A stretch of DNA of 64,000 nt from Candidatus Kuenenia hertensis (GTDB taxonomy: Bacteria > Planctomycetota > Brocadiia > Brocadiales > Brocadiaceae), in contig SOET01000020.1 in assembly GCA_021646465.1 (NCBI GenBank), forward strand, positions 1-64,000. The letters are read 5' to 3'. The notes beneath the pieces are model-generated. The model searched no databases, was not told where the DNA came from, and saw nothing but the letters and a program-made list of their open reading frames with translations. Position numbers and translations under genes: made by a program. Each line of letters starts with the position of its first letter. Positions within the stretch are counted from its first letter, which is position 1. Shown here one piece after another: positions 1-64,000 of the stretch.

Positions 1-123
1 GCTTTAATTTACTAATATACAAATACTTACGTCATATTTCCTATTCCCGGAAAAGGCTCGTGGTTGTTTAGCATAAAAATGGTTCTTATATCTCCCCCCC
101 AACCTTTTTAGGTTATAATTGCC

Positions 124-140
124 TCATTTGACCCAGTCTG
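124..140 (-). repeat. isolated end of a small nested-type repeat
   Basis: TCATTTGACCCAGTCTG matches exactly the right terminal repeat of the 150-bp element at 41701-41850. It is followed, as there, by an AGTTTGGGAGCGAG-type sequence. The left half of the element is not recognisable here, so this is a truncated copy. Confidence 0.6.
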
Positions 141-568
141 AGGAGTTTGGGAGCGAGCAGATTTCCTGTCTTTCATTGAATCATGCCTGGGTCATTTACC
201 ATCGGTTCTGATGATGGGGATGACGTTAAGTGGTATTATATTATTTTTTCATTAAAACGATCAAAGCATTCTCACATAAATTTCTTCTTGATGTTAATAT
301 TGCAATATGATATCGTATTGCGATATCTAAGCAAGATAATATTAAACAGCTTTTTTGTACTGTCATGAGTTTCCTCATGGCTGGTTTAATCGGGGACGAT
401 TAAACCGAAATATTTGATATTTTCCATAATTGGTCGAAACTTCTGGTTCAATCTGCAAAATTGAACCAGCATAAGAGCATGGCCCTCTGACTCCCTGCCT
501 GTCCGGTAGGCGTGCGCGCAGGGCGACAAAAATGGTTATGCTGAGCGGAGTCCCTGTCGGCAGACAAA

Positions 569-613
569 GAAGCATAATAAAGGATGAATTACAAAAAATC
601 GGGAATGCTCCCC
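569..613 (+). repeat. diverged flanking repeat, copy 1
   Basis: This stretch (GAAGCATAATAAAGG through ...GAATGCTCCCC) aligns with 3292-3331 with a few indels and roughly four in five bases identical. The two copies stand in the same orientation on either side of the 0.7-3.1 kb gene block. Confidence 0.5.
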
Positions 614-675
614 TTATGAATTATGAATATGTTTAAAAGTCATAAAATGGGTAAAAAGCGGGAGGAGTATTAGCG

Positions 676-2079
676 ATGAGCAGTTCAAACAACCAGGGAT
701 TTAACCTTTTGAGAATAAGGGCAATCCGTGCAATCATTGTATGGTCATGGTTTCCCTACATTATTCAGATATTGATGCTATTGGTATTCACTGCCCTGGC
801 AGTGAACGGTTGGGGGCGTTTTGCGCCGGAAGGCGTAAACGATAAATTGTATGCCAAGACCAATATTACCAATCTGCTTATTTGGGGACTCTGGTGGCCT
901 TCTATGGTATGGACCGCCGTATTGTTCGGACGCGCCTGGTGCATGATATGCCCGCTGGAACTGATTGCGAATGGAACAGAAAGACTCGGAAGGAAACTAA
1001 GGATACGGCAGTTTATCCTTAACAAGTGGCTGCGGTCGGGCTGGTTAATCCTTGTAATATATGCCATGATTCAGCTTTTTGTTGCAGGGGCGCATTTGCA
1101 TCGCGTCCCTTCATATACATCAATTTTCCTCTGGAGCCTGCTGGGGATGGCGGGTTTGGTCGGTTTCTTTTTCAAAGACCGCGCCTTTTGCCGGGGATTC
1201 TGCCCTGTCGGGCTTCTCTTGAGTTCATATGGACGCGGAGGAATGCTCGCTGTACGCGCAGGCGCAAATCAGGTGTGCAGTGATTGCACCGGCAAGGACT
1301 GCATCATGGCGTGTAACCGGACAAAACTGTACGGGCGCAGTTGCCCAAGCTTGCTGAATCCTCCGAAATTAAACAGCAACCGGGACTGTCTGGTGTGCGG
1401 ACAGTGTATTAAATCATGCAACCCTGATAATATGCAGCTTGTCCTACGCCATCCCTTTCATCCATCGGATATGCGTGAATCCTTTACATCGTGGCCGATC
1501 ACCCTTTTTATTTTAATGGTTTCAGGATTTGTTACGGGCGAGTTATGCAGCGAATGGAAAGCTGCGCAGCACATATTTCTCTGGCTTCCGGAGCATTTTG
1601 CAGTCAGCACCGGACTCAGTTCAATTGGGGGGTGGATTGAAGGTGTCTGGATGATTGGTATTTACCCCATTATGCTCTGGTTACTGCTTGGCGCTATTTC
1701 TTTCTGTAAAAACAGAGATACTTCTGTTATAGGAAACTGGCGATTTTTAGCCCTTCCTCTTGTGGTTATCGTTTCAGCGGGACACATGGCAAAGGGGTTG
1801 GCAAAATTTGTTTCGTGGACAGGGTTTCTCCCGGGAGCGATAAAAGACCCTTCCGGTGTAAATACTATCCTTGGAATAAGTTCAAAAGTCATTCCTATCC
1901 CTGCATCCCTTTTGTCCTTATCGGTTGTTTCTTTTGTCGGTATGGCGCTTGTCATTGCAGGAATGTATTTTGCCTATCGCGAGGCAAAACTGGCAAACCC
2001 TGAAAAGTACCATAAAATCAGAGCGCCTGTATTGTTATTGGGCATACTCTTTATTGTGATAATATCAGGATGGAGATAA
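676..2079 (+). CDS. membrane-bound polyferredoxin (NapH/CcoG-like 4Fe-4S protein)
   Basis: A 467-residue integral membrane iron-sulfur protein, likely passing electrons at the cytoplasmic membrane. Hydrophobic segments lie at about 24-45, 65-85, 120-140 and 148-167, with several more after residue 270. Paired cysteine motifs follow the membrane helices, as in the NapH/NosR/CcoG group: C89xxC92P and C172xxxC176P. A ferredoxin-like domain then has C201xxC204xxxxC209xxxC213 and C238xxC241xxC244xxxC248, enough for two 4Fe-4S clusters. The start has a strong GGGAGGAG site at 659-666. A TauE-like exporter follows 19 bp later and is probably cotranscribed. The donor and acceptor are not evident, so the specific role is unknown. 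Confidence 0.8.
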   Translation: MSSSNNQGFNLLRIRAIRAIIVWSWFPYIIQILMLLVFTALAVNGWGRFAPEGVNDKLYAKTNITNLLIWGLWWPSMVWTAVLFGRAWCMICPLELIANGTERLGRKLRIRQFILNKWLRSGWLILVIYAMIQLFVAGAHLHRVPSYTSIFLWSLLGMAGLVGFFFKDRAFCRGFCPVGLLLSSYGRGGMLAVRAGANQVCSDCTGKDCIMACNRTKLYGRSCPSLLNPPKLNSNRDCLVCGQCIKSCNPDNMQLVLRHPFHPSDMRESFTSWPITLFILMVSGFVTGELCSEWKAAQHIFLWLPEHFAVSTGLSSIGGWIEGVWMIGIYPIMLWLLLGAISFCKNRDTSVIGNWRFLALPLVVIVSAGHMAKGLAKFVSWTGFLPGAIKDPSGVNTILGISSKVIPIPASLLSLSVVSFVGMALVIAGMYFAYREAKLANPEKYHKIRAPVLLLGILFIVIISGWR

Positions 2080-2098
2080 GAATAAAAGGAGAAGAATT

Positions 2099-2887
2099 AT
2101 GGTGTATCTGGTGATTTGTACGGTATCGCTTGTTGTCTCTGCCTTAACCCTGTTTTCCGGTTTTGGATTGGGGACGCTGCTTATGCCTGCCTTTGCGGTA
2201 TTTTTCCCACTGGAAGTGGCTATCGCCGCTACCGCCATAGTACATCTTGCAAACAATATATTTAAACTCATGCTGGTTGGAAGGAAAGCGGACATGAAAA
2301 TCGTGATGAAATTTGCCATCCCTGCAGCAGGTATGGCGATTGTAGGGGCGTTATTATTGAACTATTTCAGCAACATGTCTCCTGTTGCAGAGTATGCGTT
2401 TGCAGGAAAAACCTTTTCGATTACTTTGTTAAAACTAATCATTGCCGTTCTTATAGCAATTTTTGCGGTGCTCGAACTCTCCCCCTCTTTCGAAACGCTT
2501 ACATTTCCGCCAAAATATATTCCTTTCGGCGGGATGTTATCGGGTTTTTTTGGCGGATTATCCGGTCATCAAGGGGCGCTGCGCTCTGCCTTTCTGATAC
2601 GAAGTGGTTTGAAGAAAGAGGCGTTCATTGGCACAACAGTTGTTTCCGCAGTTGTGGTGGATGTATCAAGGCTTTTTGCGTATGGAGTAACTATTTTTTC
2701 TCAAAATATCCATATTATAAGGGGGCAAATTGGATTCGGATTGATAGTTGCTGCCATCTTGACCGCATTTACCGGCTCGTTCATCGGTTCACGATTGATA
2801 AAGAAAATTACCATGCGTACCATTAAATTCATTGTTGGGATATTATTACTCGTGTTGGCAGTTATACTGGGATCAGGGGTGGTATGA
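2099..2887 (+). CDS. TauE/SafE family sulfite/anion exporter
   Basis: A 262-residue protein of the TauE/SafE (COG0730) family with about eight hydrophobic segments in two repeated halves. The N-terminal FGLGTLLMP and the mid-protein GGLSGHQGALRS segments are typical of the family. Members export sulfite, sulfoacetate or other small sulfur compounds, or act with cofactor and metal pathways; the substrate here cannot be read from sequence. The ATG at 2099 has AAAGGAG just upstream and lies 19 bp after the polyferredoxin gene, so the two probably form an operon. Confidence 0.85.
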   Translation: MVYLVICTVSLVVSALTLFSGFGLGTLLMPAFAVFFPLEVAIAATAIVHLANNIFKLMLVGRKADMKIVMKFAIPAAGMAIVGALLLNYFSNMSPVAEYAFAGKTFSITLLKLIIAVLIAIFAVLELSPSFETLTFPPKYIPFGGMLSGFFGGLSGHQGALRSAFLIRSGLKKEAFIGTTVVSAVVVDVSRLFAYGVTIFSQNIHIIRGQIGFGLIVAAILTAFTGSFIGSRLIKKITMRTIKFIVGILLLVLAVILGSGVV

Positions 2888-2911
2888 TTTTTATTTTATA
2901 TGTCTTTTCAA

Positions 2912-3130
2912 TCAGGAGCGACTCCCCTTGCTCTTTTGTTGAATAGGAGGGCAGGGGACAGAACCGTATGAACAGAATACGCAACAATCACCCTTTTTTG
3001 GTTTTAAGATTGATTTACAATTCGTACATTCATAAAAAAATCTACATGAATCTGTTGGCATGGTTTCTTTTTTAGCAAAACCACATATAGGACATGTAAC
3101 AACAGATTCCAAGGTAATTCTCTCTTCCAT
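2912..3130 (-). CDS. GDCCVxC domain protein (Cys form)
   Basis: A small 72-residue cysteine-rich protein. It has two CxxC pairs (CPIC near residue 13 and CTNC near 36) and the signature GDCCVFCSYGSVPCPPIQ near the C-terminus. This matches the family known as GDCCVxC domain (seleno)proteins. In some members one Cys position is selenocysteine; here all are ordinary Cys codons, so no recoding is needed. The function of the family is unknown. It is convergent with the TauE-like gene. Confidence 0.75.
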   Translation of the reverse strand: MEERITLESVVTCPICGFAKKETMPTDSCRFFYECTNCKSILKPKKGDCCVFCSYGSVPCPPIQQKSKGSRS

Positions 3131-3572
3131 GGGGCATTCCCGATTTTTAAAAAAAAGGAATTAACGTATATTTTACAGGATAGGAAAATATCCTCAATCT
3201 CACTTGAGAGACTAAAAAACCCTTCGACTCCGCTCAGGGTGACTGTAAATGTCATGCAGAGCACATTCGCACGCTCAGTATAAACTCCTTCGAAGCATAA
3301 ATGGTGTGTTACAAAAATCGGAAATACTCCCAGCCAGCCAGAAAGAAAGTGCTATTGATTGTAATTATAAATATTCAATACTGAGATTTCCCATTTTTTC
3401 TCTCCTGTTCAATTATACAATCCGTACCATGGTACAGAGTCAAGTTTTTTTATAATTTGAAAACATAACAAACAAATGGTATCATGTCCCCCCGGCAATG
3501 AAACAAGAAATTGTTATAAAGAAAGAGTTGCGATAAAATGTACCTAATTTCTCTTCTGTTTTTTGTAAAACT
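3131..3572. other. intergenic region with repeats
   Basis: No gene is supported. It contains a CCTTCGACTCCGCTCAGG motif at 3220-3240, related to the palindrome at 16156-16199. It also contains copy 2 of the flanking repeat at 3292-3331. The rest is AT-rich spacer before ynfA. Confidence 0.5.
3292..3331 (+). repeat. diverged flanking repeat, copy 2
   Basis: Aligns with 569-613 (shared GAAGCATA, TTACAAAAA and TCGG.AAT.CTCCC blocks). With copy 1 it brackets the polyferredoxin, TauE and GDCCVxC genes. Confidence 0.5.
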
Positions 3573-3905
3573 ATGGCAATAACAAAATCAATTATATTAT
3601 TCATACTTGCCGGATTATGTGAAATCGGGGGAGGGTATCTCGTATGGCTCTGGCTTCGGGAAGGAAAAGGCATTGCCGTTGGGATTTTAGGAGGGATTAT
3701 TTTAGTGTTTTATGGGATAATCCCCACCCTTCAGCCTGCCCACTTTGGCCGGGTGTATGCCGCATACGGAGGTGTGTTTGTAATTATGTCTATTGTGTGG
3801 GGGTGGAAAATAGACAAAACACCGCCTGATAAATACGACGTCATCGGCGGCATCATTTGCCTTATTGGCGTCTCTGTTATCATGTACTGGCCAAGAAATA
3901 CTTAA
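3573..3905 (+). CDS. ynfA: YnfA family small membrane protein
   Basis: A 110-residue UPF0060/YnfA protein with four transmembrane segments, resembling small multidrug resistance proteins. The family pattern is clear: [19 protein letters not shown] near residue 14, [19 protein letters not shown] near 51-69, and [18 protein letters not shown] near 76-94. The full family length is present. No good Shine-Dalgarno precedes the ATG. The next radical SAM gene starts 10 bp after the stop, which suggests an operon. Transport substrate is unknown. Confidence 0.85.
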
Positions 3906-3914
3906 CTTCTTTCT

Positions 3915-5237
3915 ATGACAAAAAACAAAGTCCTTCTTACCATCCTTCCCCTTACCTGGCCCAATATGCCACCCATTGGACTGGGATTTCTCCAGGCATT
4001 TCTTGAAGAAAAAGGCATCGGCGCCGATATCATTGACTTTAATCATTACTTTTATGCCTTGTCAGGACAACTACTGCAAAAACAGTGGGTTGTCAGTTGT
4101 AATACCTCTTTTGAAGAAACCATATTTTCTCTTATCAGAGAAAACCATCCGGATGAATTTGACAACGTAATAGAAAGAATGCTTGCCTATGATGTAATCG
4201 GATTTTCCTGTTTTAAAAGTAATTTGAGTATGTCACTTTGTGTCGCAAAGGTGTTAAAATCGAAAAAAACTGATGTAAAACTTGTGTTCGGAGGCCCGGA
4301 AATAACGCGTCAGTTTTTCAAAGGTGATGGTGTGTTTCGGGAAGATATTTTCCAGCCAGCAGATTACCTGATTGTTGGTGAGGGTGAAATACCATTGCTC
4401 AATTATCTTAGTGGAAAGAAGTGCCGGGGCAAGGTAGCGAGGTTTGAACAACTGCAGACGTTGAAAGATATTCCTTTTCCCATGTATTATGGCGTTGATC
4501 TGAAAAGATATCCCAAAAAACATGCAATTCCCCTTCAATTTTCAAGGGGATGTATCAGACGGTGCAACTTTTGTTCGGAAAGGCTTCTTTATAAGGGATT
4601 CAGGACAAGATCAAGAGAAAGCATTCTTGATGAGATTGCATACCACAAGGAAAAAAACAATACAAAATATTTTATATTTTACGATTCTCTCATAAATGCA
4701 AATATAAAAGAACTGGACTTGTTGTGTGATGGCATCATCGAAAAGTTCGGTTCCATTCACTGGGAAGCGCAAATAGCTGTCAGAAATGATATGGATCAAC
4801 CACTTTTTTACAAGATGAAGCAAAGCGGTTGTTACAACCTTTTCGTCGGGCTGGAATCGGCGTCAGACAATACCCTTAAAAATATGAACAAAGGGTTCAG
4901 TTATGACGATGCCCTTGGTTTCTTTAACGCCCTTCACAAAGAGAGACTTTTTTTTGGTGTAAGTATTATTGTGGGGTACCCCGATGAAACGGAAGAGGAT
5001 TTTCGAAATACGCTCAGTTTTATTATCCGGAACAAAAAAATTATACCGCAAATTGCGCAGGTGAATCCTTTTACCTATTATGATGGCACAAACACTGACA
5101 AAATGTCAGACTATAAATCAAATCCGGTTGCAATGGAAAGAATGGAAATATTCGTTGGAGAAATTAAAAAAAATAAGATTCGACACACTAACGCGTTTCT
5201 TGGGAATTTAATAGAAAAGAATGATAGAGATAAGTGA
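3915..5237 (+). CDS. B12-binding-domain radical SAM protein
   Basis: A 440-residue protein with the layout of cobalamin-dependent radical SAM enzymes. Residues 1-150 resemble a B12-binding Rossmann domain (MPPIGLGFLQAFLEEKG, then VFGGPEIT near 122). A radical SAM domain follows with CIRRCNFC near 212-219 as the 4Fe-4S/SAM motif. The GLES and GYPDETEEDF segments of the TIM-barrel are present. The substrate cannot be assigned; such enzymes methylate or rearrange unactivated carbons in cofactors, lipids or natural products. It sits between ynfA (10 bp) and a second radical SAM gene (17-bp overlap). Confidence 0.8.
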   Translation: MTKNKVLLTILPLTWPNMPPIGLGFLQAFLEEKGIGADIIDFNHYFYALSGQLLQKQWVVSCNTSFEETIFSLIRENHPDEFDNVIERMLAYDVIGFSCFKSNLSMSLCVAKVLKSKKTDVKLVFGGPEITRQFFKGDGVFREDIFQPADYLIVGEGEIPLLNYLSGKKCRGKVARFEQLQTLKDIPFPMYYGVDLKRYPKKHAIPLQFSRGCIRRCNFCSERLLYKGFRTRSRESILDEIAYHKEKNNTKYFIFYDSLINANIKELDLLCDGIIEKFGSIHWEAQIAVRNDMDQPLFYKMKQSGCYNLFVGLESASDNTLKNMNKGFSYDDALGFFNALHKERLFFGVSIIVGYPDETEEDFRNTLSFIIRNKKIIPQIAQVNPFTYYDGTNTDKMSDYKSNPVAMERMEIFVGEIKKNKIRHTNAFLGNLIEKNDRDK

Positions 5238-6066
5238 AGTTACCATAGACAGGATACTCAATCCTACCTCCATTGATTTAGGGGAATATGTCATAAATCC
5301 ATACATGGGCTGCGAATATTCCTGTATGTATTGCTATGTGAAATCAAACAAGGCCGTTTATAAAAAAAAGAAACCGTGGGGAATGTATGTAAACGTGAGG
5401 ATGAATGCACCTGCTCTTCTGGAAAAAGAAATAGAAATGAAGAGGCCGAAAACAGTTCTTTTGGGCTCAACGACAGAATGTTTTCAGCCCGCTGAGCATA
5501 CATATCACATCACAAAGCAGATTATTGAGATTTTACATAATAATAATGTATCGTACGTAATACTTACCCGTTCTCCTTACATACTTGAGTATATCCCACT
5601 ATTAAAACAAGGATTTTGCAGCAAAATATATTTTACCACGAATAATTTCAACAATGACCTTAAACAACTTTTAGAACCGAAAAGTCCTTCGTTTGCTGCA
5701 AGAAATCATGCTATTATTAAACTTCTTGAAGAGGGGTTGACGGTTATTCCCTATTTTTCTCCCGTTATTCCGTGGATAACAAATTTAAAAGGAGCATTTT
5801 CTTCTTTCACGAAAGCAAAATGCGTTGAGTTTGAATTTTTAAATTTTAACCTGAAGGATATTCATGAAATAATACATAATATACTGCAGATCGACCCTTC
5901 GTTAAAAAGAAGTTTTGACGTCCTGCTCTATGACAAAGATTTCTACCGGCAAATATGGCGAAATATTGAAATGGAAACCGAGACCTTGGCAACGTTATGG
6001 AAAAAGGATTTTAAAATATATAAACACGATTTTGGCAAATTTTTTGAGAATAGTTATTCACAATAA
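5221..6066 (+). CDS. radical SAM protein, SPL/Rv2578c-like
   Basis: A 281-residue radical SAM protein of the spore-photoproduct-lyase-like group. It begins with NPYMGCEYSCMYCYVKSN around residues 27-44, giving the CxxxCxxC cluster motif. VLLGSTTECFQPAE and YVILTRSPYI, typical of this group, follow. Homologues are mostly uncharacterised and full SPL activity cannot be claimed, because the protein is shorter than SPL and its N-terminal region differs. The start overlaps the end of the preceding radical SAM gene by 17 bp, implying translational coupling. Confidence 0.75.
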   Translation: MIEISEVTIDRILNPTSIDLGEYVINPYMGCEYSCMYCYVKSNKAVYKKKKPWGMYVNVRMNAPALLEKEIEMKRPKTVLLGSTTECFQPAEHTYHITKQIIEILHNNNVSYVILTRSPYILEYIPLLKQGFCSKIYFTTNNFNNDLKQLLEPKSPSFAARNHAIIKLLEEGLTVIPYFSPVIPWITNLKGAFSSFTKAKCVEFEFLNFNLKDIHEIIHNILQIDPSLKRSFDVLLYDKDFYRQIWRNIEMETETLATLWKKDFKIYKHDFGKFFENSYSQ

Positions 6067-6397
6067 AGCACGATCCCGCCCTCTTCTTAATGATGCATTT
6101 ACATGAAATGCAAAAAAAGAAAAACCTTAAAATCTGTAAAAGTATGTTATAGTAGCATATTCTTAAGCGGTATTTTAATGGTTGATTCCCTGCATGTCTG
6201 TAGTGTAAAATATGAAAAAACAAATCGTACAGGGGGGGAATTTTTCTTCTTTTCAGCAGGTGCGTAAAAGTTGCGACTGCAAAGAAATTCAATGATTGAC
6301 CTGAAAAAATAATAATGATATAAGATAATGACAGTATGTTTTTTGTTGTTGATAAATGTAACAATTCGACATCACATAAATTATGGAGGATTTATAA
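6067..6397. other. intergenic region carrying the promoter of the rubredoxin operon
   Basis: No gene is seen. The region is AT-rich, with a run of seven G residues near 6232. It holds the sigma70-like promoter at 6296-6324. Confidence 0.5.
6296..6324 (+). promoter_or_regulatory. sigma70-like promoter of the rubredoxin operon
   Basis: TTGACC at 6296-6301 and TATAAG at 6319-6324 are separated by 17 bp, the optimal spacing. They lie about 75 bp upstream of the rubredoxin start. Confidence 0.6.
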
Positions 6398-6559
6398 ATG
6401 GAAAAGTGGGAATGTAGTGTATGTGGCTACGTGTATGACCCGGAAAAAGGCGACCCTGATAATGGAGTTGAGCCTGGTACTCCCTTTGAATCGATACCCG
6501 ATGACTGGGTATGTCCGTCATGTGGAGCGAATAAAGATTTGTTTGACAAACTTGATTAA
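6398..6559 (+). CDS. rubredoxin
   Basis: A 53-residue rubredoxin, a one-iron cytoplasmic electron carrier. Cysteines 6, 9, 39 and 42 form the two metal-binding knuckles (CSVCGY and CPSCGA). The [19 protein letters not shown] core matches the family. TGGAGG lies at 6384-6389. The gene is followed closely by a tetraheme cytochrome, a flavoprotein reductase and a rubrerythrin-like protein. This suggests it shuttles electrons from the flavoprotein to a peroxide- or oxygen-reducing di-iron protein. Confidence 0.95.
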
Positions 6560-6601
6560 CGGCAGTTGTTTAATACAGACCTCTTTTTTTATATTATTCT
6601 C

Positions 6602-7201
6602 ATGTTAAAGTTTTTACTAAATAGAAACATCGTGGTTTACACCGGGGTTATTTGCATAGTGACAATCTTTTCGTTCTGTAAGTATGCATTAACAGAAACA
6701 GAAAAGAGCAGTAAAGCGAAATCGCCGGCAGTAACTTATTCAAACCCGTATTTTAAAGGCACCAAGGAAGAGAGAATTACTCAAGTTGAAAAAATAACCA
6801 GACTTTTTGGAGTAAAATGCGATTATTGCCATAACGAAGATTTAACCGCTTTTACGGAAGAAGGTGAAATTTCAAAAAAAATGATGGCAGCTTCTGTAGC
6901 CCTTGGAGTAGATTGCGATTATTGTCATGTTGATGGTAAACGTTATACCGAAAAAGAAAACCAGGCAAAGAAGATGTTTGAGCTTTCCGAAACCATGGCT
7001 ACAGAATGCGATTTTTGCCATGCAGGGAAAGATCAGTTAACACCAAAAGGCGAACAGGCAAAGACCGCTTTCCTGACGCGTGATTGGGCGACAAAAGGTA
7101 CAAAGCAATGTCTGGAATGTCATATTGAGAAAAAACAGTTTGCATTGAATTTTTACGGATGGCAGGTTTTAAATGCCATGAAAGGATTAAAAGGGATGTG
7201 A
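6602..7201 (+). CDS. tetraheme c-type cytochrome
   Basis: A 199-residue exported cytochrome. A hydrophobic N-terminal segment (about residues 10-28) serves as signal or anchor. Four heme-binding motifs follow: CDYCH at 73-77, CDYCH at 105-109, CDFCH at 136-140 and CLECH at 170-174. The repeated LGV.CDYCH spacing resembles the photosynthetic-reaction-centre-type cytochrome family found in non-phototrophs. An upstream in-frame TTG at 6566 would add 12 residues; the ATG at 6602 gives a better signal sequence, but neither has a clear ribosome site. Its stop overlaps the GTG start of the next gene by 4 bp. A periplasmic cytochrome in an otherwise cytoplasmic redox operon is notable. Confidence 0.85.
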   Translation: MLKFLLNRNIVVYTGVICIVTIFSFCKYALTETEKSSKAKSPAVTYSNPYFKGTKEERITQVEKITRLFGVKCDYCHNEDLTAFTEEGEISKKMMAASVALGVDCDYCHVDGKRYTEKENQAKKMFELSETMATECDFCHAGKDQLTPKGEQAKTAFLTRDWATKGTKQCLECHIEKKQFALNFYGWQVLNAMKGLKGM

Positions 7202-8145
7202 ACAGGGATTATGACGTAATAATCGTGGGAGGAGGCCCTGCGGCTCTTGCAGCCTCAATTTACACATGTCGCGCATTATTAAAGACGGTAATATTTGAAA
7301 GAAAAATTACCGGTGGGCAATTGGCTGGCACGGAAATGGTTGAAAATTATCCGGGTTTTCCTGAGGTAATTAGTGGTGTTGATCTTACGCAGCGAATGGA
7401 GGAACAGGCAAAGCGTTTTGGATTAAATATCCGCTATGAAGAGGTTTTAAGACTAAGAGTAGAAGATGATGGTCTTAAAATAGTAACCACCGATTCAGGT
7501 GAGTATGCAAGCTATACGGTTATTCTGGCATGCGGCGCGGATCCTAAAAAATTAAATATCCCGGGAGAAAGTGAGTTTTACGGAAGAGGGGTTAGTTATT
7601 GCGCCACGTGTGACGGAGCATTCTTCAGGGAAAAAGATGTAGTGGTTGTCGGTGGCGGCGATTCTGCGTTGACGGAAGGAATATTCCTGACAAAATATGC
7701 TAAAACTGTTCAAATAATTCATAGACGGGATGTATTCAGGGCGGCAAAGATTTATCAGGACGATGTTTTTTCTCATCCCAAAATAAAAGTTATTTTAAAT
7801 ACCATTGTTGAAGAAATCTATGGTAAAGAAAGTATAGAAGGCGTAATTACCAGGAACGTGGCAACTGGAGAAAAAAATAATTTGCCCTGTCAGGGTATTT
7901 TTATTTTTATCGGAAGCTTGCCGAATACATCTTTTTTAGGGAATTTGCTGTGTGTTGATGAGGGTTGTCACATTGAAACGAACATGCATATGGAGACGGA
8001 AATAGAAGGTCTCTATGCCGTAGGCGATGTGAGAAAATGGTCGTACCGGCAAATTGCGACTTCGGTGGGCGATGGCGTTACCGCTGCTATTGCAGCAGAG
8101 CACAAACTTTCTGAATTGAAGGCATTAGGCAAAATAAAAGACTAA
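7198..8145 (+). CDS. thioredoxin-reductase-like FAD/NAD(P) flavoprotein
   Basis: A 315-residue pyridine nucleotide-disulfide oxidoreductase with the length and motifs of thioredoxin reductase. FAD motif GGGPAALAA lies near residue 12, the redox-active CATC in SYCATCDGAFF near 133-136, NADPH motif VVGGGDSALTEG near 152, and C-terminal AVGDVR before the last helix. The GTG at 7198, overlapping the cytochrome stop as GTGA, gives the canonical length; the open frame extends further upstream to 7159 inside the cytochrome gene. It may reduce thioredoxin or supply electrons to the neighbouring rubredoxin. A dedicated thioredoxin gene is not present. Confidence 0.85.
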   Translation: MNRDYDVIIVGGGPAALAASIYTCRALLKTVIFERKITGGQLAGTEMVENYPGFPEVISGVDLTQRMEEQAKRFGLNIRYEEVLRLRVEDDGLKIVTTDSGEYASYTVILACGADPKKLNIPGESEFYGRGVSYCATCDGAFFREKDVVVVGGGDSALTEGIFLTKYAKTVQIIHRRDVFRAAKIYQDDVFSHPKIKVILNTIVEEIYGKESIEGVITRNVATGEKNNLPCQGIFIFIGSLPNTSFLGNLLCVDEGCHIETNMHMETEIEGLYAVGDVRKWSYRQIATSVGDGVTAAIAAEHKLSELKALGKIKD

Positions 8146-8227
8146 AAAACTCCTTTGTAATTATCAAAAAAGGCTGTTAAATAAAAAGACAATGTTATAA
8201 ATTTTACTGTTGGGAGGAATTGCAATA

Positions 8228-8671
8228 ATGAATGTGAAAGAACTCATTGAGAAAGCGGCAAAGCATGAAGACGAATCACAAAGGTTTTATTTGGATGCCT
8301 TAAAGCATGTTACGGATCCGGCAGCACAAATCTGGTTAAAAGAGCTTGCGGAAGAAGAAACAAAGCATAAGGAGATGTTACAAAATTTTGACACCTCAAA
8401 AGTGATGGATTTTAAGCCTGGTGAAACACAGGATTTGCATATTTCGGAATTTCTGGTCGACAAGGATGTCTCAGAAATCAAAGACTTTCAGGACGTTTTG
8501 ATCGTTGCCATGAAAAAAGAACAAAAGGCGTATAATTTTTATGTGAGTATGGCTCAGTCAACAGATAATCCTGAAATGAGAAAGATGTGCAAAATTCTTG
8601 CACAGGAAGAATTAAAACACAAGCATAAAATAGAAATGGCCTATGATGATATGGTATTTTCTGAAAATTAA
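8228..8671 (+). CDS. rubrerythrin-like ferritin-family di-iron protein
   Basis: A 147-residue four-helix-bundle protein. Di-iron ligand motifs appear twice, EEETKH near 51 and EELKHKH near 131, each paired with an earlier glutamate helix (HEDESQRFY and KEQKAYNFY). It has no C-terminal rubredoxin domain, so external rubredoxin, encoded three genes upstream, would be needed to reduce it. The ATG at 8228 has GGGAGGA 10 bp upstream and is preferred over an in-frame TTG at 8210. Likely role: peroxide or oxygen reduction or iron handling in an anaerobe. Confidence 0.85.
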   Translation: MNVKELIEKAAKHEDESQRFYLDALKHVTDPAAQIWLKELAEEETKHKEMLQNFDTSKVMDFKPGETQDLHISEFLVDKDVSEIKDFQDVLIVAMKKEQKAYNFYVSMAQSTDNPEMRKMCKILAQEELKHKHKIEMAYDDMVFSEN

Positions 8672-8775
8672 ATGAACAGATCAATGAATTTATTGAACTG
8701 ACAACTTCCATAATGTGAAAAACAATTAGATTGTTGCTTGTTAATAATATTCATATTCAATAAATAAAAATAGGA

Positions 8776-8857
8776 AGGTCGGGTTTCTTACCCGACAAAA
8801 CCTTATTTATCCGACAATCCGTTTTCATATTGTATTGTCGGGTAAGAAACCCGACCT
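8776..8857. repeat. paired palindromic repeat (REP/BIME-like)
   Basis: Two 23-bp arms at 8776-8798 and 8835-8857 are perfect inverted copies. Each arm can itself fold, GTCGGGT-TTCTT-ACCCGAC. A 36-bp spacer separates them. The structure resembles REP sequences arranged head to head. It may also act as a terminator-like barrier between the rubrerythrin-like gene and the convergent DUF362 remnant. Confidence 0.75.
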
Positions 8858-8888
8858 ACAGATTACAAACTTGGAATGAACATCTGAT

Positions 8889-9460
8889 TTAATAATAAGA
8901 CCCTGCCATTGCCCTCTTTTGATCAGGAGGTTCGTAAGGGAAAATCACATCGGTTAAATTTTCACCAAAAACAGCAATGTCCTGTAAATTATTAGAACCG
9001 GGATTGTAATTGCTTGCAAGCCGTAAGTGATTGTAGCAATTCACAAATGGCTGGTTAGGATATGACGCTTCCGGGTCAAAACCCATTATCGCTGTTCCTT
9101 TGCTGTCCACGGCAACAGCATTATCTCCCGCAACAAGTACTCCTGGTGTTACGTAAGAAATGTTTTCTACCCAAGGCCCTTCACCCTTATCGATAGCCGA
9201 CACTCCATCGATAAACGCAAAATCAACCGGAAATGCACTTGCAATATCCACATATATTATAAGGGATTTGCGTTCTTTGGTCAGGATAATGCACATATTG
9301 CGTTCTGGCACCGGTCCCGTTTATTCCATATTTTTGAATCGGCAACAGGCCAACCATGTTTTTTAGAGACAAGGTTACTCCGGCAGAACTATGGACTTTT
9401 AATTTAGAGACGGTTATAAGACAATCCGTTTCGTTAAGATGATTGTTCACCATTATAGAG
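8889..9460 (-). pseudogene. DUF362 family protein, frameshifted and truncated
   Basis: Two adjoining minus-strand frames together encode the C-terminal part of a DUF362 protein. The upstream frame has ITVSKLKVHSSAGVTLSLKN and MVGLLPIQKYG. The downstream frame continues with VDFAFIDGVSAIDKGEGPW, VAGDNAVAVDSKGTAIMGFD and so on. A single frameshift near 9270-9290 (around GACCAAAGAACGCAAATCCC on the minus strand) joins them. The N-terminal part is missing: homology stops where a 30-bp palindromic repeat begins at 9461-9490. DUF362 proteins are often linked to iron-sulfur or periplasmic redox functions. This copy is dead. Confidence 0.75.
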
Positions 9461-9490
9461 TGTAGAGACGCATTGCAATGCGTCTCTACA
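9461..9490. repeat. 30-bp perfect palindrome, copy 1
   Basis: TGTAGAGACGCATTG followed by its exact reverse complement. The same sequence with one central mismatch occurs at 41541-41570 inside a MITE. It lies exactly at the 5' truncation point of the DUF362 remnant. From 9491 to 9640 other small repeats follow, such as a GGGTTTCTTACGC...GCGTAGCGAAACCC pair. Confidence 0.8.
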
Positions 9491-9661
9491 CCGCACCCAT
9501 CAAATAAGAGTTGAATTGATGGGTTCACTTCGTTTAACCCATCCTACGTTAATATCCAAAAGTCGTTGGGTTTCTTACGCTGAGTTCAGAATGTGTGTTG
9601 GGTAGAGCGTAGCGAAACCCAGCAAATAAAACTATCAAATTATTCTCTTTGGAAACATTTC

Positions 9662-9928
9662 CTATGTTTCCACTGTTCCAGGTTTTGGAACTCCGTGTTT
9701 TAAAATGTGGTAAAGCTCGTCTTTTAAAGCAAGCCTGCGTTTTTTCAGGTCTTCAAGCGCCGTCTCTGATCGGGGTTCGATATCGTATTCAACCCGGTAT
9801 ACCTCGCGATCGAGTTTGTGGTACTCATCAAAGAGGTTTTTAAAGTGTTCGTCAGAAATTTTTAGGTCATGAATTTTTTCCCGGAATTCAGGAAATTCAT
9901 GCACAAGATCATGATGTTCGCTTTGCAT
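9662..9928 (-). CDS. YdcH/DUF465 family small coiled-coil protein
   Basis: An 88-residue, highly charged, helical protein of the DUF465 (YdcH) family. Characteristic elements are HHDLVHEFPEFREKIHDLK near the N-terminus, FKNLFDEYHKLDREVYRVE in the middle, and LKKRRLALKDELYHIL near the C-terminus. Family members are about 70-90 residues with unknown function. The gene lies 28 bp downstream of a parvulin gene on the same strand. Confidence 0.8.
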   Translation of the reverse strand: MQSEHHDLVHEFPEFREKIHDLKISDEHFKNLFDEYHKLDREVYRVEYDIEPRSETALEDLKKRRLALKDELYHILKHGVPKPGTVET

Positions 9929-9956
9929 TTTATTTTGCCTCTCCTAAGTTAATCAA

Positions 9957-10235
9957 TTAAGTCCGGCTTGTAATTTCAATAAGATGGTAGCCGAATTGCG
10001 TCCGGATTGGTCCGTGAACTTTACCTACTTCTTCATTAAATACCACCTCATCAAATTCCTTCACCATTTGTCCCGGCCCGAATTCTCCAAGATCTCCTCC
10101 CTGTCGTCCGGACGGGCATTGCGAATACTGTTGAGCCATATTGGCAAAATCTTCCCCATTTTCTATTTTTGATTTAATATCCTCGCACTCCTGTTGGGTT
10201 GAAACCAAAATATGACGCGCCCGTGCTCTTGCCAT
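9957..10235 (-). CDS. peptidyl-prolyl cis-trans isomerase, parvulin (PpiC) type
   Basis: A 92-residue single-domain parvulin without signal peptide, so cytoplasmic. ARHILVSTQQECEDIKSKIE at the N-terminus, FANMAQQYSQCPSGRQGGDLG in the middle and GPIRTQFGYHLIEI at the C-terminus match the PpiC fold, including the first and last conserved histidines. The size equals that of E. coli PpiC. An AAAGGAGT ribosome site precedes the ATG. Confidence 0.92.
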   Translation of the reverse strand: MARARARHILVSTQQECEDIKSKIENGEDFANMAQQYSQCPSGRQGGDLGEFGPGQMVKEFDEVVFNEEVGKVHGPIRTQFGYHLIEITSRT

Positions 10236-10519
10236 ACGATACTCCTTTCTACGTTAAAATAATTTGCTAACTATACACACACATATACTGAAAATTGTAC
10301 AAAAGCCGAACCGTTTTTCTGTCACCCGGCCTCATTTGCCATTTTAATTACGCCCTCGTATTAAAGTCTATTATTTTCAGTTTATAATCGTTATTGCCAT
10401 GAGTCAAGAAAGAAGTATTTTCAAATTATAAGGGATGAATCAAGATGGTTGTTCTTTTAATGGAGATAAAAGGTTAATGACGTGTTCGATGATATTTTGC
10501 CAGGTAGAGAAGAAAAAAT

Positions 10520-11035
10520 TCAGATACTTGTTTTAAAAAGTTTATTTACTATTTGTTTCCCAACCTTCACAACGTCAAATTTTCCCCAGGCATTCAATTT
10601 TGTTCTTTCCCTTTTAAACTCATAAATGGGAACTGAGGTGCCGCAGGAAGTTTGTACCGATTCGATGTGAAGTAAGATAATTTGGCGTTTTCCAGGAATA
10701 TCAGGGAAATATTGATAAAATCTCTCCCACTTCTCATTGTCTTGCTGAATTACTTCTCCCTTGCCATACAAGCGGAGTATCATCGGGTCTTTATCAAAGC
10801 TGCAGAACATTATTGTCATTCTGCCATTTTCTTTCAGGTTCTTGGCTGTTTCATTTCCACTGCCTGTCAAATCCAGATAGAGAATCGTTGTATTGTCTAA
10901 ACACCTGAACGTATCAAGACATTTTGGAGAAATTGCAATAGTACCTTTTTCAGAAGCAGTTGCAATAAAGAACATTTTCTGCCGGGAAATAAATTCTTGC
11001 AATTCCCTGTTAAGTTCCGTAAAAAATTCTGCCAT
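10520..11035 (-). CDS. pyridoxamine 5'-phosphate oxidase family protein
   Basis: A 171-residue split-barrel FMN-binding protein. MFFIATASEKGTIAISPKC near residue 21, LYLDLTGSGNETAKNLKEN and MTIMFCSFDKDPMILRLYGK follow the PNPOx-like fold. It lacks features that would identify it as true PdxH. Members include flavin or F420 oxidoreductases and heme-degrading enzymes; the substrate is unknown. It lies 11 bp after the nhaD gene on the same strand and is likely cotranscribed. Confidence 0.8.
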   Translation of the reverse strand: MAEFFTELNRELQEFISRQKMFFIATASEKGTIAISPKCLDTFRCLDNTTILYLDLTGSGNETAKNLKENGRMTIMFCSFDKDPMILRLYGKGEVIQQDNEKWERFYQYFPDIPGKRQIILLHIESVQTSCGTSVPIYEFKRERTKLNAWGKFDVVKVGKQIVNKLFKTSI

Positions 11036-11046
11036 GTTATTCGTTA

Positions 11047-12474
11047 TTACAAATCAACACAAGATGTAACAAGCCACCAGGTAAAGATACTTGCCGCATA
11101 TCCGAGGATTATAACAGGGGCCCATTTTAAATGCGACATAAACGTATAATTTTCCCTGTTGATGCCCATAACAGCAACACCCGCCGCGGAACCTATCGAA
11201 AGCATGCTTCCGCCCACTCCGGTAGTTAGAGTGACTAACAACCACTGATCGACGCCCATTGGTTTGTTCATCTTAAGAACCGCATACATAAGAGGAATAT
11301 TATCACCTATTGCGGAAATTGCACCTATTACCGTATTTGCTGCTGTCAATCCTAAAGAACCATAAAGTAAATTCCCGACTCCGTTAAGATAACCAAGATA
11401 CTGCAGAGCGCCTACGGCCGCTAAAACGCCAAAAAAGAAGAGAAGGGTATCAAATTCTACCTGTTCTAATTGTTTAAAAAAATCAAATTTTGCACGTTCT
11501 TCGGATCTTCTGTCTTCTTCCAGTCCTAATTGTTCTAAAAACTTTTTATTTCCCCATCGTTTCATATAGTATGAAACAAACATAAGAAATCCCATACCCA
11601 ACATCATTCCCATAAAAGGAGGAAGATGCAAAAATTGGTGAAACGAAACCCCCATCGCTATGGTTATAGCGCCGAAAAAAATTGCCATTTTAGCTCCGGG
11701 TTTTAATGCATTAATTTCCTTCCTGCACTGTGGTTTTTCCTTTGGAACAAAAAAACTCATGATAACGGCAGGGATAATCCAGTTTACAATGGAAGGAAGT
11801 ATTAAATAAAGAAATTTAACCGTTTCGACTTTTCCCTCCGTCCAGACCATTAAAGTTGTAATATCACCAAACGGGCTCCATGCGCCGCCGGCATTTGCGG
11901 CTACAACAATATTTACAAAGGCGGGTACAATAAATTTTTTATTTCCCCCGCTGACAGTATACGCTACAGTGGACATCAGTAATGCCGAGGTCATATTGTC
12001 CGCAAAAGGAGACAGGATAAACGTAATCCCTCCTGTAACCCAAAACAATTTCCGGTAACTCATTCCTTTGGATAAAAGCCAGGCGCGCAGAGACTGAAAA
12101 ACATTGAGAGATGAAAGAGCGTTAATATAAGTCATTGCCACAAGCAGAAAGAAAAAGAGTCCGCCTATTTCCGCTATCAGATGTTCCACAAAGGTGTGTG
12201 CATGACCTCCGCCGTTCATTGATTCGTATACCCCAATAAGCATCCAGATAATACAGCTTACCAATAGTATTGGTTTAGCCTTTTTTAGGTGAATCAACTC
12301 TTCCAGGATGATTAAAATATATGCTGAAAAGAATAAAAATAAAGATACATATCCTACCCATGAATTCATCATGTTTGACATGCCTTCTGCAACACGCAAT
12401 TGGTTATCCAATGAAAATTCAGGCAATGCTATACCATGGTCCATCACTTCAACGGGAAAATCATTTCCTTTCAT
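11047..12474 (-). CDS. nhaD: Na+/H+ antiporter, NhaD family
   Basis: A 475-residue membrane antiporter of the NhaD type (ArsB/NhaD superfamily) with about twelve hydrophobic segments. TGGITFILSPFADNMTSALL near 148 and NIVVAANAGGAWSPFGDITT near 190 are the family signatures, and SAIGDNIPLMYAVL near 393 is the matching second-half motif. It exchanges cytoplasmic sodium for external protons. The ATG at 12474 has AAGGAG upstream. The first 25 residues are unusually hydrophilic. In an anammox-type cell it may lie in either membrane. Confidence 0.88.
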   Translation of the reverse strand: MKGNDFPVEVMDHGIALPEFSLDNQLRVAEGMSNMMNSWVGYVSLFLFFSAYILIILEELIHLKKAKPILLVSCIIWMLIGVYESMNGGGHAHTFVEHLIAEIGGLFFFLLVAMTYINALSSLNVFQSLRAWLLSKGMSYRKLFWVTGGITFILSPFADNMTSALLMSTVAYTVSGGNKKFIVPAFVNIVVAANAGGAWSPFGDITTLMVWTEGKVETVKFLYLILPSIVNWIIPAVIMSFFVPKEKPQCRKEINALKPGAKMAIFFGAITIAMGVSFHQFLHLPPFMGMMLGMGFLMFVSYYMKRWGNKKFLEQLGLEEDRRSEERAKFDFFKQLEQVEFDTLLFFFGVLAAVGALQYLGYLNGVGNLLYGSLGLTAANTVIGAISAIGDNIPLMYAVLKMNKPMGVDQWLLVTLTTGVGGSMLSIGSAAGVAVMGINRENYTFMSHLKWAPVIILGYAASIFTWWLVTSCVDL

Positions 12475-12915
12475 AAAACAATCTCCTTAAAAGTTGTTTC
12501 ACAGAAAAATTTCATAAAAAGGGCAGCATATTTTTTAATTCCTTGTATGCAAAAACAGCATTATATGTTTAAAAGGCAGATATTGTAAAGATTATTGTTC
12601 GTGCCGAACAAACGCCTTAGAATTAAATGGTTGGTGGTTCATTGTTTTTTGCAACTTACACTTTAGCGAAAATTGTTCCGTATTTTGCAAAAAGCAAATG
12701 TGTTTTTAGTGTGTTGTATGGGTTTGTTTTTTAGTAACTTAACACAATTAATGTTATGGATTGTTTTTTTGATACAAAAAGCGCCTTGTCAAAAAATATG
12801 GTATGAGTACCATTGACACAGTAATCACATAGGTTTGTATGGCAAACATGCCATATAAATACATTTTAACGTCCATTATTCACTTTCAGCATTAATTTTT
12901 CCGATATTGGCTTTA
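12475..12915. other. intergenic spacer upstream of nhaD
   Basis: AT-rich, without supported genes. On the minus strand a TTGACA occurs near 12785-12790, but no good -10 box follows at proper spacing. The nhaD promoter therefore cannot be placed. Confidence 0.4.
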
Positions 12916-13167
12916 TCAGGTTCCCACGTGGCATAAATCGGCTTTATAGTGTCCGCTTCTACCATATTTCAGCATCAAAAACCCAACGTTAACATAGGAA
13001 GTTCGGTTTATAATGTTATGGCCGCAATTGATCACAACATTTTGTCTGTTTAATTCCCACATCACCTGAAGAGAAATATTTTGCTCTGGATAAAGGTCAT
13101 AGGGTACAATCTGGTTTCTTAAATCTAAAACAATAACGTTCCGATATATATTTGTATCATGAGCATC
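12840..13167 (-). pseudogene. decayed gene fragment of unknown family
   Basis: On the minus strand an 83-codon stretch (13167 down to 12919) without a start codon encodes protein-like sequence, for example VPYDLYPEQNISLQVMWELN. A second frame then takes over with TIKPIYATWEPDKANIGKIN and stops near 12883. An in-frame TAG sits immediately upstream at 13168-13170. Two adjoining frames with natural amino acid composition suggest a frameshifted, 5'-truncated gene. I do not recognise the family. Confidence 0.35.
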
Positions 13168-13302
13168 CTATTTGTGTTTTTAATGCTCAAGCTGGAAACT
13201 TGAGTTACTGTGAATTTATTGCAGATTTAACTCGGTAACCATTTATAAAAATTTTTCAGCATAGAGTAAAAACGAGGGAGGCGTTATTTTTGTTTTGATT
13301 AA

Positions 13303-15522
13303 TTAAGATTTTATTGTTTTTCTATCATCTGGAATAACGTTTGAGCGGAACTTAAGTATGTTGTGCAACTCAACAGAAAGTGAATTTAACTGTTCTACTT
13401 CGAAACGAATCTGCTTAACAATATCCGTCTTTTCTTTGTCTCCCATTTCTCCCCTAACCAATAATTTTGATACCATTTTTGAAATATCTGAAAGTTTTTG
13501 TGGTACATCATAAGAAAAAGTTGTTAAAAAAAGATTTCTTATCCTTTCTTTCTCTATGGTATATTCTGCTTCAAACATCGCTGCTGCAAGCTGTGCCCCT
13601 TCCACGGCAAGTGCCGTTTGATCAACCATTATTTCGAGAAAATGCATTTTTCTAGGATCAGAAAGCAGCGGAGAATCCCCGGGAAAAGCCCCAAATACTC
13701 CTACGGTTTTTTCGGTACCCACAAGAGGTAAATAAATCCCTTTTGAACTGGGGAGCGTATCTGTTCCTCTTCCTGCCATCTTGCCATGTTCATAAACCCA
13801 GTTAATAACTCCTTCCTCATTTGAGGTGAGAGGAAAAGGAAGAGTACCTTTAGTTTGAGCAATAGTAAGTTTATCTTGATCAAAGCTAAAGATAGCCACC
13901 GGGCATCTACAAAACTCTTCCAGGTGTCTAACGGCAATTTTTATTAATTCATCTGAATCTGATGTCTTTGATAATTCTTTGTTCAATGTGTAAAGAATCT
14001 GATTGTGCTCTTCCCTGAGTCTTGCAGATATCATTTGTGTCCCGAGCCTGTCAGCTAAAGTACTCACTACTAATCCGGTAATTAACATGACAATAAATGT
14101 GATGACATATTGAACATCTGCAACTGCAAATGTAAAATACGGAGGAACAAAGAAATAATCGAAGCACAGGACACTCAAAAGCGATAGAAAAAATGATATC
14201 CTTTTCCCGAAAAAGAAAGCGACACAAATAACCCCCAGCAAATAGACCATAATAAGATTGGATGGCTCTACGATACTGAATAAAAGGCTATTTACCACCG
14301 TGCAGAGAGAGGCGATCATAACCGACAACAAAGCGCCTTTCCAGGACAGTGGCCGGTGAGGAACAAATATTGGTTTTGGTACCTTTTCTTCCACCTCACC
14401 ACTGAGGATATAAATATCTATCTCCCCGCTCTGCCGCGCCAGTTCATTAACCACTGAACCGGTGATAAATTCACTCAACCGCGACCGTTTAGGCTTACCA
14501 ATAATTATCTTTCCGATATTTTTTGATCTGGCATAGGCCAGAAGGGTTTCGCCTATTCTCTGACCGCTTAATATAATAGTTTCGGCGCCCAGTTTTTCAG
14601 CAGATATGATCAATGCATCAACTTGATTCTGACGATAACGATGTCTGGTTATCGAAGGAGTTTCGACATAAGCAACAATCCATTCAGCTCCCGTCTCAGA
14701 AGCTATTCGTTTGGCAGAGCGCAGCAGCCTTATCGCAGAGGGATCTCCGCTTATGCAAACTAAAAATCTGTCACTTGCCTTCCAGACTTTTGAAATTGAA
14801 TACATTTCCTTATAAGCACGCATCTTGGCATCAACACTTCTTGCAGTATAACGAAGGGCAAGTTGACGCAGTGCAATCAGATTTCCGGGTCTAAAAAAAT
14901 TCATTGCTGCTCGTTCTGCCTGAGGTCCAAGATATACCTTACCTTCTTTCAGTCTCTTGAGTAGCTCCTCGGAAGGCAAATCTACCAATTCGATTTCGTC
15001 GGCCATTTCCAGAAAGCTATCAGGTACCGTCTCCTTTACCACCACCCCGGTAATCTGAGTAATGATGTCATTAACACTCTCACAGTGTTGAACGTTGAGC
15101 GTGGTGTATACATCGATATCATGATTGAGTAGTTCTTCTATATCCTGCCAGCGTTTGGCATGGCGTACACCCGGCACGTTTGTATGGGCAAGCTCGTCTA
15201 CCAGAATAAGCGAAGGCATCCTCTTTAACGCCTCATCCAGATTGAATTCCCGCATTTCTATTCTTCTGTACATAATTTTCTGGACGGGCAGAATCTCAAG
15301 CCCTTCTAAAAGCATCTGTGTTTCTCTGCGTTTGTGGGTTTCGACGCAACCAACCACAACGTCCGTCCCTTCCTTTTTCCTCAGTCGGGCGGCTTCCAGC
15401 ATGGCATAAGTCTTCCCAACGCCCGCGACAGCTCCAAAGAATATCTTCAGCTTCCCCCGCTTACTTTCTTCCGCCTTCATTTTAGCCAAAATTTGATCTA
15501 TATCAGATTTTTCTTTCATCAT
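13303..15522 (-). CDS. kdpD: KdpD-type potassium sensor lacking the kinase domain
   Basis: A 739-residue KdpD homologue that keeps the sensory half. The KdpD N-terminal domain (about 22-230) has Walker A GAVAGVGKT at 30-38. A Usp domain (about 250-370), four DUF4118 transmembrane helices (about 390-500, FDYFFVPPYFTFAVADVQYV) and a GAF domain (about 520-650) follow. The phosphoacceptor helix reads NLFLTTFSYDVPQKLSD, with Tyr where the normal HDLRTPL motif has His. There is no HATPase domain, and none in any frame downstream. Its ATG overlaps the kdpC stop by 4 bp. It cannot autophosphorylate on its own; it may work with the separate kinase at 22906-24405. Confidence 0.85.
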   Translation of the reverse strand: MMKEKSDIDQILAKMKAEESKRGKLKIFFGAVAGVGKTYAMLEAARLRKKEGTDVVVGCVETHKRRETQMLLEGLEILPVQKIMYRRIEMREFNLDEALKRMPSLILVDELAHTNVPGVRHAKRWQDIEELLNHDIDVYTTLNVQHCESVNDIITQITGVVVKETVPDSFLEMADEIELVDLPSEELLKRLKEGKVYLGPQAERAAMNFFRPGNLIALRQLALRYTARSVDAKMRAYKEMYSISKVWKASDRFLVCISGDPSAIRLLRSAKRIASETGAEWIVAYVETPSITRHRYRQNQVDALIISAEKLGAETIILSGQRIGETLLAYARSKNIGKIIIGKPKRSRLSEFITGSVVNELARQSGEIDIYILSGEVEEKVPKPIFVPHRPLSWKGALLSVMIASLCTVVNSLLFSIVEPSNLIMVYLLGVICVAFFFGKRISFFLSLLSVLCFDYFFVPPYFTFAVADVQYVITFIVMLITGLVVSTLADRLGTQMISARLREEHNQILYTLNKELSKTSDSDELIKIAVRHLEEFCRCPVAIFSFDQDKLTIAQTKGTLPFPLTSNEEGVINWVYEHGKMAGRGTDTLPSSKGIYLPLVGTEKTVGVFGAFPGDSPLLSDPRKMHFLEIMVDQTALAVEGAQLAAAMFEAEYTIEKERIRNLFLTTFSYDVPQKLSDISKMVSKLLVRGEMGDKEKTDIVKQIRFEVEQLNSLSVELHNILKFRSNVIPDDRKTIKS

Positions 15523-16115
15523 ATATCCATATTATACTCTGTTTTATAAGAGTCCAAATCTAAATTTACTTTTAAAACGTTTACCACTGGTTCTCCGATT
15601 AATCCCAGGAAACGGTTATAGCTATGTTTGCGGACCATGCTTTTCACAGTCTCCTGCGATAATCCCCGCAGCCTTGCCACACGTGGAATTTGGTAATAAG
15701 CGGCTGCCAGACTGATGTGCGGGTCTAATCCGCTTGCGGAAGAAGTGACAAGGTCTACCGGGATAGTACTTGTATTATCCGGATCGGCTGCTCTTAACGC
15801 CTCAATACGCACTTTTACCGCATCAGTAAGCACGGAATTTGTAGGTCCTAAATTAGAACCGGAAGAAGATGCCGCATTAAACCGAACGGAAGATGTCGAT
15901 GAAATGCGACCCCAGAAATATTTGGGATCGTCGAAATGCTGACCGATAAGCAACGAACCAATGGGGTTCTCGTCCCTATAAATCAAACTGCCATTGGCCC
16001 GTTCACGGAATAATACCTGAGCAATCCCCGTCACGGAAAGCGGGTAAAGAATCCCCGTAATAATCGTCAAAAGTAAAAAAGACACGATTGCTGGTCTCAT
16101 ATGTTCCCTGATCAT
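15519..16115 (-). CDS. kdpC: potassium-transporting ATPase subunit KdpC
   Basis: A 198-residue KdpC, the single-span subunit that stabilises the KdpFABC pump. One N-terminal membrane helix (about 8-28) is followed by periplasmic-type motifs: ENPIGSLLIGQHFDDPKYFW, RISSTS, SSASGLDPHISLAAA and LIGEPVVNVLKVNLDLD. GGAGG precedes the ATG by six bases. It is separated from kdpB by about 100 bp containing a 44-bp palindrome, unusual inside this operon, and overlaps kdpD by 4 bp. Confidence 0.95.
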   Translation of the reverse strand: MIREHMRPAIVSFLLLTIITGILYPLSVTGIAQVLFRERANGSLIYRDENPIGSLLIGQHFDDPKYFWGRISSTSSVRFNAASSSGSNLGPTNSVLTDAVKVRIEALRAADPDNTSTIPVDLVTSSASGLDPHISLAAAYYQIPRVARLRGLSQETVKSMVRKHSYNRFLGLIGEPVVNVLKVNLDLDSYKTEYNMDI

Positions 16116-16155
16116 TTTTTCCTCCTATTTAATTAGGCCTTCGGCGACTTTGATT

Positions 16156-16199
16156 CTTCGACTCCGCTCGGAATGACGTCATGCTGAGCGGAGCCGAAG
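16156..16199. repeat. 44-bp imperfect palindrome between kdpB and kdpC
   Basis: CTTCGACTCCGCTCGGAATG runs into its near-complete reverse complement, ending GAGCGGAGCCGAAG. Related GACTCCGCTCAG motifs occur at 540-555 and 3220-3240. As RNA it would form a strong hairpin in the kdpFABC transcript. It lacks a U-run, so it may act as a processing or stability element rather than a terminator. Confidence 0.7.
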
Positions 16200-16217
16200 C
16201 ATTGAAATTCCTGAACG

Positions 16218-18293
16218 TTAAACTAAGCGTAAAGCAGCTAAAATCATGTCGATCAATTTAATACCTATAAACGGCGCCACAATTCCACCTGCCCCATACA
16301 CCAGGAGGTTATTTCTTAAAAACCGGTTTGCCGTCATTGGTTTATAAGGCACACCGCGCAAGGCAAGCGGGATAAGAAATATGATAATGAGTGCGTTAAA
16401 AATAACCGCAGATAACACGGCGCTTGCCGGCGTCTCCAGGTGCATAATATTAAGCGCCTTAAGCGATGGATAGGTTCCAATGAACGCAGCCGGAATGATC
16501 GCAAAGTACTTCGATACGTCGTTCGCTACGCTGAATGTAGTCAGTGAACCCCGCGTCATGAGAAGTTGCTTTCCGATCTTAACGATTTCGATAAGCTTTG
16601 TAGGGTTAGAGTCGAGATCAACCATGTTACCTGCCTCTTTTGCAGCCTGCGTTCCTGTATTCATGGCAACGGCAACATCCGCCTGCGCAAGGGCTGGCGC
16701 GTCGTTCGTTCCGTCACCCGTCATGGCAACAAGCCTGCCACCGGATTGCATTTCGCGGATAAGTTTAAGCTTTGTTTCCGGGGTAGCCTGGGCCAAAAAA
16801 TCATCCATGCCTGCTTCCGCAGCAATAGCCGCCGCGGTTAAAGGATTATCCCCGGTAATCATAACGGTCTTGATCCCCATTCTGCGGAGCTCGGCGAAAC
16901 GTTCTCTTATACCGCCCTTTACGATATCCTTTAATTGAACAACACCAAGCAACTGTTTATGTTCTGCTACAACGAGCGGCGTCCCTCCATTTTTTGATAT
17001 CGTTTCAATATTTGATTTCAGGTCTTCGGGAAAAGAACCGCCGAGCTTCTTTATATAATTTTCAATGGCTTCTGATGATCCCTTCCTGATTTGCCTGCCG
17101 TCACCCAAATCCACCCCGCTCATCCGTGTTTGTGCCGTAAAGGGGATAAATTTTGCTTCAAGTTCGTGGATGTGACGTCCTCTGATGCCGTATTTCTTCT
17201 TGGCCAATACTACGATGCTTCTTCCTTCCGGAGTCTCATCAGACAGAGAGGCAAGCTGCGCCGCATCTGCTAATGATTTAATATTGACACCCTGGTTTGG
17301 TATAAAAGCCACTGCCTGCCTGTTTCCAAGCGTTATCGTACCTGTTTTGTCCAGAAGCAGGACATCGACATCCCCCGCTGCCTCAACTGCACGGCCGGAA
17401 GTGGCGACAACGTTGGCCTGCACCATCCTGTCCATGCCCGCTATCCCTATAGCCGGTAATAATCCCCCTATTGTGGTCGGTATGAGACATACAAGCAGGG
17501 CAACCAATACGGTTACAGTAACCGGTTCTCCGTGCCCGGCCGCGATGACGCTGTGAACCGAAAAAGGTAAGAGCGTTACCGTCGCTAAAAGAAAGACGAT
17601 GGTAAAGACTGCCAGTAAAATGCTCAGCGCTATCTCATTGGGGGTCTTTTGTCTTTTCGCTCCTTCAACCATAGCGATCATATGATCCAAAAATGTTTCA
17701 CCGGGATTGGAGCTGATGCGCACCAGAAGCCAGTCTGAAAGCACCCGCGTACCGCCGGTAACGGCACTGCGGTCTCCCCCGCTTTCGCGTATAACAGGAG
17801 CGCTTTCTCCAGTAATTGCGCTCTCATCGATAGACGCTACGCCTTCGATGACTTCGCCATCCATAGGGATAATATCCCCCGCCTCAACAAGAACGACATC
17901 TCCTTTTCGAAGCGTTGTAGCTGAAACCTTCTCATAACTGGAGCCGTAGCTGGGGGTTGAAAGTTTTTTTGCGATGGTATCTCTTCGGGTGCGACGAAGA
18001 CTTGCGGCTTGCGCCTTTCCGCGTCCTTCTGCCATTGCTTCGGCAAAGTTTGCAAAAATTAATGTGAACCACAGCCATGACGATATACCTAAAATAAATC
18101 CTGCCGGCGCTTCTCCCTGTCCTGAAAGCGCCTGAAAATACAATCCCGTAGTCAATATGCTTCCTACCAGCACCACAAACATTACCGGATTTTTGATCTG
18201 GTGTCTGGGATCTAACTTCTTGAGCGAATCAATAATTGCCGGGCCAATGATAGACAGGTTAAACGAGGATTTAGCTTTCTGTGACTTCTTCAT
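16218..18293 (-). CDS. kdpB: potassium-transporting P-type ATPase subunit KdpB
   Basis: The catalytic P-type ATPase subunit, 691 residues from the ATG at 18293. The phosphorylation motif DKTGTIT is in [15 protein letters not shown] near residue 310. [15 protein letters not shown] marks the actuator, and [14 protein letters not shown] and [20 protein letters not shown] the P and hinge domains. An upstream in-frame TTG (18305) would add four residues, but the GGAG site fits the ATG better. It lies directly after kdpA. Confidence 0.96.
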
Positions 18294-18307
18294 GTGAAGC
18301 TCCAATT

Positions 18308-20053
18308 TTAACTATGATGTAGGATGAAATGTTCAACGATCGGACCTAGTACCAGTGCCGGGAAAAAAGTAAGCGCTCCGACAATCAAAACAACCATAAC
18401 TAAAAATACGACAAAAAGCGGCGTATGTGTCGGTAATGTTCCCTGATTTACGGGAACAATTTTTTTCCTGGACAGCGATCCCGCGATGGCAAGTATCGGT
18501 ATAGCAAGCCAGTACCGAGCAAAAAACATGGCCAATCCTAATGCTATATTGTAAAAAGGAGTATTAGCAGACAATCCACCAAAGGCGCTTCCGTTATTGT
18601 TTCCTGCGGATGAAAAAGCATAAAGCACCTCGCTGAAACCATGAGGTCCCGGATTAAAAATCGATACCTTTGTCTGAGGCCAAATAACGGCAACCGCTGT
18701 TCCGGCAAGAACAAGTGCAGGTGGAATTAAAATCATAAGGGACGCCATTTTCATCTCATACGTCTCGATTTTCTTTCCTAAATATTCCGGTGTCCGTCCA
18801 ATCATGAGCCCCGCTATAAATACAGCGATAATTACAAATGCAATCATGCCATAAAGGCCCGATCCCACTCCGCCAAAAACAACCTCTCCCAGCTGTATAA
18901 GCCACATTGGTATTAAGCCCCCGAGAGGCGTGTAAGAATCATGCATTGAGTTAACCGACCCGTTTGAAGCCGCGGTTGTAGCAACCGCCCATATGGCAGA
19001 ATTGACAATGCCAAAACGTGCTTCTTTTCCTTCCATATTGCCACCAGGCTGAAAAGCGGTCGCTTTTTGATTAATACCTAAACTGTTAAATAAGGGATTC
19101 CCGTGTTGTTCAAAATATATGCAACTCCAAAGACAGGGAATAAAAATAATAAGCATTGCTGCCAAAAGTACCCACCCCTGACGTTTGTCTTTAACCATGT
19201 AACCGAAGGTATAACATAAGGCGGCTGGTATGAGAAGTATTGCAACAACCTCTAAAAAATTAGATAGGGGTGTTGGGTTCTCAAACGGATGGGCAGAATT
19301 TACATTAAAAAACCCTCCACCATTCGTTCCCAACTCTTTAATGGTAATCTGTGAAGCGGCAGGGCCAAGCGCGAGTACCTGCTCTTGCACCTCTGCTCCA
19401 TTGCCATCCTTTACAGGCTGAAGAAGTGTCACTTTCTCATACGGCTTGAAAGTCTGCACCACGCCCTGAGAAACTAAAAGAATAGCCAAAACCATTGACA
19501 AAGGTAGCAAGATATAAAGCGTTGTTCTCACCAGGTCCACCCAAAAATTTCCTATGGTTTCTGCCTGTTTTTGGATAAATCCCCGAATCAAAGCCACAAG
19601 AATAGCCATACCAGTCGCGGCGGACACGAAGTTCTGCACGGTTAATCCGACCATTTGGGTAAGATAGCTTAATGTCGTTTCACCACCGTAACTTTGCCAA
19701 TTGGTATTTGTTGCAAAACTAACGGCAATATTAAAAGCCAAATCCGGGGCAACTCCTGGCATGGACATGGGATTTAAAGGCAAATATGCCTGCAGACGCT
19801 GAAGAGCATACACTACCGCTATGCCGATACCATTAAACAGCATCATCGCCATGGCGTATCCTTTCCAGGACATGCTTGTTTCCGGATAAATTCCTGAAAG
19901 CCGGTATATCCAGCGCTCTACAAGTCCAAGTAGTACATTAAGACCTGCCGGCTTACCTTCATATACGCGCGCCATGTATATCCCCAGCGGTTTAGCTAAC
20001 AGAACAACCGTGGTGAGAAAAATTAAGCCCTGAATAACATTATTCCAATTCAT
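18308..20053 (-). CDS. kdpA: potassium-transporting ATPase subunit KdpA
   Basis: The 581-residue channel-like subunit that binds and moves K+. Selectivity-filter loops are visible: [40 protein letters not shown], a third around [17 protein letters not shown] and the last near [20 protein letters not shown]. The ATG at 20053 ([10 protein letters not shown]) is chosen because it overlaps the kdpF stop as ATGA and gives normal length. The longer open frame merely overlaps kdpF. Confidence 0.96.
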
Positions 20054-20142
20054 GAAAAAATCTCCGGCTTGAGAAGCGCTAAAAACAGGTAAATAAATAG
20101 AAGAAGAGAAATTATTCCACCGATCCAATAAATAATTGCCAC
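20050..20142 (-). CDS. kdpF: KdpF small membrane subunit
   Basis: A 30-residue single-span peptide, easily missed. Its GTG start at 20142 lies six bases after GGAGG. The body is hydrophobic (IIYWIGGIISLLLFIYLFLA) and ends in the typical KdpF tail LLKPEIF (compare LLRPERF in other species). The TGA overlaps the kdpA ATG by 3 bp. KdpF stabilises the KdpABC complex in the membrane. Confidence 0.85.
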   Translation of the reverse strand: MAIIYWIGGIISLLLFIYLFLALLKPEIFS

Positions 20143-20155
20143 ATCATACCTCCGT

Positions 20156-20236
20156 TTATACTCTGTCGCAGAGAGTGATAAAAGCTACCGAAAGTACAAA
20201 AAGGACCAGAACGATCCCTAAAAATAACAATTCCAT
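20156..20236 (-). CDS. 26-residue membrane peptide at head of kdp operon
   Basis: A very short frame beginning ATG at 20236 with AAGGAG a few bases upstream. It encodes a single hydrophobic helix (LLFLGIVLVLFVLSVAFI) and ends TLCDRV. Its stop is 13 bp before the kdpF start. Small proteins ending in LCDRL/LCERL-like tails are, from memory, common ahead of kdpF in other bacteria but are usually left unannotated. Function unknown; possibly an assembly or regulatory peptide for the pump. Confidence 0.6.
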   Translation of the reverse strand: MELLFLGIVLVLFVLSVAFITLCDRV

Positions 20237-20330
20237 TTTCTACTCCTTGAAGATTAACAGCAAAAAATCTCTCGGTGATTATTGCTCCATAAGCAAAAGA
20301 AACCATACGAAGTTTAAATTACGAATTTAT

Positions 20331-20362
20331 CTTATAGGTGGTGTAAGAAGAAGCCAAGTCAA
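20331..20362 (-). promoter_or_regulatory. possible kdp operon promoter
   Basis: On the minus strand a TATAAG box (complement of 20331-20336) lies about 95 bp before the first small kdp ORF. Upstream hexamers TTGGCT (15-bp spacer) and TTGACT (20-bp spacer) are both off-optimal. Non-ideal spacing fits an activated promoter such as one needing KdpE, but this is inference. Confidence 0.3.
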
Positions 20363-20567
20363 TAATTCGTCAAAATTTTGAGTTTAGGGAAATACGGTAC
20401 TGCCAGGGATTGGGTATAAGCGGAATGGACATCCTGATGTTCAACCCAAATATTTCCTTTCAAGCCCATCCTGTCAGATTAACCGTAATTACTCAATATT
20501 CTGTTGGATTTTGGCAACCACCCCGTTCCCCTCCTTCGCAAGGAGGGGATAAAGGGGAGGTGTTTCG

Positions 20568-20902
20568 ATGAAAACTCGTAACAAAATGGGGCAATAGCCT
20601 TGCATTGCACGTTCCAAAGTAGTTTGCTCGTGAGGCAGGGCTGGAAGGGATCCACCGGTTGAAGTGTCGCTGGAAGACAGAAAGCTTGTTATCATGGCTG
20701 CTCCTCAATCCAAATTGGCTCTCAGACGGCTCCTTGCACAAGTTACCAAAGACAATCGACATGCTGAATTTGATAGAGGAGTAATTTTGGCTGACCTGAT
20801 TAAGAGTTTAGACTGGCATGTCCTGGGTAAAGAATGGATATGCACCTTACCACATCGGGAGTGTTGAAGGTATTGCAGAAACTTGGTACATTGCTATCAT
20901 AG
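20568..20902 (+). pseudogene. collapsed mazEF toxin-antitoxin remnant
   Basis: Reading across frames recovers MazE then the end of MazF. After GGGGAGG the ATG at 20568 gives MKTR. A 2-bp loss then shifts to the TKWGNSLALHVPK frame, followed by an in-frame stop and FAREAGLEG. A second shift leads to PVEVSLEDRKLVIMAAPQSK and LLAQVTKDNRHAEFDRG, the MazE C-terminus. The next residues, VILADLIKSLDW, are already MazF C-terminal. A third shift gives the MazF end VLKVLQKLGTLLS at 20902. So most of mazF is deleted and mazE carries at least three lesions. Confidence 0.75.
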
Positions 20903-21369
20903 TAAAGACGAATTTTTTTGAAGAAATCAAAAACTCCCATCTCTGTAAACTTGAAAAACATAAAAGGATTCCTATAATTGACAAATGAGGTTTGCCCCTT
21001 TTCCCTTTATTTATTATCCTAATATTGTAATTCCTGAGTTAAACCACACGCTAGGCGGGTGCGGCGCAGATGGGGTCAAATTTTTACAGATTGTCCGAGA
21101 ATGCCAATGCCCCAACCGATGCATACCCTATATCGTTTATAGAGAAATAATTTATCAATACATAGTATATAATTTGTCGTGTAAAAACATTCTCTGACAG
21201 CCTGTTTATTATTAACAAATCAGCCTCAACCCTTTTGATAATCAGAAAAAGATGCTTGTCGATTTTCAGTTTTTCTTCCCAGGCTCACTGCACTATAGAC
21301 TACTCCCCATCATTTCTCCTATCTAAGTTCCGCTTAGTCCACCAAGCCGACAGAACAAGTCCGTTGAAG
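20903..21369. other. spacer between mazEF remnant and vapC
   Basis: No gene, RNA or terminator could be supported. Upstream of the mazEF remnant, at 20530-20556, lies a small palindrome CCCCTCCTTCGCAAGGAGGG. Confidence 0.4.
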
Positions 21370-21741
21370 TTAATAAAATTTTGATTGGTACCCTATCCCC
21401 AGTTTTAAAGAAATCTCATTGAGTTTCTTGTCGGCTGTCCACAGAGGAATATTAGTTATTATCGCTGAGACAATCAAATGAATGTCAATGTACCCTAACC
21501 CTTTCCCCATAAACGTATGATCTTCTATGAATCTCATTATTTCTTCGTGTTCTCCATGGATTGCCATAGGAAGTGTTTGCAGAAGAGAAAGTATTTCAAC
21601 CCTGTTTTTGAGATTACCGCAGGCAAGTTCACCAACGATGAACGGATGACAAACCACGTTTCCCTCGTTAAGCAGTGTTTCAAGCCCAATATTTCCATTC
21701 CGCAAATGCACTACCCATATGGAAGTGTCAACAAGAACCAT
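21370..21741 (-). CDS. vapC: VapC-type PIN-domain toxin
   Basis: A 123-residue PIN-domain ribonuclease. The acidic active-site residues are in place: VDTSIW at the start, FIVGELACG near 34-42, GYIDIHLIVSA near 83-93 and WTADKKL near 98-104. It forms a pair with the VapB-like antitoxin just upstream, whose stop abuts its ATG. VapC toxins cleave tRNA or rRNA when free of antitoxin. The gene looks intact. Confidence 0.9.
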   Translation of the reverse strand: MVLVDTSIWVVHLRNGNIGLETLLNEGNVVCHPFIVGELACGNLKNRVEILSLLQTLPMAIHGEHEEIMRFIEDHTFMGKGLGYIDIHLIVSAIITNIPLWTADKKLNEISLKLGIGYQSKFY

Positions 21742-21742
21742 C

Positions 21743-21940
21743 TCACGTACCTGCTGCCCTTCTGCGTGGTATTATCTCTAATTTCTTTTCAGTGCCTCCC
21801 AATTTAGCAAGCCTCCTGGCGCTTTCCCTTGCAATGAGCGCTTCAAGACCGAGTCTCACCAGTGCCGTTTTTTCCTCAACACCGGTTAACTTTGCTGCCT
21901 TATCGAGCAACTCGTCATCTATGTTTATTGTTGTTCTCAT
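21743..21940 (-). CDS. vapB: VapB-type antitoxin
   Basis: A 65-residue ribbon-helix-helix antitoxin beginning MRTTINIDDELLDKAAKLTG, the typical VapB/AHH DNA-binding start. A charged toxin-binding tail follows (ESARRLAKLGGTEKKLEIIP). The ATG at 21940 has TAGGAG upstream; a longer frame to 21979 would run through the operator-like repeats and is rejected. Its stop adjoins the vapC start. Confidence 0.88.
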   Translation of the reverse strand: MRTTINIDDELLDKAAKLTGVEEKTALVRLGLEALIARESARRLAKLGGTEKKLEIIPRRRAAGT

Positions 21941-21957
21941 AAACTTATCTCCTAACA

Positions 21958-21999
21958 AAATATGCATTATAATATGCATTAGTATGTATTAATAATATG
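21958..21999 (-). promoter_or_regulatory. probable vapBC operator
   Basis: Immediately upstream of vapB lie two direct copies of AATATGCATT, each with the palindromic core ATGCAT, plus a related AGTATGTATT. Repeated AT-rich palindromes here fit autoregulation by a VapB RHH protein. Confidence 0.45.
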
Positions 22000-22203
22000 T
22001 CTTTGTCAAGGAATTGCAGAGACTTCATAGAAATAACCGCCAGGAGTACGGAGGGGTCGGAGAACAAAAGGGGCAATTCTTTATTATTTACAAATTTGCT
22101 TCAATATTTATTTTAGTACAAATATTTCTTGATAGATTTTGTTTTCATTGCTTCCCCCCCAATTTCCTAAAATAACCTTAATAAAAGTGGATTATCGCAA
22201 GGG

Positions 22204-22905
22204 TTACCTGCCAGTGCACAGGCGGTAGCCTACGCACGGCTCGGTGAGGATATAGGCGGGTCTGTCGGGATCGGGTTCTATTTTATTTCGCAGATTACTC
22301 ATCGTCACCCTCAAAAGATGCAAAGCTTCTTCAACGTCATCGGTTTTATCCCAGATTTCTTTTAAGATCTGCCCATGCGTCATAACCTTCCCCGCGTTTA
22401 GGACAAGAACTTTGAGAAGGTCATACTCTGTTGGCGTGAGATGAACAGGGCGATCTTTTACTTCCACGCTATGTTGTGCGAGGTCTATCGATAGTTTTCC
22501 TACCGTAAATAATGATCTCTCGCTTTGAGGAAGAAGCCTCCTCATAACTGCCCGTATTCGTGCAAGCATTTCGCCGGCATGAAAAGGCTTGGTAAGATAA
22601 TCATCCGCTCCCGCATCCAGGGCGGTAATCTTATCAGATTCGTCTTCCCGAACCGACAGGATAATAACGGGAGTTTTCGATCTTTCCCGTAACCGGCGGG
22701 TAACATCGACCCCGTCCATGTCTGGTAAACCCAAATCCAGAATAATCACGTCAGGATGCGAAGAAACTGCATACTTCAAAGCCTCTGCGCCATTTGCAGC
22801 CTCGCACACGTCATAGCCGTGGGAAACTAAGGTTGCTTTTAAGAAACGTCTGATCGTCTTTTCGTCATCGACAATAAGGATTCTCATTTTTTCCGGCCCT
22901 GCCAT
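22204..22905 (-). CDS. kdpE: KdpE-type response regulator
   Basis: A 233-residue OmpR/PhoB-family regulator closest in pattern to KdpE. The receiver has ILIVDDEK at the start, phosphoacceptor Asp in VIILDLGLPDMDG and Lys in DDYLTKPFH. The winged-helix domain includes LTPTEYDLLKVL and ILTEPCVGYRL at the end. The ATG at 22905 directly follows the kinase stop, with GAGG eight bases upstream; an internal ATG at 22887 would drop six residues. It is likely the activator of the kdp operon 2 kb away. Confidence 0.9.
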   Translation of the reverse strand: MAGPEKMRILIVDDEKTIRRFLKATLVSHGYDVCEAANGAEALKYAVSSHPDVIILDLGLPDMDGVDVTRRLRERSKTPVIILSVREDESDKITALDAGADDYLTKPFHAGEMLARIRAVMRRLLPQSERSLFTVGKLSIDLAQHSVEVKDRPVHLTPTEYDLLKVLVLNAGKVMTHGQILKEIWDKTDDVEEALHLLRVTMSNLRNKIEPDPDRPAYILTEPCVGYRLCTGR

Positions 22906-24405
22906 TTATGCCTCTTTTACCTCCAGGGGTAGTATCACGGTCAACGTCACCCCTTTGTCGGGATTATTCTCTGCAAAAATCTTTCCGCCGTGCGCCTCGA
23001 TAATTCCCTTGCAGATGGAAAGCCCAAGTCCTGTCCCCGCAATCTGTCGTGGTTTCATGGCACGATAAAACCTATCGAAAATACGCTCCAAATCCTCTTC
23101 GGGGATTCCGAAACCTTTGTCTTTTACTTCGATCTTTACTTTGTATCCCAGCAGCTTCACAGTAATCACGATCGGCGTATCCGGTGCGGAATATTTCATG
23201 GCATTATCAATGAGATTTATAAACACCCGCATCATGAGGGTAAAATCCAGAAAAATTTCTGGTAAAACCCGGGGAATGTGTATCTGAATGTCCCTTTTTT
23301 CAAGCTTGTCCTTCAGCAGGTGGAGGGAAGCGCCAATTACGTCTCTTAATTCGCAGGGTTTGGTTTTCATTTTCAAAGCCCCTGCCTCGACCCGCGTCAT
23401 GTCAAGAAGGTTACCAACAAGAAGGTTCAGGCGGCAAGATTCCTCATAAGCTGTTTCCAAAAGCTCTTTGCGTGCTTCGGCGTCTATCGAGAGAGAATCC
23501 TGTAAAAGGCTGCTTAAGGCTCCCGTGATCGACACCAGCGGCGTTCTCAGATCGTGAGAGATGGAATTCAGAAGTGCTGTCTGGAGTTTTTCTCTTTCCC
23601 GTATAAGCTCCATTTGCCGGGAAATTTCGGTTAGTTTCGCCCGTTGAACAGCCACTGCTGCCTGATTTGCCAATGCGCTCAGTAAATTACATCCTCCATG
23701 GTCAAAACCTGCTCTGCCGTCTTTAAACAAAACTCCCAGGACACCTAAGACACTTTGTGATGTCTTCAGTGGCAGATAATGCACTTTGGCTGCCGGTAAG
23801 GTATCTGAACCCCATCCGGCCGGTTTACCGTTTCCAAAAACCCATGCAGCGATGGTATTTTCATGCTCGTCAATCGGAAAGTCCGGATCAAAACTGCCAG
23901 GTGAAATCCCGTGGTCTGCAGGCAGAAAAATCGCAACACGGCAATCAAATATTTTTCTCACATTCATTCGAATAGAGCGCAGCACAGACTCTAAAGAATC
24001 AGATGCGGCTAAATCCTTGCTCAAGCGGTAGAGTATAGCTGTCTGCTCTTCCCGCTCCAGGGCTTCAATTGCCTGTTGCCTGGTTTTAGACGCAAGGGCG
24101 CTGACCACTAATCCGACGACTAAAAGTCCCATAAAAGTAAAAACATATTGAACATCAGAAACCGCAAAAGTTAAATACGGCGGCACAAAAAAATAATCAA
24201 ACGCCAAAACACTCATCAATGAAGTCATGATTGCCGGATATTTTCCCCACCAGACAGCAGTCATCACAACCATCAGGAGATAAAAAATGACAATATTCGT
24301 AGGCTCAATAGCACCCCTGATAAGGCATCCCAGGAAAGTCGTGGCTGCCATAAAGGCAATGCTCATGAAATACGGAACAATTTTATTTTGCTTAGTCAGG
24401 GACAA
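22906..24405 (-). CDS. KdpD C-terminal-type histidine kinase (no KdpD/Usp sensor half)
   Basis: A membrane histidine kinase of 499 residues from the TTG at 24405, which has AGGAG five bases upstream. It carries the DUF4118 four-helix region (FDYFFVPPYLTFAVSDVQYV), a GAF domain and an intact HisKA with SISHDLRTPLVS. The HATPase has N, G1 and G2 boxes (FINLIDNAMKYSA, DKGFGIPEEDL, GTGLGLSICKG). The N-terminal KdpD and Usp domains are absent. It is coupled to kdpE. The frame stays open upstream to 24651 through a TrkH-like remnant, so a longer fusion product is possible. It may supply kinase activity for the kinase-less KdpD at 13303-15522. Confidence 0.85.
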   Translation of the reverse strand: MSLTKQNKIVPYFMSIAFMAATTFLGCLIRGAIEPTNIVIFYLLMVVMTAVWWGKYPAIMTSLMSVLAFDYFFVPPYLTFAVSDVQYVFTFMGLLVVGLVVSALASKTRQQAIEALEREEQTAILYRLSKDLAASDSLESVLRSIRMNVRKIFDCRVAIFLPADHGISPGSFDPDFPIDEHENTIAAWVFGNGKPAGWGSDTLPAAKVHYLPLKTSQSVLGVLGVLFKDGRAGFDHGGCNLLSALANQAAVAVQRAKLTEISRQMELIREREKLQTALLNSISHDLRTPLVSITGALSSLLQDSLSIDAEARKELLETAYEESCRLNLLVGNLLDMTRVEAGALKMKTKPCELRDVIGASLHLLKDKLEKRDIQIHIPRVLPEIFLDFTLMMRVFINLIDNAMKYSAPDTPIVITVKLLGYKVKIEVKDKGFGIPEEDLERIFDRFYRAMKPRQIAGTGLGLSICKGIIEAHGGKIFAENNPDKGVTLTVILPLEVKEA

Positions 24406-24408
24406 GTT

Positions 24409-24610
24409 TACTCCTCTTCTTCCAAACCAAGTGCCAGGACAGAGTACCACAAGCAGAGCAGGTATTTCCAGGTCTTTCTGCCAGCATACCAAAACAAGGA
24501 TCCCTTTCAATAACGGTTCCAGATCATCACGAGTAATACCTGCAGAGAGACCAACCGTGCCGGTTGCCGATGCTACTTCAAAAAGTGGATCCCAGCGGCT
24601 TATATCCATA
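24409..24610 (-). pseudogene. TrkH-family potassium transporter, C-terminal remnant
   Basis: In frame with the histidine kinase and just upstream of it, the minus strand encodes DPLFEVASATGTVGLSAGIT, LLKGILVLV, LEIPALLVVL and PGTWFGRR. This matches the last pore segment and C-terminus of Trk/Ktr potassium transporters (FEVxSAxGTVGLSxGIT...). Only about 60 residues remain. A neighbouring frame upstream has a hydrophobic stretch (LLLIILFVILILASWLPF) that might be part of the same lost gene. No stop separates the remnant from the kinase frame. Confidence 0.65.
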
Positions 24611-24727
24611 CAATACAAACGGCAGCCATGATGCCAGTATGAGAATAACAAAAAGTATGATTAACAGAAGTTTTTCATGATTATTTATAACTCATTAAAT
24701 TGTAACATTAAAACATTTTTGATGTTT

Positions 24728-25672
24728 TTATAGAATTTTATTTAGTCCGCACGCCTTCCATGTATCAGGTTCATGGAGCTCAGAGTGGCCGGGTTGACCT
24801 CCGTGCCCGTCATCTTCTGCGCGAAGATTAATGACGCTTCGTCCGTCTCCGAAGGTGCGCCCTTCAGCTCTGCGATTGGGGAATGTACCCGCTGGTGTTT
24901 GCACCAGGTCTCTTGTTGAAAAAACGTTATAGAGTATTTCAATATTCCTGAGATCGGGAAGGTATTCCAACCGAACCGGAGTACCCAAAGTAATTAATTT
25001 CCTGATTTTCAGTCCAAGCCTGGTGGCAAACAGGCATACGTTTCCGCCGTGACTGTGGGCAATAATATCGAGATGTGTGCATGGGTGAGTATTTATCCAA
25101 TCAATAAGATGATGAGCAGCTTTAATACGATCTTTGTGCTTGTTTGCCCCCGACCAGGAAAAGACATCCTTTCCGCCGTACACATTACCGGTTATTCCGT
25201 TGATATAATTCCAGAAGTTGCCTCCTTCTTGCCACCAGGTGCTTGTTGCCGCCCATGTGCCATGAATAATCATTGTCATTTCCTGTTTCGGGACTGCTTT
25301 AGCAGCTTTGTGAACTGACGGCATTAGCCTTGAACTAAGTTCTTTATAGTGATTAAGTAAAAATGGATATTTGGAGGAATCTTCTTTTACGATGTTTTCT
25401 GCCTGAGGAGATGGTTTTTCGGCAATGAGAAAGCGGGCATAATTTCTGGCGGATACGGAATCTTTTTTTATCGTACTTACTACAGACTCATACGGCAAGA
25501 GGGAGAGTATGTATGACCCAACCATGGCAAGGTCAGGAGACGTGCTTGCAAGCAAGCGTTGTACTTCTTCAGGTGAAATATCATTGGTACTAATAACACC
25601 TGACCTCTGTTTTTCTTCCAGTATTTCAGAAATATTTGTAATGAATTCTTCATCGTTCCTGGATAATTTCAT
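24728..25672 (-). CDS. alpha/beta hydrolase (lipase/esterase-like)
   Basis: A 314-residue protein. The first 110 residues are helical and unassigned. From about 130 an alpha/beta-hydrolase domain begins with TMIIHGTWA. The nucleophile elbow is LDIIAHSHGGN near 200-210, a G/A-H-S-H-G-G form seen in PGAP1/DUF676-like lipases. A likely acid lies in STRDLVQTP and the base His near the end (DGHGGQPGHSELHEPDTW). No signal peptide is seen. Substrate unknown. Confidence 0.75.
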   Translation of the reverse strand: MKLSRNDEEFITNISEILEEKQRSGVISTNDISPEEVQRLLASTSPDLAMVGSYILSLLPYESVVSTIKKDSVSARNYARFLIAEKPSPQAENIVKEDSSKYPFLLNHYKELSSRLMPSVHKAAKAVPKQEMTMIIHGTWAATSTWWQEGGNFWNYINGITGNVYGGKDVFSWSGANKHKDRIKAAHHLIDWINTHPCTHLDIIAHSHGGNVCLFATRLGLKIRKLITLGTPVRLEYLPDLRNIEILYNVFSTRDLVQTPAGTFPNRRAEGRTFGDGRSVINLRAEDDGHGGQPGHSELHEPDTWKACGLNKIL

Positions 25673-25770
25673 GTTGTTCCCTCCATAATAAAGATATCAG
25701 AATAATTACATTGTGTTTTTATTATAAGTAATACAAAAAAGCAGGTATTAATCAGCAAAAACAGGATTCT

Positions 25771-26532
25771 TTAAAATTTTATATTCAATCCATCATAAGC
25801 GAGTTCAACATTTTCAGGAAGCGTATCATTTGTTGCCTCATGTTCTATTTCATGGCATATGTGGGTAAAATATGTCATTTTGGGTCTGATTTTTGAAACA
25901 ATATCCAGCGCCTGGTCTATATTGAAGTGTTTTGCGTGCGGCCTGTAACGAAGTGCACCAAGAACAAGGACGTCGAGGTTCATTAATTTTGCCAGGGAGT
26001 GATGAGGTATTTCGCTTACATCTGTAATGTATGCAAATCTCTCAAATCTGTATCCCGTGACCGCCCCATTTCCATGAATGGCGTCTACCGGTATAATGGA
26101 GAGGTCTCCGACTTTTAAATTACCATTAATGACATTGAGAGAAAAACGCGGTAAGTATCCGTCTTTTTCCGTCCGGACATTGAACGCATAAGCGAAAATT
26201 CTTTTTATCCCTTCAAGGGTATCAGAAGTGCCATAAATAGGGATGTCTTTCCGTTGTACAATATTGAATCGCCGAAGATCGTCCAGACCGAAAATGTGGT
26301 CCGCATGGGTGTGGGTAATAAGGACAGCGTCCAGTCTGGTAATATTGTTTTTTATGCATTGGAGCCTCATTTCCGGGGTGGCGTCGATAAGAATGTTATA
26401 ATCATTTTCGCAAACAAGAACAGATGTGCGCATCCTTTTATTTTTTGGATTGTCAGAGGTACACACGTTGCAGTGGCATGCGATCATCGGTACGCCATGC
26501 GACGTTCCCGTACCCAGGAATGTTATTTCCAT
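25771..26532 (-). CDS. MBL-fold metallohydrolase (PhnP/RNase Z-like)
   Basis: A 253-residue metallo-beta-lactamase-fold hydrolase. FLGTGTSHGVPMIAC and a CHCNVC segment resemble PhnP-type proteins with an extra metal-binding Cys cluster. The main metal motif THTHADHIFGLDDLR is near 75-89, with further ligands in ITDVSEIP and TYFTHICHEIEHE. PhnP itself is a cyclic phosphodiesterase; no phosphonate genes are nearby, so a general phosphodiesterase or hydrolase role is safer. Confidence 0.82.
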   Translation of the reverse strand: MEITFLGTGTSHGVPMIACHCNVCTSDNPKNKRMRTSVLVCENDYNILIDATPEMRLQCIKNNITRLDAVLITHTHADHIFGLDDLRRFNIVQRKDIPIYGTSDTLEGIKRIFAYAFNVRTEKDGYLPRFSLNVINGNLKVGDLSIIPVDAIHGNGAVTGYRFERFAYITDVSEIPHHSLAKLMNLDVLVLGALRYRPHAKHFNIDQALDIVSKIRPKMTYFTHICHEIEHEATNDTLPENVELAYDGLNIKF

Positions 26533-26582
26533 TATTTATCGCCTTTCACAGTACCATAGAAAACATTTGACATTTCATGTTT

Positions 26583-27632
26583 TTATTTGTGTCTTCGCAT
26601 ACCAACGCGCTGGTTCCATATTTTTTTTACTATTCCGTCATCATCTTCATCGTAAATTTCACCCAGGATCTCTTCCAGGATGTCTTCCATTGTAACGATG
26701 CCAACCGGTTTCGAATCTTTACGAACGATTGCCATTTGGAAATGATATACCTGAAGATCTTTTAATACCTTTAAAATGTGGTCATTAACATCTACAAAAT
26801 AAGGTTCACGAGTCAGGTTTTCCAGCGAAAAAGGTGTTTTCGTATCCATCATCGCAATAAACTCTTTTGTGTGCAGGATACCGGAAACTTTTAACTCTTC
26901 TTCTTCCGATATGACAGGAATTCTTGTATGGCCGCAGGCAATTACCACCTTCAATATTTCTTCTTTGTTCATTGATGCAGGAACCGTAACTACTTTTGAA
27001 AAGGGAAGCATTATTTCCGAAGTTTTCTTAAATCTTAAGGCAAATAAATTCAAAATGTAATCTCTATGAAACGGATGCAATGATTCGAGAGAAAGTTCTG
27101 CATCTACGGTTTTACCCGGAAAAGTGGCACGAATACCAAACAACGATAAAAGTTTTATGGTCGATTTTTCGAGGGCATGAACAACAGGCATGGCAATCTT
27201 TATCATTATTTTTAAGAAACGGCCTGATATTAAAGATACCTCTTCCGGATAACGGATCGCGATTGCTTTTGGCACTAATTCTCCGATAACAACGGAAAAA
27301 AAGGTAAATGGAATAACAAAAAGGGCAATTCCAAGAATTTTTGCGGTTGTGTCCGAAACATTGAGTAATCTTTGGAGAAAAGGAAGTATTGTTTTTTCAA
27401 CCTCAGTACCGCCTACTGCGGCTGATAGTGTGCCAACCAGGGTAATACCTATTTGAATAACAGCAAATGTTCTTTCTGGCCTGCTTTTTAAATGCAGAAA
27501 GATCTTTGCCGCGCTGTTTCCCTTGGACGCCATATTGCGCATAAGCGCTACGTTTGTGGATGCAAAAGCCATTTCTACGCACGAAAACAAACTATTAAAC
27601 AGAAGCATTATTATTATTATTATCCAATCCAT
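26583..27632 (-). CDS. CNNM/HlyC-CorC-type membrane protein with CBS pair
   Basis: A 349-residue protein. The DUF21/CNNM membrane domain comes first (SLFSCVEMAFASTNVALM, GITLVGTLSAAVGG, VVIGELVPKAIAIRYPE). A CBS-domain pair covers about 215-335 (HTRIPVISEEEELKVSGILH, VTMEDILEEILGEIYDEDDD). The C-terminal CorC_HlyC domain of longer family members is absent. The family is linked to magnesium, cobalt or sodium transport. It ends close to the MBL-fold gene and may be cotranscribed with it. Confidence 0.82.
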   Translation of the reverse strand: MDWIIIIIMLLFNSLFSCVEMAFASTNVALMRNMASKGNSAAKIFLHLKSRPERTFAVIQIGITLVGTLSAAVGGTEVEKTILPFLQRLLNVSDTTAKILGIALFVIPFTFFSVVIGELVPKAIAIRYPEEVSLISGRFLKIMIKIAMPVVHALEKSTIKLLSLFGIRATFPGKTVDAELSLESLHPFHRDYILNLFALRFKKTSEIMLPFSKVVTVPASMNKEEILKVVIACGHTRIPVISEEEELKVSGILHTKEFIAMMDTKTPFSLENLTREPYFVDVNDHILKVLKDLQVYHFQMAIVRKDSKPVGIVTMEDILEEILGEIYDEDDDGIVKKIWNQRVGMRRHK

Positions 27633-27748
27633 TTAAAGTATGCTCGTGTAAGGGTTGATGATGTTTGTTTTTTTTTAAAACTCTTTTCGTCTGTTTTGTG
27701 GTTCATTGACCATACGATGGTGGTACGTTGAGAACGACTGAGATTCAG

Positions 27749-29086
27749 TTATAGAGAAAAATCCTCAAGTTTTTCCAAAATCGCGGTTTTAACGGCTTCG
27801 TATGAAGGCGGGACGGATACCGGCAGATTTGCAAATCGAGGAGTAACTTCTTTCAGTTTATTTTCATGATAATTTATCTTGAACTCGGGGAATTTCAACC
27901 CGTGTGCGGTTGAAATGACAACTACCTTTTCATTTGCTTTTATTTTTTTCTTTTCCAGCAATTTTTTCAGGACGGCAAGGGCAACTCCTGTATGGGGGCA
28001 GCTAAATAATCCCGTTCTGTCTGCCTGTGCCGATGCATTTGCCAATTCGTCTTCCGTTGCCTGTTCGACAATACCATCAAAGTTTTTTAATATATTGATC
28101 GCCTTCTGGTAACTGACAGGATCACCTATCTGTATGGCGCTGGCAAGTGTCTTTTGTGCCTTTACCGGCTTAAATTCCTTAAAACCTGTTAAATAACTGA
28201 GGTACAAAGGATTTGCTTTGGCTGCCTGAGCGCATACAATACGTGGCCTTTTATTTATCATACCCATTGCTTCCATAATCATAAAACCCTTTCCTATGGC
28301 AGAGGTATTGCCTAAATTTCCTCCGGGGATAATTATTACATCGGGAACTTCCCAGTCAAACTGCTGTACTATTTCGATACTCACCGTTTTCTGCCCTTCG
28401 ATACGCAGAGAATTCATGGAATTGGCAAGATAAATATTGTTTTTGAGACATATTTCCTTGACGAGTTTCATACAACCGTCAAAATCCGTATCGATGGACA
28501 GCGTGAGGGCTCCGTTTGCGATGGGTTGGATAAGTTGTGCGTGAGATACCTTATCCTTTGGGAGAAATACTATCGCCGGAATCCCGGCAGCCGCGCAATA
28601 AGCAGCTAATGCAGCAGAGGTATCTCCGGTAGAGGCACAGGCAACGGCGGGGATTTTTTTGCCTTCTGAAATCATCTGTTTCACCATGGAAACCAGTACG
28701 GTCATTCCCAAATCTTTAAAAGATCCAGTGTGGGAATTACCGCATTGTTTTATCCAGATATTTTCAATACCAAATTCTTTTCCAAGCCTTTCTGCCCAAA
28801 AGAGATTACTGCCCCCTTCATACAGGGAGACCACATTTTTATTTTCCACATGCGGACAGACAAATTCCTTCTTTCCCCATACGGAACTGCCATAGGGCCA
28901 TTCGGTACGAAGATAGCGCTTATCCATTATATCTTTCCATTGCCTTGCGTCGTACTTGCGTAATTCATCCAAATCATGCACTACTTCCAGAAGATTACCG
29001 CATTTTTTGCAATGGTAAATTATTTCATTAAGTTCGTATTTGTCATCGCAGCCAGCAATGCATTGAAACCACGCCCTGTATGGCAT
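27749..29086 (-). CDS. thrC: threonine synthase
   Basis: A 445-residue PLP enzyme converting O-phosphohomoserine to threonine. The N-terminus has two CxxC-type pairs, starting WFQCIAGC and CKKCGNLL. The PLP lysine is in [34 protein letters not shown] and the phosphate-binding loop in [11 protein letters not shown] agree with the threonine synthase group. The gene is divergent from the GlmL cluster. Confidence 0.93.
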
Positions 29087-29325
29087 GAACCCTTTCTCCC
29101 TTGTACATTTTCAAATAATTATTCTATACAATTTCATAACAGAATTTTTTTTAATTATAGGCAGACATACATTGTATTATCAAGTAAAATTAAAAGGTCT
29201 TTTTTTTGACATAATCGTCATTTTCGTTTTGACAAAAAGACCGTAGTTTTGATAAGCTTCTGACTGAATACTACCCACATAATTTTTATGAAACTATAAT
29301 ACCTAAATACTTCTGCTATATTTAC

Positions 29326-29691
29326 ATGTTTTCTTTCTTCAGAGATTTTGATAAACAAAGTTTCAAACGCGAATTGAAACATGCCTTCAGTGTTGGCAAG
29401 TCACAAGAAGATATCTTATTGAACGAAAAAGAACAATCCCTCGTTTCTCGTTTAGCGGCAATAATCCACAAAAAAAGGCTTACCACACCGGCAATAATGT
29501 TTCTTGAATGTTTGCAACCTCTTAATTATATTGGAAGCCAGGCAATGGTTTTTTTCAGACCTTTTTTAACTTTTTTCTTTAGTACCAGGGAATATGATCT
29601 TCTTCAGGGCATTCTTGAGAAAAGAACGGGCATAAAGAGAATAATTGAAGAATTGGAAAAGATTCCCGGTCAGCAAGATAAACAAAAATAA
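29326..29691 (+). CDS. conserved-looking small protein of unknown function
   Basis: A 121-residue basic protein, largely helical, with a central hydrophobic stretch (MVFFRPFLTFFFS near 73-85) preceded by LECLQPLNYIGSQA. No known domain is recognised. It lies 36 bp before the GlmL-like gene on the same strand. The hydrophobic patch suggests peripheral membrane contact. Confidence 0.7.
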   Translation: MFSFFRDFDKQSFKRELKHAFSVGKSQEDILLNEKEQSLVSRLAAIIHKKRLTTPAIMFLECLQPLNYIGSQAMVFFRPFLTFFFSTREYDLLQGILEKRTGIKRIIEELEKIPGQQDKQK

Positions 29692-29727
29692 AAAACCTTT
29701 AAATACAGTTAAGCCTTTAAATAACTT

Positions 29728-31539
29728 ATGAAACAAGAATATCCTGATTTGAACGTTATCATTGCCACTGATTGTGGCAGTACCACTACAAAAGCCATTT
29801 TGATTGAGAAGAAGGACGGCGTCTACCGGCAAACATTCCGCGGAGAATCACCAACAACCGTGGAAGCGCCTTTTGAAGACGTCACCCGTGGAGTGCTCAA
29901 TGCGTTTGCAGAAGTAGAGGAACTTTCCGGCAGAAAAATTTTAGATGGAGAAAAAATTATCACTCCCGCCAAAGAGAATGTGGGCGTTGATATTTATGTT
30001 TCCACCAGCAGTGCAGGCGGGGGATTACAAATGATGGTTGCCGGAGCGGTTAAGACTATGACCGCAGAAAGTGCGCAAAGAGCGGCATTGGGGGCTGGTG
30101 CAATTGTCATGGACGTTATCGCTTCAAATGATAAACGGCTTCCTCATGAAAAAATCGACCGAATAAGGCACCTGCGGCCTGATATGATACTCCTTTCAGG
30201 AGGAACAGATGGAGGTACGGTTACCCACGTAGTGGAACTTGCCGAATATATTGCCGCGGCAAATCCGAAACCACGTCTCGGCATGTCATTTCAACTTCCC
30301 GTTGTATATGCAGGCAACAAGGACGTTCGTCAGAAAATTACCGATATACTGGGAGAAAAAACTTCGTTGCATGTTACGGATAACCTACGCCCTACACTTG
30401 AACGGGAAAATCTTTTTCCTGCACGACAGGAAATCCAAAAACTCTTTCTTGAACATGTCATGGCGCAGGCACCTGGTTATAAGACACTTATGACCTGGAC
30501 AGGAGCCCCGATTATGCCCACACCGGCAGCAGTCGGTCTCATTATGCAAACGATAGCAAAAAAGGATACTATTAACGTTGTCGGGGTCGATATTGGCGGT
30601 GCAACAACAGACGTTTTTTCTGTTTATGGTGAAGTTTTTAACCGCACCGTTAGCGCAAATCTGGGAATGAGCTACAGCGTATCTAATGTTTTGGCAGAGG
30701 CGGGCATTCAGAACATTTTACGGTGGGTGCCATTTGATATTGATGAATCGGACCTAAGAAACAGGATTAAGAATAAAATGATTCGCCCTACAACCATCCC
30801 ACAAACTTTGGAGGAGTTAAAGGTAGAACAAGCTCTGTCTCGTGAAGCACTCAGGCTTTCTTTTGATCAGCACAAATCATTGGCAGTCGGGCTCAAAGGG
30901 GTACAAAAAGAGAGAGATATTTCCGAAGCGTTAAAACAGGATGTTTCAGAAGAAACGATTGTCAGTATGTTAAAATTAGATCTTCTGGTAGGCAGCGGAG
31001 GGGTATTGTCCCATGCACCGCGAAGGTCACAATCAATGCTCATGATGATAGACGCCTTCCAGCCTGAAGGGGTAACGAGGATTGCCGTTGACAGTATTTT
31101 CATGATGCCGCACCTGGGCGTACTTTCTTCCATAAATGAAAGAGCGGCAACGGAGGTGTTTATGAGAGATTGCCTGATTCATTTAGGGACGTGCGTTTCT
31201 CTGGCAAAAAACCGTCCGGGGAAAACAGGGGAACTATGTCTGGCATATAAAATAACCCTTCCCGGGGGTGAAATAAGGGAAGACTCTATTCCTTACGGAG
31301 AATTACGCGTGATACCCCTCGGTAGTGGTGAAACAGCGGAAATGGAAATATCCCCGGCAAAGAATTATGACGTTGGCAAGGGAAAAGGAAAGGCTGTTAC
31401 CGCACAGGTTTTCGGTGGAGTTGTTGGAATTGTTATTGATACTCGTGGCAGACCTCTTACTTTGGAAAAAGACAAAGCCTCGCGTGTTGAACAATTAAAA
31501 AAATGGACGCAAGCAATCGACGCGTATCCACAAGAATAG
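29728..31539 (+). CDS. GlmL/MutL-family ASKHA protein with C-terminal extension
   Basis: A 603-residue ATPase-like protein of the ASKHA fold. Phosphate-1 motif IATDCGSTTTKAILI is at 12-26 and phosphate-2 motif VVGVDIGGATTDVFSVYG near 285-302, with LLSGGTDGG between. This is the glutamate mutase L (GlmL/MutL) family, accessory proteins near B12-dependent aminomutases. Typical GlmL is about 460 residues; this one has about 140 extra C-terminal residues (KITLPGGEIREDSIPYG, FGGVVGIVIDTRGRPL). No mutase subunits are nearby. Its partners are the small protein before it and the unusual protein after it. Confidence 0.8.
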   Translation: MKQEYPDLNVIIATDCGSTTTKAILIEKKDGVYRQTFRGESPTTVEAPFEDVTRGVLNAFAEVEELSGRKILDGEKIITPAKENVGVDIYVSTSSAGGGLQMMVAGAVKTMTAESAQRAALGAGAIVMDVIASNDKRLPHEKIDRIRHLRPDMILLSGGTDGGTVTHVVELAEYIAAANPKPRLGMSFQLPVVYAGNKDVRQKITDILGEKTSLHVTDNLRPTLERENLFPARQEIQKLFLEHVMAQAPGYKTLMTWTGAPIMPTPAAVGLIMQTIAKKDTINVVGVDIGGATTDVFSVYGEVFNRTVSANLGMSYSVSNVLAEAGIQNILRWVPFDIDESDLRNRIKNKMIRPTTIPQTLEELKVEQALSREALRLSFDQHKSLAVGLKGVQKERDISEALKQDVSEETIVSMLKLDLLVGSGGVLSHAPRRSQSMLMMIDAFQPEGVTRIAVDSIFMMPHLGVLSSINERAATEVFMRDCLIHLGTCVSLAKNRPGKTGELCLAYKITLPGGEIREDSIPYGELRVIPLGSGETAEMEISPAKNYDVGKGKGKAVTAQVFGGVVGIVIDTRGRPLTLEKDKASRVEQLKKWTQAIDAYPQE

Positions 31540-31591
31540 TGATATATTTGCATGCACAAATTAAAATGAAGACGGGATTGTATTATAAAAC

Positions 31592-32719
31592 ATGACACAC
31601 GCTTATACACCGGGTTTACGCATATCTGAAAAAACCAAAATCGCTATCCGGAGAACATTGCCCCTGTTAGGTGATGTTCTTGCAAAAAAGGGTGATGTGG
31701 TAAAGGCGAAGGACATTGTTGCCGTTACCCACTTGCCGGGCAAAGTACATGCCACGAATGCTGTTAATCGGCTGGGAATCCAGCCAAAAGACCTCATGGA
31801 TTACATGTTGAAAAAAGAAGGAGATGCTGTTCAGAAAAATGAACCCATTGCGGAAACCAGACCATGGATAAAAATGATGAAGTCTGTTCTTCAATCCCCC
31901 ATTACCGGTACTATTGAAACAATATCCACGGTCACAGGCCAAATTCTTTTGCGCGAACCCCCAAGGCCAATCGAGGTATACGCTCACATTGATGGTATTG
32001 TTACGGAAGTAATGGAAAAAGAAGGGGTAGTGGTCGAGACGGTAGGTACCTACGTTCAGGGAATTTTTGGTGTTGGGGGGGAAACGGTTGGCGAACTTGT
32101 GATTGCCGTTGATGACCCTGATGATGTGGTTACTGCTGAAAAAATCCGTTCCGAATACAAAGATAAAATTGTTGTCGGCGGTGCTTTTATTGAACACGCT
32201 ACTATTGAAAAAGCAAAAAATATCGGTGTTAAGGGGATAATCATCGGCGGTTTTAATGATGAAGATCTTAAAAAAATCCTGGGATACGATTTGGGTGTGG
32301 CAATTACGGGATCGGAAGAAATTGGCATAACGCTTATCATTACAGAAGGGTTTGGAAACATACAAATGGCTCAAAGAACATTCGAATTACTCAAATCCCG
32401 CGAAGGTGCCCAAGCTTCCATAAATGGGGCGACTCAGATTCGGGCGGGGGTGGTACGTCCCGAGATTTTAATACCTGTTGCTGCAACTCAAACAACCGGA
32501 AAGGAAGATGTTGCAGTAGCAGACAGGGGGATGGAACTCGGGGATTCGGTAAGGGTGATTCGCGTGCCCTATTTTGGCAAAATCGGGAAAATTAAGTCCC
32601 TTCCTTTTTCCCCGCAACTCATCGAAACAGAAGCCACAGTGCGCATACTTGAAGTAGAATTCACAGACGGCACGATTGCAATTGTTCCCAGGACAAACGT
32701 GGAAATGATTGAAATGTAA
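31592..32719 (+). CDS. uncharacterised protein with lipoyl-like N-terminus and KOW-like C-terminus
   Basis: A 375-residue cytoplasmic protein that I cannot name. Residues 1-130 read like a barrel-sandwich (biotinyl/RnfC-like) domain: LPLLGDVLAKKGDVVKAKD, LKKEGDAVQKNEPIAE, SPITGTIETISTVTGQILLR. The middle has IVVGGAFIEHATIEKAKNIG and GVAITGSEEIGITLIITEGF. The end, MELGDSVRVIRVPYFGKIGK, resembles a KOW/SH3 motif. It follows the GlmL-like gene by 52 bp and is probably coexpressed. Confidence 0.75.
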   Translation: MTHAYTPGLRISEKTKIAIRRTLPLLGDVLAKKGDVVKAKDIVAVTHLPGKVHATNAVNRLGIQPKDLMDYMLKKEGDAVQKNEPIAETRPWIKMMKSVLQSPITGTIETISTVTGQILLREPPRPIEVYAHIDGIVTEVMEKEGVVVETVGTYVQGIFGVGGETVGELVIAVDDPDDVVTAEKIRSEYKDKIVVGGAFIEHATIEKAKNIGVKGIIIGGFNDEDLKKILGYDLGVAITGSEEIGITLIITEGFGNIQMAQRTFELLKSREGAQASINGATQIRAGVVRPEILIPVAATQTTGKEDVAVADRGMELGDSVRVIRVPYFGKIGKIKSLPFSPQLIETEATVRILEVEFTDGTIAIVPRTNVEMIEM

Positions 32720-32826
32720 CTATACTTTTAACAACGCAAAGTATTTTAATCACCTTGTATATTAGGTTATTCAAAATTTTTTTACAATAAACATGAAATC
32801 TTCATCTCCGAAGCCTTTAACCGAAC

Positions 32827-33084
32827 TTATTCCGGAGAGGATTTCTCTGCTTCAGTTTTAGCAGCTTCTTCCTTCTGTAGTTTTTCTATTCGCTTTTTTT
32901 CTGCTTGCTGTATGTCATATTCAAGTTCCCGGTTGAGTTTATCCGTATCTGTTTGCGAATCATCGATAAAAAATTGTTCTGAAGTCTTAAATTTTATATT
33001 TACCCTTTCACCACCACAACCGGAAAAAAATAGCAAAACGGTAAGAATTGGTAATAGTTGTAAGATATAATTTTGCACCTTCAT
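32827..33084 (-). CDS. small lipoprotein
   Basis: An 85-residue protein with a lipoprotein signal peptide: basic start, hydrophobic core and lipobox FFSGCGG near residues 19-25. The mature part is short and highly charged (LEYDIQQAEKKRIEKLQKEE), likely a coiled coil. It lies just downstream of mtnA on the same strand. Function unknown. Confidence 0.65.
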   Translation of the reverse strand: MKVQNYILQLLPILTVLLFFSGCGGERVNIKFKTSEQFFIDDSQTDTDKLNRELEYDIQQAEKKRIEKLQKEEAAKTEAEKSSPE

Positions 33085-33114
33085 GTATAGAATTTCCTTA
33101 ATTAATGCGGGATT

Positions 33115-34164
33115 CTATTGTCCTAAAATTTTTTGCACATTTTCCGTGGAAGGGCTTTCTATCACGCCTTTTTCGGTAATAATCGCCGTTATGTTTTTTG
33201 CCGGTGTTACATCAAATGCGGGATTGAATACCTTGATTCCCTCCGGCGCCGTTCTTTTGCCAAACCCACAGGTAACTTCTTCTGAGGATCTTTCTTCAAT
33301 GGGAATTTCATCGCCCGAGGTAATAGTTAAATCAAATGTAGATACCGGAGCAGCAACATAAAACGGTATTCCATGTTCCTTCGCCAGGATTGATACCCCA
33401 TACGTGCCAATCTTGTTTGCAGCGTCCCCATTTGCCGCAATTCTGTCTGCACCTACAATTACACACTGAATCTTGCCTAGTTTCATTACATGAGCCGCCA
33501 TATTGTCGCATATAAGAGTAACGTCGATGCCGGCATGCATGAGTTCCCATGTTGTTAATCTTGCGCCTTGTAAGAGAGGACGGGTCTCGTCAGCATACAC
33601 CTTAAATTTTTTCCCTTGTTCATTGGCCTTAAACATAACCGCCAACGCTGTTCCGTAATCTGCCGTGGCAAGTCCGCCCGCGTTGCAATGGGTAAGAACT
33701 CCGTCACCGTCTTTAATATACTTGACACCGTTTTCCCCTATTTTCCTGCAAATAGATTTGTCCTCATTTTGGACATCGATTGCTTCCTGCAAGAGGAGTT
33801 CTTTAATTTCATGAACCGGTTTACCCTGGTTTTCCTGCGCGACGCGTTCCATTCTGGAAAGCCCCCAGAAAAGATTTACCGCTGTGGGCCGTGATGTGGC
33901 AAGGTAATTTGTTACATTCTTTAGTTCTTTGAAAAAAACCTCCGCATCATCAACATGAATGTCTTTAATCCCCAATAATACACCGGTAACCGCTGCGATA
34001 CCGATTGCCGGCGCGCCTCTTACCATAAGCGTTTTAATTGCGTGCCAGATACTCTTCAGGTCTTCACAATAGATATATTTTAATTCAGTAGGCAGCCTAG
34101 TCTGGTCAATTAACCGAACACGACCTTCCAGATTACCTTCCCATTCTATAGTTGGTAACGGCAT
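33115..34164 (-). CDS. mtnA: S-methyl-5-thioribose-1-phosphate isomerase
   Basis: A 349-residue MtnA of the methionine salvage pathway. MVRGAPAIGIAAVTGVLLG near residue 47, VLTHCNAGGLATADYGTALA with the catalytic Cys, and VGADRIAANGDAANKIGTYG with the catalytic Asp are all present. A nucleosidase gene two genes upstream on the same strand would supply methylthioribose precursor chemistry. Confidence 0.95.
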   Translation of the reverse strand: MPLPTIEWEGNLEGRVRLIDQTRLPTELKYIYCEDLKSIWHAIKTLMVRGAPAIGIAAVTGVLLGIKDIHVDDAEVFFKELKNVTNYLATSRPTAVNLFWGLSRMERVAQENQGKPVHEIKELLLQEAIDVQNEDKSICRKIGENGVKYIKDGDGVLTHCNAGGLATADYGTALAVMFKANEQGKKFKVYADETRPLLQGARLTTWELMHAGIDVTLICDNMAAHVMKLGKIQCVIVGADRIAANGDAANKIGTYGVSILAKEHGIPFYVAAPVSTFDLTITSGDEIPIEERSSEEVTCGFGKRTAPEGIKVFNPAFDVTPAKNITAIITEKGVIESPSTENVQKILGQ

Positions 34165-34225
34165 TTCATCTCCTTATGTAATGCATAACACTCGCTCTAT
34201 TAAAAGTTTAAAGCAATAATTATTG

Positions 34226-34729
34226 CTACAATAACCCTAATTTTTCTCTTATGTTTTCATCTTTTTTTGCTACTTCATCAGAAAGCCGCTTCTTATGGAG
34301 TACGATTTTGTCCCTTAATTCCTGATTTGCGGTACTTGCTATCTGAATAGCCATTATTGCCGCATTAATTGCTCCCGCTTTTCCGATACCCATGGTTGCC
34401 ACGGGCACACCGGAAGGCATTTGTACTGTGGAAAGCAACGAATCAAGGCCCCCCAGTAGTGAAGTAGCCATTGGCACGCCAATAACCGGAATAGGAGTAA
34501 GGCTGGCAACAACCCCGGCCAAATGCGCGGCCCCCCCTGCTCCGACAATAATTACCGTATACCTTTTTTCGGCTTCCATTGCATATGCATGTACCTTATC
34601 AGGAGAGCGGTGGGCGGAAATAACATTTACATCGAATTCTGCACCAAAGTCCTTTAACACGTTTACCGCTTCATTCATGGTTGCAAAGTCTGATTCGCTT
34701 CCCATAATAATTCCTATTTTCTTATTCAT
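34226..34729 (-). CDS. purE: N5-carboxyaminoimidazole ribonucleotide mutase
   Basis: A 167-residue PurE of purine biosynthesis. Signature segments are IIMGSESDFATMNEAVNVL, VISAHRSPDKVHAYA and the glycine-rich VGAGGAAHLAGVVASLTPIP. The ATG at 34729 is preferred over an in-frame TTG 12 bases earlier. No purK is adjacent. It lies between mtnA and a nucleosidase gene, an arrangement that links purine recycling and methionine salvage. Confidence 0.95.
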   Translation of the reverse strand: MNKKIGIIMGSESDFATMNEAVNVLKDFGAEFDVNVISAHRSPDKVHAYAMEAEKRYTVIIVGAGGAAHLAGVVASLTPIPVIGVPMATSLLGGLDSLLSTVQMPSGVPVATMGIGKAGAINAAIMAIQIASTANQELRDKIVLHKKRLSDEVAKKDENIREKLGLL

Positions 34730-34772
34730 GCAATGTTCCAAGACTGATATTATTTTACCAAAAATAAAAATT

Positions 34773-35546
34773 TTATTTTAACAAAGTATTATATATTTGT
34801 GTAATAAAATCCGGTAAGAAGATGGACAAAGAATGTGTTGCAGATTTTGCCTGTTTGCGGAGGCGATTTAACGCAAGAATACCGTGCGGTTTTTTCAGCA
34901 GATAAAATGATATGGCTGGCACATTTATTTTCCCTTTTTCATTAACAATATCCCCGCAAACTTCTACATTTTCATCTGCCCTGTCGGAAATTGCCCGCAC
35001 AATGATGAAAGGAATCCCTAAGGTATGCGCCTGTTCAGCGAGCATGAAGGATTCCATGTCAACGGCAATCGCGGAAGTATTATTTCCAAGTAGTTTCTTA
35101 TCAGAGGATAGATGGATTATTTTATCAGTCGTAGCAATGATTCCATAATGCACTTTAAGTTGGCATCTGCCGGATAATTCATTTGCTACATCCACAATGG
35201 ATGATTCACAGGGAAGCACTGAATTGCTCTGAGTTTCCTTCATAGGCGTTTCATCTGTTACATACAGAACTTTTTCTCCTATTACTATATCTCCCACATC
35301 AATTTCTGACCGCAAAGCCCCCGCAAAACCAGAAGAAATTATTAGATGTATTCTGAATTGCTGGGATAAGTGTTGAAGGACAGGAAAAACATTTTGCCCC
35401 ATTCCCGTTTGTACAAGTGCTAACGGAAAACCACAAAATTCAGCGTGGTAAAATATGGTATGTCCAAAACGTATTCTTCCCAGCAGATTTACTTTTGACT
35501 TTAGAGAAGCAATTTCCTGGCTGAGAGCAAAAAATATTACAATCAT
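34773..35546 (-). CDS. MTA/SAH nucleosidase-like phosphorylase-superfamily protein
   Basis: A 257-residue nucleoside phosphorylase/hydrolase. IISSGFAGALRSEIDVGDIV, AIAVDMESFMLAEQAHTLGIP (substrate Glu) and VRAISDRADE (catalytic Asp) match the MTAN family. The N-terminus (MIVIFFALSQEIASLKSK) also fits. Position near mtnA supports methylthioadenosine as substrate. The C-terminal 40 residues (LRKQAKSATHSLSIFL) exceed the usual 230-residue length. Futalosine hydrolase is a less likely alternative. Confidence 0.8.
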   Translation of the reverse strand: MIVIFFALSQEIASLKSKVNLLGRIRFGHTIFYHAEFCGFPLALVQTGMGQNVFPVLQHLSQQFRIHLIISSGFAGALRSEIDVGDIVIGEKVLYVTDETPMKETQSNSVLPCESSIVDVANELSGRCQLKVHYGIIATTDKIIHLSSDKKLLGNNTSAIAVDMESFMLAEQAHTLGIPFIIVRAISDRADENVEVCGDIVNEKGKINVPAISFYLLKKPHGILALNRLRKQAKSATHSLSIFLPDFITQIYNTLLK

Positions 35547-35849
35547 TGTTCTGCATTAATTTAATAGTAAAGAAATGGTTCCTTTTTTATGCGGGTTTAT
35601 ATAGATATGTGTTATTATAAAAGCCGTAATTCCAAGCACATATGATATCATTGCGGCTTGGCTTAATAACAATGGCTACAAGGCCTGACGGGAAATCTCT
35701 TAACAATAGACCCGCTTTTGTTCTTTCTTTTTAAAACCGTCTACTATATCATATTTTTTCGGATTTACACTTTTTTTCTTGAAAAATCAGTCTTTACAAA
35801 GAACGAATCAGCATTTTTTGAAAGAGGAACTTTTAGAAAAGGGAGAAAA

Positions 35850-36629
35850 ATGCCTTACGGAGTTATAAATAAGAGATGTTATGAAAAAAAACGCACGGTA
35901 TTAGAATATGCTCTTACGGCGTTACAAATTGCCGAAGTAATGATTCTTATAAAATACCGGGAGCATATTGCAAATAAACATATACTTGATATCGGGTGCG
36001 GTGCCGGAAGGACAACGTTACCGCTAACCAGATTAAGTAAGCATTACATTGGCATAGATTTTTCTCTTGATATGATAAAACTCTGCAAGGAAAAATTCAC
36101 TGACGTAACTTTTATTCATCTTGATGCCAGGAACATGGAAATTTTTGAGGATGAAACGTTTGATTTTATATTATTCTCATATAATGGACTGGATTCTATT
36201 AGTCACAATGACAGATTGAAAAGTTTAAAAGAAATTCATAGAATATTAAAAAAGAACGGGATATTTGTGTTTTCTTCCCACAATAGAAATTACCACCTTG
36301 CTAATTCTTTTCCTAAAATGGCCTTTGCACCCAACCCCTGCATCCAGACAAAACTTTTTGCAAAATATTTGCGTTCAATTCTTAATTTCTTAAAATATAA
36401 AGGGTTAGAACAATTTAACGATGAATACGCAATTATAAACGATAAGGCACATGATTATGCTTTATTAACGTACTACATAGATAAAAATTGTCAAATATTG
36501 CAAAATAAAAATATGGGATTTGAAACGATAGAAATATACGATACATCGGGCAAGATATTAAATCCGGGTGATGAAGATAACCATAGCGCCTGGATTTATT
36601 ATGTTACAAAAAAGATTAATGAAGATTGA
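35850..36629 (+). CDS. class I SAM-dependent methyltransferase
   Basis: A 259-residue methyltransferase. The SAM-binding motif ILDIGCGAGRTTLPLTRLSK is followed by YIGIDFSLDMIKLC, the acidic loop LDARNMEIFEDETFDFILFS, and LKEIHRILKKNGIFVFSSHN. The start at 35850 is chosen for its GGGAG site; the open frame runs further upstream, but that part is AT-rich and not conserved-looking. The substrate is unknown. Confidence 0.82.
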   Translation: MPYGVINKRCYEKKRTVLEYALTALQIAEVMILIKYREHIANKHILDIGCGAGRTTLPLTRLSKHYIGIDFSLDMIKLCKEKFTDVTFIHLDARNMEIFEDETFDFILFSYNGLDSISHNDRLKSLKEIHRILKKNGIFVFSSHNRNYHLANSFPKMAFAPNPCIQTKLFAKYLRSILNFLKYKGLEQFNDEYAIINDKAHDYALLTYYIDKNCQILQNKNMGFETIEIYDTSGKILNPGDEDNHSAWIYYVTKKINED

Positions 36630-36730
36630 AACAATACAATAAATTGATTTTTCCGGAACTTAAAAAAAATCATAAGTCCCCATAAAAAAAAAGTTTATTT
36701 TTTCAATATGTTGTATAAAGCTGAAAACAC

Positions 36731-36748
36731 AATACAATGTATTGTATT
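36731..36748. promoter_or_regulatory. palindromic operator candidate
   Basis: AATACAATGTATTGTATT is a near-perfect inverted repeat (arms AATACAAT/ATTGTATT around GT). It ends six bases upstream of the -35 hexamer, a usual position for a transcription factor site. The general shape resembles an NrdR-type box, but the match to that consensus is only loose. Confidence 0.45.
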
Positions 36749-36753
36749 TTTTC

Positions 36754-36781
36754 TTGACAAAGCCTTTTTTTCTGGTATAGA
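36754..36781 (+). promoter_or_regulatory. sigma70-like promoter for the NrdD-tail-like gene
   Basis: TTGACA at 36754-36759 and TATAGA at 36776-36781 with a 16-bp spacer. The predicted transcript has a leader of about 180 nt before the ATG at 36971. Confidence 0.6.
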
Positions 36782-36970
36782 TATTCATCTGATTCAGCAT
36801 ACTATATATGGCTGTTTCATGTTTTTTATTTCAAGGGTTTTTCTTTAAAGAAAGGAGGTGTGGTAAATAAAACGAAATTTGTTATTTTGGGGAGGAGAAT
36901 TATTAGTAAGTTTAGGCGTATGATAGGATAACGGGAAATTCAGGCTATGTTATAAAGGAGAGAGGGCTAA

Positions 36971-37366
36971 ATGACAACAGCAGTATTAGAAATACCAAAT
37001 ACAAAAAATGTTATCAGCGAAGTAGAAAATGTGCAGTTAATAATTGAAGAAAAATTAAGGGCTTTTGATGAGGCAATTTTGAGGCATGATTTTTTGGAAA
37101 TAGATGGCGACATAGAAGGCAATACACCGGAAGAGCATTCTATAAAGATTATTAACCACCGGGCGGAATGCGCATATTCAATTAGTATCGATGCAGTTAT
37201 CAGACAGGATTTAGATTATGTAATAGAATCACTTGAAACGGGAAATACCACACGCCTCTATGGAATAACAAGAATCGTGGGGTATTACAGCCGTATATCA
37301 AATTGGAATAAATCCAAAATCAGCGAATTACATGACAGGCATACGGGAAGATATTCGGTGAGTTAG
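36971..37366 (+). CDS. small protein resembling the C-terminal tail of anaerobic ribonucleotide reductase
   Basis: A 131-residue protein. Its C-terminus, GITRIVGYYSRISNWNKSKI then SELHDRHTGRY, resembles the extreme C-terminus of class III ribonucleotide reductase (NrdD), where RxxGYxxRVxNWNxxK motifs occur near the glycyl radical. No radical-site glycine motif with zinc cysteines is present, so it is not an enzyme by itself. AAAGGAG precedes the ATG and a strong terminator follows 90 bp after the stop. It may be an accessory or allosteric partner; this is inference. Confidence 0.6.
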   Translation: MTTAVLEIPNTKNVISEVENVQLIIEEKLRAFDEAILRHDFLEIDGDIEGNTPEEHSIKIINHRAECAYSISIDAVIRQDLDYVIESLETGNTTRLYGITRIVGYYSRISNWNKSKISELHDRHTGRYSVS

Positions 37367-37455
37367 ACGCTTGCACAAACTCTCCGGACAGGAAGAAAAG
37401 CAGAAAATTTTTTTGTGCCAGTACGTTTTTCTTTTCAGATGTCTCATTTCTTTAA

Positions 37456-37498
37456 AACCATTGCAGCATAGCATCTCTATGCTGCAATGGTTTTTTTA
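37456..37498 (+). terminator. rho-independent terminator
   Basis: A perfect 14-bp stem (CCATTGCAGCATAG / CTATGCTGCAATGG) with a CATCT loop and seven T residues. It lies after the NrdD-tail-like gene and before the convergent usp gene. Confidence 0.9.
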
Positions 37499-37531
37499 CT
37501 TCCGGACCCGAATATATTGTTTATAATTTTA

Positions 37532-37984
37532 TTAAGTGTCTACTGAAGAAGGGATTCTCACCGTAAGTACAGGACATAGGGCTTTTCGCACAACCTTTTC
37601 TGCGACACTTCCCATCATAATATGAGAGAGCCCGCTCCTGCCATGAGTGCCTATTACAATAATATCCACATCCAGTTTTTTACCGGCATTAACAATTTCG
37701 TTGAAAGGTATTCCGTTTTCAACGATTGTTTCCACTTCCAGCAAGTCCGTTGTGCCCTCCGGAACACTTTTTAACAGGTCGGCGTGAATTTTTGAAATAG
37801 CTGCGTCATCGGGTTTGTAAGGGCTAAATTTGTATATTTCCGTATCATATGCACGTGTATCGATCACATGCATAATATACAATTTTGCTTCATCCTTTAA
37901 TGCCAGAGAAGCTGCATATTTTAAAGCCAGGTAGGAACATTCGGAATGATCTACAGGACATAATATTTTTTTGAATTTTATCAT
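37532..37984 (-). CDS. universal stress protein (UspA family)
   Basis: A 150-residue single-domain Usp. It begins FKKILCPVDHSECSYLALKY and ends with the ATP-binding pattern GTHGRSGLSHIMMGSVAEKV, G-x2-G-x9-G(S/T), followed by CPVLTVR. This is the ATP-binding subclass. Usual role is stress survival. GGAG precedes the ATG. Confidence 0.92.
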   Translation of the reverse strand: MIKFKKILCPVDHSECSYLALKYAASLALKDEAKLYIMHVIDTRAYDTEIYKFSPYKPDDAAISKIHADLLKSVPEGTTDLLEVETIVENGIPFNEIVNAGKKLDVDIIVIGTHGRSGLSHIMMGSVAEKVVRKALCPVLTVRIPSSVDT

Positions 37985-38104
37985 ACAATCTCCTGCTCTA
38001 TTTGAAAAAAAGAATTACAAAAAAAAGTAAAATGATATATTACTCAGTACTTACTGCATTTATTGTCTCATTCTCAAAGGTTTTTCGTGTATAACCTCAT
38101 ACTC

Positions 38105-39115
38105 TTACACACCAACTCCGTCAATAACTGCACCACATTTTGAACACTTCGAATTGATAATATTATTTTCCATGATTTGATGCCCAAATCTTTTGACAAG
38201 CATTGTATTACATTGATAACAATACGTATTTTCCCCTCCCTCGCCGGGGACATTGCCTTCGTAAACATAACGCAGCCCGGTCTCCAATCCGATGGAGCGC
38301 GCTTTCCTGAGTGTTTCTACCGGAGTTGGAGGCGTATCAAGCAGTCTGTACCTGGGATAAAAACGGCTTACATGCCAGGGGGTTTCGGGTCCAACGTCCC
38401 GGATAAATCCGGCAATCTGTTTTAATTCTGATTCCGAGTCATTAATTCCCGGGATAATAAGGGTGGTTATTTCTATCCAGATGCCCAGTTCCTTATAAAA
38501 ACGAATACAATCGAGCACATGCTCAAGCCTCGCCCCGCAAAGTTTTTTATACGTCTCGTCAGAAAAACTTTTCAAATCGATATTTGCAGCATGAAGATAC
38601 GGCTGTATTGCTGATAATGCTTCATGCGTTATGTATCCATTCGTAACAAACACGTTCGCAATCGACCTGGAAGAGGCCAATTTCGCAATTTCATATGCGT
38701 ATTCAAAAAAAATAGTAGGTTCTGTATAGGTATAGGCAATGCTTTTGCAATTGTAATCAAGGGCGTCTTCAACAATCTTTTCCGGCGCCACATCCTTACC
38801 GTTTATTTGATCAAAATCTTTGGGAAGTTGCGATATCTCATAATTCTGACAATTTAGACATCTAAAGTTACATCCGGCTGTTGCGACAGAGAAAGAAGTT
38901 GTTCCCGGATAGAAGTGAAAGAAAGGTTTTTTTTCTATAGGGTCTATGTTTTCTGAAATAAGTTTTCTATATACGAGAGAATATAACGTTCCCCCGATGT
39001 TCTGCCTGACATGGCAAATACCTTTCTTGCCGTCATTAATCACGCATGTATGATTGCAGAGGTGGCATTTGACTTTGCCATTTTCAAGTTTTTCATAAAA
39101 CATAGCTTCTTGCAT
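38105..39115 (-). CDS. amrS: AmmeMemoRadiSam system radical SAM enzyme
   Basis: A 336-residue radical SAM protein. An N-terminal cysteine region (CHLCNHTCVINDGKKGICHV) precedes the cluster motif ATAGCNFRCLNCQNYEIS. YTYTEPTIFFEYAYEIA and LKSFSDETYKKLCGARLEHV are typical of AmrS/PflA-like enzymes. The C-terminus adds zinc-ribbon-like pairs (CYQC and CSKC). The Memo and AMMECR1 partner domains are not encoded beside it. The reaction is unknown. Confidence 0.85.
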   Translation of the reverse strand: MQEAMFYEKLENGKVKCHLCNHTCVINDGKKGICHVRQNIGGTLYSLVYRKLISENIDPIEKKPFFHFYPGTTSFSVATAGCNFRCLNCQNYEISQLPKDFDQINGKDVAPEKIVEDALDYNCKSIAYTYTEPTIFFEYAYEIAKLASSRSIANVFVTNGYITHEALSAIQPYLHAANIDLKSFSDETYKKLCGARLEHVLDCIRFYKELGIWIEITTLIIPGINDSESELKQIAGFIRDVGPETPWHVSRFYPRYRLLDTPPTPVETLRKARSIGLETGLRYVYEGNVPGEGGENTYCYQCNTMLVKRFGHQIMENNIINSKCSKCGAVIDGVGV

Positions 39116-39560
39116 TTTCTACCGGTATCTCCAGCTTTTTAATATGGAATAATAACCATACAATATGACAAAAGCATCGCTTCGGTCGTCTGTATCATAT
39201 CTTCCAAATTATAAAAAAGTAACAGTATAGTATTCTGAAAAATAACTTCATCTGCTCGCTCCCAAACTCCAGTTTGGGAGCGTAAATGGACGCGAAACTG
39301 AGTTTCTCATTAAAATTGTGTACCCAAACTGGAGTTTGGGTACAAGCAGGAAAACAACGTTTTGAGCATATGCATCGTACATTCCACAGTGAAAAAAATT
39401 CTGCTAAATTATTTTTTTTTGCTCCGATAATAGTAAAAGTTAATCCTGCAGTTGATTCGTTTAATAAGTATAACAGAATTCCTGTAATGATATGAAGATA
39501 AAATTGTACACAACATATACAATGCAAAACTGTCTTGCAAAAATTTAATTAAATAATTAT
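39116..39560. repeat. intergenic region with two palindromic repeats
   Basis: No gene is supported. Palindromes sharing the CCCAAACT(CC/GG)AGTTTGGG core lie at 39257-39282 (flanked by CGCT/AGCG) and 39320-39343 (flanked by GTA/TAC). The same core occurs in the three MITE copies of the window, but here no MITE ends are seen. Confidence 0.6.
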
Positions 39561-39588
39561 TTGACATTTGTTTTATTTGTGATATAGT
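39561..39588 (+). promoter_or_regulatory. sigma70-like promoter of the riboswitch-pseudopilin unit
   Basis: TTGACA at 39561-39566 and TATAGT at 39583-39588, 16-bp spacer. Transcription would start near 39595, just before the riboswitch. Confidence 0.65.
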
Positions 39589-39612
39589 ACCGCTGAATTT
39601 TCAATAGTTTGA

Positions 39613-39687
39613 AAAAGGCAAACCAATCGTGAGGTTGGGACGCAAAGCCATGGGTCTTCAAAATAAATGAAGATTGCCAGGTTGCCA
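39613..39687 (+). ncRNA. c-di-GMP-I (GEMM-I) riboswitch aptamer
   Basis: All landmark elements of the GEMM-I class are in order. GGCAAACC lies at 39617-39624. AATC-GTGA-GGTT is a hairpin with a GNRA tetraloop. The invariant GGGACGCAAAGCC core is at 39637-39649. A second hairpin has arms GGGTCTTC and GAAGATTGCC. The tetraloop-receptor and closing strand GCCAGGTTGCC is at 39676-39686, and pairs with GGCAAACC. It binds the second messenger cyclic di-GMP. The downstream leader and terminator, then two pseudopilin genes, indicate control of surface-structure expression. Confidence 0.93.
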
Positions 39688-40029
39688 AATTGGGCTGTTA
39701 GCGCTTTGTTAAGGTTATAGAAATTTTCGGGTCAATAAACTAAAAAAATTAAGCTTTAATAAATTAAAAAGCTTAAAGTTTTTATGACTTACAGAAAATT
39801 ATTAAGAATTTTTAACAAAGCATTCCTGGTGAAAAAAACAAAAAAGACCCAAGCCTTTGCGTTAAGCTGGCTTTGGGTCTTTTTTTTTGGATAAAGGAGG
39901 GTAATAAAAAAATTGGGAAATGGGCTAACGTATTTTTTACACTAATAAGAGAGGAGTTAAGTTTAAGAATCGATACGGTTTATTTTGTAACGGTATTACG
40001 TAAATAGTTTTTTTTAATGGGAGATTGAG
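39688..40029 (+). promoter_or_regulatory. structured leader / expression platform
   Basis: Between aptamer and first gene lie about 340 nt with strong pairing. GCTTTGTTAA (39703-39712) is exactly complementary to TTAACAAAGC (39812-39821). Inside it a hairpin forms from AAGCTTTAAT...AAAAGCTT near 39751-39774. Next comes the terminator at 39841-39888. A further 140 nt of AT-rich leader precedes the ATG, with GGGAGA as ribosome site. This is longer than a simple riboswitch platform and could hold alternative folds. Confidence 0.55.
39841..39888 (+). terminator. rho-independent terminator in the riboswitch leader
   Basis: AAAGACCCAAGCC pairs with GGCTTTGGGTCTT (one bulged A), followed by nine T residues. 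It lies 155 nt after the aptamer and 140 nt before the first pseudopilin gene, so read-through must be regulated if the gene is expressed from the riboswitch promoter. Confidence 0.88.
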
Positions 40030-40671
40030 ATGTTAAAATTTAAAAAATGGAGCAATGCTGGTTTTACTCTGATTGAGTTGCTGGTAGTGATTGCCATTAT
40101 CGGTATTCTTGCCGGTATATTGCTGCCGGTGCTGGGAAAAGCGCGGGAATCGGCGCGTAAAACGCAATGCGCTTCAAATTTAAAACAGATTGGGTTGGCG
40201 CTTAATATGTTTGCCAATGATCAGGATGAGGCGTTTCCCTCGGCTGCATCTTTAGATGTTGATGCAATGCAATCTCTAGGACAATTGTATAATAAATATA
40301 TTTCAGACAGAAAGATTTTTCGTTGCCCAAGTGATAGCGACGTGACAGAAGAAGATAATTTAGATTTACAAGAAAAAAATACAATTACAACTGCAAACGA
40401 TACATTTACTATTGCCAGCTGTAGTTATGGTTACGACCATAATCACACGGCGGCGGATGATCCTGGTGTGGCTTTGGCAGCGGACGCAAAGGGAACCTCT
40501 ACAAGTGGTCTTTCTAGTAATCATAATGAAACCGGGCAAAATGTGCTTTACCTGGATGGTCACGTGGAATGGAAAGGCACAACAACATGCGGATATTATA
40601 ATGGTTCAACGTGGGATAATATTTATGCCAATAACGGGTTAACAGGCACTGATACTTACATTGCTCAGTAA
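40030..40671 (+). CDS. type II secretion/type IV pilus-like pseudopilin, H-x-DG type
   Basis: A 213-residue prepilin-like protein. A short basic leader ends at Gly11, and the mature part begins [20 protein letters not shown] with Glu at position 5, the prepilin peptidase signature. [20 protein letters not shown] is the planctomycete-type continuation. Near the C-terminus [19 protein letters not shown] carries the H-x(10)-DG motif of this family. It lies downstream of a c-di-GMP riboswitch and terminator, and is followed by a terminator and a paralogue. Confidence 0.9.
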
Positions 40672-40698
40672 GTTGAAATCTTCAAAATAGTATTACTT

Positions 40699-40739
40699 TA
40701 AAAAGGGTGATATTCAAAAGGGATATTGCCCTTTTTTTA
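40699..40739 (+). terminator. probable terminator between the two pseudopilin genes
   Basis: AAAAAGGGTGATATT and GATATTGCCCTTTTTTT can pair with G-U and one mismatch around a short loop, ending in seven T residues. It may make the downstream paralogue subordinate in expression. Confidence 0.6.
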
Positions 40740-40819
40740 TTACTTGTTCAATGGAGAGTGTCAATTATAAATTATGATCAGTATTTATAATTAACCTTCA
40801 CCTTTATGAGGTATTTACC

Positions 40820-41446
40820 ATGTGTAAGTTAAAGAAATGGAGGATTTCTGGTTTTACATTGATAGAATTATTGGTAGTAATTGCGATAATTGGTATTCTT
40901 GTATCCCTTCTTTTGCCGGTTTTAGCAAAGGCACGAGAATCATCACGCAGAACACATTGTGCGTCAAATTTGAAGCATATTGGCCTTGCGCTCAGAATGT
41001 ATGCCAACGATCAGGATGATGCGCTTCCTGCCGGAGGCAGCACGGGAATGGAATCGCTTGGTACGTTATATAATAAATATATAAGCGATAGAAAAGTTTT
41101 TCGTTGTCCAAGCGATAGCGGCGTTAACGAGGCAAATAATCTGAATCTTACAGCCGTCTCCGATATTTTAACTCCAAATACGTCATTTACCATTGCTGGT
41201 TGCAGTTACGGATATGATGACACCCATACATTAAAAGATGATTCGGGGGTAATACTGGCAGCAGATGCTCAGGGAACAAGTACCGCTAATTCAGATAATC
41301 ATAACCTGGCAGGACAAAATATCCTTTATCTGGACGGCCATGTGGAGTGGAAAGGCACTACCACATGTGGTTATTACAATGGATCAGCGTATGATGATAT
41401 TTACTCGGGTACAGGAAATGGAACTGACACTTACATAGCGCAATAA
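40820..41446 (+). CDS. pseudopilin paralogue, H-x-DG type
   Basis: A 208-residue tandem paralogue of the preceding gene. Leader cleavage is after Gly11 in [11 protein letters not shown], then [20 protein letters not shown]. It shares [56 protein letters not shown] and a common C-terminal GTDTYIAQ. Divergence is mainly in the central loop and just after the helix. GAGG lies upstream. The pair probably arose by local duplication. Confidence 0.9.
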
Positions 41447-41540
41447 ATTTTCAATTTTTTAGATAAAAAAAGTAACTCCCCCTATTCAGTGTAAATATTA
41501 CACGGCTCGTTCCCAAACTCCAGTTTGGGAATGCATTTGT

Positions 41541-41570
41541 TGTAGAGACGCATTGCTATGCGTCTCTACA
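41541..41570. repeat. 30-bp palindrome, copy 2
   Basis: Same TGTAGAGACGCATTG palindrome as at 9461-9490, with one central mismatch. It replaces a short segment present in MITE copy B, so it appears to have been inserted into the element. Confidence 0.75.
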
Positions 41571-41700
41571 AGTCTCGCCTGTTTGTTGACAGATAGGGAA
41601 TAAAATCACTGAATTCAGACAGTTTGTAATTTTAATAATTTGTTAAATCAAACCCACACTGGAAACAAAGTTTCCACTACAGTTGCGTTCCCAAACTGGA

Positions 41701-41850
41701 CAGGCTGGGTCAAATGAACCTTCTTGCCTTAAAAGTAGGGAACAACCTTTAAAAATTGCCCGTTTTGTCCCAAATTTATCGCCTGATTCCCATTAAAGTG
41801 GGGTATAAAAACAGCAAAATAGGGTAAAACTGCTCATTTGACCCAGTCTG
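41701..41850. mobile_element. 150-bp element nested in MITE copy A
   Basis: Its ends CAGGCTGGGTCAAATGA (41701) and TCATTTGACCCAGTCTG (to 41850) are inverted repeats. It interrupts the GTTCCCAAACTGG|AGTTTGGGAACG palindrome that is whole in copy B. One end also occurs at 124-140. It encodes nothing. Confidence 0.7.
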
Positions 41851-41917
41851 GGAGTTTGGGAACGAGTTGCGCTCTGCGCTCCGGTAGATTAATAAATTAC
41901 GCTGAATAGATAATAAG

Positions 41918-41960
41918 AAAAAAAGGAGTAATATTCTTTTTGAATATTACTCCCTTTTTT
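41918..41960. terminator. bidirectional hairpin terminator
   Basis: GGAGTAATATTC and GAATATTACTCC form a 12-bp stem around TTTTT, with a run of A residues before and seven T residues after. It could end transcription from both directions. Confidence 0.8.
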
Positions 41961-42031
41961 TGTTATATATAGAGAAAATAATTTTAAAGTATCGAATTTA
42001 TGAAAAAATTACCTCAGAGAAAGGAGAAACC

Positions 42032-42430
42032 GTGATACTCAATCCTGAAAAACATTTAAAAGATGCGAAACAGAGATTTTATAATTATTTAGAGGAAGAT
42101 GTTATACTTTGGTTTAATGAAAGAGGGATAAAGGTCAAACCCGATGAGATCGAATTTATTTACGGAGACCGGGAATATTTTGTTTCTCATGGATACACCG
42201 AAGGCTATTTTGCTGAATATTCAACTAAAGGATGGAATAAGGTACAGGAAAATGAATTATCAGCGGAAGGATTACAAGAATTAAGAAAATCAGGGGAGTT
42301 GATCTGGCCAAATGTGTGGTATGCAGTCCGGCTCAAGGAAATAGATGAAATACTTCCGCTGGAAACCGGCGCAATTGAAGAAGCAATTTTAAGCGGCGGA
42401 ATTCCAGAAAAATACCGGGTGAAACATTGA
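42032..42430 (+). CDS. hypothetical protein
   Basis: A 132-residue acidic cytoplasmic protein with no recognised domain. The GTG at 42032 is chosen because AAAGGAG lies six bases upstream; the frame extends to a TTG inside the terminator hairpin, which is unlikely to be translated. Visible pieces are AKQRFYNYLEEDVILWFNER, EFIYGDREYFVSHGYTEGYF and IEEAILSGGIPEKYRVKH. Confidence 0.65.
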   Translation: MILNPEKHLKDAKQRFYNYLEEDVILWFNERGIKVKPDEIEFIYGDREYFVSHGYTEGYFAEYSTKGWNKVQENELSAEGLQELRKSGELIWPNVWYAVRLKEIDEILPLETGAIEEAILSGGIPEKYRVKH

Positions 42431-42441
42431 CGAAAAATAAT

Positions 42442-42816
42442 TTACTCGGGAATCAGGGGTTTTATAAATTGTGAAATGATATACCTGTTGTCAGCAAGTT
42501 TTCGATAGAGAGCAAACAAAACTGATTTCATAACTGGCAATTTGAATAATACACTCAATATTCTATAGCCCTTTAAACGACTAATAATCTCGGGTATTAC
42601 TTCGTCTCCTGTTAATGTTTTTCCATCAGAAAATACCAATTGCAGAGATTGTAAGCATCTTTCTTCTTCCATCCAGGGGAAACGAAGTTTTCGTTCCTCA
42701 GACTGGCATGGAATAAATTCAAAGATGTCTTTTTTAATTGCATGCAATTCAATCCATTTCATACTTCCACGACACAAACTACATCTGTTATCATAGATAA
42801 GCACAACCTTCTTCAT
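42442..42816 (-). CDS. DCC-family thiol-disulfide oxidoreductase (DUF393)
   Basis: A 124-residue thioredoxin-fold-like protein. The N-terminal YDNRCSLCRGSMKWIELHA carries the DxxCxxC signature of the DCC family, followed by FEFIPCQSEERKLRFPW and LTGDEVIPEIISRL. The partner thiol protein is unknown. Convergent with the preceding gene. Confidence 0.85.
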   Translation of the reverse strand: MKKVVLIYDNRCSLCRGSMKWIELHAIKKDIFEFIPCQSEERKLRFPWMEEERCLQSLQLVFSDGKTLTGDEVIPEIISRLKGYRILSVLFKLPVMKSVLFALYRKLADNRYIISQFIKPLIPE

Positions 42817-42855
42817 TGCTGGTATTTAAAACATTATTGTGAATCATTAATGTCT

Positions 42856-43383
42856 TTATTTAATCTCAATCTCGCATAATTTAATGCCGGATAAATTTGA
42901 AATGTCTCTCACCGGTAAACTTCCGTCATAGATGCTTTCTAAAATTGCATTGCCATTATTATAAATGGTGACGGGGACATTGTTAATATTTCTCTGGAGA
43001 AAAAATTTATAATGAAACTTTGTTCGGTCTCCGGAGTTTCTCTCGATAACAGCGACAATTCTGTTGTTTCCCTTTTTTAATTTATCTGATGCATCACAAA
43101 AACCTTTTCTCTCAAATCTTTCAGCCTTTTTTGTATCTACAAAAACCAATGCTACTTTGTCTCCTTCCGTTATTTCCGCAAGTTCAAACCCCAGTCCTTC
43201 CAACCCATCCGCAACCACTATTTTTAAAGGAACCGTATGGGTGATCCTCTTCGTATCATCCCATGCATTGGGATTGTTTAAGAAATAATCTGCAATCTTT
43301 TCACGTGCATAACTTTCATTATTATCAGAAAGAAAAAGTATCATGGTAACTATAAATAAAACATGTTTTTTTTGAAACTTCAT
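42856..43383 (-). CDS. secreted protein of unknown function
   Basis: A 175-residue protein with a signal peptide (basic start, core HVLFIVTMILFL, likely cleavage after YA at about 26). The mature part is mixed alpha/beta with no recognised domain (TVPLKIVVADGLEGLGFELA, KKGNNRIVAVIERNSGDRTK). It lies 10 bp downstream of nadD on the same strand. Confidence 0.65.
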   Translation of the reverse strand: MKFQKKHVLFIVTMILFLSDNNESYAREKIADYFLNNPNAWDDTKRITHTVPLKIVVADGLEGLGFELAEITEGDKVALVFVDTKKAERFERKGFCDASDKLKKGNNRIVAVIERNSGDRTKFHYKFFLQRNINNVPVTIYNNGNAILESIYDGSLPVRDISNLSGIKLCEIEIK

Positions 43384-43393
43384 ACTTGCTGTT

Positions 43394-44008
43394 TTACCTC
43401 TTTAAATAAAGTGACTGTGTTCTGATATAATCTTCCACACACGTGGGTACTAAATATTTTATACTTAATCCTTTATTTAATTTTTCCCTTATTTCCGTTG
43501 AAGATATGCCTATAGAAGGAATTTGTACCATTAATTTTTCAATTTCTTCCTTTCTTTCACTGCAAATAGCACTTTTCTTTACGATATCATTATTCATTGC
43601 TATCGGGAATCTATTGACCACTATAAAATGGCACATTTGTGAAAGGACAGCGATATCCTTCCAGGTGTCAATTTCATTTATCATATCTGTACCCAGAATA
43701 AGGAATAAATTATGCTCTTTTCCTAATTCCTCACTGAGAGTTTTAATTGTATCGATGGTGTATGATTTTCCTGACCGCTTTATTTCGATGTCAGACACAT
43801 CAAAATGTTCGTTATCACAGATTGCTAGTTTTACCATTTCATACCGATGAACCGCGGCGATCAAACCGCTTGATTTCTTATGTGGAGAAATTCCTGTGGG
43901 CATAAATAATATTTTAGATAAATTTCGCTGCTGAAATACTTCTTCTGCAACTATTAAATGTCCGATATGAATCGGATTAAATGAACCGCCAAATATACCA
44001 ATATCCAT
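43394..44008 (-). CDS. nadD: nicotinate-nucleotide adenylyltransferase
   Basis: A 204-residue NadD of NAD biosynthesis. The nucleotidyltransferase motif GIFGGSFNPIHIGHLIVAEE is at the start, MPTGISPHKKS and LILGTDMINEIDTW in the middle, and GISSTEIREKL near the end. The length is normal. Confidence 0.95.
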   Translation of the reverse strand: MDIGIFGGSFNPIHIGHLIVAEEVFQQRNLSKILFMPTGISPHKKSSGLIAAVHRYEMVKLAICDNEHFDVSDIEIKRSGKSYTIDTIKTLSEELGKEHNLFLILGTDMINEIDTWKDIAVLSQMCHFIVVNRFPIAMNNDIVKKSAICSERKEEIEKLMVQIPSIGISSTEIREKLNKGLSIKYLVPTCVEDYIRTQSLYLKR

Positions 44009-44150
44009 TATGTGTTTTTATCTTGATATTTACAGTGTTTCAATGGTAAAAGTTTTATATTATATAACAAATTAAATAATAGAACTATAGCAATTATTTC
44101 TCAAGCATGAAAGAGCATTACTATTTTTAGGAACAAAGGGACATACTTAA

Positions 44151-45365
44151 TTGAAGATTGCATATTTTGATTGTTTTTCTGGCATTAGCGGAGATATGAT
44201 TCTTGGGGCCTTAGTGGATGCGGGACTTGAAATCAGTTTGTTAAGAACCGAACTGGAAAAACTTCACCTTTATGGATACAAAATTTCCGGTGAAAAAGTA
44301 AAACGCGCCGGAATTGCCGGTACAAAAGTCAGTGTGAATATCTTCAGGCAACATGAACATCCGCATGCCGCTGACCACGCACCTCATTTAACGTTTCCCG
44401 ATATACGATTAATTATTGAAAAGAGCCAGCTCCATCAGCATATTAAAGAAAATAGTGTTAAAATATTTCACCGACTTGCCTCTGTTGAGGCAAAGATTCA
44501 TGACGCTTCCATTGAGGACGTTCATTTTCATGAAGTGGGCGCTATAGACTCAATTGTTGATATTGTTGGTGCTGTTATTGGCTTGCATTTTATCGGTATT
44601 GAAAAAATATTTTTCTCGCCTATTCCCACCGGCAGTGGATACGTGAAATGCGACCACGGGACTTTTCCGGTTCCCGCTCCTGCGACTGCAGAGCTTCTGA
44701 AAAATCAACGGCTGAAATCGATAGCAATAGAAAAGGAGTTAACTACTCCCACCGGTGCAGCAATTATAACAACCCTGGGAGAGGGGCTCAAATCCATACC
44801 GGAAATGAAGGTTCATACTATAGGTTATGGTGCAGGCAGTAACGATAATCCGGAAGTGCCGAATTTATTACGTGTGGTAATCGGTGATGAAGATATACAA
44901 AACCAGGAATCAGATGAGGTGTGGATTGTCGAGACAAATATTGATAATATGTCGGGGGAAATCATGGGATATGTAATGGATAAATTATTCAGCGCCGGAG
45001 CCGCAGACGCATATTTTACTTCAATCCAAATGAAAAAAGACAGGCCGGGAATTATTATCAGCGCCATTGTGCCGGAGAAACACCTTTCTTCCGTAGAAGC
45101 AGTTTTGTTTAATCAGACTACCACTTTTGGAATAAGAAAACATAAGGTTGTTCGCAGCATATTGTCGCGGGAAGTTAAAGAATATGAAAGTTCGTTTGGC
45201 AAAATAAAGGTGAAGATTGGCGCCTTTAATGGCTATATTAAAAACATTTCTCCCGAATATGAAGACTGCAAACGAATAGCAGAAGAAAAAAATATCCCTC
45301 TGAAACACGTCTATACTATCCTCGCTAAAGAACTTGATGCGTTTGGCCACTTTTTAAAAAAATGA
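44151..45365 (+). CDS. larC: LarC-type nickel-pincer cofactor (nickel insertion) protein
   Basis: A 404-residue LarC homologue. It starts at a TTG with AAAGGG upstream, reading IAYFDCFSGISGDMILGALV. A His-rich stretch follows near residue 63 (RQHEHPHAADHAPH). IEDVHFHEVGAIDSIVDIVG and TPTGAAIITTLG are conserved. In several bacteria larC needs a ribosomal frameshift; here it is one continuous frame. LarB and LarE are not adjacent, and no lactate racemase LarA is seen, so another nickel-pincer enzyme may be served. Confidence 0.88.
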   Translation: MKIAYFDCFSGISGDMILGALVDAGLEISLLRTELEKLHLYGYKISGEKVKRAGIAGTKVSVNIFRQHEHPHAADHAPHLTFPDIRLIIEKSQLHQHIKENSVKIFHRLASVEAKIHDASIEDVHFHEVGAIDSIVDIVGAVIGLHFIGIEKIFFSPIPTGSGYVKCDHGTFPVPAPATAELLKNQRLKSIAIEKELTTPTGAAIITTLGEGLKSIPEMKVHTIGYGAGSNDNPEVPNLLRVVIGDEDIQNQESDEVWIVETNIDNMSGEIMGYVMDKLFSAGAADAYFTSIQMKKDRPGIIISAIVPEKHLSSVEAVLFNQTTTFGIRKHKVVRSILSREVKEYESSFGKIKVKIGAFNGYIKNISPEYEDCKRIAEEKNIPLKHVYTILAKELDAFGHFLKK

Positions 45366-47278
45366 TGCAGGGAATTTTCAAGACAAAAAACTATTTACGC
45401 ATCTCTATCCCGATTCTCATTATTGTATGTTTGTCGCAATGTGTTTATTTAAATTCATTATCAAATCAGTTTGTATATGATGACGAATTTGTTATTACCA
45501 ATAATTCTTTTATAAAAACGTGGGACAATTTCCCCAAACTTTTCAGCAGGGAATATTTTGAATATTCGGGAGAGTTAAGCTATCGGCCAGTAGTTACGGC
45601 TACATATTTTGTTGATTATGCCTTTTGGAAACTTACCTCATTTGGTTATCATTTTACCAACAACTGCCTGCATTCATTAAATGCAGTATTACTTTTCTTT
45701 TTATTCTTGCATTTCTTCAGACATGCAGGGTGGGCGTTTGCCGGAGCTTTAATTTTCGCGTGTCACCCGATTTTGTCCGAAACGGTAAATGCCGTTTGTT
45801 TTCGGGAGGATTTATTGGCGTGTACCTTTTTCCTCTCTTCTTTTTTACTTTATAATAAAACGAAAGTAAAACACTCATACTTAATGTATGCCGCCTCTCT
45901 GACATGTCATCTCTTTGGAATATTTTCAAAGGAAATAGCAATTACCCTTCCTTTGCTCGTTTTTCTCTATGATATTCTCTGTACAGGAACTTTCAAAAAA
46001 TATATTCGTTATTATGCAGGATATATTTTTATAACGATATTTTATCTCGCCATCAGATTTATCATTCTGCATAACCCTGTGGAATCAACCGTGTCATATC
46101 CGGAAAATAGTATCATTGTGAATTGCCTTACGATGTCGAAAGTATTGGTTTATTACATAAAACTCTTTTTTCTTCCTATAAAACTTTGTTCGGACTATGT
46201 CATACCTCGTTCTTTCTCCTTCAGCGAACCTTCCGTTATTGTGTCATTCCTTCTTATTGCCTCTGTTGCAGTCGTTGGTTACAAATTATTTATTTACAAT
46301 AAAGGCGTCTTGTTTTGTATTGCATGGTTTTTTATCAGTCTGTTGCCGGTTTTAAATATCATACCAATAGAAAATATTATGGCTGAAAGATATCTTTATC
46401 TTCCAGCGGTAAGCTTCAGCATGTTCTGCGTGGGTTTAATCGTGCATCACAATAAAATAATTTCTTTTTCAAACAAAACGTATGGAATTATCATCATTTT
46501 GGTTTGCATGCTCATCTTGTTTTCAGTGAAAACGTTCATTAGAAATAAAGTATGGGAAAGCCAGGCTTCATTGTGGGAAAGTACTGCAAAAGCAACACCG
46601 GAGAGTTTTAAGGCGCATAATAATCTGGGAAATTTTTATCGAGATTCAGGCAAGTTAGATCTGGCAATTAAAGAGTTTCACCATGCATTGAGCCTTTTTG
46701 AGAATTACGTGGATGCACATAACAACCTTGGCATAACATACAGAAAAAAAGGAATGTATCAGGAAGCATACAGTGAATATCAGAAAGCATTGCAGCTCAA
46801 TCCTGATTATCCTGATGCGCACAATAATCTTGGCGTCTTATATACGAAGATAAATAAAATTGATCTTGCAGTTGAGGAATTTAAGCAAGCCATAGCAAAC
46901 AAGCGAATATATCCGGATGCACATAACAATTTGGGCGTGCTGTATGCCCACTTAGGAAAACTGGATTCGGCTATCGAAGAATTCAGGAATGCAATTTCCG
47001 ATAAACCCGACTATCCTGAAGCATACAATAATCTTGGAACGGCATATTTAAAAAAAGGAATGTATGATGAGGCGATAAATGAACTCCTTAAAGCAATTAC
47101 TTACAACAATCGTGACACAAAGGCGTATTATAATTTAAGTACAGCATATTATAATACAGGGCAATATGATAAAGCCTCGGAAATATGCAAAAAAACATTG
47201 TCGATTGACCCAAATCACCAGAATGCACTTACCTTGCTCAATGCAATCGATCAAAAATCCGGCCATAAACTCCAGTGA
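45362..47278 (+). CDS. TMTC-like multi-pass membrane protein with TPR domain
   Basis: A 638-residue protein. About ten membrane segments occupy residues 10-395, beginning with a helix and then NQFVYDDEFVITNN, a GT-C glycosyltransferase-like acidic motif. Six or more TPR units follow from about 415 (SFKAHNNLGNFYRDSGKLDL, DAHNNLGVLYTKINKIDLAV, etc.). The architecture is that of TMTC-type protein O-mannosyltransferases. The start overlaps the larC stop by 4 bp. A role in glycosylating exported proteins is inferred. Confidence 0.8.
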   Translation: MMQGIFKTKNYLRISIPILIIVCLSQCVYLNSLSNQFVYDDEFVITNNSFIKTWDNFPKLFSREYFEYSGELSYRPVVTATYFVDYAFWKLTSFGYHFTNNCLHSLNAVLLFFLFLHFFRHAGWAFAGALIFACHPILSETVNAVCFREDLLACTFFLSSFLLYNKTKVKHSYLMYAASLTCHLFGIFSKEIAITLPLLVFLYDILCTGTFKKYIRYYAGYIFITIFYLAIRFIILHNPVESTVSYPENSIIVNCLTMSKVLVYYIKLFFLPIKLCSDYVIPRSFSFSEPSVIVSFLLIASVAVVGYKLFIYNKGVLFCIAWFFISLLPVLNIIPIENIMAERYLYLPAVSFSMFCVGLIVHHNKIISFSNKTYGIIIILVCMLILFSVKTFIRNKVWESQASLWESTAKATPESFKAHNNLGNFYRDSGKLDLAIKEFHHALSLFENYVDAHNNLGITYRKKGMYQEAYSEYQKALQLNPDYPDAHNNLGVLYTKINKIDLAVEEFKQAIANKRIYPDAHNNLGVLYAHLGKLDSAIEEFRNAISDKPDYPEAYNNLGTAYLKKGMYDEAINELLKAITYNNRDTKAYYNLSTAYYNTGQYDKASEICKKTLSIDPNHQNALTLLNAIDQKSGHKLQ

Positions 47279-47387
47279 TCATTGAGATTTGTTCGTATCA
47301 TGATACAATAAATGTTAAATATTTGAGGATGATCGTTGAGCAATATCTCACACATTACAATGGGAAAAAATTAAAGGGGGGGACAAG

Positions 47388-48431
47388 ATGAACGTTTCCA
47401 TAATTGGCGCGGGCGGTGTAATTGGCAGGCAAATTGTTATTACACTTGTGCAGGAGAGAATAATTCCCATAAACGCCAGGTTGCAGCTTGTAGGGCATAG
47501 AGAAGGAAAAAGTAAAAATCTGCTTTACGGATTGACTTCGGACCTTGTGGATGCTTATGCAGAGATAATACCGGAAATAGATGTTTGCCTTGATCCGGAA
47601 AAAGTGCACGGAGATATCATCATTTTTGCAGCAGGAAAGTCTGCTGTGAATGAACCGGGAAAACTTCATGACCGTCAGGCTCTTGCTTCCGCAAATTTGC
47701 CGATTTTTGAAAGCTATGCGCAGATACTGTCCAGGAACAGAAAACACGGCGAAGAAATTGTAGTTATTGTTACCAATCCCGTTGAACTGGGGGTAGAAAT
47801 ATTTTCACGGTATTTTGAAAGGTCGCGTGTTATTGGCATGGGTGCATTTTCAGATACCTTGAGATTCCGCCGTGAAATTGCCACGGAATTGGGATGCCGC
47901 CGCCAGAATGTGCAGGGTTTCGTGCTTGGAGAACACGGAATGGGAATGGTACCTTGTTGGAGTACGGTAAAGGTGTATGGTTACATGTCTTCAAAAAAAC
48001 AGGAAGAAATTGCGGCGCTCAGAAATCATTCTTGCCCGGAACGCCAAGAGGCAGTGCGGGAGGCAATCCGATTATTATTTGAAGAAAATGCCCGGGAAGC
48101 ATATAAATACGTATCTTCTTTGAGAGCAGATATACGAACGTTTATTCGCCCTGTGGTAACATACCGAACCGGATCAAATACTCCTGTTGCAACAGCCGAA
48201 ATCGTTTCCCGTTTAGTTGAGACAATTGTTGACGGCAAACAAATTTTAGCAGCAGCACAAGTATCGCTGAAGGGAGAATTCCTCAACATTCATGGCGTTA
48301 CCGGCGCCCCGGTAATTTTATCCAACCAGGGAGCTCGTGTAGTACCGGTGGAACTGTGGCCGGAGGAAGCAAAAGCGGTGCATGAAGCGGCAAAGAGGTT
48401 TAAGGAGTATTTAGCGAAGATTGAGCCGTAA
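47388..48431 (+). CDS. lactate/malate dehydrogenase-like NAD-dependent enzyme
   Basis: A 347-residue Rossmann enzyme of the LDH/MDH superfamily. SIIGAGGVIGRQIV is the NAD-binding start. IVVIVTNPVELG, MGAFSDTLRFRREIA (Asp168/Arg171 equivalents) and FVLGEHGMGMVP (catalytic His195) are in place. The substrate-specificity loop reads AAGKSAVNEPGKLHDRQ instead of the usual R-x-P-G-M-x-R, so the Arg/Gln that decides lactate versus malate is missing. The substrate is therefore uncertain. The ATG follows a GGGGGG stretch. Confidence 0.78.
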   Translation: MNVSIIGAGGVIGRQIVITLVQERIIPINARLQLVGHREGKSKNLLYGLTSDLVDAYAEIIPEIDVCLDPEKVHGDIIIFAAGKSAVNEPGKLHDRQALASANLPIFESYAQILSRNRKHGEEIVVIVTNPVELGVEIFSRYFERSRVIGMGAFSDTLRFRREIATELGCRRQNVQGFVLGEHGMGMVPCWSTVKVYGYMSSKKQEEIAALRNHSCPERQEAVREAIRLLFEENAREAYKYVSSLRADIRTFIRPVVTYRTGSNTPVATAEIVSRLVETIVDGKQILAAAQVSLKGEFLNIHGVTGAPVILSNQGARVVPVELWPEEAKAVHEAAKRFKEYLAKIEP

Positions 48432-48440
48432 TTTAACATA

Positions 48441-50159
48441 ATGAAAAGGCGCATCAAAATGACTGCTAAAAATGACAATGAAGAACTACAAAATTGTTCT
48501 GTTGATTATTGGGAATATTTTCTTAAATATAATCCCACATTTGCTACCTATATTGGCGACCATCGGTATGATGATGAGCTCCAGGATATATCGGAACAAT
48601 CGCTTTCAAAGCAAAATGATTTCCATAAGAATCTCCTTGTGCGATTAGACAAAATTGACGAAGCTTCTTTGAGCACTGAAAATAAATTAAACATCATGCT
48701 TCTTAAAAACAGGGTGTCTGACCGTATTCAACTGTATAATTTTAAGGCACACTTACTGCCTCTTGATCATATGGAAGGTCCGCACCTGGATTTTCCGCAA
48801 ATTATAGAATATCATCCTTTCAATACAAAAAAAGATTTTGAAAATTATGTTGCAAGGTTAAAAGCATTCCCGCAATTAATAGATCAGGTAATTGATAATT
48901 TACAAAACGGAATAAAACATAACATTATTTCATTTAAAAAAAGTATTGAATACGTTATTCAGCAGGTAAATACTTTTACGAAATTCAGCCAGGAAGATCA
49001 TCCATTGTTTGCGCCCATAAAGAAATTGGATAATGGATTTTCCGAGCAAGAAAAGGAAGAAATACAACGAACAATTGAAGAATCGATTACATCTGAAGTA
49101 ACATCCGCCTATGCTAAATTATCCCGTTATTTAAATGATACATATATAAATTGTTGCAGAGAAAAGGAAGGTATATGGTCGCTTCCAAACGGCGGGGATA
49201 TGTATGCATTTTTAGTGAAACACCATACCACTACAGATCTTTCACCCGAAGAAATTCATGAAATCGGAAAGAAAGAGGTTGAGAGGATAAGCGGAGAAAT
49301 TCGGGAAATCATGAAACAAACGGATTTCAGCGGAACGGTAAAAGCATTCGCCGAACATCTGAGGGGGAAAAAAGAACTTTACCATAAACAGGGAGAAGAA
49401 CTGCTGGACGATTACCGTAACATATTATCCCGGATGGATAAAAAATTACCGGATTATTTTGGGCGGTTGCCAAAGGCGAGGTATGGGTTAAAAAAAATAG
49501 AAACCTATAGAGAACAAACAGCGCCGGCGGCATACTATTATCCTCCGCCAAAAGATTTTTCACGCCCGGGTTATTTTTATGTAAACACGTATAAGCCGGA
49601 ACAGAGACCAATATTTGAAATGGAAGCGCTCGCATATCATGAAGCCATTCCCGGCCACCATCTTCAGATCGCAATCATGCAGGAGCTTGAAAATATTCCC
49701 GATTTCAGAAAATATGAAGGCGCTACTGCATTTATCGAAGGGTGGGCGTTATACGCAGAAAAACTCTCCGGAGAGATGGGATTTTATGGCAATGTTTATT
49801 CGGAGTACGGAAGGTTAACGTTTGAAATATGGAGGGCGGTGCGGCTTGTTGTTGATACGGGATTACATTATTATAGGTGGAGCAGGGATGATGCTATTAA
49901 CTTCTGTAAAGAAACAACGGGTCTTGAAGAACATGAAATTGAAGTAGAAGTTGACCGTTACATAGTAATGCCCGGCCAGGCGCTTGCATATAAAATGGGT
50001 GAAATTAAAATATTGGAACTGAGGGAGAAGACTAAAAAGCACCTTGGTTCGGCATTCAACATCAAATGTTTTCATGACAAACTCCTCGAAAACGGAGCAT
50101 TGCCGCTTTTTGTACTTGAGAATATTGTTGATGAATGGGTAAAGTCTGTAGTTGTATAA
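48441..50159 (+). CDS. DUF885 family putative zinc peptidase
   Basis: A 572-residue protein of the DUF885 family, related to M2/M3-like metallopeptidases. The metal motif is YHEAIPGHHLQIAIMQELE near 392, with the downstream FIEGWALYAEKLSGEMGFYG. YFYVNTYKPEQRP just before it is typical. There is no signal peptide, so it is probably cytoplasmic. An ATG at 48459 (MTAKND) is an alternative start. It overlaps the N-terminal extension of the MFS frame. Confidence 0.82.
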   Translation: MKRRIKMTAKNDNEELQNCSVDYWEYFLKYNPTFATYIGDHRYDDELQDISEQSLSKQNDFHKNLLVRLDKIDEASLSTENKLNIMLLKNRVSDRIQLYNFKAHLLPLDHMEGPHLDFPQIIEYHPFNTKKDFENYVARLKAFPQLIDQVIDNLQNGIKHNIISFKKSIEYVIQQVNTFTKFSQEDHPLFAPIKKLDNGFSEQEKEEIQRTIEESITSEVTSAYAKLSRYLNDTYINCCREKEGIWSLPNGGDMYAFLVKHHTTTDLSPEEIHEIGKKEVERISGEIREIMKQTDFSGTVKAFAEHLRGKKELYHKQGEELLDDYRNILSRMDKKLPDYFGRLPKARYGLKKIETYREQTAPAAYYYPPPKDFSRPGYFYVNTYKPEQRPIFEMEALAYHEAIPGHHLQIAIMQELENIPDFRKYEGATAFIEGWALYAEKLSGEMGFYGNVYSEYGRLTFEIWRAVRLVVDTGLHYYRWSRDDAINFCKETTGLEEHEIEVEVDRYIVMPGQALAYKMGEIKILELREKTKKHLGSAFNIKCFHDKLLENGALPLFVLENIVDEWVKSVVV

Positions 50160-50212
50160 ACAAAAATAATAATCAATATTCTTCTGATTTTTTGGTTTTA
50201 AGAAGGATTTGC

Positions 50213-51451
50213 ATGAACAGGCAAGAGAGAAACGCCGTCAGAAAAAGTCTTAATATTTCGATTAAGGATGGCATTGCAGCCGCAGCAACATCAGGTTTTG
50301 GAAATAACTATGTCAATCCCTTTGCCGTTGCCCTCGGCGGAACAAATATCCAGATAGGCATATTAAATTCCATAATACATTTTATTCCCGCGCTGATGCA
50401 GCTTAAGGCTGCGGATATCACCGAATACTTTGGCAGCCGGAAAAAGATTATTGTTATTTCCGTTCTTTTGCAGGCCAGTATGCTCATTCCCATAGCATTC
50501 ATCCCATTTATCCCAAAACATTTTCGCATTACTGCGTTTATCTGTTTTTGTACCTTTTATATGTCCTTTGAATCCCTTGCAACCCCTGCCTGGGGTTCGC
50601 TCATGGCCAACCTCGTACCTAAAAAGAGATTGGGGCGATATTTTAGCAGGCGTTCCCGGATTGTCAGCCTTGTAAATTTAGTATCGACATTTTTAGCAGG
50701 CTATTTGCTGGACGTATTTAATAATCCATCGCTTACGGGTTTCACAATAATATTTTTGCTTGCAATGGCTTCCCGGTATATTTCGTGCTACTTTCTCAGC
50801 AGAATGTACGAACCGCCTCTGGAAATTAAACGTGAACACTATTTTTCATTTGTTGATTTTCTGAAAAGATTAAACATCGGAAACTTTGGAAAATACGTAA
50901 TCTTCCAAAGTACATTTAATCTGTCGGTACACATAGCATCACCGTTTTTTGCCGTATATATGCTCAGGAGCCTTGGGTTTTCATATCTTACGTACACGAT
51001 TATTATAACGGTAGTGCCGCTTTCCGCTATCTTATCAATGAGTTACTGGGGTCAATATGCCGATACGATGGGGAATAGAAAGGTTCTGTCACTATGCAGT
51101 TTTGCCATATCGAGCCTTCCTGCATGGTGGCTTCTTTCACATAATATATTTTTTCTGATAGGCGTTCAAATCGTATCAGGCTTCTTCTGGGGAGGCTTTA
51201 ATTTATGTTCGTCCAATTTTATCTATGAATCGGCAATCCCGGAAAAACGTACCCGCTGTATTTCATACTTTAATACGATCAACGGCATTGCAATATGCCT
51301 TGGAAATTTACTCGGCGGTTTTCTTGCCGCCCATGTGCCGCCGGTTCTTGGCTATCGACTGCTTACCATTTTTGCTATTTCTTCGTTCCTGAGATTCCTT
51401 ATGTCAGCCATTTTATTGAGAAGGGTAAAAGCTGTTGCGAAAAGGGTGTAG
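50213..51451 (+). CDS. MFS transporter
   Basis: A 412-residue carrier with about twelve hydrophobic segments. LNSIIHFIPALMQLKAADIT and FGSRKKIIVISVLLQ cover the loop between helices 2 and 3. SYWGQYADTMGNRKVLSLCS is the second-half copy of that loop. The ATG at 50213 has AAGGA at the right spacing; the frame open from 50135 overlaps the peptidase gene. The 3' end overlaps the convergent miaB gene by 39 bp. Substrate unknown. Confidence 0.82.
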   Translation: MNRQERNAVRKSLNISIKDGIAAAATSGFGNNYVNPFAVALGGTNIQIGILNSIIHFIPALMQLKAADITEYFGSRKKIIVISVLLQASMLIPIAFIPFIPKHFRITAFICFCTFYMSFESLATPAWGSLMANLVPKKRLGRYFSRRSRIVSLVNLVSTFLAGYLLDVFNNPSLTGFTIIFLLAMASRYISCYFLSRMYEPPLEIKREHYFSFVDFLKRLNIGNFGKYVIFQSTFNLSVHIASPFFAVYMLRSLGFSYLTYTIIITVVPLSAILSMSYWGQYADTMGNRKVLSLCSFAISSLPAWWLLSHNIFFLIGVQIVSGFFWGGFNLCSSNFIYESAIPEKRTRCISYFNTINGIAICLGNLLGGFLAAHVPPVLGYRLLTIFAISSFLRFLMSAILLRRVKAVAKRV

Positions 51452-52807
51452 TTTTTCTTGGCTGCATAGTGTACCAAATAAAGTAAGGTCAGTTACTTCG
51501 TTTATAGTTACGTCTGCAAGCGTCCCCACCAGACCCGGCTGTCCGTTGAATACGACAATATGATTCTGTCGTGACCTGCCGGAGAGTTTGGTTTGATCTG
51601 ATTTGCTTGCGCCTTCGACAAGCACCTCCAATTTCCTGCCGAGAAGTTTTTTGTTTTCTTCCAGGCTGATTTTCTTTTGCAAATCCAAAAGTATTGCGTT
51701 TCTTTTTTTCTTTATTTCATCAGGTACGTTGTCTTCCAGTTCAGCGGCTTTAGTGCCTGTGCGGGTGGAATATTTGAAAATGAAGCAGTTTTGGAAGCGA
51801 AGATCTTCCATCAAACGTACCGTCTCCAGAAAGTCTTCTTCCGTTTCTCCGGGAAAGCCGACAATGAAGTCGCTTGCTACGTTGATATCGGGCATTAACT
51901 CTCTTGCGTAGTGTATGAGTTCCCGGTAATAACCAGCCGTATAACCGCGGTGCATTTTTTTCAGTATCCGGTCAGATCCCGACTGTGCGGGCATGTGCAG
52001 GTGTTTACAGACCTTGTCAAGCTGACTCATGGTGCGGATAAGATCGCGGGACATGTCTTTTGGGTGTGAAGTCACAAATCGCAGCCTTTCGAGTTTTTCA
52101 ATACCGTTCAATTCCATAAGAAGATCGCCAAGGGTAACATTCCCCGGCAAACTTTTCCCGTAAGAATTAATGTTTTGCCCCAAAAGGGTAATTTCCTTGC
52201 AGCCGTTTGCGATAAGTTCCTGTACTTCCTGTTTCACATCGTCAATCGTCCTGCTTATCTCCTTGCCCCTGACGTAAGGAACGATGCAGTAGGAGCAGTA
52301 ATTATCGCATCCCCTCATAACGGTTACGAATGCCTGATATACGTTTGGCCGGTACGCGGCAATGCGTTTCACGTCAACAATTTCATCCTCGTCTATGGCA
52401 AGAACGTGGTTGCCGTGATTCCTGATTTTTAACAGTAATTCAGGCAGACGGGAAAACATCCTGGTGCCGCATACCAGATCAACGTGGGGCATACGTTTGA
52501 AAATAGATTGCGCATCCTTCTGCGCCATGCAGCCAAGAACACCGACTATGACATCGGGATGTTTCTTCTTGAGCGTCTTCAACGCGCCAAGATGTGAATA
52601 TACCTTATCCTCCGCGTGCTGACGAACGCTGCAAGTGTTGTATAAAATAACGTCCGCATCATCGACTTTGTCTACAATTCGATAACCGTCTTCCTGCAAA
52701 AGCCCTAACGACAATTCCGCATCGAGCTTGTTCATCTGACAGCCAAATGTCTCAAAGAAAACAGTTTTATACTGACGTTCGTTTTTATAATTGACCAGGT
52801 TAATCAT
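51413..52807 (-). CDS. miaB: tRNA-2-methylthio-N6-dimethylallyladenosine synthase
   Basis: A 464-residue methylthiotransferase. The N-terminal MTTase domain has three conserved cysteines, in FETFGCQMNKLD, YNTCSVR and GVLGCMAQ. The radical SAM motif CDNYCSYCIVPYVRG lies near 158. KHLHMPAQSGSDRILKKMHR and FIVGFPGETEEDF match MiaB, and a TRAM domain follows. It thiomethylates A37 of certain tRNAs. The C-terminal 39 bp overlap the convergent MFS gene. Confidence 0.94.
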   Translation of the reverse strand: MINLVNYKNERQYKTVFFETFGCQMNKLDAELSLGLLQEDGYRIVDKVDDADVILYNTCSVRQHAEDKVYSHLGALKTLKKKHPDVIVGVLGCMAQKDAQSIFKRMPHVDLVCGTRMFSRLPELLLKIRNHGNHVLAIDEDEIVDVKRIAAYRPNVYQAFVTVMRGCDNYCSYCIVPYVRGKEISRTIDDVKQEVQELIANGCKEITLLGQNINSYGKSLPGNVTLGDLLMELNGIEKLERLRFVTSHPKDMSRDLIRTMSQLDKVCKHLHMPAQSGSDRILKKMHRGYTAGYYRELIHYARELMPDINVASDFIVGFPGETEEDFLETVRLMEDLRFQNCFIFKYSTRTGTKAAELEDNVPDEIKKKRNAILLDLQKKISLEENKKLLGRKLEVLVEGASKSDQTKLSGRSRQNHIVVFNGQPGLVGTLADVTINEVTDLTLFGTLCSQEKLHPFRNSFYPSQ

Positions 52808-52943
52808 GGCAGATAAGTGTTAATACAGTAAAATTTTTATAAAAACAACAATATACCTTAAATACTATTTTAAGGGTGCTTTACAATTTTAACCCACTTT
52901 AGAATGGAATCAAAATAATTTTCTTTCTATTTTGTGTGGCGTA

Positions 52944-52984
52944 TTTTATTGCTCTGACCAATCCTTTAATTCTTTTAATAAACG
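52944..52984 (+). repeat. 41-bp direct repeat, left copy (pgm 3' end duplicate)
   Basis: Identical over 41 bases to 56172-56212, which contains the stop and last dozen codons of the phosphohexomutase gene. This copy is outside any gene. Together the two copies bound 3.2 kb of accessory DNA. Confidence 0.85.
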
Positions 52985-52987
52985 TAT

Positions 52988-53250
52988 ATCATATTTTATT
53001 AGAACCTCCCCATGCGAATTTATCACGTGCAATACAACGCCTCAATGGAGATTATGCCTTGTATTTCAGCCACAGGCATAAACGGCCCGGACATCTGTTT
53101 CGAAGCAGATATAAGGCTATGTTGGTAGAAAAGGAAACGTATCTTTTAGAATTAAGCCGGTATGCACATTTAAATCCATTCAGGGCAGGACTCATTCGAA
53201 ATCCGGAGGAATACAAATGGAGCAGTTTACCGGCATACGTGACAGGGAAG
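52988..53250 (+). pseudogene. REP-associated tyrosine transposase (RAYT) fragment
   Basis: The frame encodes PHANLSRAIQRLNGDYALYF, RHKRPGHLFRSRYKAMLVEK and LLELSRYAHLNPFRAGLIRN, then EEYKWSSLPAYVTGK, the central and C-terminal part of an IS200-like RAYT protein. The N-terminal HUH part is missing: the sequence before residue 18 of the frame is the duplicated pgm end. After TGK the homology stops and the DNA becomes the reverse strand of an NTPase gene. RAYTs act on REP palindromes, which are abundant in this window. Confidence 0.8.
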
Positions 53251-53393
53251 GCAACATTTTCCCCTTCAATTCTCTCTTCTTCCGTGTAAAACCCGTTTGC
53301 AGGAAAATCAAGCTTATCAATTATCTTTTGTATGACCGTAGTCTTTCCCGAAGAAGGAGCGCCGGTTAAAAAAGTGTTCTTTTTTCTATTCAT
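53251..53393 (-). pseudogene. THEP1-like nucleoside-triphosphatase, N-terminal fragment
   Basis: On the minus strand the first about 46 codons read [20 protein letters not shown] (P-loop), then IIDKLDFPANGFYTEE. This matches the start of the THEP1/NTPase_1 family. The rest of the gene is replaced by the RAYT fragment at 53250. Confidence 0.65.
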
Positions 53394-53610
53394 ATAAAAA
53401 CTTTTCTGGGAAGGTGTTTTTGTTTAAAGCCTGAGTAGCATTCAATCTTTTTCCTATAAAGTGAATACAACTATCCCCAATATATTTGAAAAAGACCCGT
53501 CCCATGACGGGGGTGGAATATTCCGATGATTTCAGGTCGGAATTCGCCCGCAGGGTATCCGCCGAACGCCAGAGCGTTGCCTCCAGTTTTTTTAATTCTT
53601 CAGGCGTCAT
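53386..53610 (-). pseudogene. type I restriction methyltransferase HsdM, N-terminal fragment
   Basis: The first about 45 residues ([20 protein letters not shown] then [14 protein letters not shown]) match the N-terminal helical domain of N6-adenine methyltransferases of type I systems. Methylase motifs (NPPF and so on) and any hsdS or hsdR are absent. Only a stub survives. Confidence 0.75.
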
Positions 53611-53872
53611 AATTTTTATCTATTTACGAGTTTTGTCTGTAAATCCTGATAAGTCTTTCGGGTTCCGTCAACGTATGAAAACAATGTTTTAGGTAAAAGT
53701 TTCGGCTCGGCTTTTGTTATTGTCAATAGTATTCTATCAAATAACCGTCAAATAAGTATATTGCCTAAAACCAATTAGTTAAGAGAATTTTTAGGGTATT
53801 TGCCCTGTTATTTATCAAATAAAAATTATGCTCACAACTGTAAATATTAAGTGATAAGTGCAGAAGAAGCGT

Positions 53873-55669
53873 TTATAAAGAACAATAATAATCCCTTATT
53901 TTTCTTGCCATGAGTGACCGTCTTTGATGCAGAAATTCCTCGTAATTATCAATATTCATTGTAGTGATGAAAGCAGGAATACAATTCATCATTAAATTGT
54001 CTTCGAGCATTTGGATATCTTTTATACCACCATACTTTAGGATATTGTTCTCGCATTGTTCTTTCAGTTCATTAAAGTAAGCTACGGGGGCCTTATTGCC
54101 AATCTTGATATTGATCTCAGACTGCATATAGACATAGTTGGCAATTTGATTATATTGCCCTCTTTTCAGACCATTTTTCTTCAGATAATCACGTGGGAAG
54201 ATATGGTGTATATCTCCCATGTGAGTAATGAGATCTTTTACGGTAATGTCTTTTGATAAAAACCCTTTATCATCCTGTTTTACCTGTGCCGCTAAATAAA
54301 CATTGAAATAAGGACTGCTCGCCACGGAGGTATTCAGATTTTGCACCAATGCAGTATTCCAGAAAGCGTCAGACAACTCGGCATTTTCCACATTTTCCAG
54401 ATATTCATTAAATTTTTTGGTAGTAATATGCTTTATATCAAAATCAAACCAGGATTCCGGCGACCCTGAATATCTTCCGGTAAGGATGGATAACACAAAC
54501 CACTTCCGTACATAGGTTTCTATATCAGCCTGATTGTAATTCTGTGCCCTTAGTTTTAGATAGAGAATATAGGCAAAGTTTAGGGTATTCTGGGAACGTA
54601 TAAGGTTCGCAGAAATAAATCCTGCGGATTTAATGATCATGATAAATCGCTGAAAATTGGTCTCATTAATAAAATTTAATATGCCTTTTTCAAGGACGGA
54701 AAAGGATTCTTGTGCTATTTTTTCTTCGTAGGTTCTGGTTTCAAAATTTCTCCCTGAAAGTAAACTTACGAGATCAGACAGTTTGCCTCTGTTAAATTCT
54801 GAAGTAAAAGCAACCCTCAACAAATCATTATAATCGGGGTCATATAAATCTTCTTTCTCATTCTTTAACCAAGACATTTTTTGAAAATATTCTGAAGTGG
54901 TAAACTCCTTGTCTACGTCAATAATGCGGGAATAAAATTCGGGAGATATTGCCAGATGACAAAAGTAATCTATACACTTTCTCAGATGAGAACCCCCATA
55001 ATTCTCATTTGCTGCAATTTTTGACATTGCAAAATCAGCCTGGCTTAATACAACCCCTTTCGAGTTGATGCGTATAAAAATTTCTGTTACGGTTTCAATA
55101 TCTAAATCAGATTCAAGTTCAATCAATCCAATTTGTTTCTTAATGATTTGCCTTAAATGTTCTATCTTGTTAAAAATGGTTTTTCGGTCAGTACCCTCAT
55201 TTTTATTGCAATAATCCTCGACTAATCCAAATACATCAACATCACCTGACAAAATCTTTGAGATATCGGGTATCCAGGAATGATCCTTGGCAATTGCCGT
55301 ATTAAACACTTCAAAACGTTCTAAAAGGGGATTAAAGGCAATTTTAATCTTAATTCTCTTGTACTCTTTATCGATGACGTACTCATCTAATATTGCAGCA
55401 GTAAGCGCAGTTACCCGTTGCTGTCCATCAATGAGTATTTTCTTGCCCTCCGCAGTGGTACCATCTTTTAATTTTACATGCGGATTGCGCCAGGCAATTA
55501 AATAGCCTATAGGATATCCTTGATAGAGCGAATCCATTAAATCCCTTACCTTTGTGGAATCCCATACAAATGGTCTTTGAATTTCTGGTATCGCAATTTC
55601 ACCAGACCTCACCCATGACAAAATAGTTTCAATGAGGTGTTGATTGACTGAATATTTTTGTTTTTGCAT
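53873..55669 (-). CDS. DUF262 + HNH (GmrSD-like) putative type IV restriction protein
   Basis: A 598-residue protein. The DUF262 domain at the N-terminus has [20 protein letters not shown] and [16 protein letters not shown] (the DGQQR nucleotide-binding motif). The C-terminal part has [18 protein letters not shown], an HxxP-type DUF1524/HNH nuclease motif. This resembles the fused GmrSD type IV restriction enzymes that cut modified phage DNA. It is a single intact gene in an island otherwise made of fragments. A defence role is inferred. Confidence 0.8.
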
Positions 55670-56171
55670 GATTAATCCCTCTCATTGATATTTTACCTTG
55701 TTATTTTTTCGAATGTTATGAAGTATATAATTATTACAAGAAATTGTAACACTGTGGCGTTGTCTGTCAGATCTCACACAGAAATATTGCAATTGTGCGA
55801 TTTAATCTTTTATCTTGGATAAAATCAAGGCTTAAAAAGGTAATCATGATTCTAAATACTGTTTTTGAGTAACTATTCAGCGTAATTTACCAAACTACTG
55901 GGAGGTGCAGCGCGTAACTCGTTCCCAAACTCCGGTTTGGGAACGCAACTGCAATGGAAACTCTGTTTCCCGTGAGGGTTTGATTTAACAAATTATTAAA
56001 ATTACAAACCATCTGAATCCAGTGATTTTATTCCCTATCTGTCAACAGACAGGCGAGAAACCAGAGTTTCCCGAACAAATGCATTCCCAAACTGGAGTTT
56101 GGGAACGAGCCGTGTAATATTTACGCTGAACAGATACGTTTTTGATCACTTTAGATTACCTTGCGTTATAT
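55670..56171. other. non-coding region with MITE copy B
   Basis: Contains promoter-side spacer for the DUF262 gene and the MITE at 55869-56137. No gene is seen. Confidence 0.5.
55869..56137 (-). mobile_element. IS66-type MITE, copy B (269 bp)
   Basis: Left end GTAACTATTCAGCGTAATTT and right end reverse complement GTATCTGTTCAGCGTAAATA are terminal inverted repeats starting GTA(A/T). The 8-bp sequence GTTTTTGA lies directly before (55861-55868) and after (56138-56145), a perfect target duplication. Inside are two CCCAAACT..AGTTTGGG palindromes. It lies in the opposite orientation to copies A and C and encodes nothing. Confidence 0.88.
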
Positions 56172-56212
56172 TTTTATTGCTCTGACCAATCCTTTAATTC
56201 TTTTAATAAACG
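56172..56212 (+). repeat. 41-bp direct repeat, right copy (in pgm 3' end)
   Basis: Exact match of 52944-52984. It includes the stop codon and final codons (KELKDWSEQ) of the phosphohexomutase. Confidence 0.85.
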
Positions 56213-58366
56213 CACAGACGGCAGTTTTTCTTCCCATTGGGAGCAAAGATACGTTATTGCTTTTTTCAGCGCGGGGAGGGGGTCGGCGCCGGGCGTCATG
56301 CCGGATGTTTCTTTGCAGAGCCATGAAAGCAGATCATTTATATTCTTATAGGTGTTCTTTGCAAGAACATGGTGCAATTGATCAATCGTTGTTTTCTCAA
56401 AGGCCATCTTGCAACCAATATCGATAATATCCGGCAGCAGTAACCCCGGTTCTCCTAACTGCAAATCAATCCGCTCAAGTAACTCATTATAAACGACACG
56501 TGCAGTTTTTTCCGCCTCTTTCCTTGCGGCATTCAATAATTCCATTCCGCGCATGGATGCAAGTTTTTCGTCGGGAAGCAGGTGACAATAAAATTTCATT
56601 TTTGGTTCGGTTCCTGACGGACGGATCGAAATAACAAACGCATCGGTAAATATCTGAAGAACGTTTCTTGGTAATCTGTCGGTATTGCTCACAAACGGGC
56701 CGAACACCGTTTCATCCCAATAATCGACTATTTTTTTTACCGGAAAACCGGCAATCGCTTTCGGAGGCAATGTTCTTAACGACTCCATGATTTTATCCTT
56801 TTTTGCTATGCCTTCAGCGCCAATCATCATGATAGACCGGTTAACGCAATCGTATACTCCCAGTTCTTCCAGTATCTGTATATAATAATCAAGGAGTGTT
56901 TTTCCTTCCTTGCGTAATTTCTGGTAGAGCACTGCCAGATACATGCAGGCAGGTGTTGCATCTTTGTCCAATATGGAAGGTACGAGTAATACTCCGTGAC
57001 TCTCCTCCGATGCCATGACCAATTGCTGGGGAGAACAGGAAATATTCCGGTAGCGTCCTTCTTTTTTCAATATCTTCAGTACATTGGCCATATATTTAAA
57101 CCCGACCAGCAGATCATCCACTAAAAATGAGTTGCCTGCTTTTTCAACAATCCTTCCAAGAATCCTTGTTGTAACCAATGTTTCGATTACCAAGCCTTTT
57201 CTTTTCGGACCGGAAGGATCAAGCATGAGAAAATAACAGAGGACCGTTGCAATCTGGTTGCCGTCGAAGTGATACCAGCTTCCGTCATGTAATTTTATCT
57301 CCACGCCAATTCGATCCGCATCTGGGTCGCTGGAAAGGACAATCCCTGATCCGTTCTCATCGGCAAAAACCCTTGCCGGTTCAGTAGACTGCGGCACCTC
57401 AGGATTCGGTGCCTTGAAGGGTATAGCGGAAAAACTACCGTCGGGGTGCTGATCGGGAGGAACAATGAAGGGAATTTTCAATCGCTCCAACACCTCTCCT
57501 GCCGTGGTAAGTCCGCATCCGCACAGAGGGGTAAAAACAACCGGTATGTTCTGGTCGGGGACATAAATATTATCAAACAATGCAACATACGTGCTGATGT
57601 ATTTCTCATGAAGCGCATCAGGAATATTTCGGATCATATTTTGTTCGAGCGCCTTTTCAAAAGGGAGAGACTGAATATTTGTTGCCTGATCCATAGCGTC
57701 TGCAAGTATTTGATCGTCAGGTGCAACCGGCTGGCTTCCATACTGGTCGTATACCTTTATTCCGTTATCATCAGGAGGGTTGTGAGAAGCGGAAATGTTT
57801 ACTCCTCCCGCTGCATCAAATTCGCCAATTAGAAAAGAAAGTTCCGGAGTACCTAACACGGCAAGCTCCGCTTCGGGCTTGGGGAAATAGACAATGATGC
57901 CGTTTCCTGCGTAAATTTCACACGCCAACCTGCCAAGTGCCCGTGCAGAAAGACCCAGTAGCGGATGTTGTCCTTCCAGAAACCGGTATGTTCCGGCAAT
58001 ATCATGAAAGACCCGTACGTCATTGGCGACTATAACAACGAGTTCTTTTCGTCCGGTAAAATAATTACGCAGATAATTGCAGTGCCCCTGCACCGTCATG
58101 GCAACTGTTGCCAAATTAATCCGGTTGGGTCCGTACCCGACCTTTCCTCTCCTTCCGCCTGTCCCAAACGGCACTATCTGCCAGAAGGCGTCAAAAAGTA
58201 AACCAATATGGCATTCATCAAGGTGTTTCCTGATTATTTCCGGATAAGAATAGGGAATTATACCGGAAAGCCATACATTCAGATTCTCAACGGCCTTTTC
58301 TCCAGATCGTCCGTATTTTTCTATCAATAGATTACTCATATTTCTCAGTTTTTCAGTATTTACCAT
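56174..58366 (-). CDS. phosphoglucomutase/phosphomannomutase family enzyme
   Basis: A 730-residue alpha-D-phosphohexomutase. FGTGGRRGKVGYGPNRIN near the start, the phosphoserine loop GGVNISASHNPPDDNGIKVY, the metal loop LSSDPDADRIGVEIK and the sugar-binding EESHGVLLV, with phosphate-binding RPSGTEPKMKFY near the end, are all present. The C-terminus extends about 130 residues beyond the usual fold. The ATG at 58366 has GGAGG upstream; the longer frame would run into a MITE. The last codons form one copy of a 41-bp repeat. Confidence 0.9.
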   Translation of the reverse strand: MVNTEKLRNMSNLLIEKYGRSGEKAVENLNVWLSGIIPYSYPEIIRKHLDECHIGLLFDAFWQIVPFGTGGRRGKVGYGPNRINLATVAMTVQGHCNYLRNYFTGRKELVVIVANDVRVFHDIAGTYRFLEGQHPLLGLSARALGRLACEIYAGNGIIVYFPKPEAELAVLGTPELSFLIGEFDAAGGVNISASHNPPDDNGIKVYDQYGSQPVAPDDQILADAMDQATNIQSLPFEKALEQNMIRNIPDALHEKYISTYVALFDNIYVPDQNIPVVFTPLCGCGLTTAGEVLERLKIPFIVPPDQHPDGSFSAIPFKAPNPEVPQSTEPARVFADENGSGIVLSSDPDADRIGVEIKLHDGSWYHFDGNQIATVLCYFLMLDPSGPKRKGLVIETLVTTRILGRIVEKAGNSFLVDDLLVGFKYMANVLKILKKEGRYRNISCSPQQLVMASEESHGVLLVPSILDKDATPACMYLAVLYQKLRKEGKTLLDYYIQILEELGVYDCVNRSIMMIGAEGIAKKDKIMESLRTLPPKAIAGFPVKKIVDYWDETVFGPFVSNTDRLPRNVLQIFTDAFVISIRPSGTEPKMKFYCHLLPDEKLASMRGMELLNAARKEAEKTARVVYNELLERIDLQLGEPGLLLPDIIDIGCKMAFEKTTIDQLHHVLAKNTYKNINDLLSWLCKETSGMTPGADPLPALKKAITYLCSQWEEKLPSVRLLKELKDWSEQ

Positions 58367-58402
58367 AGCGTGCCTCCATGAAAATGTATACATAGTATTT
58401 TT

Positions 58403-58508
58403 GTAACTATTCAGCATAAATATTACACGGCTCGTTCCCAAACCAGAGTTTGGAAACGAGTTACGCTCAGCACCCCAGTAGTTTGGTAATTTACGCTGAA
58501 TAGTTACG
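58403..58508 (+). mobile_element. IS66-type MITE, copy C (106 bp)
   Basis: Ends GTAACTATTCAGCATAAATA and (reverse complement) GTAACTATTCAGCGTAAATT are inverted repeats. GTATTTTT flanks both sides (58395-58402 and 58509-58516), an 8-bp target duplication. Only a single CCAAACCAGAGTTTGG-type palindrome remains inside. It lies 37 bp upstream of the phosphohexomutase start. Confidence 0.88.
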
Positions 58509-58721
58509 TATTTTTTTGATCGCAACAAAAATTGTGGTAAAATGACACTGAACGAGTTATGATTTTAACGAATCGGCGTTTTTCATCAAGGACAATTCTC
58601 TTTTAAGAGGACGGTGTTTCCCGATGTTTTTTTCAGTTTTTCGCTCATTATACATTGCAGAGAAATAAACAGGATAATTAAAATTGCCGAAGTCCTTTTT
58701 CAGGATATATTAAAATACACC

Positions 58722-60443
58722 ATGCAATATACACATGACATTGTTATTATCGGGGCAGGTCTTGCAGGTCTGCGTGCAGCGGTTGAAGCTGCCGGGAACG
58801 CTGACATTGCATTGATAAGCAAGGTGTTCCCCACCCGTTCACATTCCGGAGCGGCGCAGGGCGGCATTGCCGGCGCTTTAGGGAATGAGGAGGAAGATTC
58901 GTGGGAATGGCACATGTATGATACCGTAAAGGGAGGAGATTTTCTTACGGATCAGGATGCTGCTGCAATATTAGCAAAAGACGCTTTTCGGGCTATTTAT
59001 GAATTAGAACACATGGGCGTCCCTTTTAACCGCACTCCTGACGGCAGGATCGCACAACGCGCCTTTGGAGGACATGCACGGGAGTTCGGAAAGGCTCCAG
59101 TGAAAAGGGCTTGTCATGCTGCTGATAGAACAGGAAGGGTAATCCTTGATACCTTGTATGGTGAAGCCGTCAGGAAAGGGATTACTGTGTATGAAGAATT
59201 TTACCTTATGGATCTGCTTATTACGAATAACCAGCTTGCAGGTTTTATCGCATACGAGCTGGCTACAGGGGAAATTCATGTATTTCATTCAAGGATTATT
59301 TTATTGGCGACGGGCGGTTTTGGGAAAGTATTTAAAACGACTTCTAATTGTTTTGCAAACACGGGAGATGGGGTATATCTTGCATATAAAGCGGGAATTC
59401 CTCTTCAGGACATGGAATTTGTCCAGATTCATCCAACGGGCATTTATGGTTTGGGCGTTCTTATCAGCGAAGCGGCAAGAGGAGAGGGAGGAATACTTCG
59501 CAACAGGCATGGTGAACGATTCATGGAAAAGTACGCACCGGCGTTGAAAGACCTTGCCCCCAGAGACGTGGTGAGCCGTGCAATATCACAGGAAATCCAA
59601 AACGGCAATGGAATCAACGGAGAGGATTACGTTTATCTTGATCTTACTCATTTGGGGGATAAACGTATTTCCGAGAAACTTTCCGATATCTCCTCTTTTG
59701 TTAAAATATATCTTGGAATAAATCCCGCGGAAGAACTTATTCCCGTACAGCCAACCTGCCACTATATGATGGGAGGGATTCCTACCAATCTGGATGGTCA
59801 GGTTTTAACAATAGACCGGCAGATTGTCCGCGGACTGTACGCTGCTGGCGAATGCGCTTGTGTGTCGGTGCATGGGGCGAATCGGTTAGGCTGCAATTCC
59901 CTCCTCGATTTAGTGGTATTTGGGCGGAGGGCCGGAATGAAGATGATTCAGGATCTAAAGCGGATTCATTGGATTCCTTTACCAGCTCATCCTGAAAAAG
60001 CAACCATTGACAAAATAAATCGCCTGAAAAAAAACCGAACAGGTGAAAAGACATGGATATTGAGAAACGAACTGCAGAAAACGATGACAAAGTATTGTTC
60101 CGTATTTCGAAATGAAACCGAACTTACCACTGCCTTAACCATTGTTCAGAATTTATTGCAGCGTTATGAAAACGTGGTATTTGACAACCATGGTGAAACG
60201 TTTAATACCGATCTTATGGAAACCATTGAGCTGGAATCATTACTTAATTTGGCGAACGTGATTATAGTATCTGCCCTGGCCAGAAAGGAAAGCCGCGGCG
60301 CACATTGCAGGGATGATTATCCGGAGAGAGATGATCAAAACTGGCTTAAACACACGTTGATACGAAAAAAGGGGAACGGGCAGCAACTTTCATATAAACC
60401 AGTTACTATAAGCCGGTTTACGCCAAAGCCGAGGATTTATTAA
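58722..60443 (+). CDS. fumarate reductase/succinate dehydrogenase flavoprotein subunit
   Basis: A 573-residue flavoprotein. FAD motif [18 protein letters not shown] is at the start and the covalent-FAD His is in [36 protein letters not shown] with [14 protein letters not shown] forms the dicarboxylate site, and YMMGGIPTN and [19 protein letters not shown] complete the fold. The ATG at 58722 gives normal length. The iron-sulfur subunit follows immediately. Direction (fumarate or succinate) cannot be told from sequence. Confidence 0.92.
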
Positions 60444-60444
60444 T

Positions 60445-61137
60445 ATGGAAATGAAATTTAAGATTTTTCGCTTTGATCCAACGACGGATAAAGTTCCGCG
60501 GTACCAGGAATATATTATTGGGATAAAGCGTACGGACAGGATACTTGATTGCCTCAACCGAATCAAATGGGAACAGGATGGAACGCTTGGTTTCCGAATG
60601 TCCTGTGGGCATGGCGTGTGCGGTTCCGACGCTATGAAGATCAACGGACGCTGTGCCTTAGCCTGTCAAAAACTGGTAAAAGAGTACGAAGGAAAAGAGG
60701 TTGTCATTGAGCCTCTTCCTTCGTTTAAAGTGCTCAAAGATTTAATTGTTGATTTGAAGCCATTCTTTGAAAAGGTAAAGAAAATACAACCGTATTTCGT
60801 CTCATCAACTCCCCTTCCCGAAAAAGAACGCATTCAATTACCCGAGGACAATAAAAAAATTGATATCGCCATTCGCTGCATTTTATGTGCAAGTTGTATG
60901 GGGGCATGCCCTGTTGAAAACGAAAACGACCGGTTTCTAGGCCCGGCGCCGCTCGTTTGGGCATTCCGCTATATTTTTGATTCCCGCGACGAACAGTTTA
61001 CTGAACGGTTGAAAGCGCTTGATTATCCTGACGGGGTATGGGCTTGCGAAAACCATTATGAATGCACACGATGCTGTCCCAAAGAAATTCCCGTAACGAA
61101 ATATATTAATGCCATCAAACGGGAGTTACAAAAATAA
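60445..61137 (+). CDS. fumarate reductase/succinate dehydrogenase iron-sulfur subunit
   Basis: A 230-residue FrdB/SdhB. The 2Fe-2S domain has FRMSCGHGVCGSDAMKING and CALACQ. The C-terminal part has CILCASCMGACPV and CTRCCPKEIPVTKYI for the 4Fe-4S and 3Fe-4S clusters. It starts one base after the flavoprotein stop. No membrane anchor (SdhC/D or FrdC) gene is adjacent on either side, which is unusual for a respiratory complex. Confidence 0.93.
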   Translation: MEMKFKIFRFDPTTDKVPRYQEYIIGIKRTDRILDCLNRIKWEQDGTLGFRMSCGHGVCGSDAMKINGRCALACQKLVKEYEGKEVVIEPLPSFKVLKDLIVDLKPFFEKVKKIQPYFVSSTPLPEKERIQLPEDNKKIDIAIRCILCASCMGACPVENENDRFLGPAPLVWAFRYIFDSRDEQFTERLKALDYPDGVWACENHYECTRCCPKEIPVTKYINAIKRELQK

Positions 61138-61301
61138 TAATTTTGAGCAATGCCTTGCGATTTTATTTAAACCGATTCTTGACAAAACATTATATGTTCA
61201 TAAATAATAGTATATTGAAGTCTGCATAAGTTTATACAGCACGACCATGAATAAATAAAACAAGCAAAAACAATTTCTCACATTCCGGAAAAGGAAGCAA
61301 T

Positions 61302-62408
61302 ATGAACAAGAAATACAGAAAATTACTCCCTTATATTTTCCTCATTGCAGCAGGATTATTTTTTTACCACTCAACATGGTCTATGTCGCGAGATAAGGTG
61401 GAACTTCGCCCCATAACACCGTCTTCCGGAAAATTCGATAAAGAGGAGCAGGCTGTTATAGATGTTTTTAAGATGTCGTCATCTTCTGTGGTATATATTA
61501 CAAATAAACAAGTGCGAAGGGATTTATTTACACTGGATATTTTCAAAATACCGCAGGGTACCGGTTCAGGATTTATATGGGATGAAGAAGGCCATGTTAT
61601 TACTAATTTTCATGTCGTCTATCAGGCAAATGAAATCGATGTAACGCTGAATGATGGTTCTGTATGGGATGCCCAACTTGTTGGTGTTGACCCTGACCAT
61701 GATATTGCGGTACTTAAAATTGACGCTCCAAAATCAAAACTGAAACCGGTTTTCATCGGCACTTCTTCCGATTTGCAGGTAGGCCAAAAAGTACTGGCGC
61801 TTGGAAATCCGTTTGGACTGGATTTAACCCTGACAACAGGGATTATCAGCGCCCTCGGAAGAACGATTGAGGCGATGACGGGAAGAACTATTTTTGACGT
61901 TATTCAGACAGATGCCGCTATTAATCCCGGAAACTCAGGAGGCCCCTTACTCGATTCCTTTGGAAGGGTAATTGGTATGAATACCTCAATTATGAGTCCC
62001 AGCGGTGCAAGTACCGGTATCGGATTTGCTGTTCCCATTGATACAATAAATCGAAATGTTTCCCAATTAATCGCAAGGGGAAAAGTCGAAAGACCTGGAT
62101 TGGGCATTACCCTTGTTCCCAATAACATTACACAACGGCTTGAAATACAAGGAGTCTGTATTCTTGATGTTATACCCAATGGATCGGCAGAGAAGGCAGG
62201 TTTACAAGGAACGAAAAGAAACAGAATGGGGAGTATCATATTAGGGGATGTTGTCGTTGAAGTTGAGGGTCACAAAGTCAGTAATTCTGAGGATCTCATC
62301 AGAGAGTTATCACGCTATGAAGTTGGAGACACTATTTTATTAAAGATTGTACGTGATAATAACATTATAGAAAAAAGGATTACGTTAGAACCCATTGATG
62401 GCAATTAG
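61302..62408 (+). CDS. HtrA/DegP-like serine protease with PDZ domain
   Basis: A 368-residue periplasmic-type protease with an N-terminal signal/anchor (LLPYIFLIAAGLFFYH). The trypsin-like triad is His in VITNFHVV, Asp in DPDHDIAVLKI and Ser in NPGNSGGPLLD. One PDZ domain (about 265-360; RPGLGITLVPN, LGDVVVEVEGHKVSNSEDLI) follows. The single PDZ and anchor resemble DegS/Deg-type quality-control proteases. GGAAG precedes the ATG. Confidence 0.92.
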   Translation: MNKKYRKLLPYIFLIAAGLFFYHSTWSMSRDKVELRPITPSSGKFDKEEQAVIDVFKMSSSSVVYITNKQVRRDLFTLDIFKIPQGTGSGFIWDEEGHVITNFHVVYQANEIDVTLNDGSVWDAQLVGVDPDHDIAVLKIDAPKSKLKPVFIGTSSDLQVGQKVLALGNPFGLDLTLTTGIISALGRTIEAMTGRTIFDVIQTDAAINPGNSGGPLLDSFGRVIGMNTSIMSPSGASTGIGFAVPIDTINRNVSQLIARGKVERPGLGITLVPNNITQRLEIQGVCILDVIPNGSAEKAGLQGTKRNRMGSIILGDVVVEVEGHKVSNSEDLIRELSRYEVGDTILLKIVRDNNIIEKRITLEPIDGN

Positions 62409-62445
62409 ATGTTGATTATCAATAAGTGAAACCAAATAGTATTCG

Positions 62446-63060
62446 TTATTCTTTCTTAACTGCCGAAATGCAGGAAGGTGAATTTGGTTGTGACTCGCAG
62501 TTGTTTCGGAGGAGAAACCTTTCCGTCAGTTTTATTTTTTTTGCTAACTCTTCAAGATTATTTACTCCCGTTTCATTGTATGCATGAAGCAGGATTTTTG
62601 CGCATGCTACGGCATCTTCCTCCGCATTGTGGTGTTTAAATTCAATTTCCAGATGCCTCGAGATCTTATTAAGCGCATAGCCCAGAAGTCCGGGCCAAAC
62701 CCGTTTCGCTATCGCAAGTGTGCAGAAATAATTGAGAGGCGGATGAGGTATTTTGTACACATCAAGAATGCTGCACAATACACTCATATCAAAACTTGCA
62801 TTATGGGCAATGAGGCAACCTCCCTGCAGGAACGGAAAAATTTCGTCCCACAACTGATAAAATTCCGGTTTATCTTCTACATCTTTTACCGAAATCCCAT
62901 GTATATATGTATTAAAAGGATCAAAATGAAGTTCCGGCGGCCGGATGAGCCATGAGGTTCTTTTTACAAGTGTTTGTCCTTCAATTATTGCCAACCCCAA
63001 AGCACAAACACTGGAACGCTTTGAATTCGCTGTCTCAAAATCAATAGCAACACATTTCAT
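62446..63060 (-). CDS. 3'-5' exonuclease, DEDDh (DnaQ-like) family
   Basis: A 204-residue exonuclease. ExoI motif CVAIDFETANS, ExoII LIAHNASFDMSVL and ExoIII HHNAEEDAVACAKI contain the DEDDh residues. It resembles PolC/epsilon-type stand-alone exonucleases used in proofreading or repair. The last 35 residues are not part of the core fold. Convergent with the htrA gene. Confidence 0.9.
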   Translation of the reverse strand: MKCVAIDFETANSKRSSVCALGLAIIEGQTLVKRTSWLIRPPELHFDPFNTYIHGISVKDVEDKPEFYQLWDEIFPFLQGGCLIAHNASFDMSVLCSILDVYKIPHPPLNYFCTLAIAKRVWPGLLGYALNKISRHLEIEFKHHNAEEDAVACAKILLHAYNETGVNNLEELAKKIKLTERFLLRNNCESQPNSPSCISAVKKE

Positions 63061-63152
63061 TTGTTTTCTAAAGAAGCAAAAGGAACATTGTTTTCTTTAA
63101 ACGGTTTTCATAAAAAATAAAAATCATAACACATAAGGGGTTTGAAAGTCCA

Positions 63153-64000
63153 TTATGTTCTCAAAAAAACATATCTGGCAATAAACGCTGCAGACGTCAA
63201 ATGGAGAGCCCAGTGAACGTCGCGGACTTTTCCTGTAATGAGTTTTAAAATGGAATATGAGATAAAACCAAACGAGAGCCCTTCCGTGATACTCATGGAA
63301 AAAGGCATGATTGCAAAGGTAAGAAAGGCAGGAAGCGATTCCGTAGGATCTTCCCATTTGATGTTTTTCACATTAAAAATCATCATACTTCCCACAATTA
63401 TCAGCGAGGGGGCGACAATGGGATAAAGGTAATTGCCTTGCGGCGTTTCATACCCCCCGCCCACCATTTTTATTAACGGATAAAATAATAAAGATAAAAG
63501 CAAAAGACCCGCGGTGACAAGGTTTGACAATCCTGTTCTGCCTCCGGCCTGAATTCCCGCAGAGCTTTCAATATAGCTGGTAACCGTTGACGTACCTAAT
63601 AATGTACCGCTTATAGTTCCCAGCGCGTCCGATAGAAACACTTGTTTTATCCGGGGAAATTTCCCCTTTTTATAAAACCCCCCTTGTTCACCGACGCCAA
63701 CCACCGTTCCTACGGTATCGAAAAGGTCTAAAAAGAACAAAATAAAAATGATGGAGATAAGTCCGGGCTGTGTTACTACGTTAAACGGGTCGCATTTCAG
63801 TAATGTCGGTTCTATTGAGGGGGGCTTGCTGACAATACCCTGATAGTGAACCAACCCAAGAGGAATTCCTATCAATGCAGTTCCGATAATCCCATACAGA
63901 ATAGCCCCCCGAATCCTGAGGGCAACCATTGTTCCTATCGCAATGACGCCTGACAGCGACAACCACATCTCAGGTGATTTGGGATCGCCTAATCCGACAA
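63153..64000 (-). CDS. NCS2/AzgA-type purine permease, C-terminal part (runs off the window)
   Basis: The frame is open to the window end, so only the C-terminal part (about 282 residues) is visible; the start lies beyond 64000. LGDPKSPEMWLSLSGVIAIG, FILFFLDLFDTVGTVVGVGE and STVTSYIESSAGIQAGGRTG are hallmarks of AzgA-like guanine/hypoxanthine permeases. The FD.VGT and E(S)SAG motifs line the substrate site. Proton-coupled uptake of a purine base is likely. Confidence 0.88.
   Translation of the reverse strand, partial: VGLGDPKSPEMWLSLSGVIAIGTMVALRIRGAILYGIIGTALIGIPLGLVHYQGIVSKPPSIEPTLLKCDPFNVVTQPGLISIIFILFFLDLFDTVGTVVGVGEQGGFYKKGKFPRIKQVFLSDALGTISGTLLGTSTVTSYIESSAGIQAGGRTGLSNLVTAGLLLLSLLFYPLIKMVGGGYETPQGNYLYPIVAPSLIIVGSMMIFNVKNIKWEDPTESLPAFLTFAIMPFSMSITEGLSFGFISYSILKLITGKVRDVHWALHLTSAAFIARYVFLRT

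Follow-up and report, generated by a model that had tools for sequence, protein, structure and literature searches.

The window analysed here, a 64-kb stretch of DNA from a member of the Brocadiaceae, carries a gene that by eye resembles a phosphohexomutase gene, bracketed by two short repeats, B and C, together with a longer copy, A, at lower coordinates (Table 1). The likely start of the gene is the ATG at 58366, which is preceded by GGAGG; copy C lies 36 bp upstream of the gene and copy B just past its stop codon. It should be noted that the stretch containing copy C (58366-58528) is stop-free in the frame of this downstream gene, so that ORF callers may lengthen the protein from 730 to 784 amino acids by reading through the repeat.

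Table 1. Coordinates of the repeats, their flanking duplications and associated features. Positions without a prefix refer to the window.
Feature	Position	Strand	Remarks
Nested IS1182-type MITE	41701..41850	.	150 bp; ends CAGGCTGGGTCAAATGA / TCATTTGACCCAGTCTG; apex of A's palindrome
MITE copy A	41472..41913	.	442 bp including the nested 150-bp element
Left flank of A	41464..41471	.	TAAAAAAA; one mismatch to right repeat
Right flank of A	41914..41921	.	TAAGAAAA
MITE copy B	55869..56137	.	269 bp; non-coding; long imperfect hairpin
Target duplication, left of B	55861..55868	.	GTTTTTGA; 8 bp
Target duplication, right of B	56138..56145	.	GTTTTTGA; 8 bp
Internal palindrome of B	55920..55945	.	CGTTCCCAAACTCCGGTTTGGGAACG; unoccupied
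Phosphohexomutase-like gene	56174..58366	-	identified by eye; between B and C
MITE copy C	58403..58507	.	105 bp; single hairpin
Target duplication, left of C	58395..58402	.	GTATTTTT; 8 bp
Target duplication, right of C	58508..58515	.	GTATTTTT; 8 bp
IS1182-type MITE copy	C77:43965-44115		tip of GTTCCCAAAC-type palindrome
IS1182-type MITE copy	C77:44295-44457		tip of GTTCCCAAAC-type palindrome
IS1182-type MITE copy	C31:62986-63136		tip of GTTCCCAAAC-type palindrome
IS1182-type MITE copy	C5:7743-7892		tip of GTTCCCAAAC-type palindrome
IS1182-type MITE copy	C79:187636-187793		tip of GTTCCCAAAC-type palindrome

An earlier, sequence-only reading of the window had described B and C as elements with matching inverted ends and intact 8-bp target duplications. 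Both descriptions hold: the ends, which in copy B are GTAACTATTCAGCG and CGCTGAACAGATAC, differ from GTAACTATTCAGCGTAAAT at zero to two positions in the two copies, and the flanking duplications of B and C are perfect. The coordinates proposed for B were exact, but those for C ran one base too far. Within the window the 19-nt end motif is found at five sites with three or fewer mismatches, compared with 0.02 in shuffled sequences. B and C share terminal segments of about 34 and 54 bp, and C corresponds to the outer segments of B joined together with the middle absent. The fold z-scores of the two copies relative to shuffles are -10.8 (B) and -8.0 (C), and full-length relatives of B elsewhere in the genome are 91-94% identical to it. 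Copy A had been assigned to the same family, but it had escaped attention that a further element is nested within it. Its left end is split by extra bases (GTAACTCCCCCTATTCAG), its right end reads GATAA, and its flanks form an 8-bp repeat with one mismatch. Copy A is an older relative of B and C.

We surveyed the complete assembly of this anammox bacterium (4.17 Mb in 89 contigs) for further copies. A 17-nt end, allowing two or fewer mismatches, matched 105 times, compared with twice for a reversed-pattern control. In a census in which stretches were fetched around end-motif matches and their ends then paired, 44 paired elements were flanked by 8-bp direct repeats differing at no more than one position (identical in 33 cases), against 1.1 when the right flanks were shuffled. 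Because pairing that relies on the duplication would be circular, ends were paired a second time by nearness alone, with no duplication criterion. Among the 57 pairs obtained in this way, 31 had an exact repeat of 8 bp and none a repeat of 5-7 or 9-12 bp, while 3- and 4-bp repeats were each seen once. Random flanks across the genome, the outcome named beforehand as counting against an IS66 origin, are thus not what is found, and the length of the duplication is exactly 8 bp. A good duplication was absent from 15 of the 57 nearest pairs, some of which are wrong pairings or decayed copies.

The duplications of the family are 80% A+T and the elements are mostly intergenic; when the flanks of the 44 elements were joined, the few ORFs that spanned the junctions were weak, and the idea that the elements interrupt genes was set aside. 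Most of the 44 elements measure 100-285 bp, they contain no transposase gene, and the family amounts to about 50 or more copies. By interior sequence they fall into the class of B and C (n=16), a class of mostly 100-180 bp (n=23), a class of three and singletons. Recent movement is indicated by three copies of 269 bp that occupy separate sites, are flanked by different perfect duplications and show 98.9-99.6% identity to one another.

Two further elements were also encountered. One, of 833 bp (L062 1651-2483; C42:54350-55182), has ends of the IS66 type, is flanked by the perfect 8-bp duplication AAAATCAT and carries a fragment of a DUF559 (endonuclease-like) gene as a passenger between the MITE ends. 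The other, of 601 bp (L075 1059-1659; C39:31258-31858), likewise has IS66-type ends and a perfect duplication, AAACCTTT, and its interior is unrelated, with no clear gene.

The genome contains a single IS66 (PF03050) locus, which lies within a 1,721-bp element (C78:12559-14279) that begins GTCTCTATTCAGCGAAAATA, ends TACGCTGAATAGATTC and is bordered on both sides by the perfect 8-bp duplication GTTTATCA; its ends are of the MITE type. The sequence-only reading had called for a full IS66 element sharing the ends of the MITEs and encoding tnpA, tnpB and tnpC. Such a same-ended element exists, but it is of a tnpC-only type, with no sign of tnpA and tnpB as separate genes, and its transposase gene is fragmented, with ORFs of 84, 190 and 172 amino acids. 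A congener assembled as a single 4.41-Mb contig (G020) has elements of 1,717, 1,720 and 1,724 bp, with MITE-type ends and perfect 8-bp duplications, to which the copy described here is 87-89% identical. One of them has a 473-aa ORF scored as IS66 by both Pfam (PF03050) and NCBIfam (NF033517), and these congener copies of the tnpC-only IS66 are intact. Elements of like build, 1,712 bp long, are present in G024, a less closely related genome of the Brocadiaceae. Over 17-20 bp, the MITE ends are about 89-95% identical to those of the IS66 elements in all three genomes, and comparison of the MITEs with these elements revealed no similarity past the terminal ~17-20 bp. The likeness being confined to these outer bases, descent from the present IS66 is not required, and we rejected the idea that the MITEs are internal-deletion derivatives of the known IS66, there being no subterminal match beyond ~20 bp.

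Sites free of the MITE were sought in relatives, as the sequence-only reading had advised, and were found at both of the other family loci that were tested, whereas B and C themselves had no orthologous locus in congeners (a DNA search gave no collinear match). The flanks of the element at C1:927 align to G020:1320530-1322185, where the MITE is absent; the joined flanks with one copy of the duplication scored 121 and the filled allele 99, compared with a best value of 110 with shuffled left flanks and 91 for the right flank alone. The flanks of the element at C60:13261 similarly align to G019:C18 28458-28920, which also has no MITE. Because of sequence divergence in the sister-species flanks, neither junction is base-exact. 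The congeners contain no close orthologue of the gene between B and C, only matches at 27-29% identity. A stretch within the flank of the element at C60:13261 (L005 445-614) has more than 15 matches in G020 at 79-80% identity and represents another repeat family.

Taken together, B, C and A are very probably members of a MITE family that is spread through the genome and is mobilised in trans by a tnpC-only transposase of the IS66 family. This reading, which had been put forward for the window, is supported by the matched ends, the 8-bp duplications found genome-wide, the same-ended IS66, its intact copies in a congener, the orthologous sites that are free of the MITE and the copies that are 99% identical. 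Neither of the outcomes named beforehand as refuting it was observed. According to the model, the IS66 transposase would recognise the ~17-20 terminal bases (GTAACTATTCAGCG...) and cut the element at its GTAA/TTAC ends; the element would then be joined to cuts staggered by 8 bp in AT-rich, mostly intergenic DNA, repair of which would leave the 8-bp duplication. From the sequences we infer that TnpC acts on the MITEs in trans. The recent activity that had been claimed for the family is borne out by the near-identical 269-bp copies, but as the only IS66 transposase of this genome is broken, its ability to move now in this strain is doubtful.

The same features can be accommodated in other ways, each of which we consider improbable. 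The strong folding of B and C, their intergenic position and the presence of a GTTCCCAAAC palindrome would all be expected of REP-like extragenic palindromes, acting as RNA hairpins, terminators or protein sites and spread by RAYT-type or other non-IS66 means, with the duplications arising by chance. REPs, however, are not characterised by IS66 ends or by exact 8-bp duplications in most copies; every one of the 20 exact-type palindromes coincides with a locus matched by the MITE, and a comparison of the MITE with Rfam found no match to a known RNA family, making this origin exceedingly unlikely. Duplications of 8 bp are by themselves not specific to IS66, being produced also by families such as ISAs1, IS256 and IS1595, and MITEs of one such family might resemble IS66 at their ends by chance. 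Against this, it is an IS66 transposase that the full-length element bearing these ends encodes, both here and in two relatives, and there is scarcely any likelihood that another family is responsible.

That C precedes a gene by 36 bp and B follows just after its stop codon, along with a terminator-like stem predicted in B, could instead indicate a domesticated regulatory or terminator element that is maintained by selection and for which transposition was only the origin. Promoter- and terminator-like sites are nevertheless about as frequent in these elements as in shuffles, and the position of the MITE differs between species, with no positional conservation seen. Domestication is accordingly very unlikely, and we retain mobilisation by IS66 as the explanation for the family.

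Copy A owes its length to a 150-bp element lodged at the apex of its palindrome. In this genome, every full-length copy of the element is found within a TTCCCAAAC-type palindrome, which is degenerate in one case, and most of those in GTTCCCAAAC-type palindromes are flanked by duplications of 3-4 bp. Both palindromes of a 593-bp MITE at C77:43921 harbour a nested element, the duplicated bases being TCCA and TGGA. The ends of the nested element, CAGACTGGGTCAAATGA, are present in 26 of 33 Brocadiaceae genomes. Elements with these ends that encode an IS1182-family transposase measure 1,553 bp, with the transposase split into two ORFs, and 1,707 bp; the latter (L352) has a 476-aa ORF that matches the NCBIfam IS1182 model NF033551 (E 1.1e-106). 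We examined 31 distinct IS1182-type insertions from several genera. A 3- or 4-bp duplication was found in 21 of these, and in 20 the flanking arms pair at seven or more of ten positions (shuffled mean 5.0, maximum 12). Unrelated palindromes, CACGGACAAGC/GCTTGTCCGTG and GTTGGGTTTCGC/GCGAAACCCAAC, are also occupied across the Brocadiaceae. We lean slightly towards a two-layer nest in anammox bacteria, in which the IS66-type MITEs spread palindromes and the IS1182-type MITE lands in the tips of these and of unrelated palindromes, duplicating 3-4 bases of the loop. On this view the target would be a DNA shape, either an extruded cruciform or a single-strand hairpin, rather than a sequence.

The MITE family with its identified IS66 partner is of a known sort, ordinary in kind and well evidenced; of more interest is a by-product of the analysis, the nested element at hairpin tips. 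The open papers that we searched contained no earlier report of IS66 MITEs in anammox bacteria, a group of great environmental weight in which an abundant IS66-driven MITE family is now documented. Its insertions make up a natural collection for which the ends, the duplications and the partner transposase are all known, and the nested IS1182-type element offers tractable sites at which to study the recognition of hairpin tips by a DDE transposase.

Among known systems, the partner element resembles the tnpC-only IS66 family members of the ISBst12 group in its GTAA-type ends, 8-bp duplications and DDE_Tnp_IS66 transposase, and it differs from classical IS66 in having no tnpA or tnpB; duplications of 8 bp are listed for ISPpa5a and ISPpa7 (PMC3281130). 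The MITEs, unlike the IS66 family, are gene-less and have only the terminal 17-20 bp in common with it. MITEs of Thiomargarita (PMC4853749) were considered as a counterpart and set aside, as their reported 10-bp repeats differ. MITECca01 of Cardinium, which derives from an IS982 element, is likewise short, non-coding, partly palindromic and present in many copies that retain only the ends of the parent (PMC9769881), although it belongs to another IS family and the elements described here have two main size and interior classes with one set of ends. A 4-bp duplication is listed for ISPse1 of the IS1182 family (PMC3281130), and IS1272 of the same family is reported to target hairpin-forming inverted repeats with a blunt deletion of part of the stem-loop and no target duplication (PMC4923244). 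The nested element is like IS1272 in that a same-ended element encodes an IS1182 transposase (by NCBIfam) and in its insertion into hairpin-forming repeats, but it leaves the palindrome intact and duplicates 3-4 bp at the tip.
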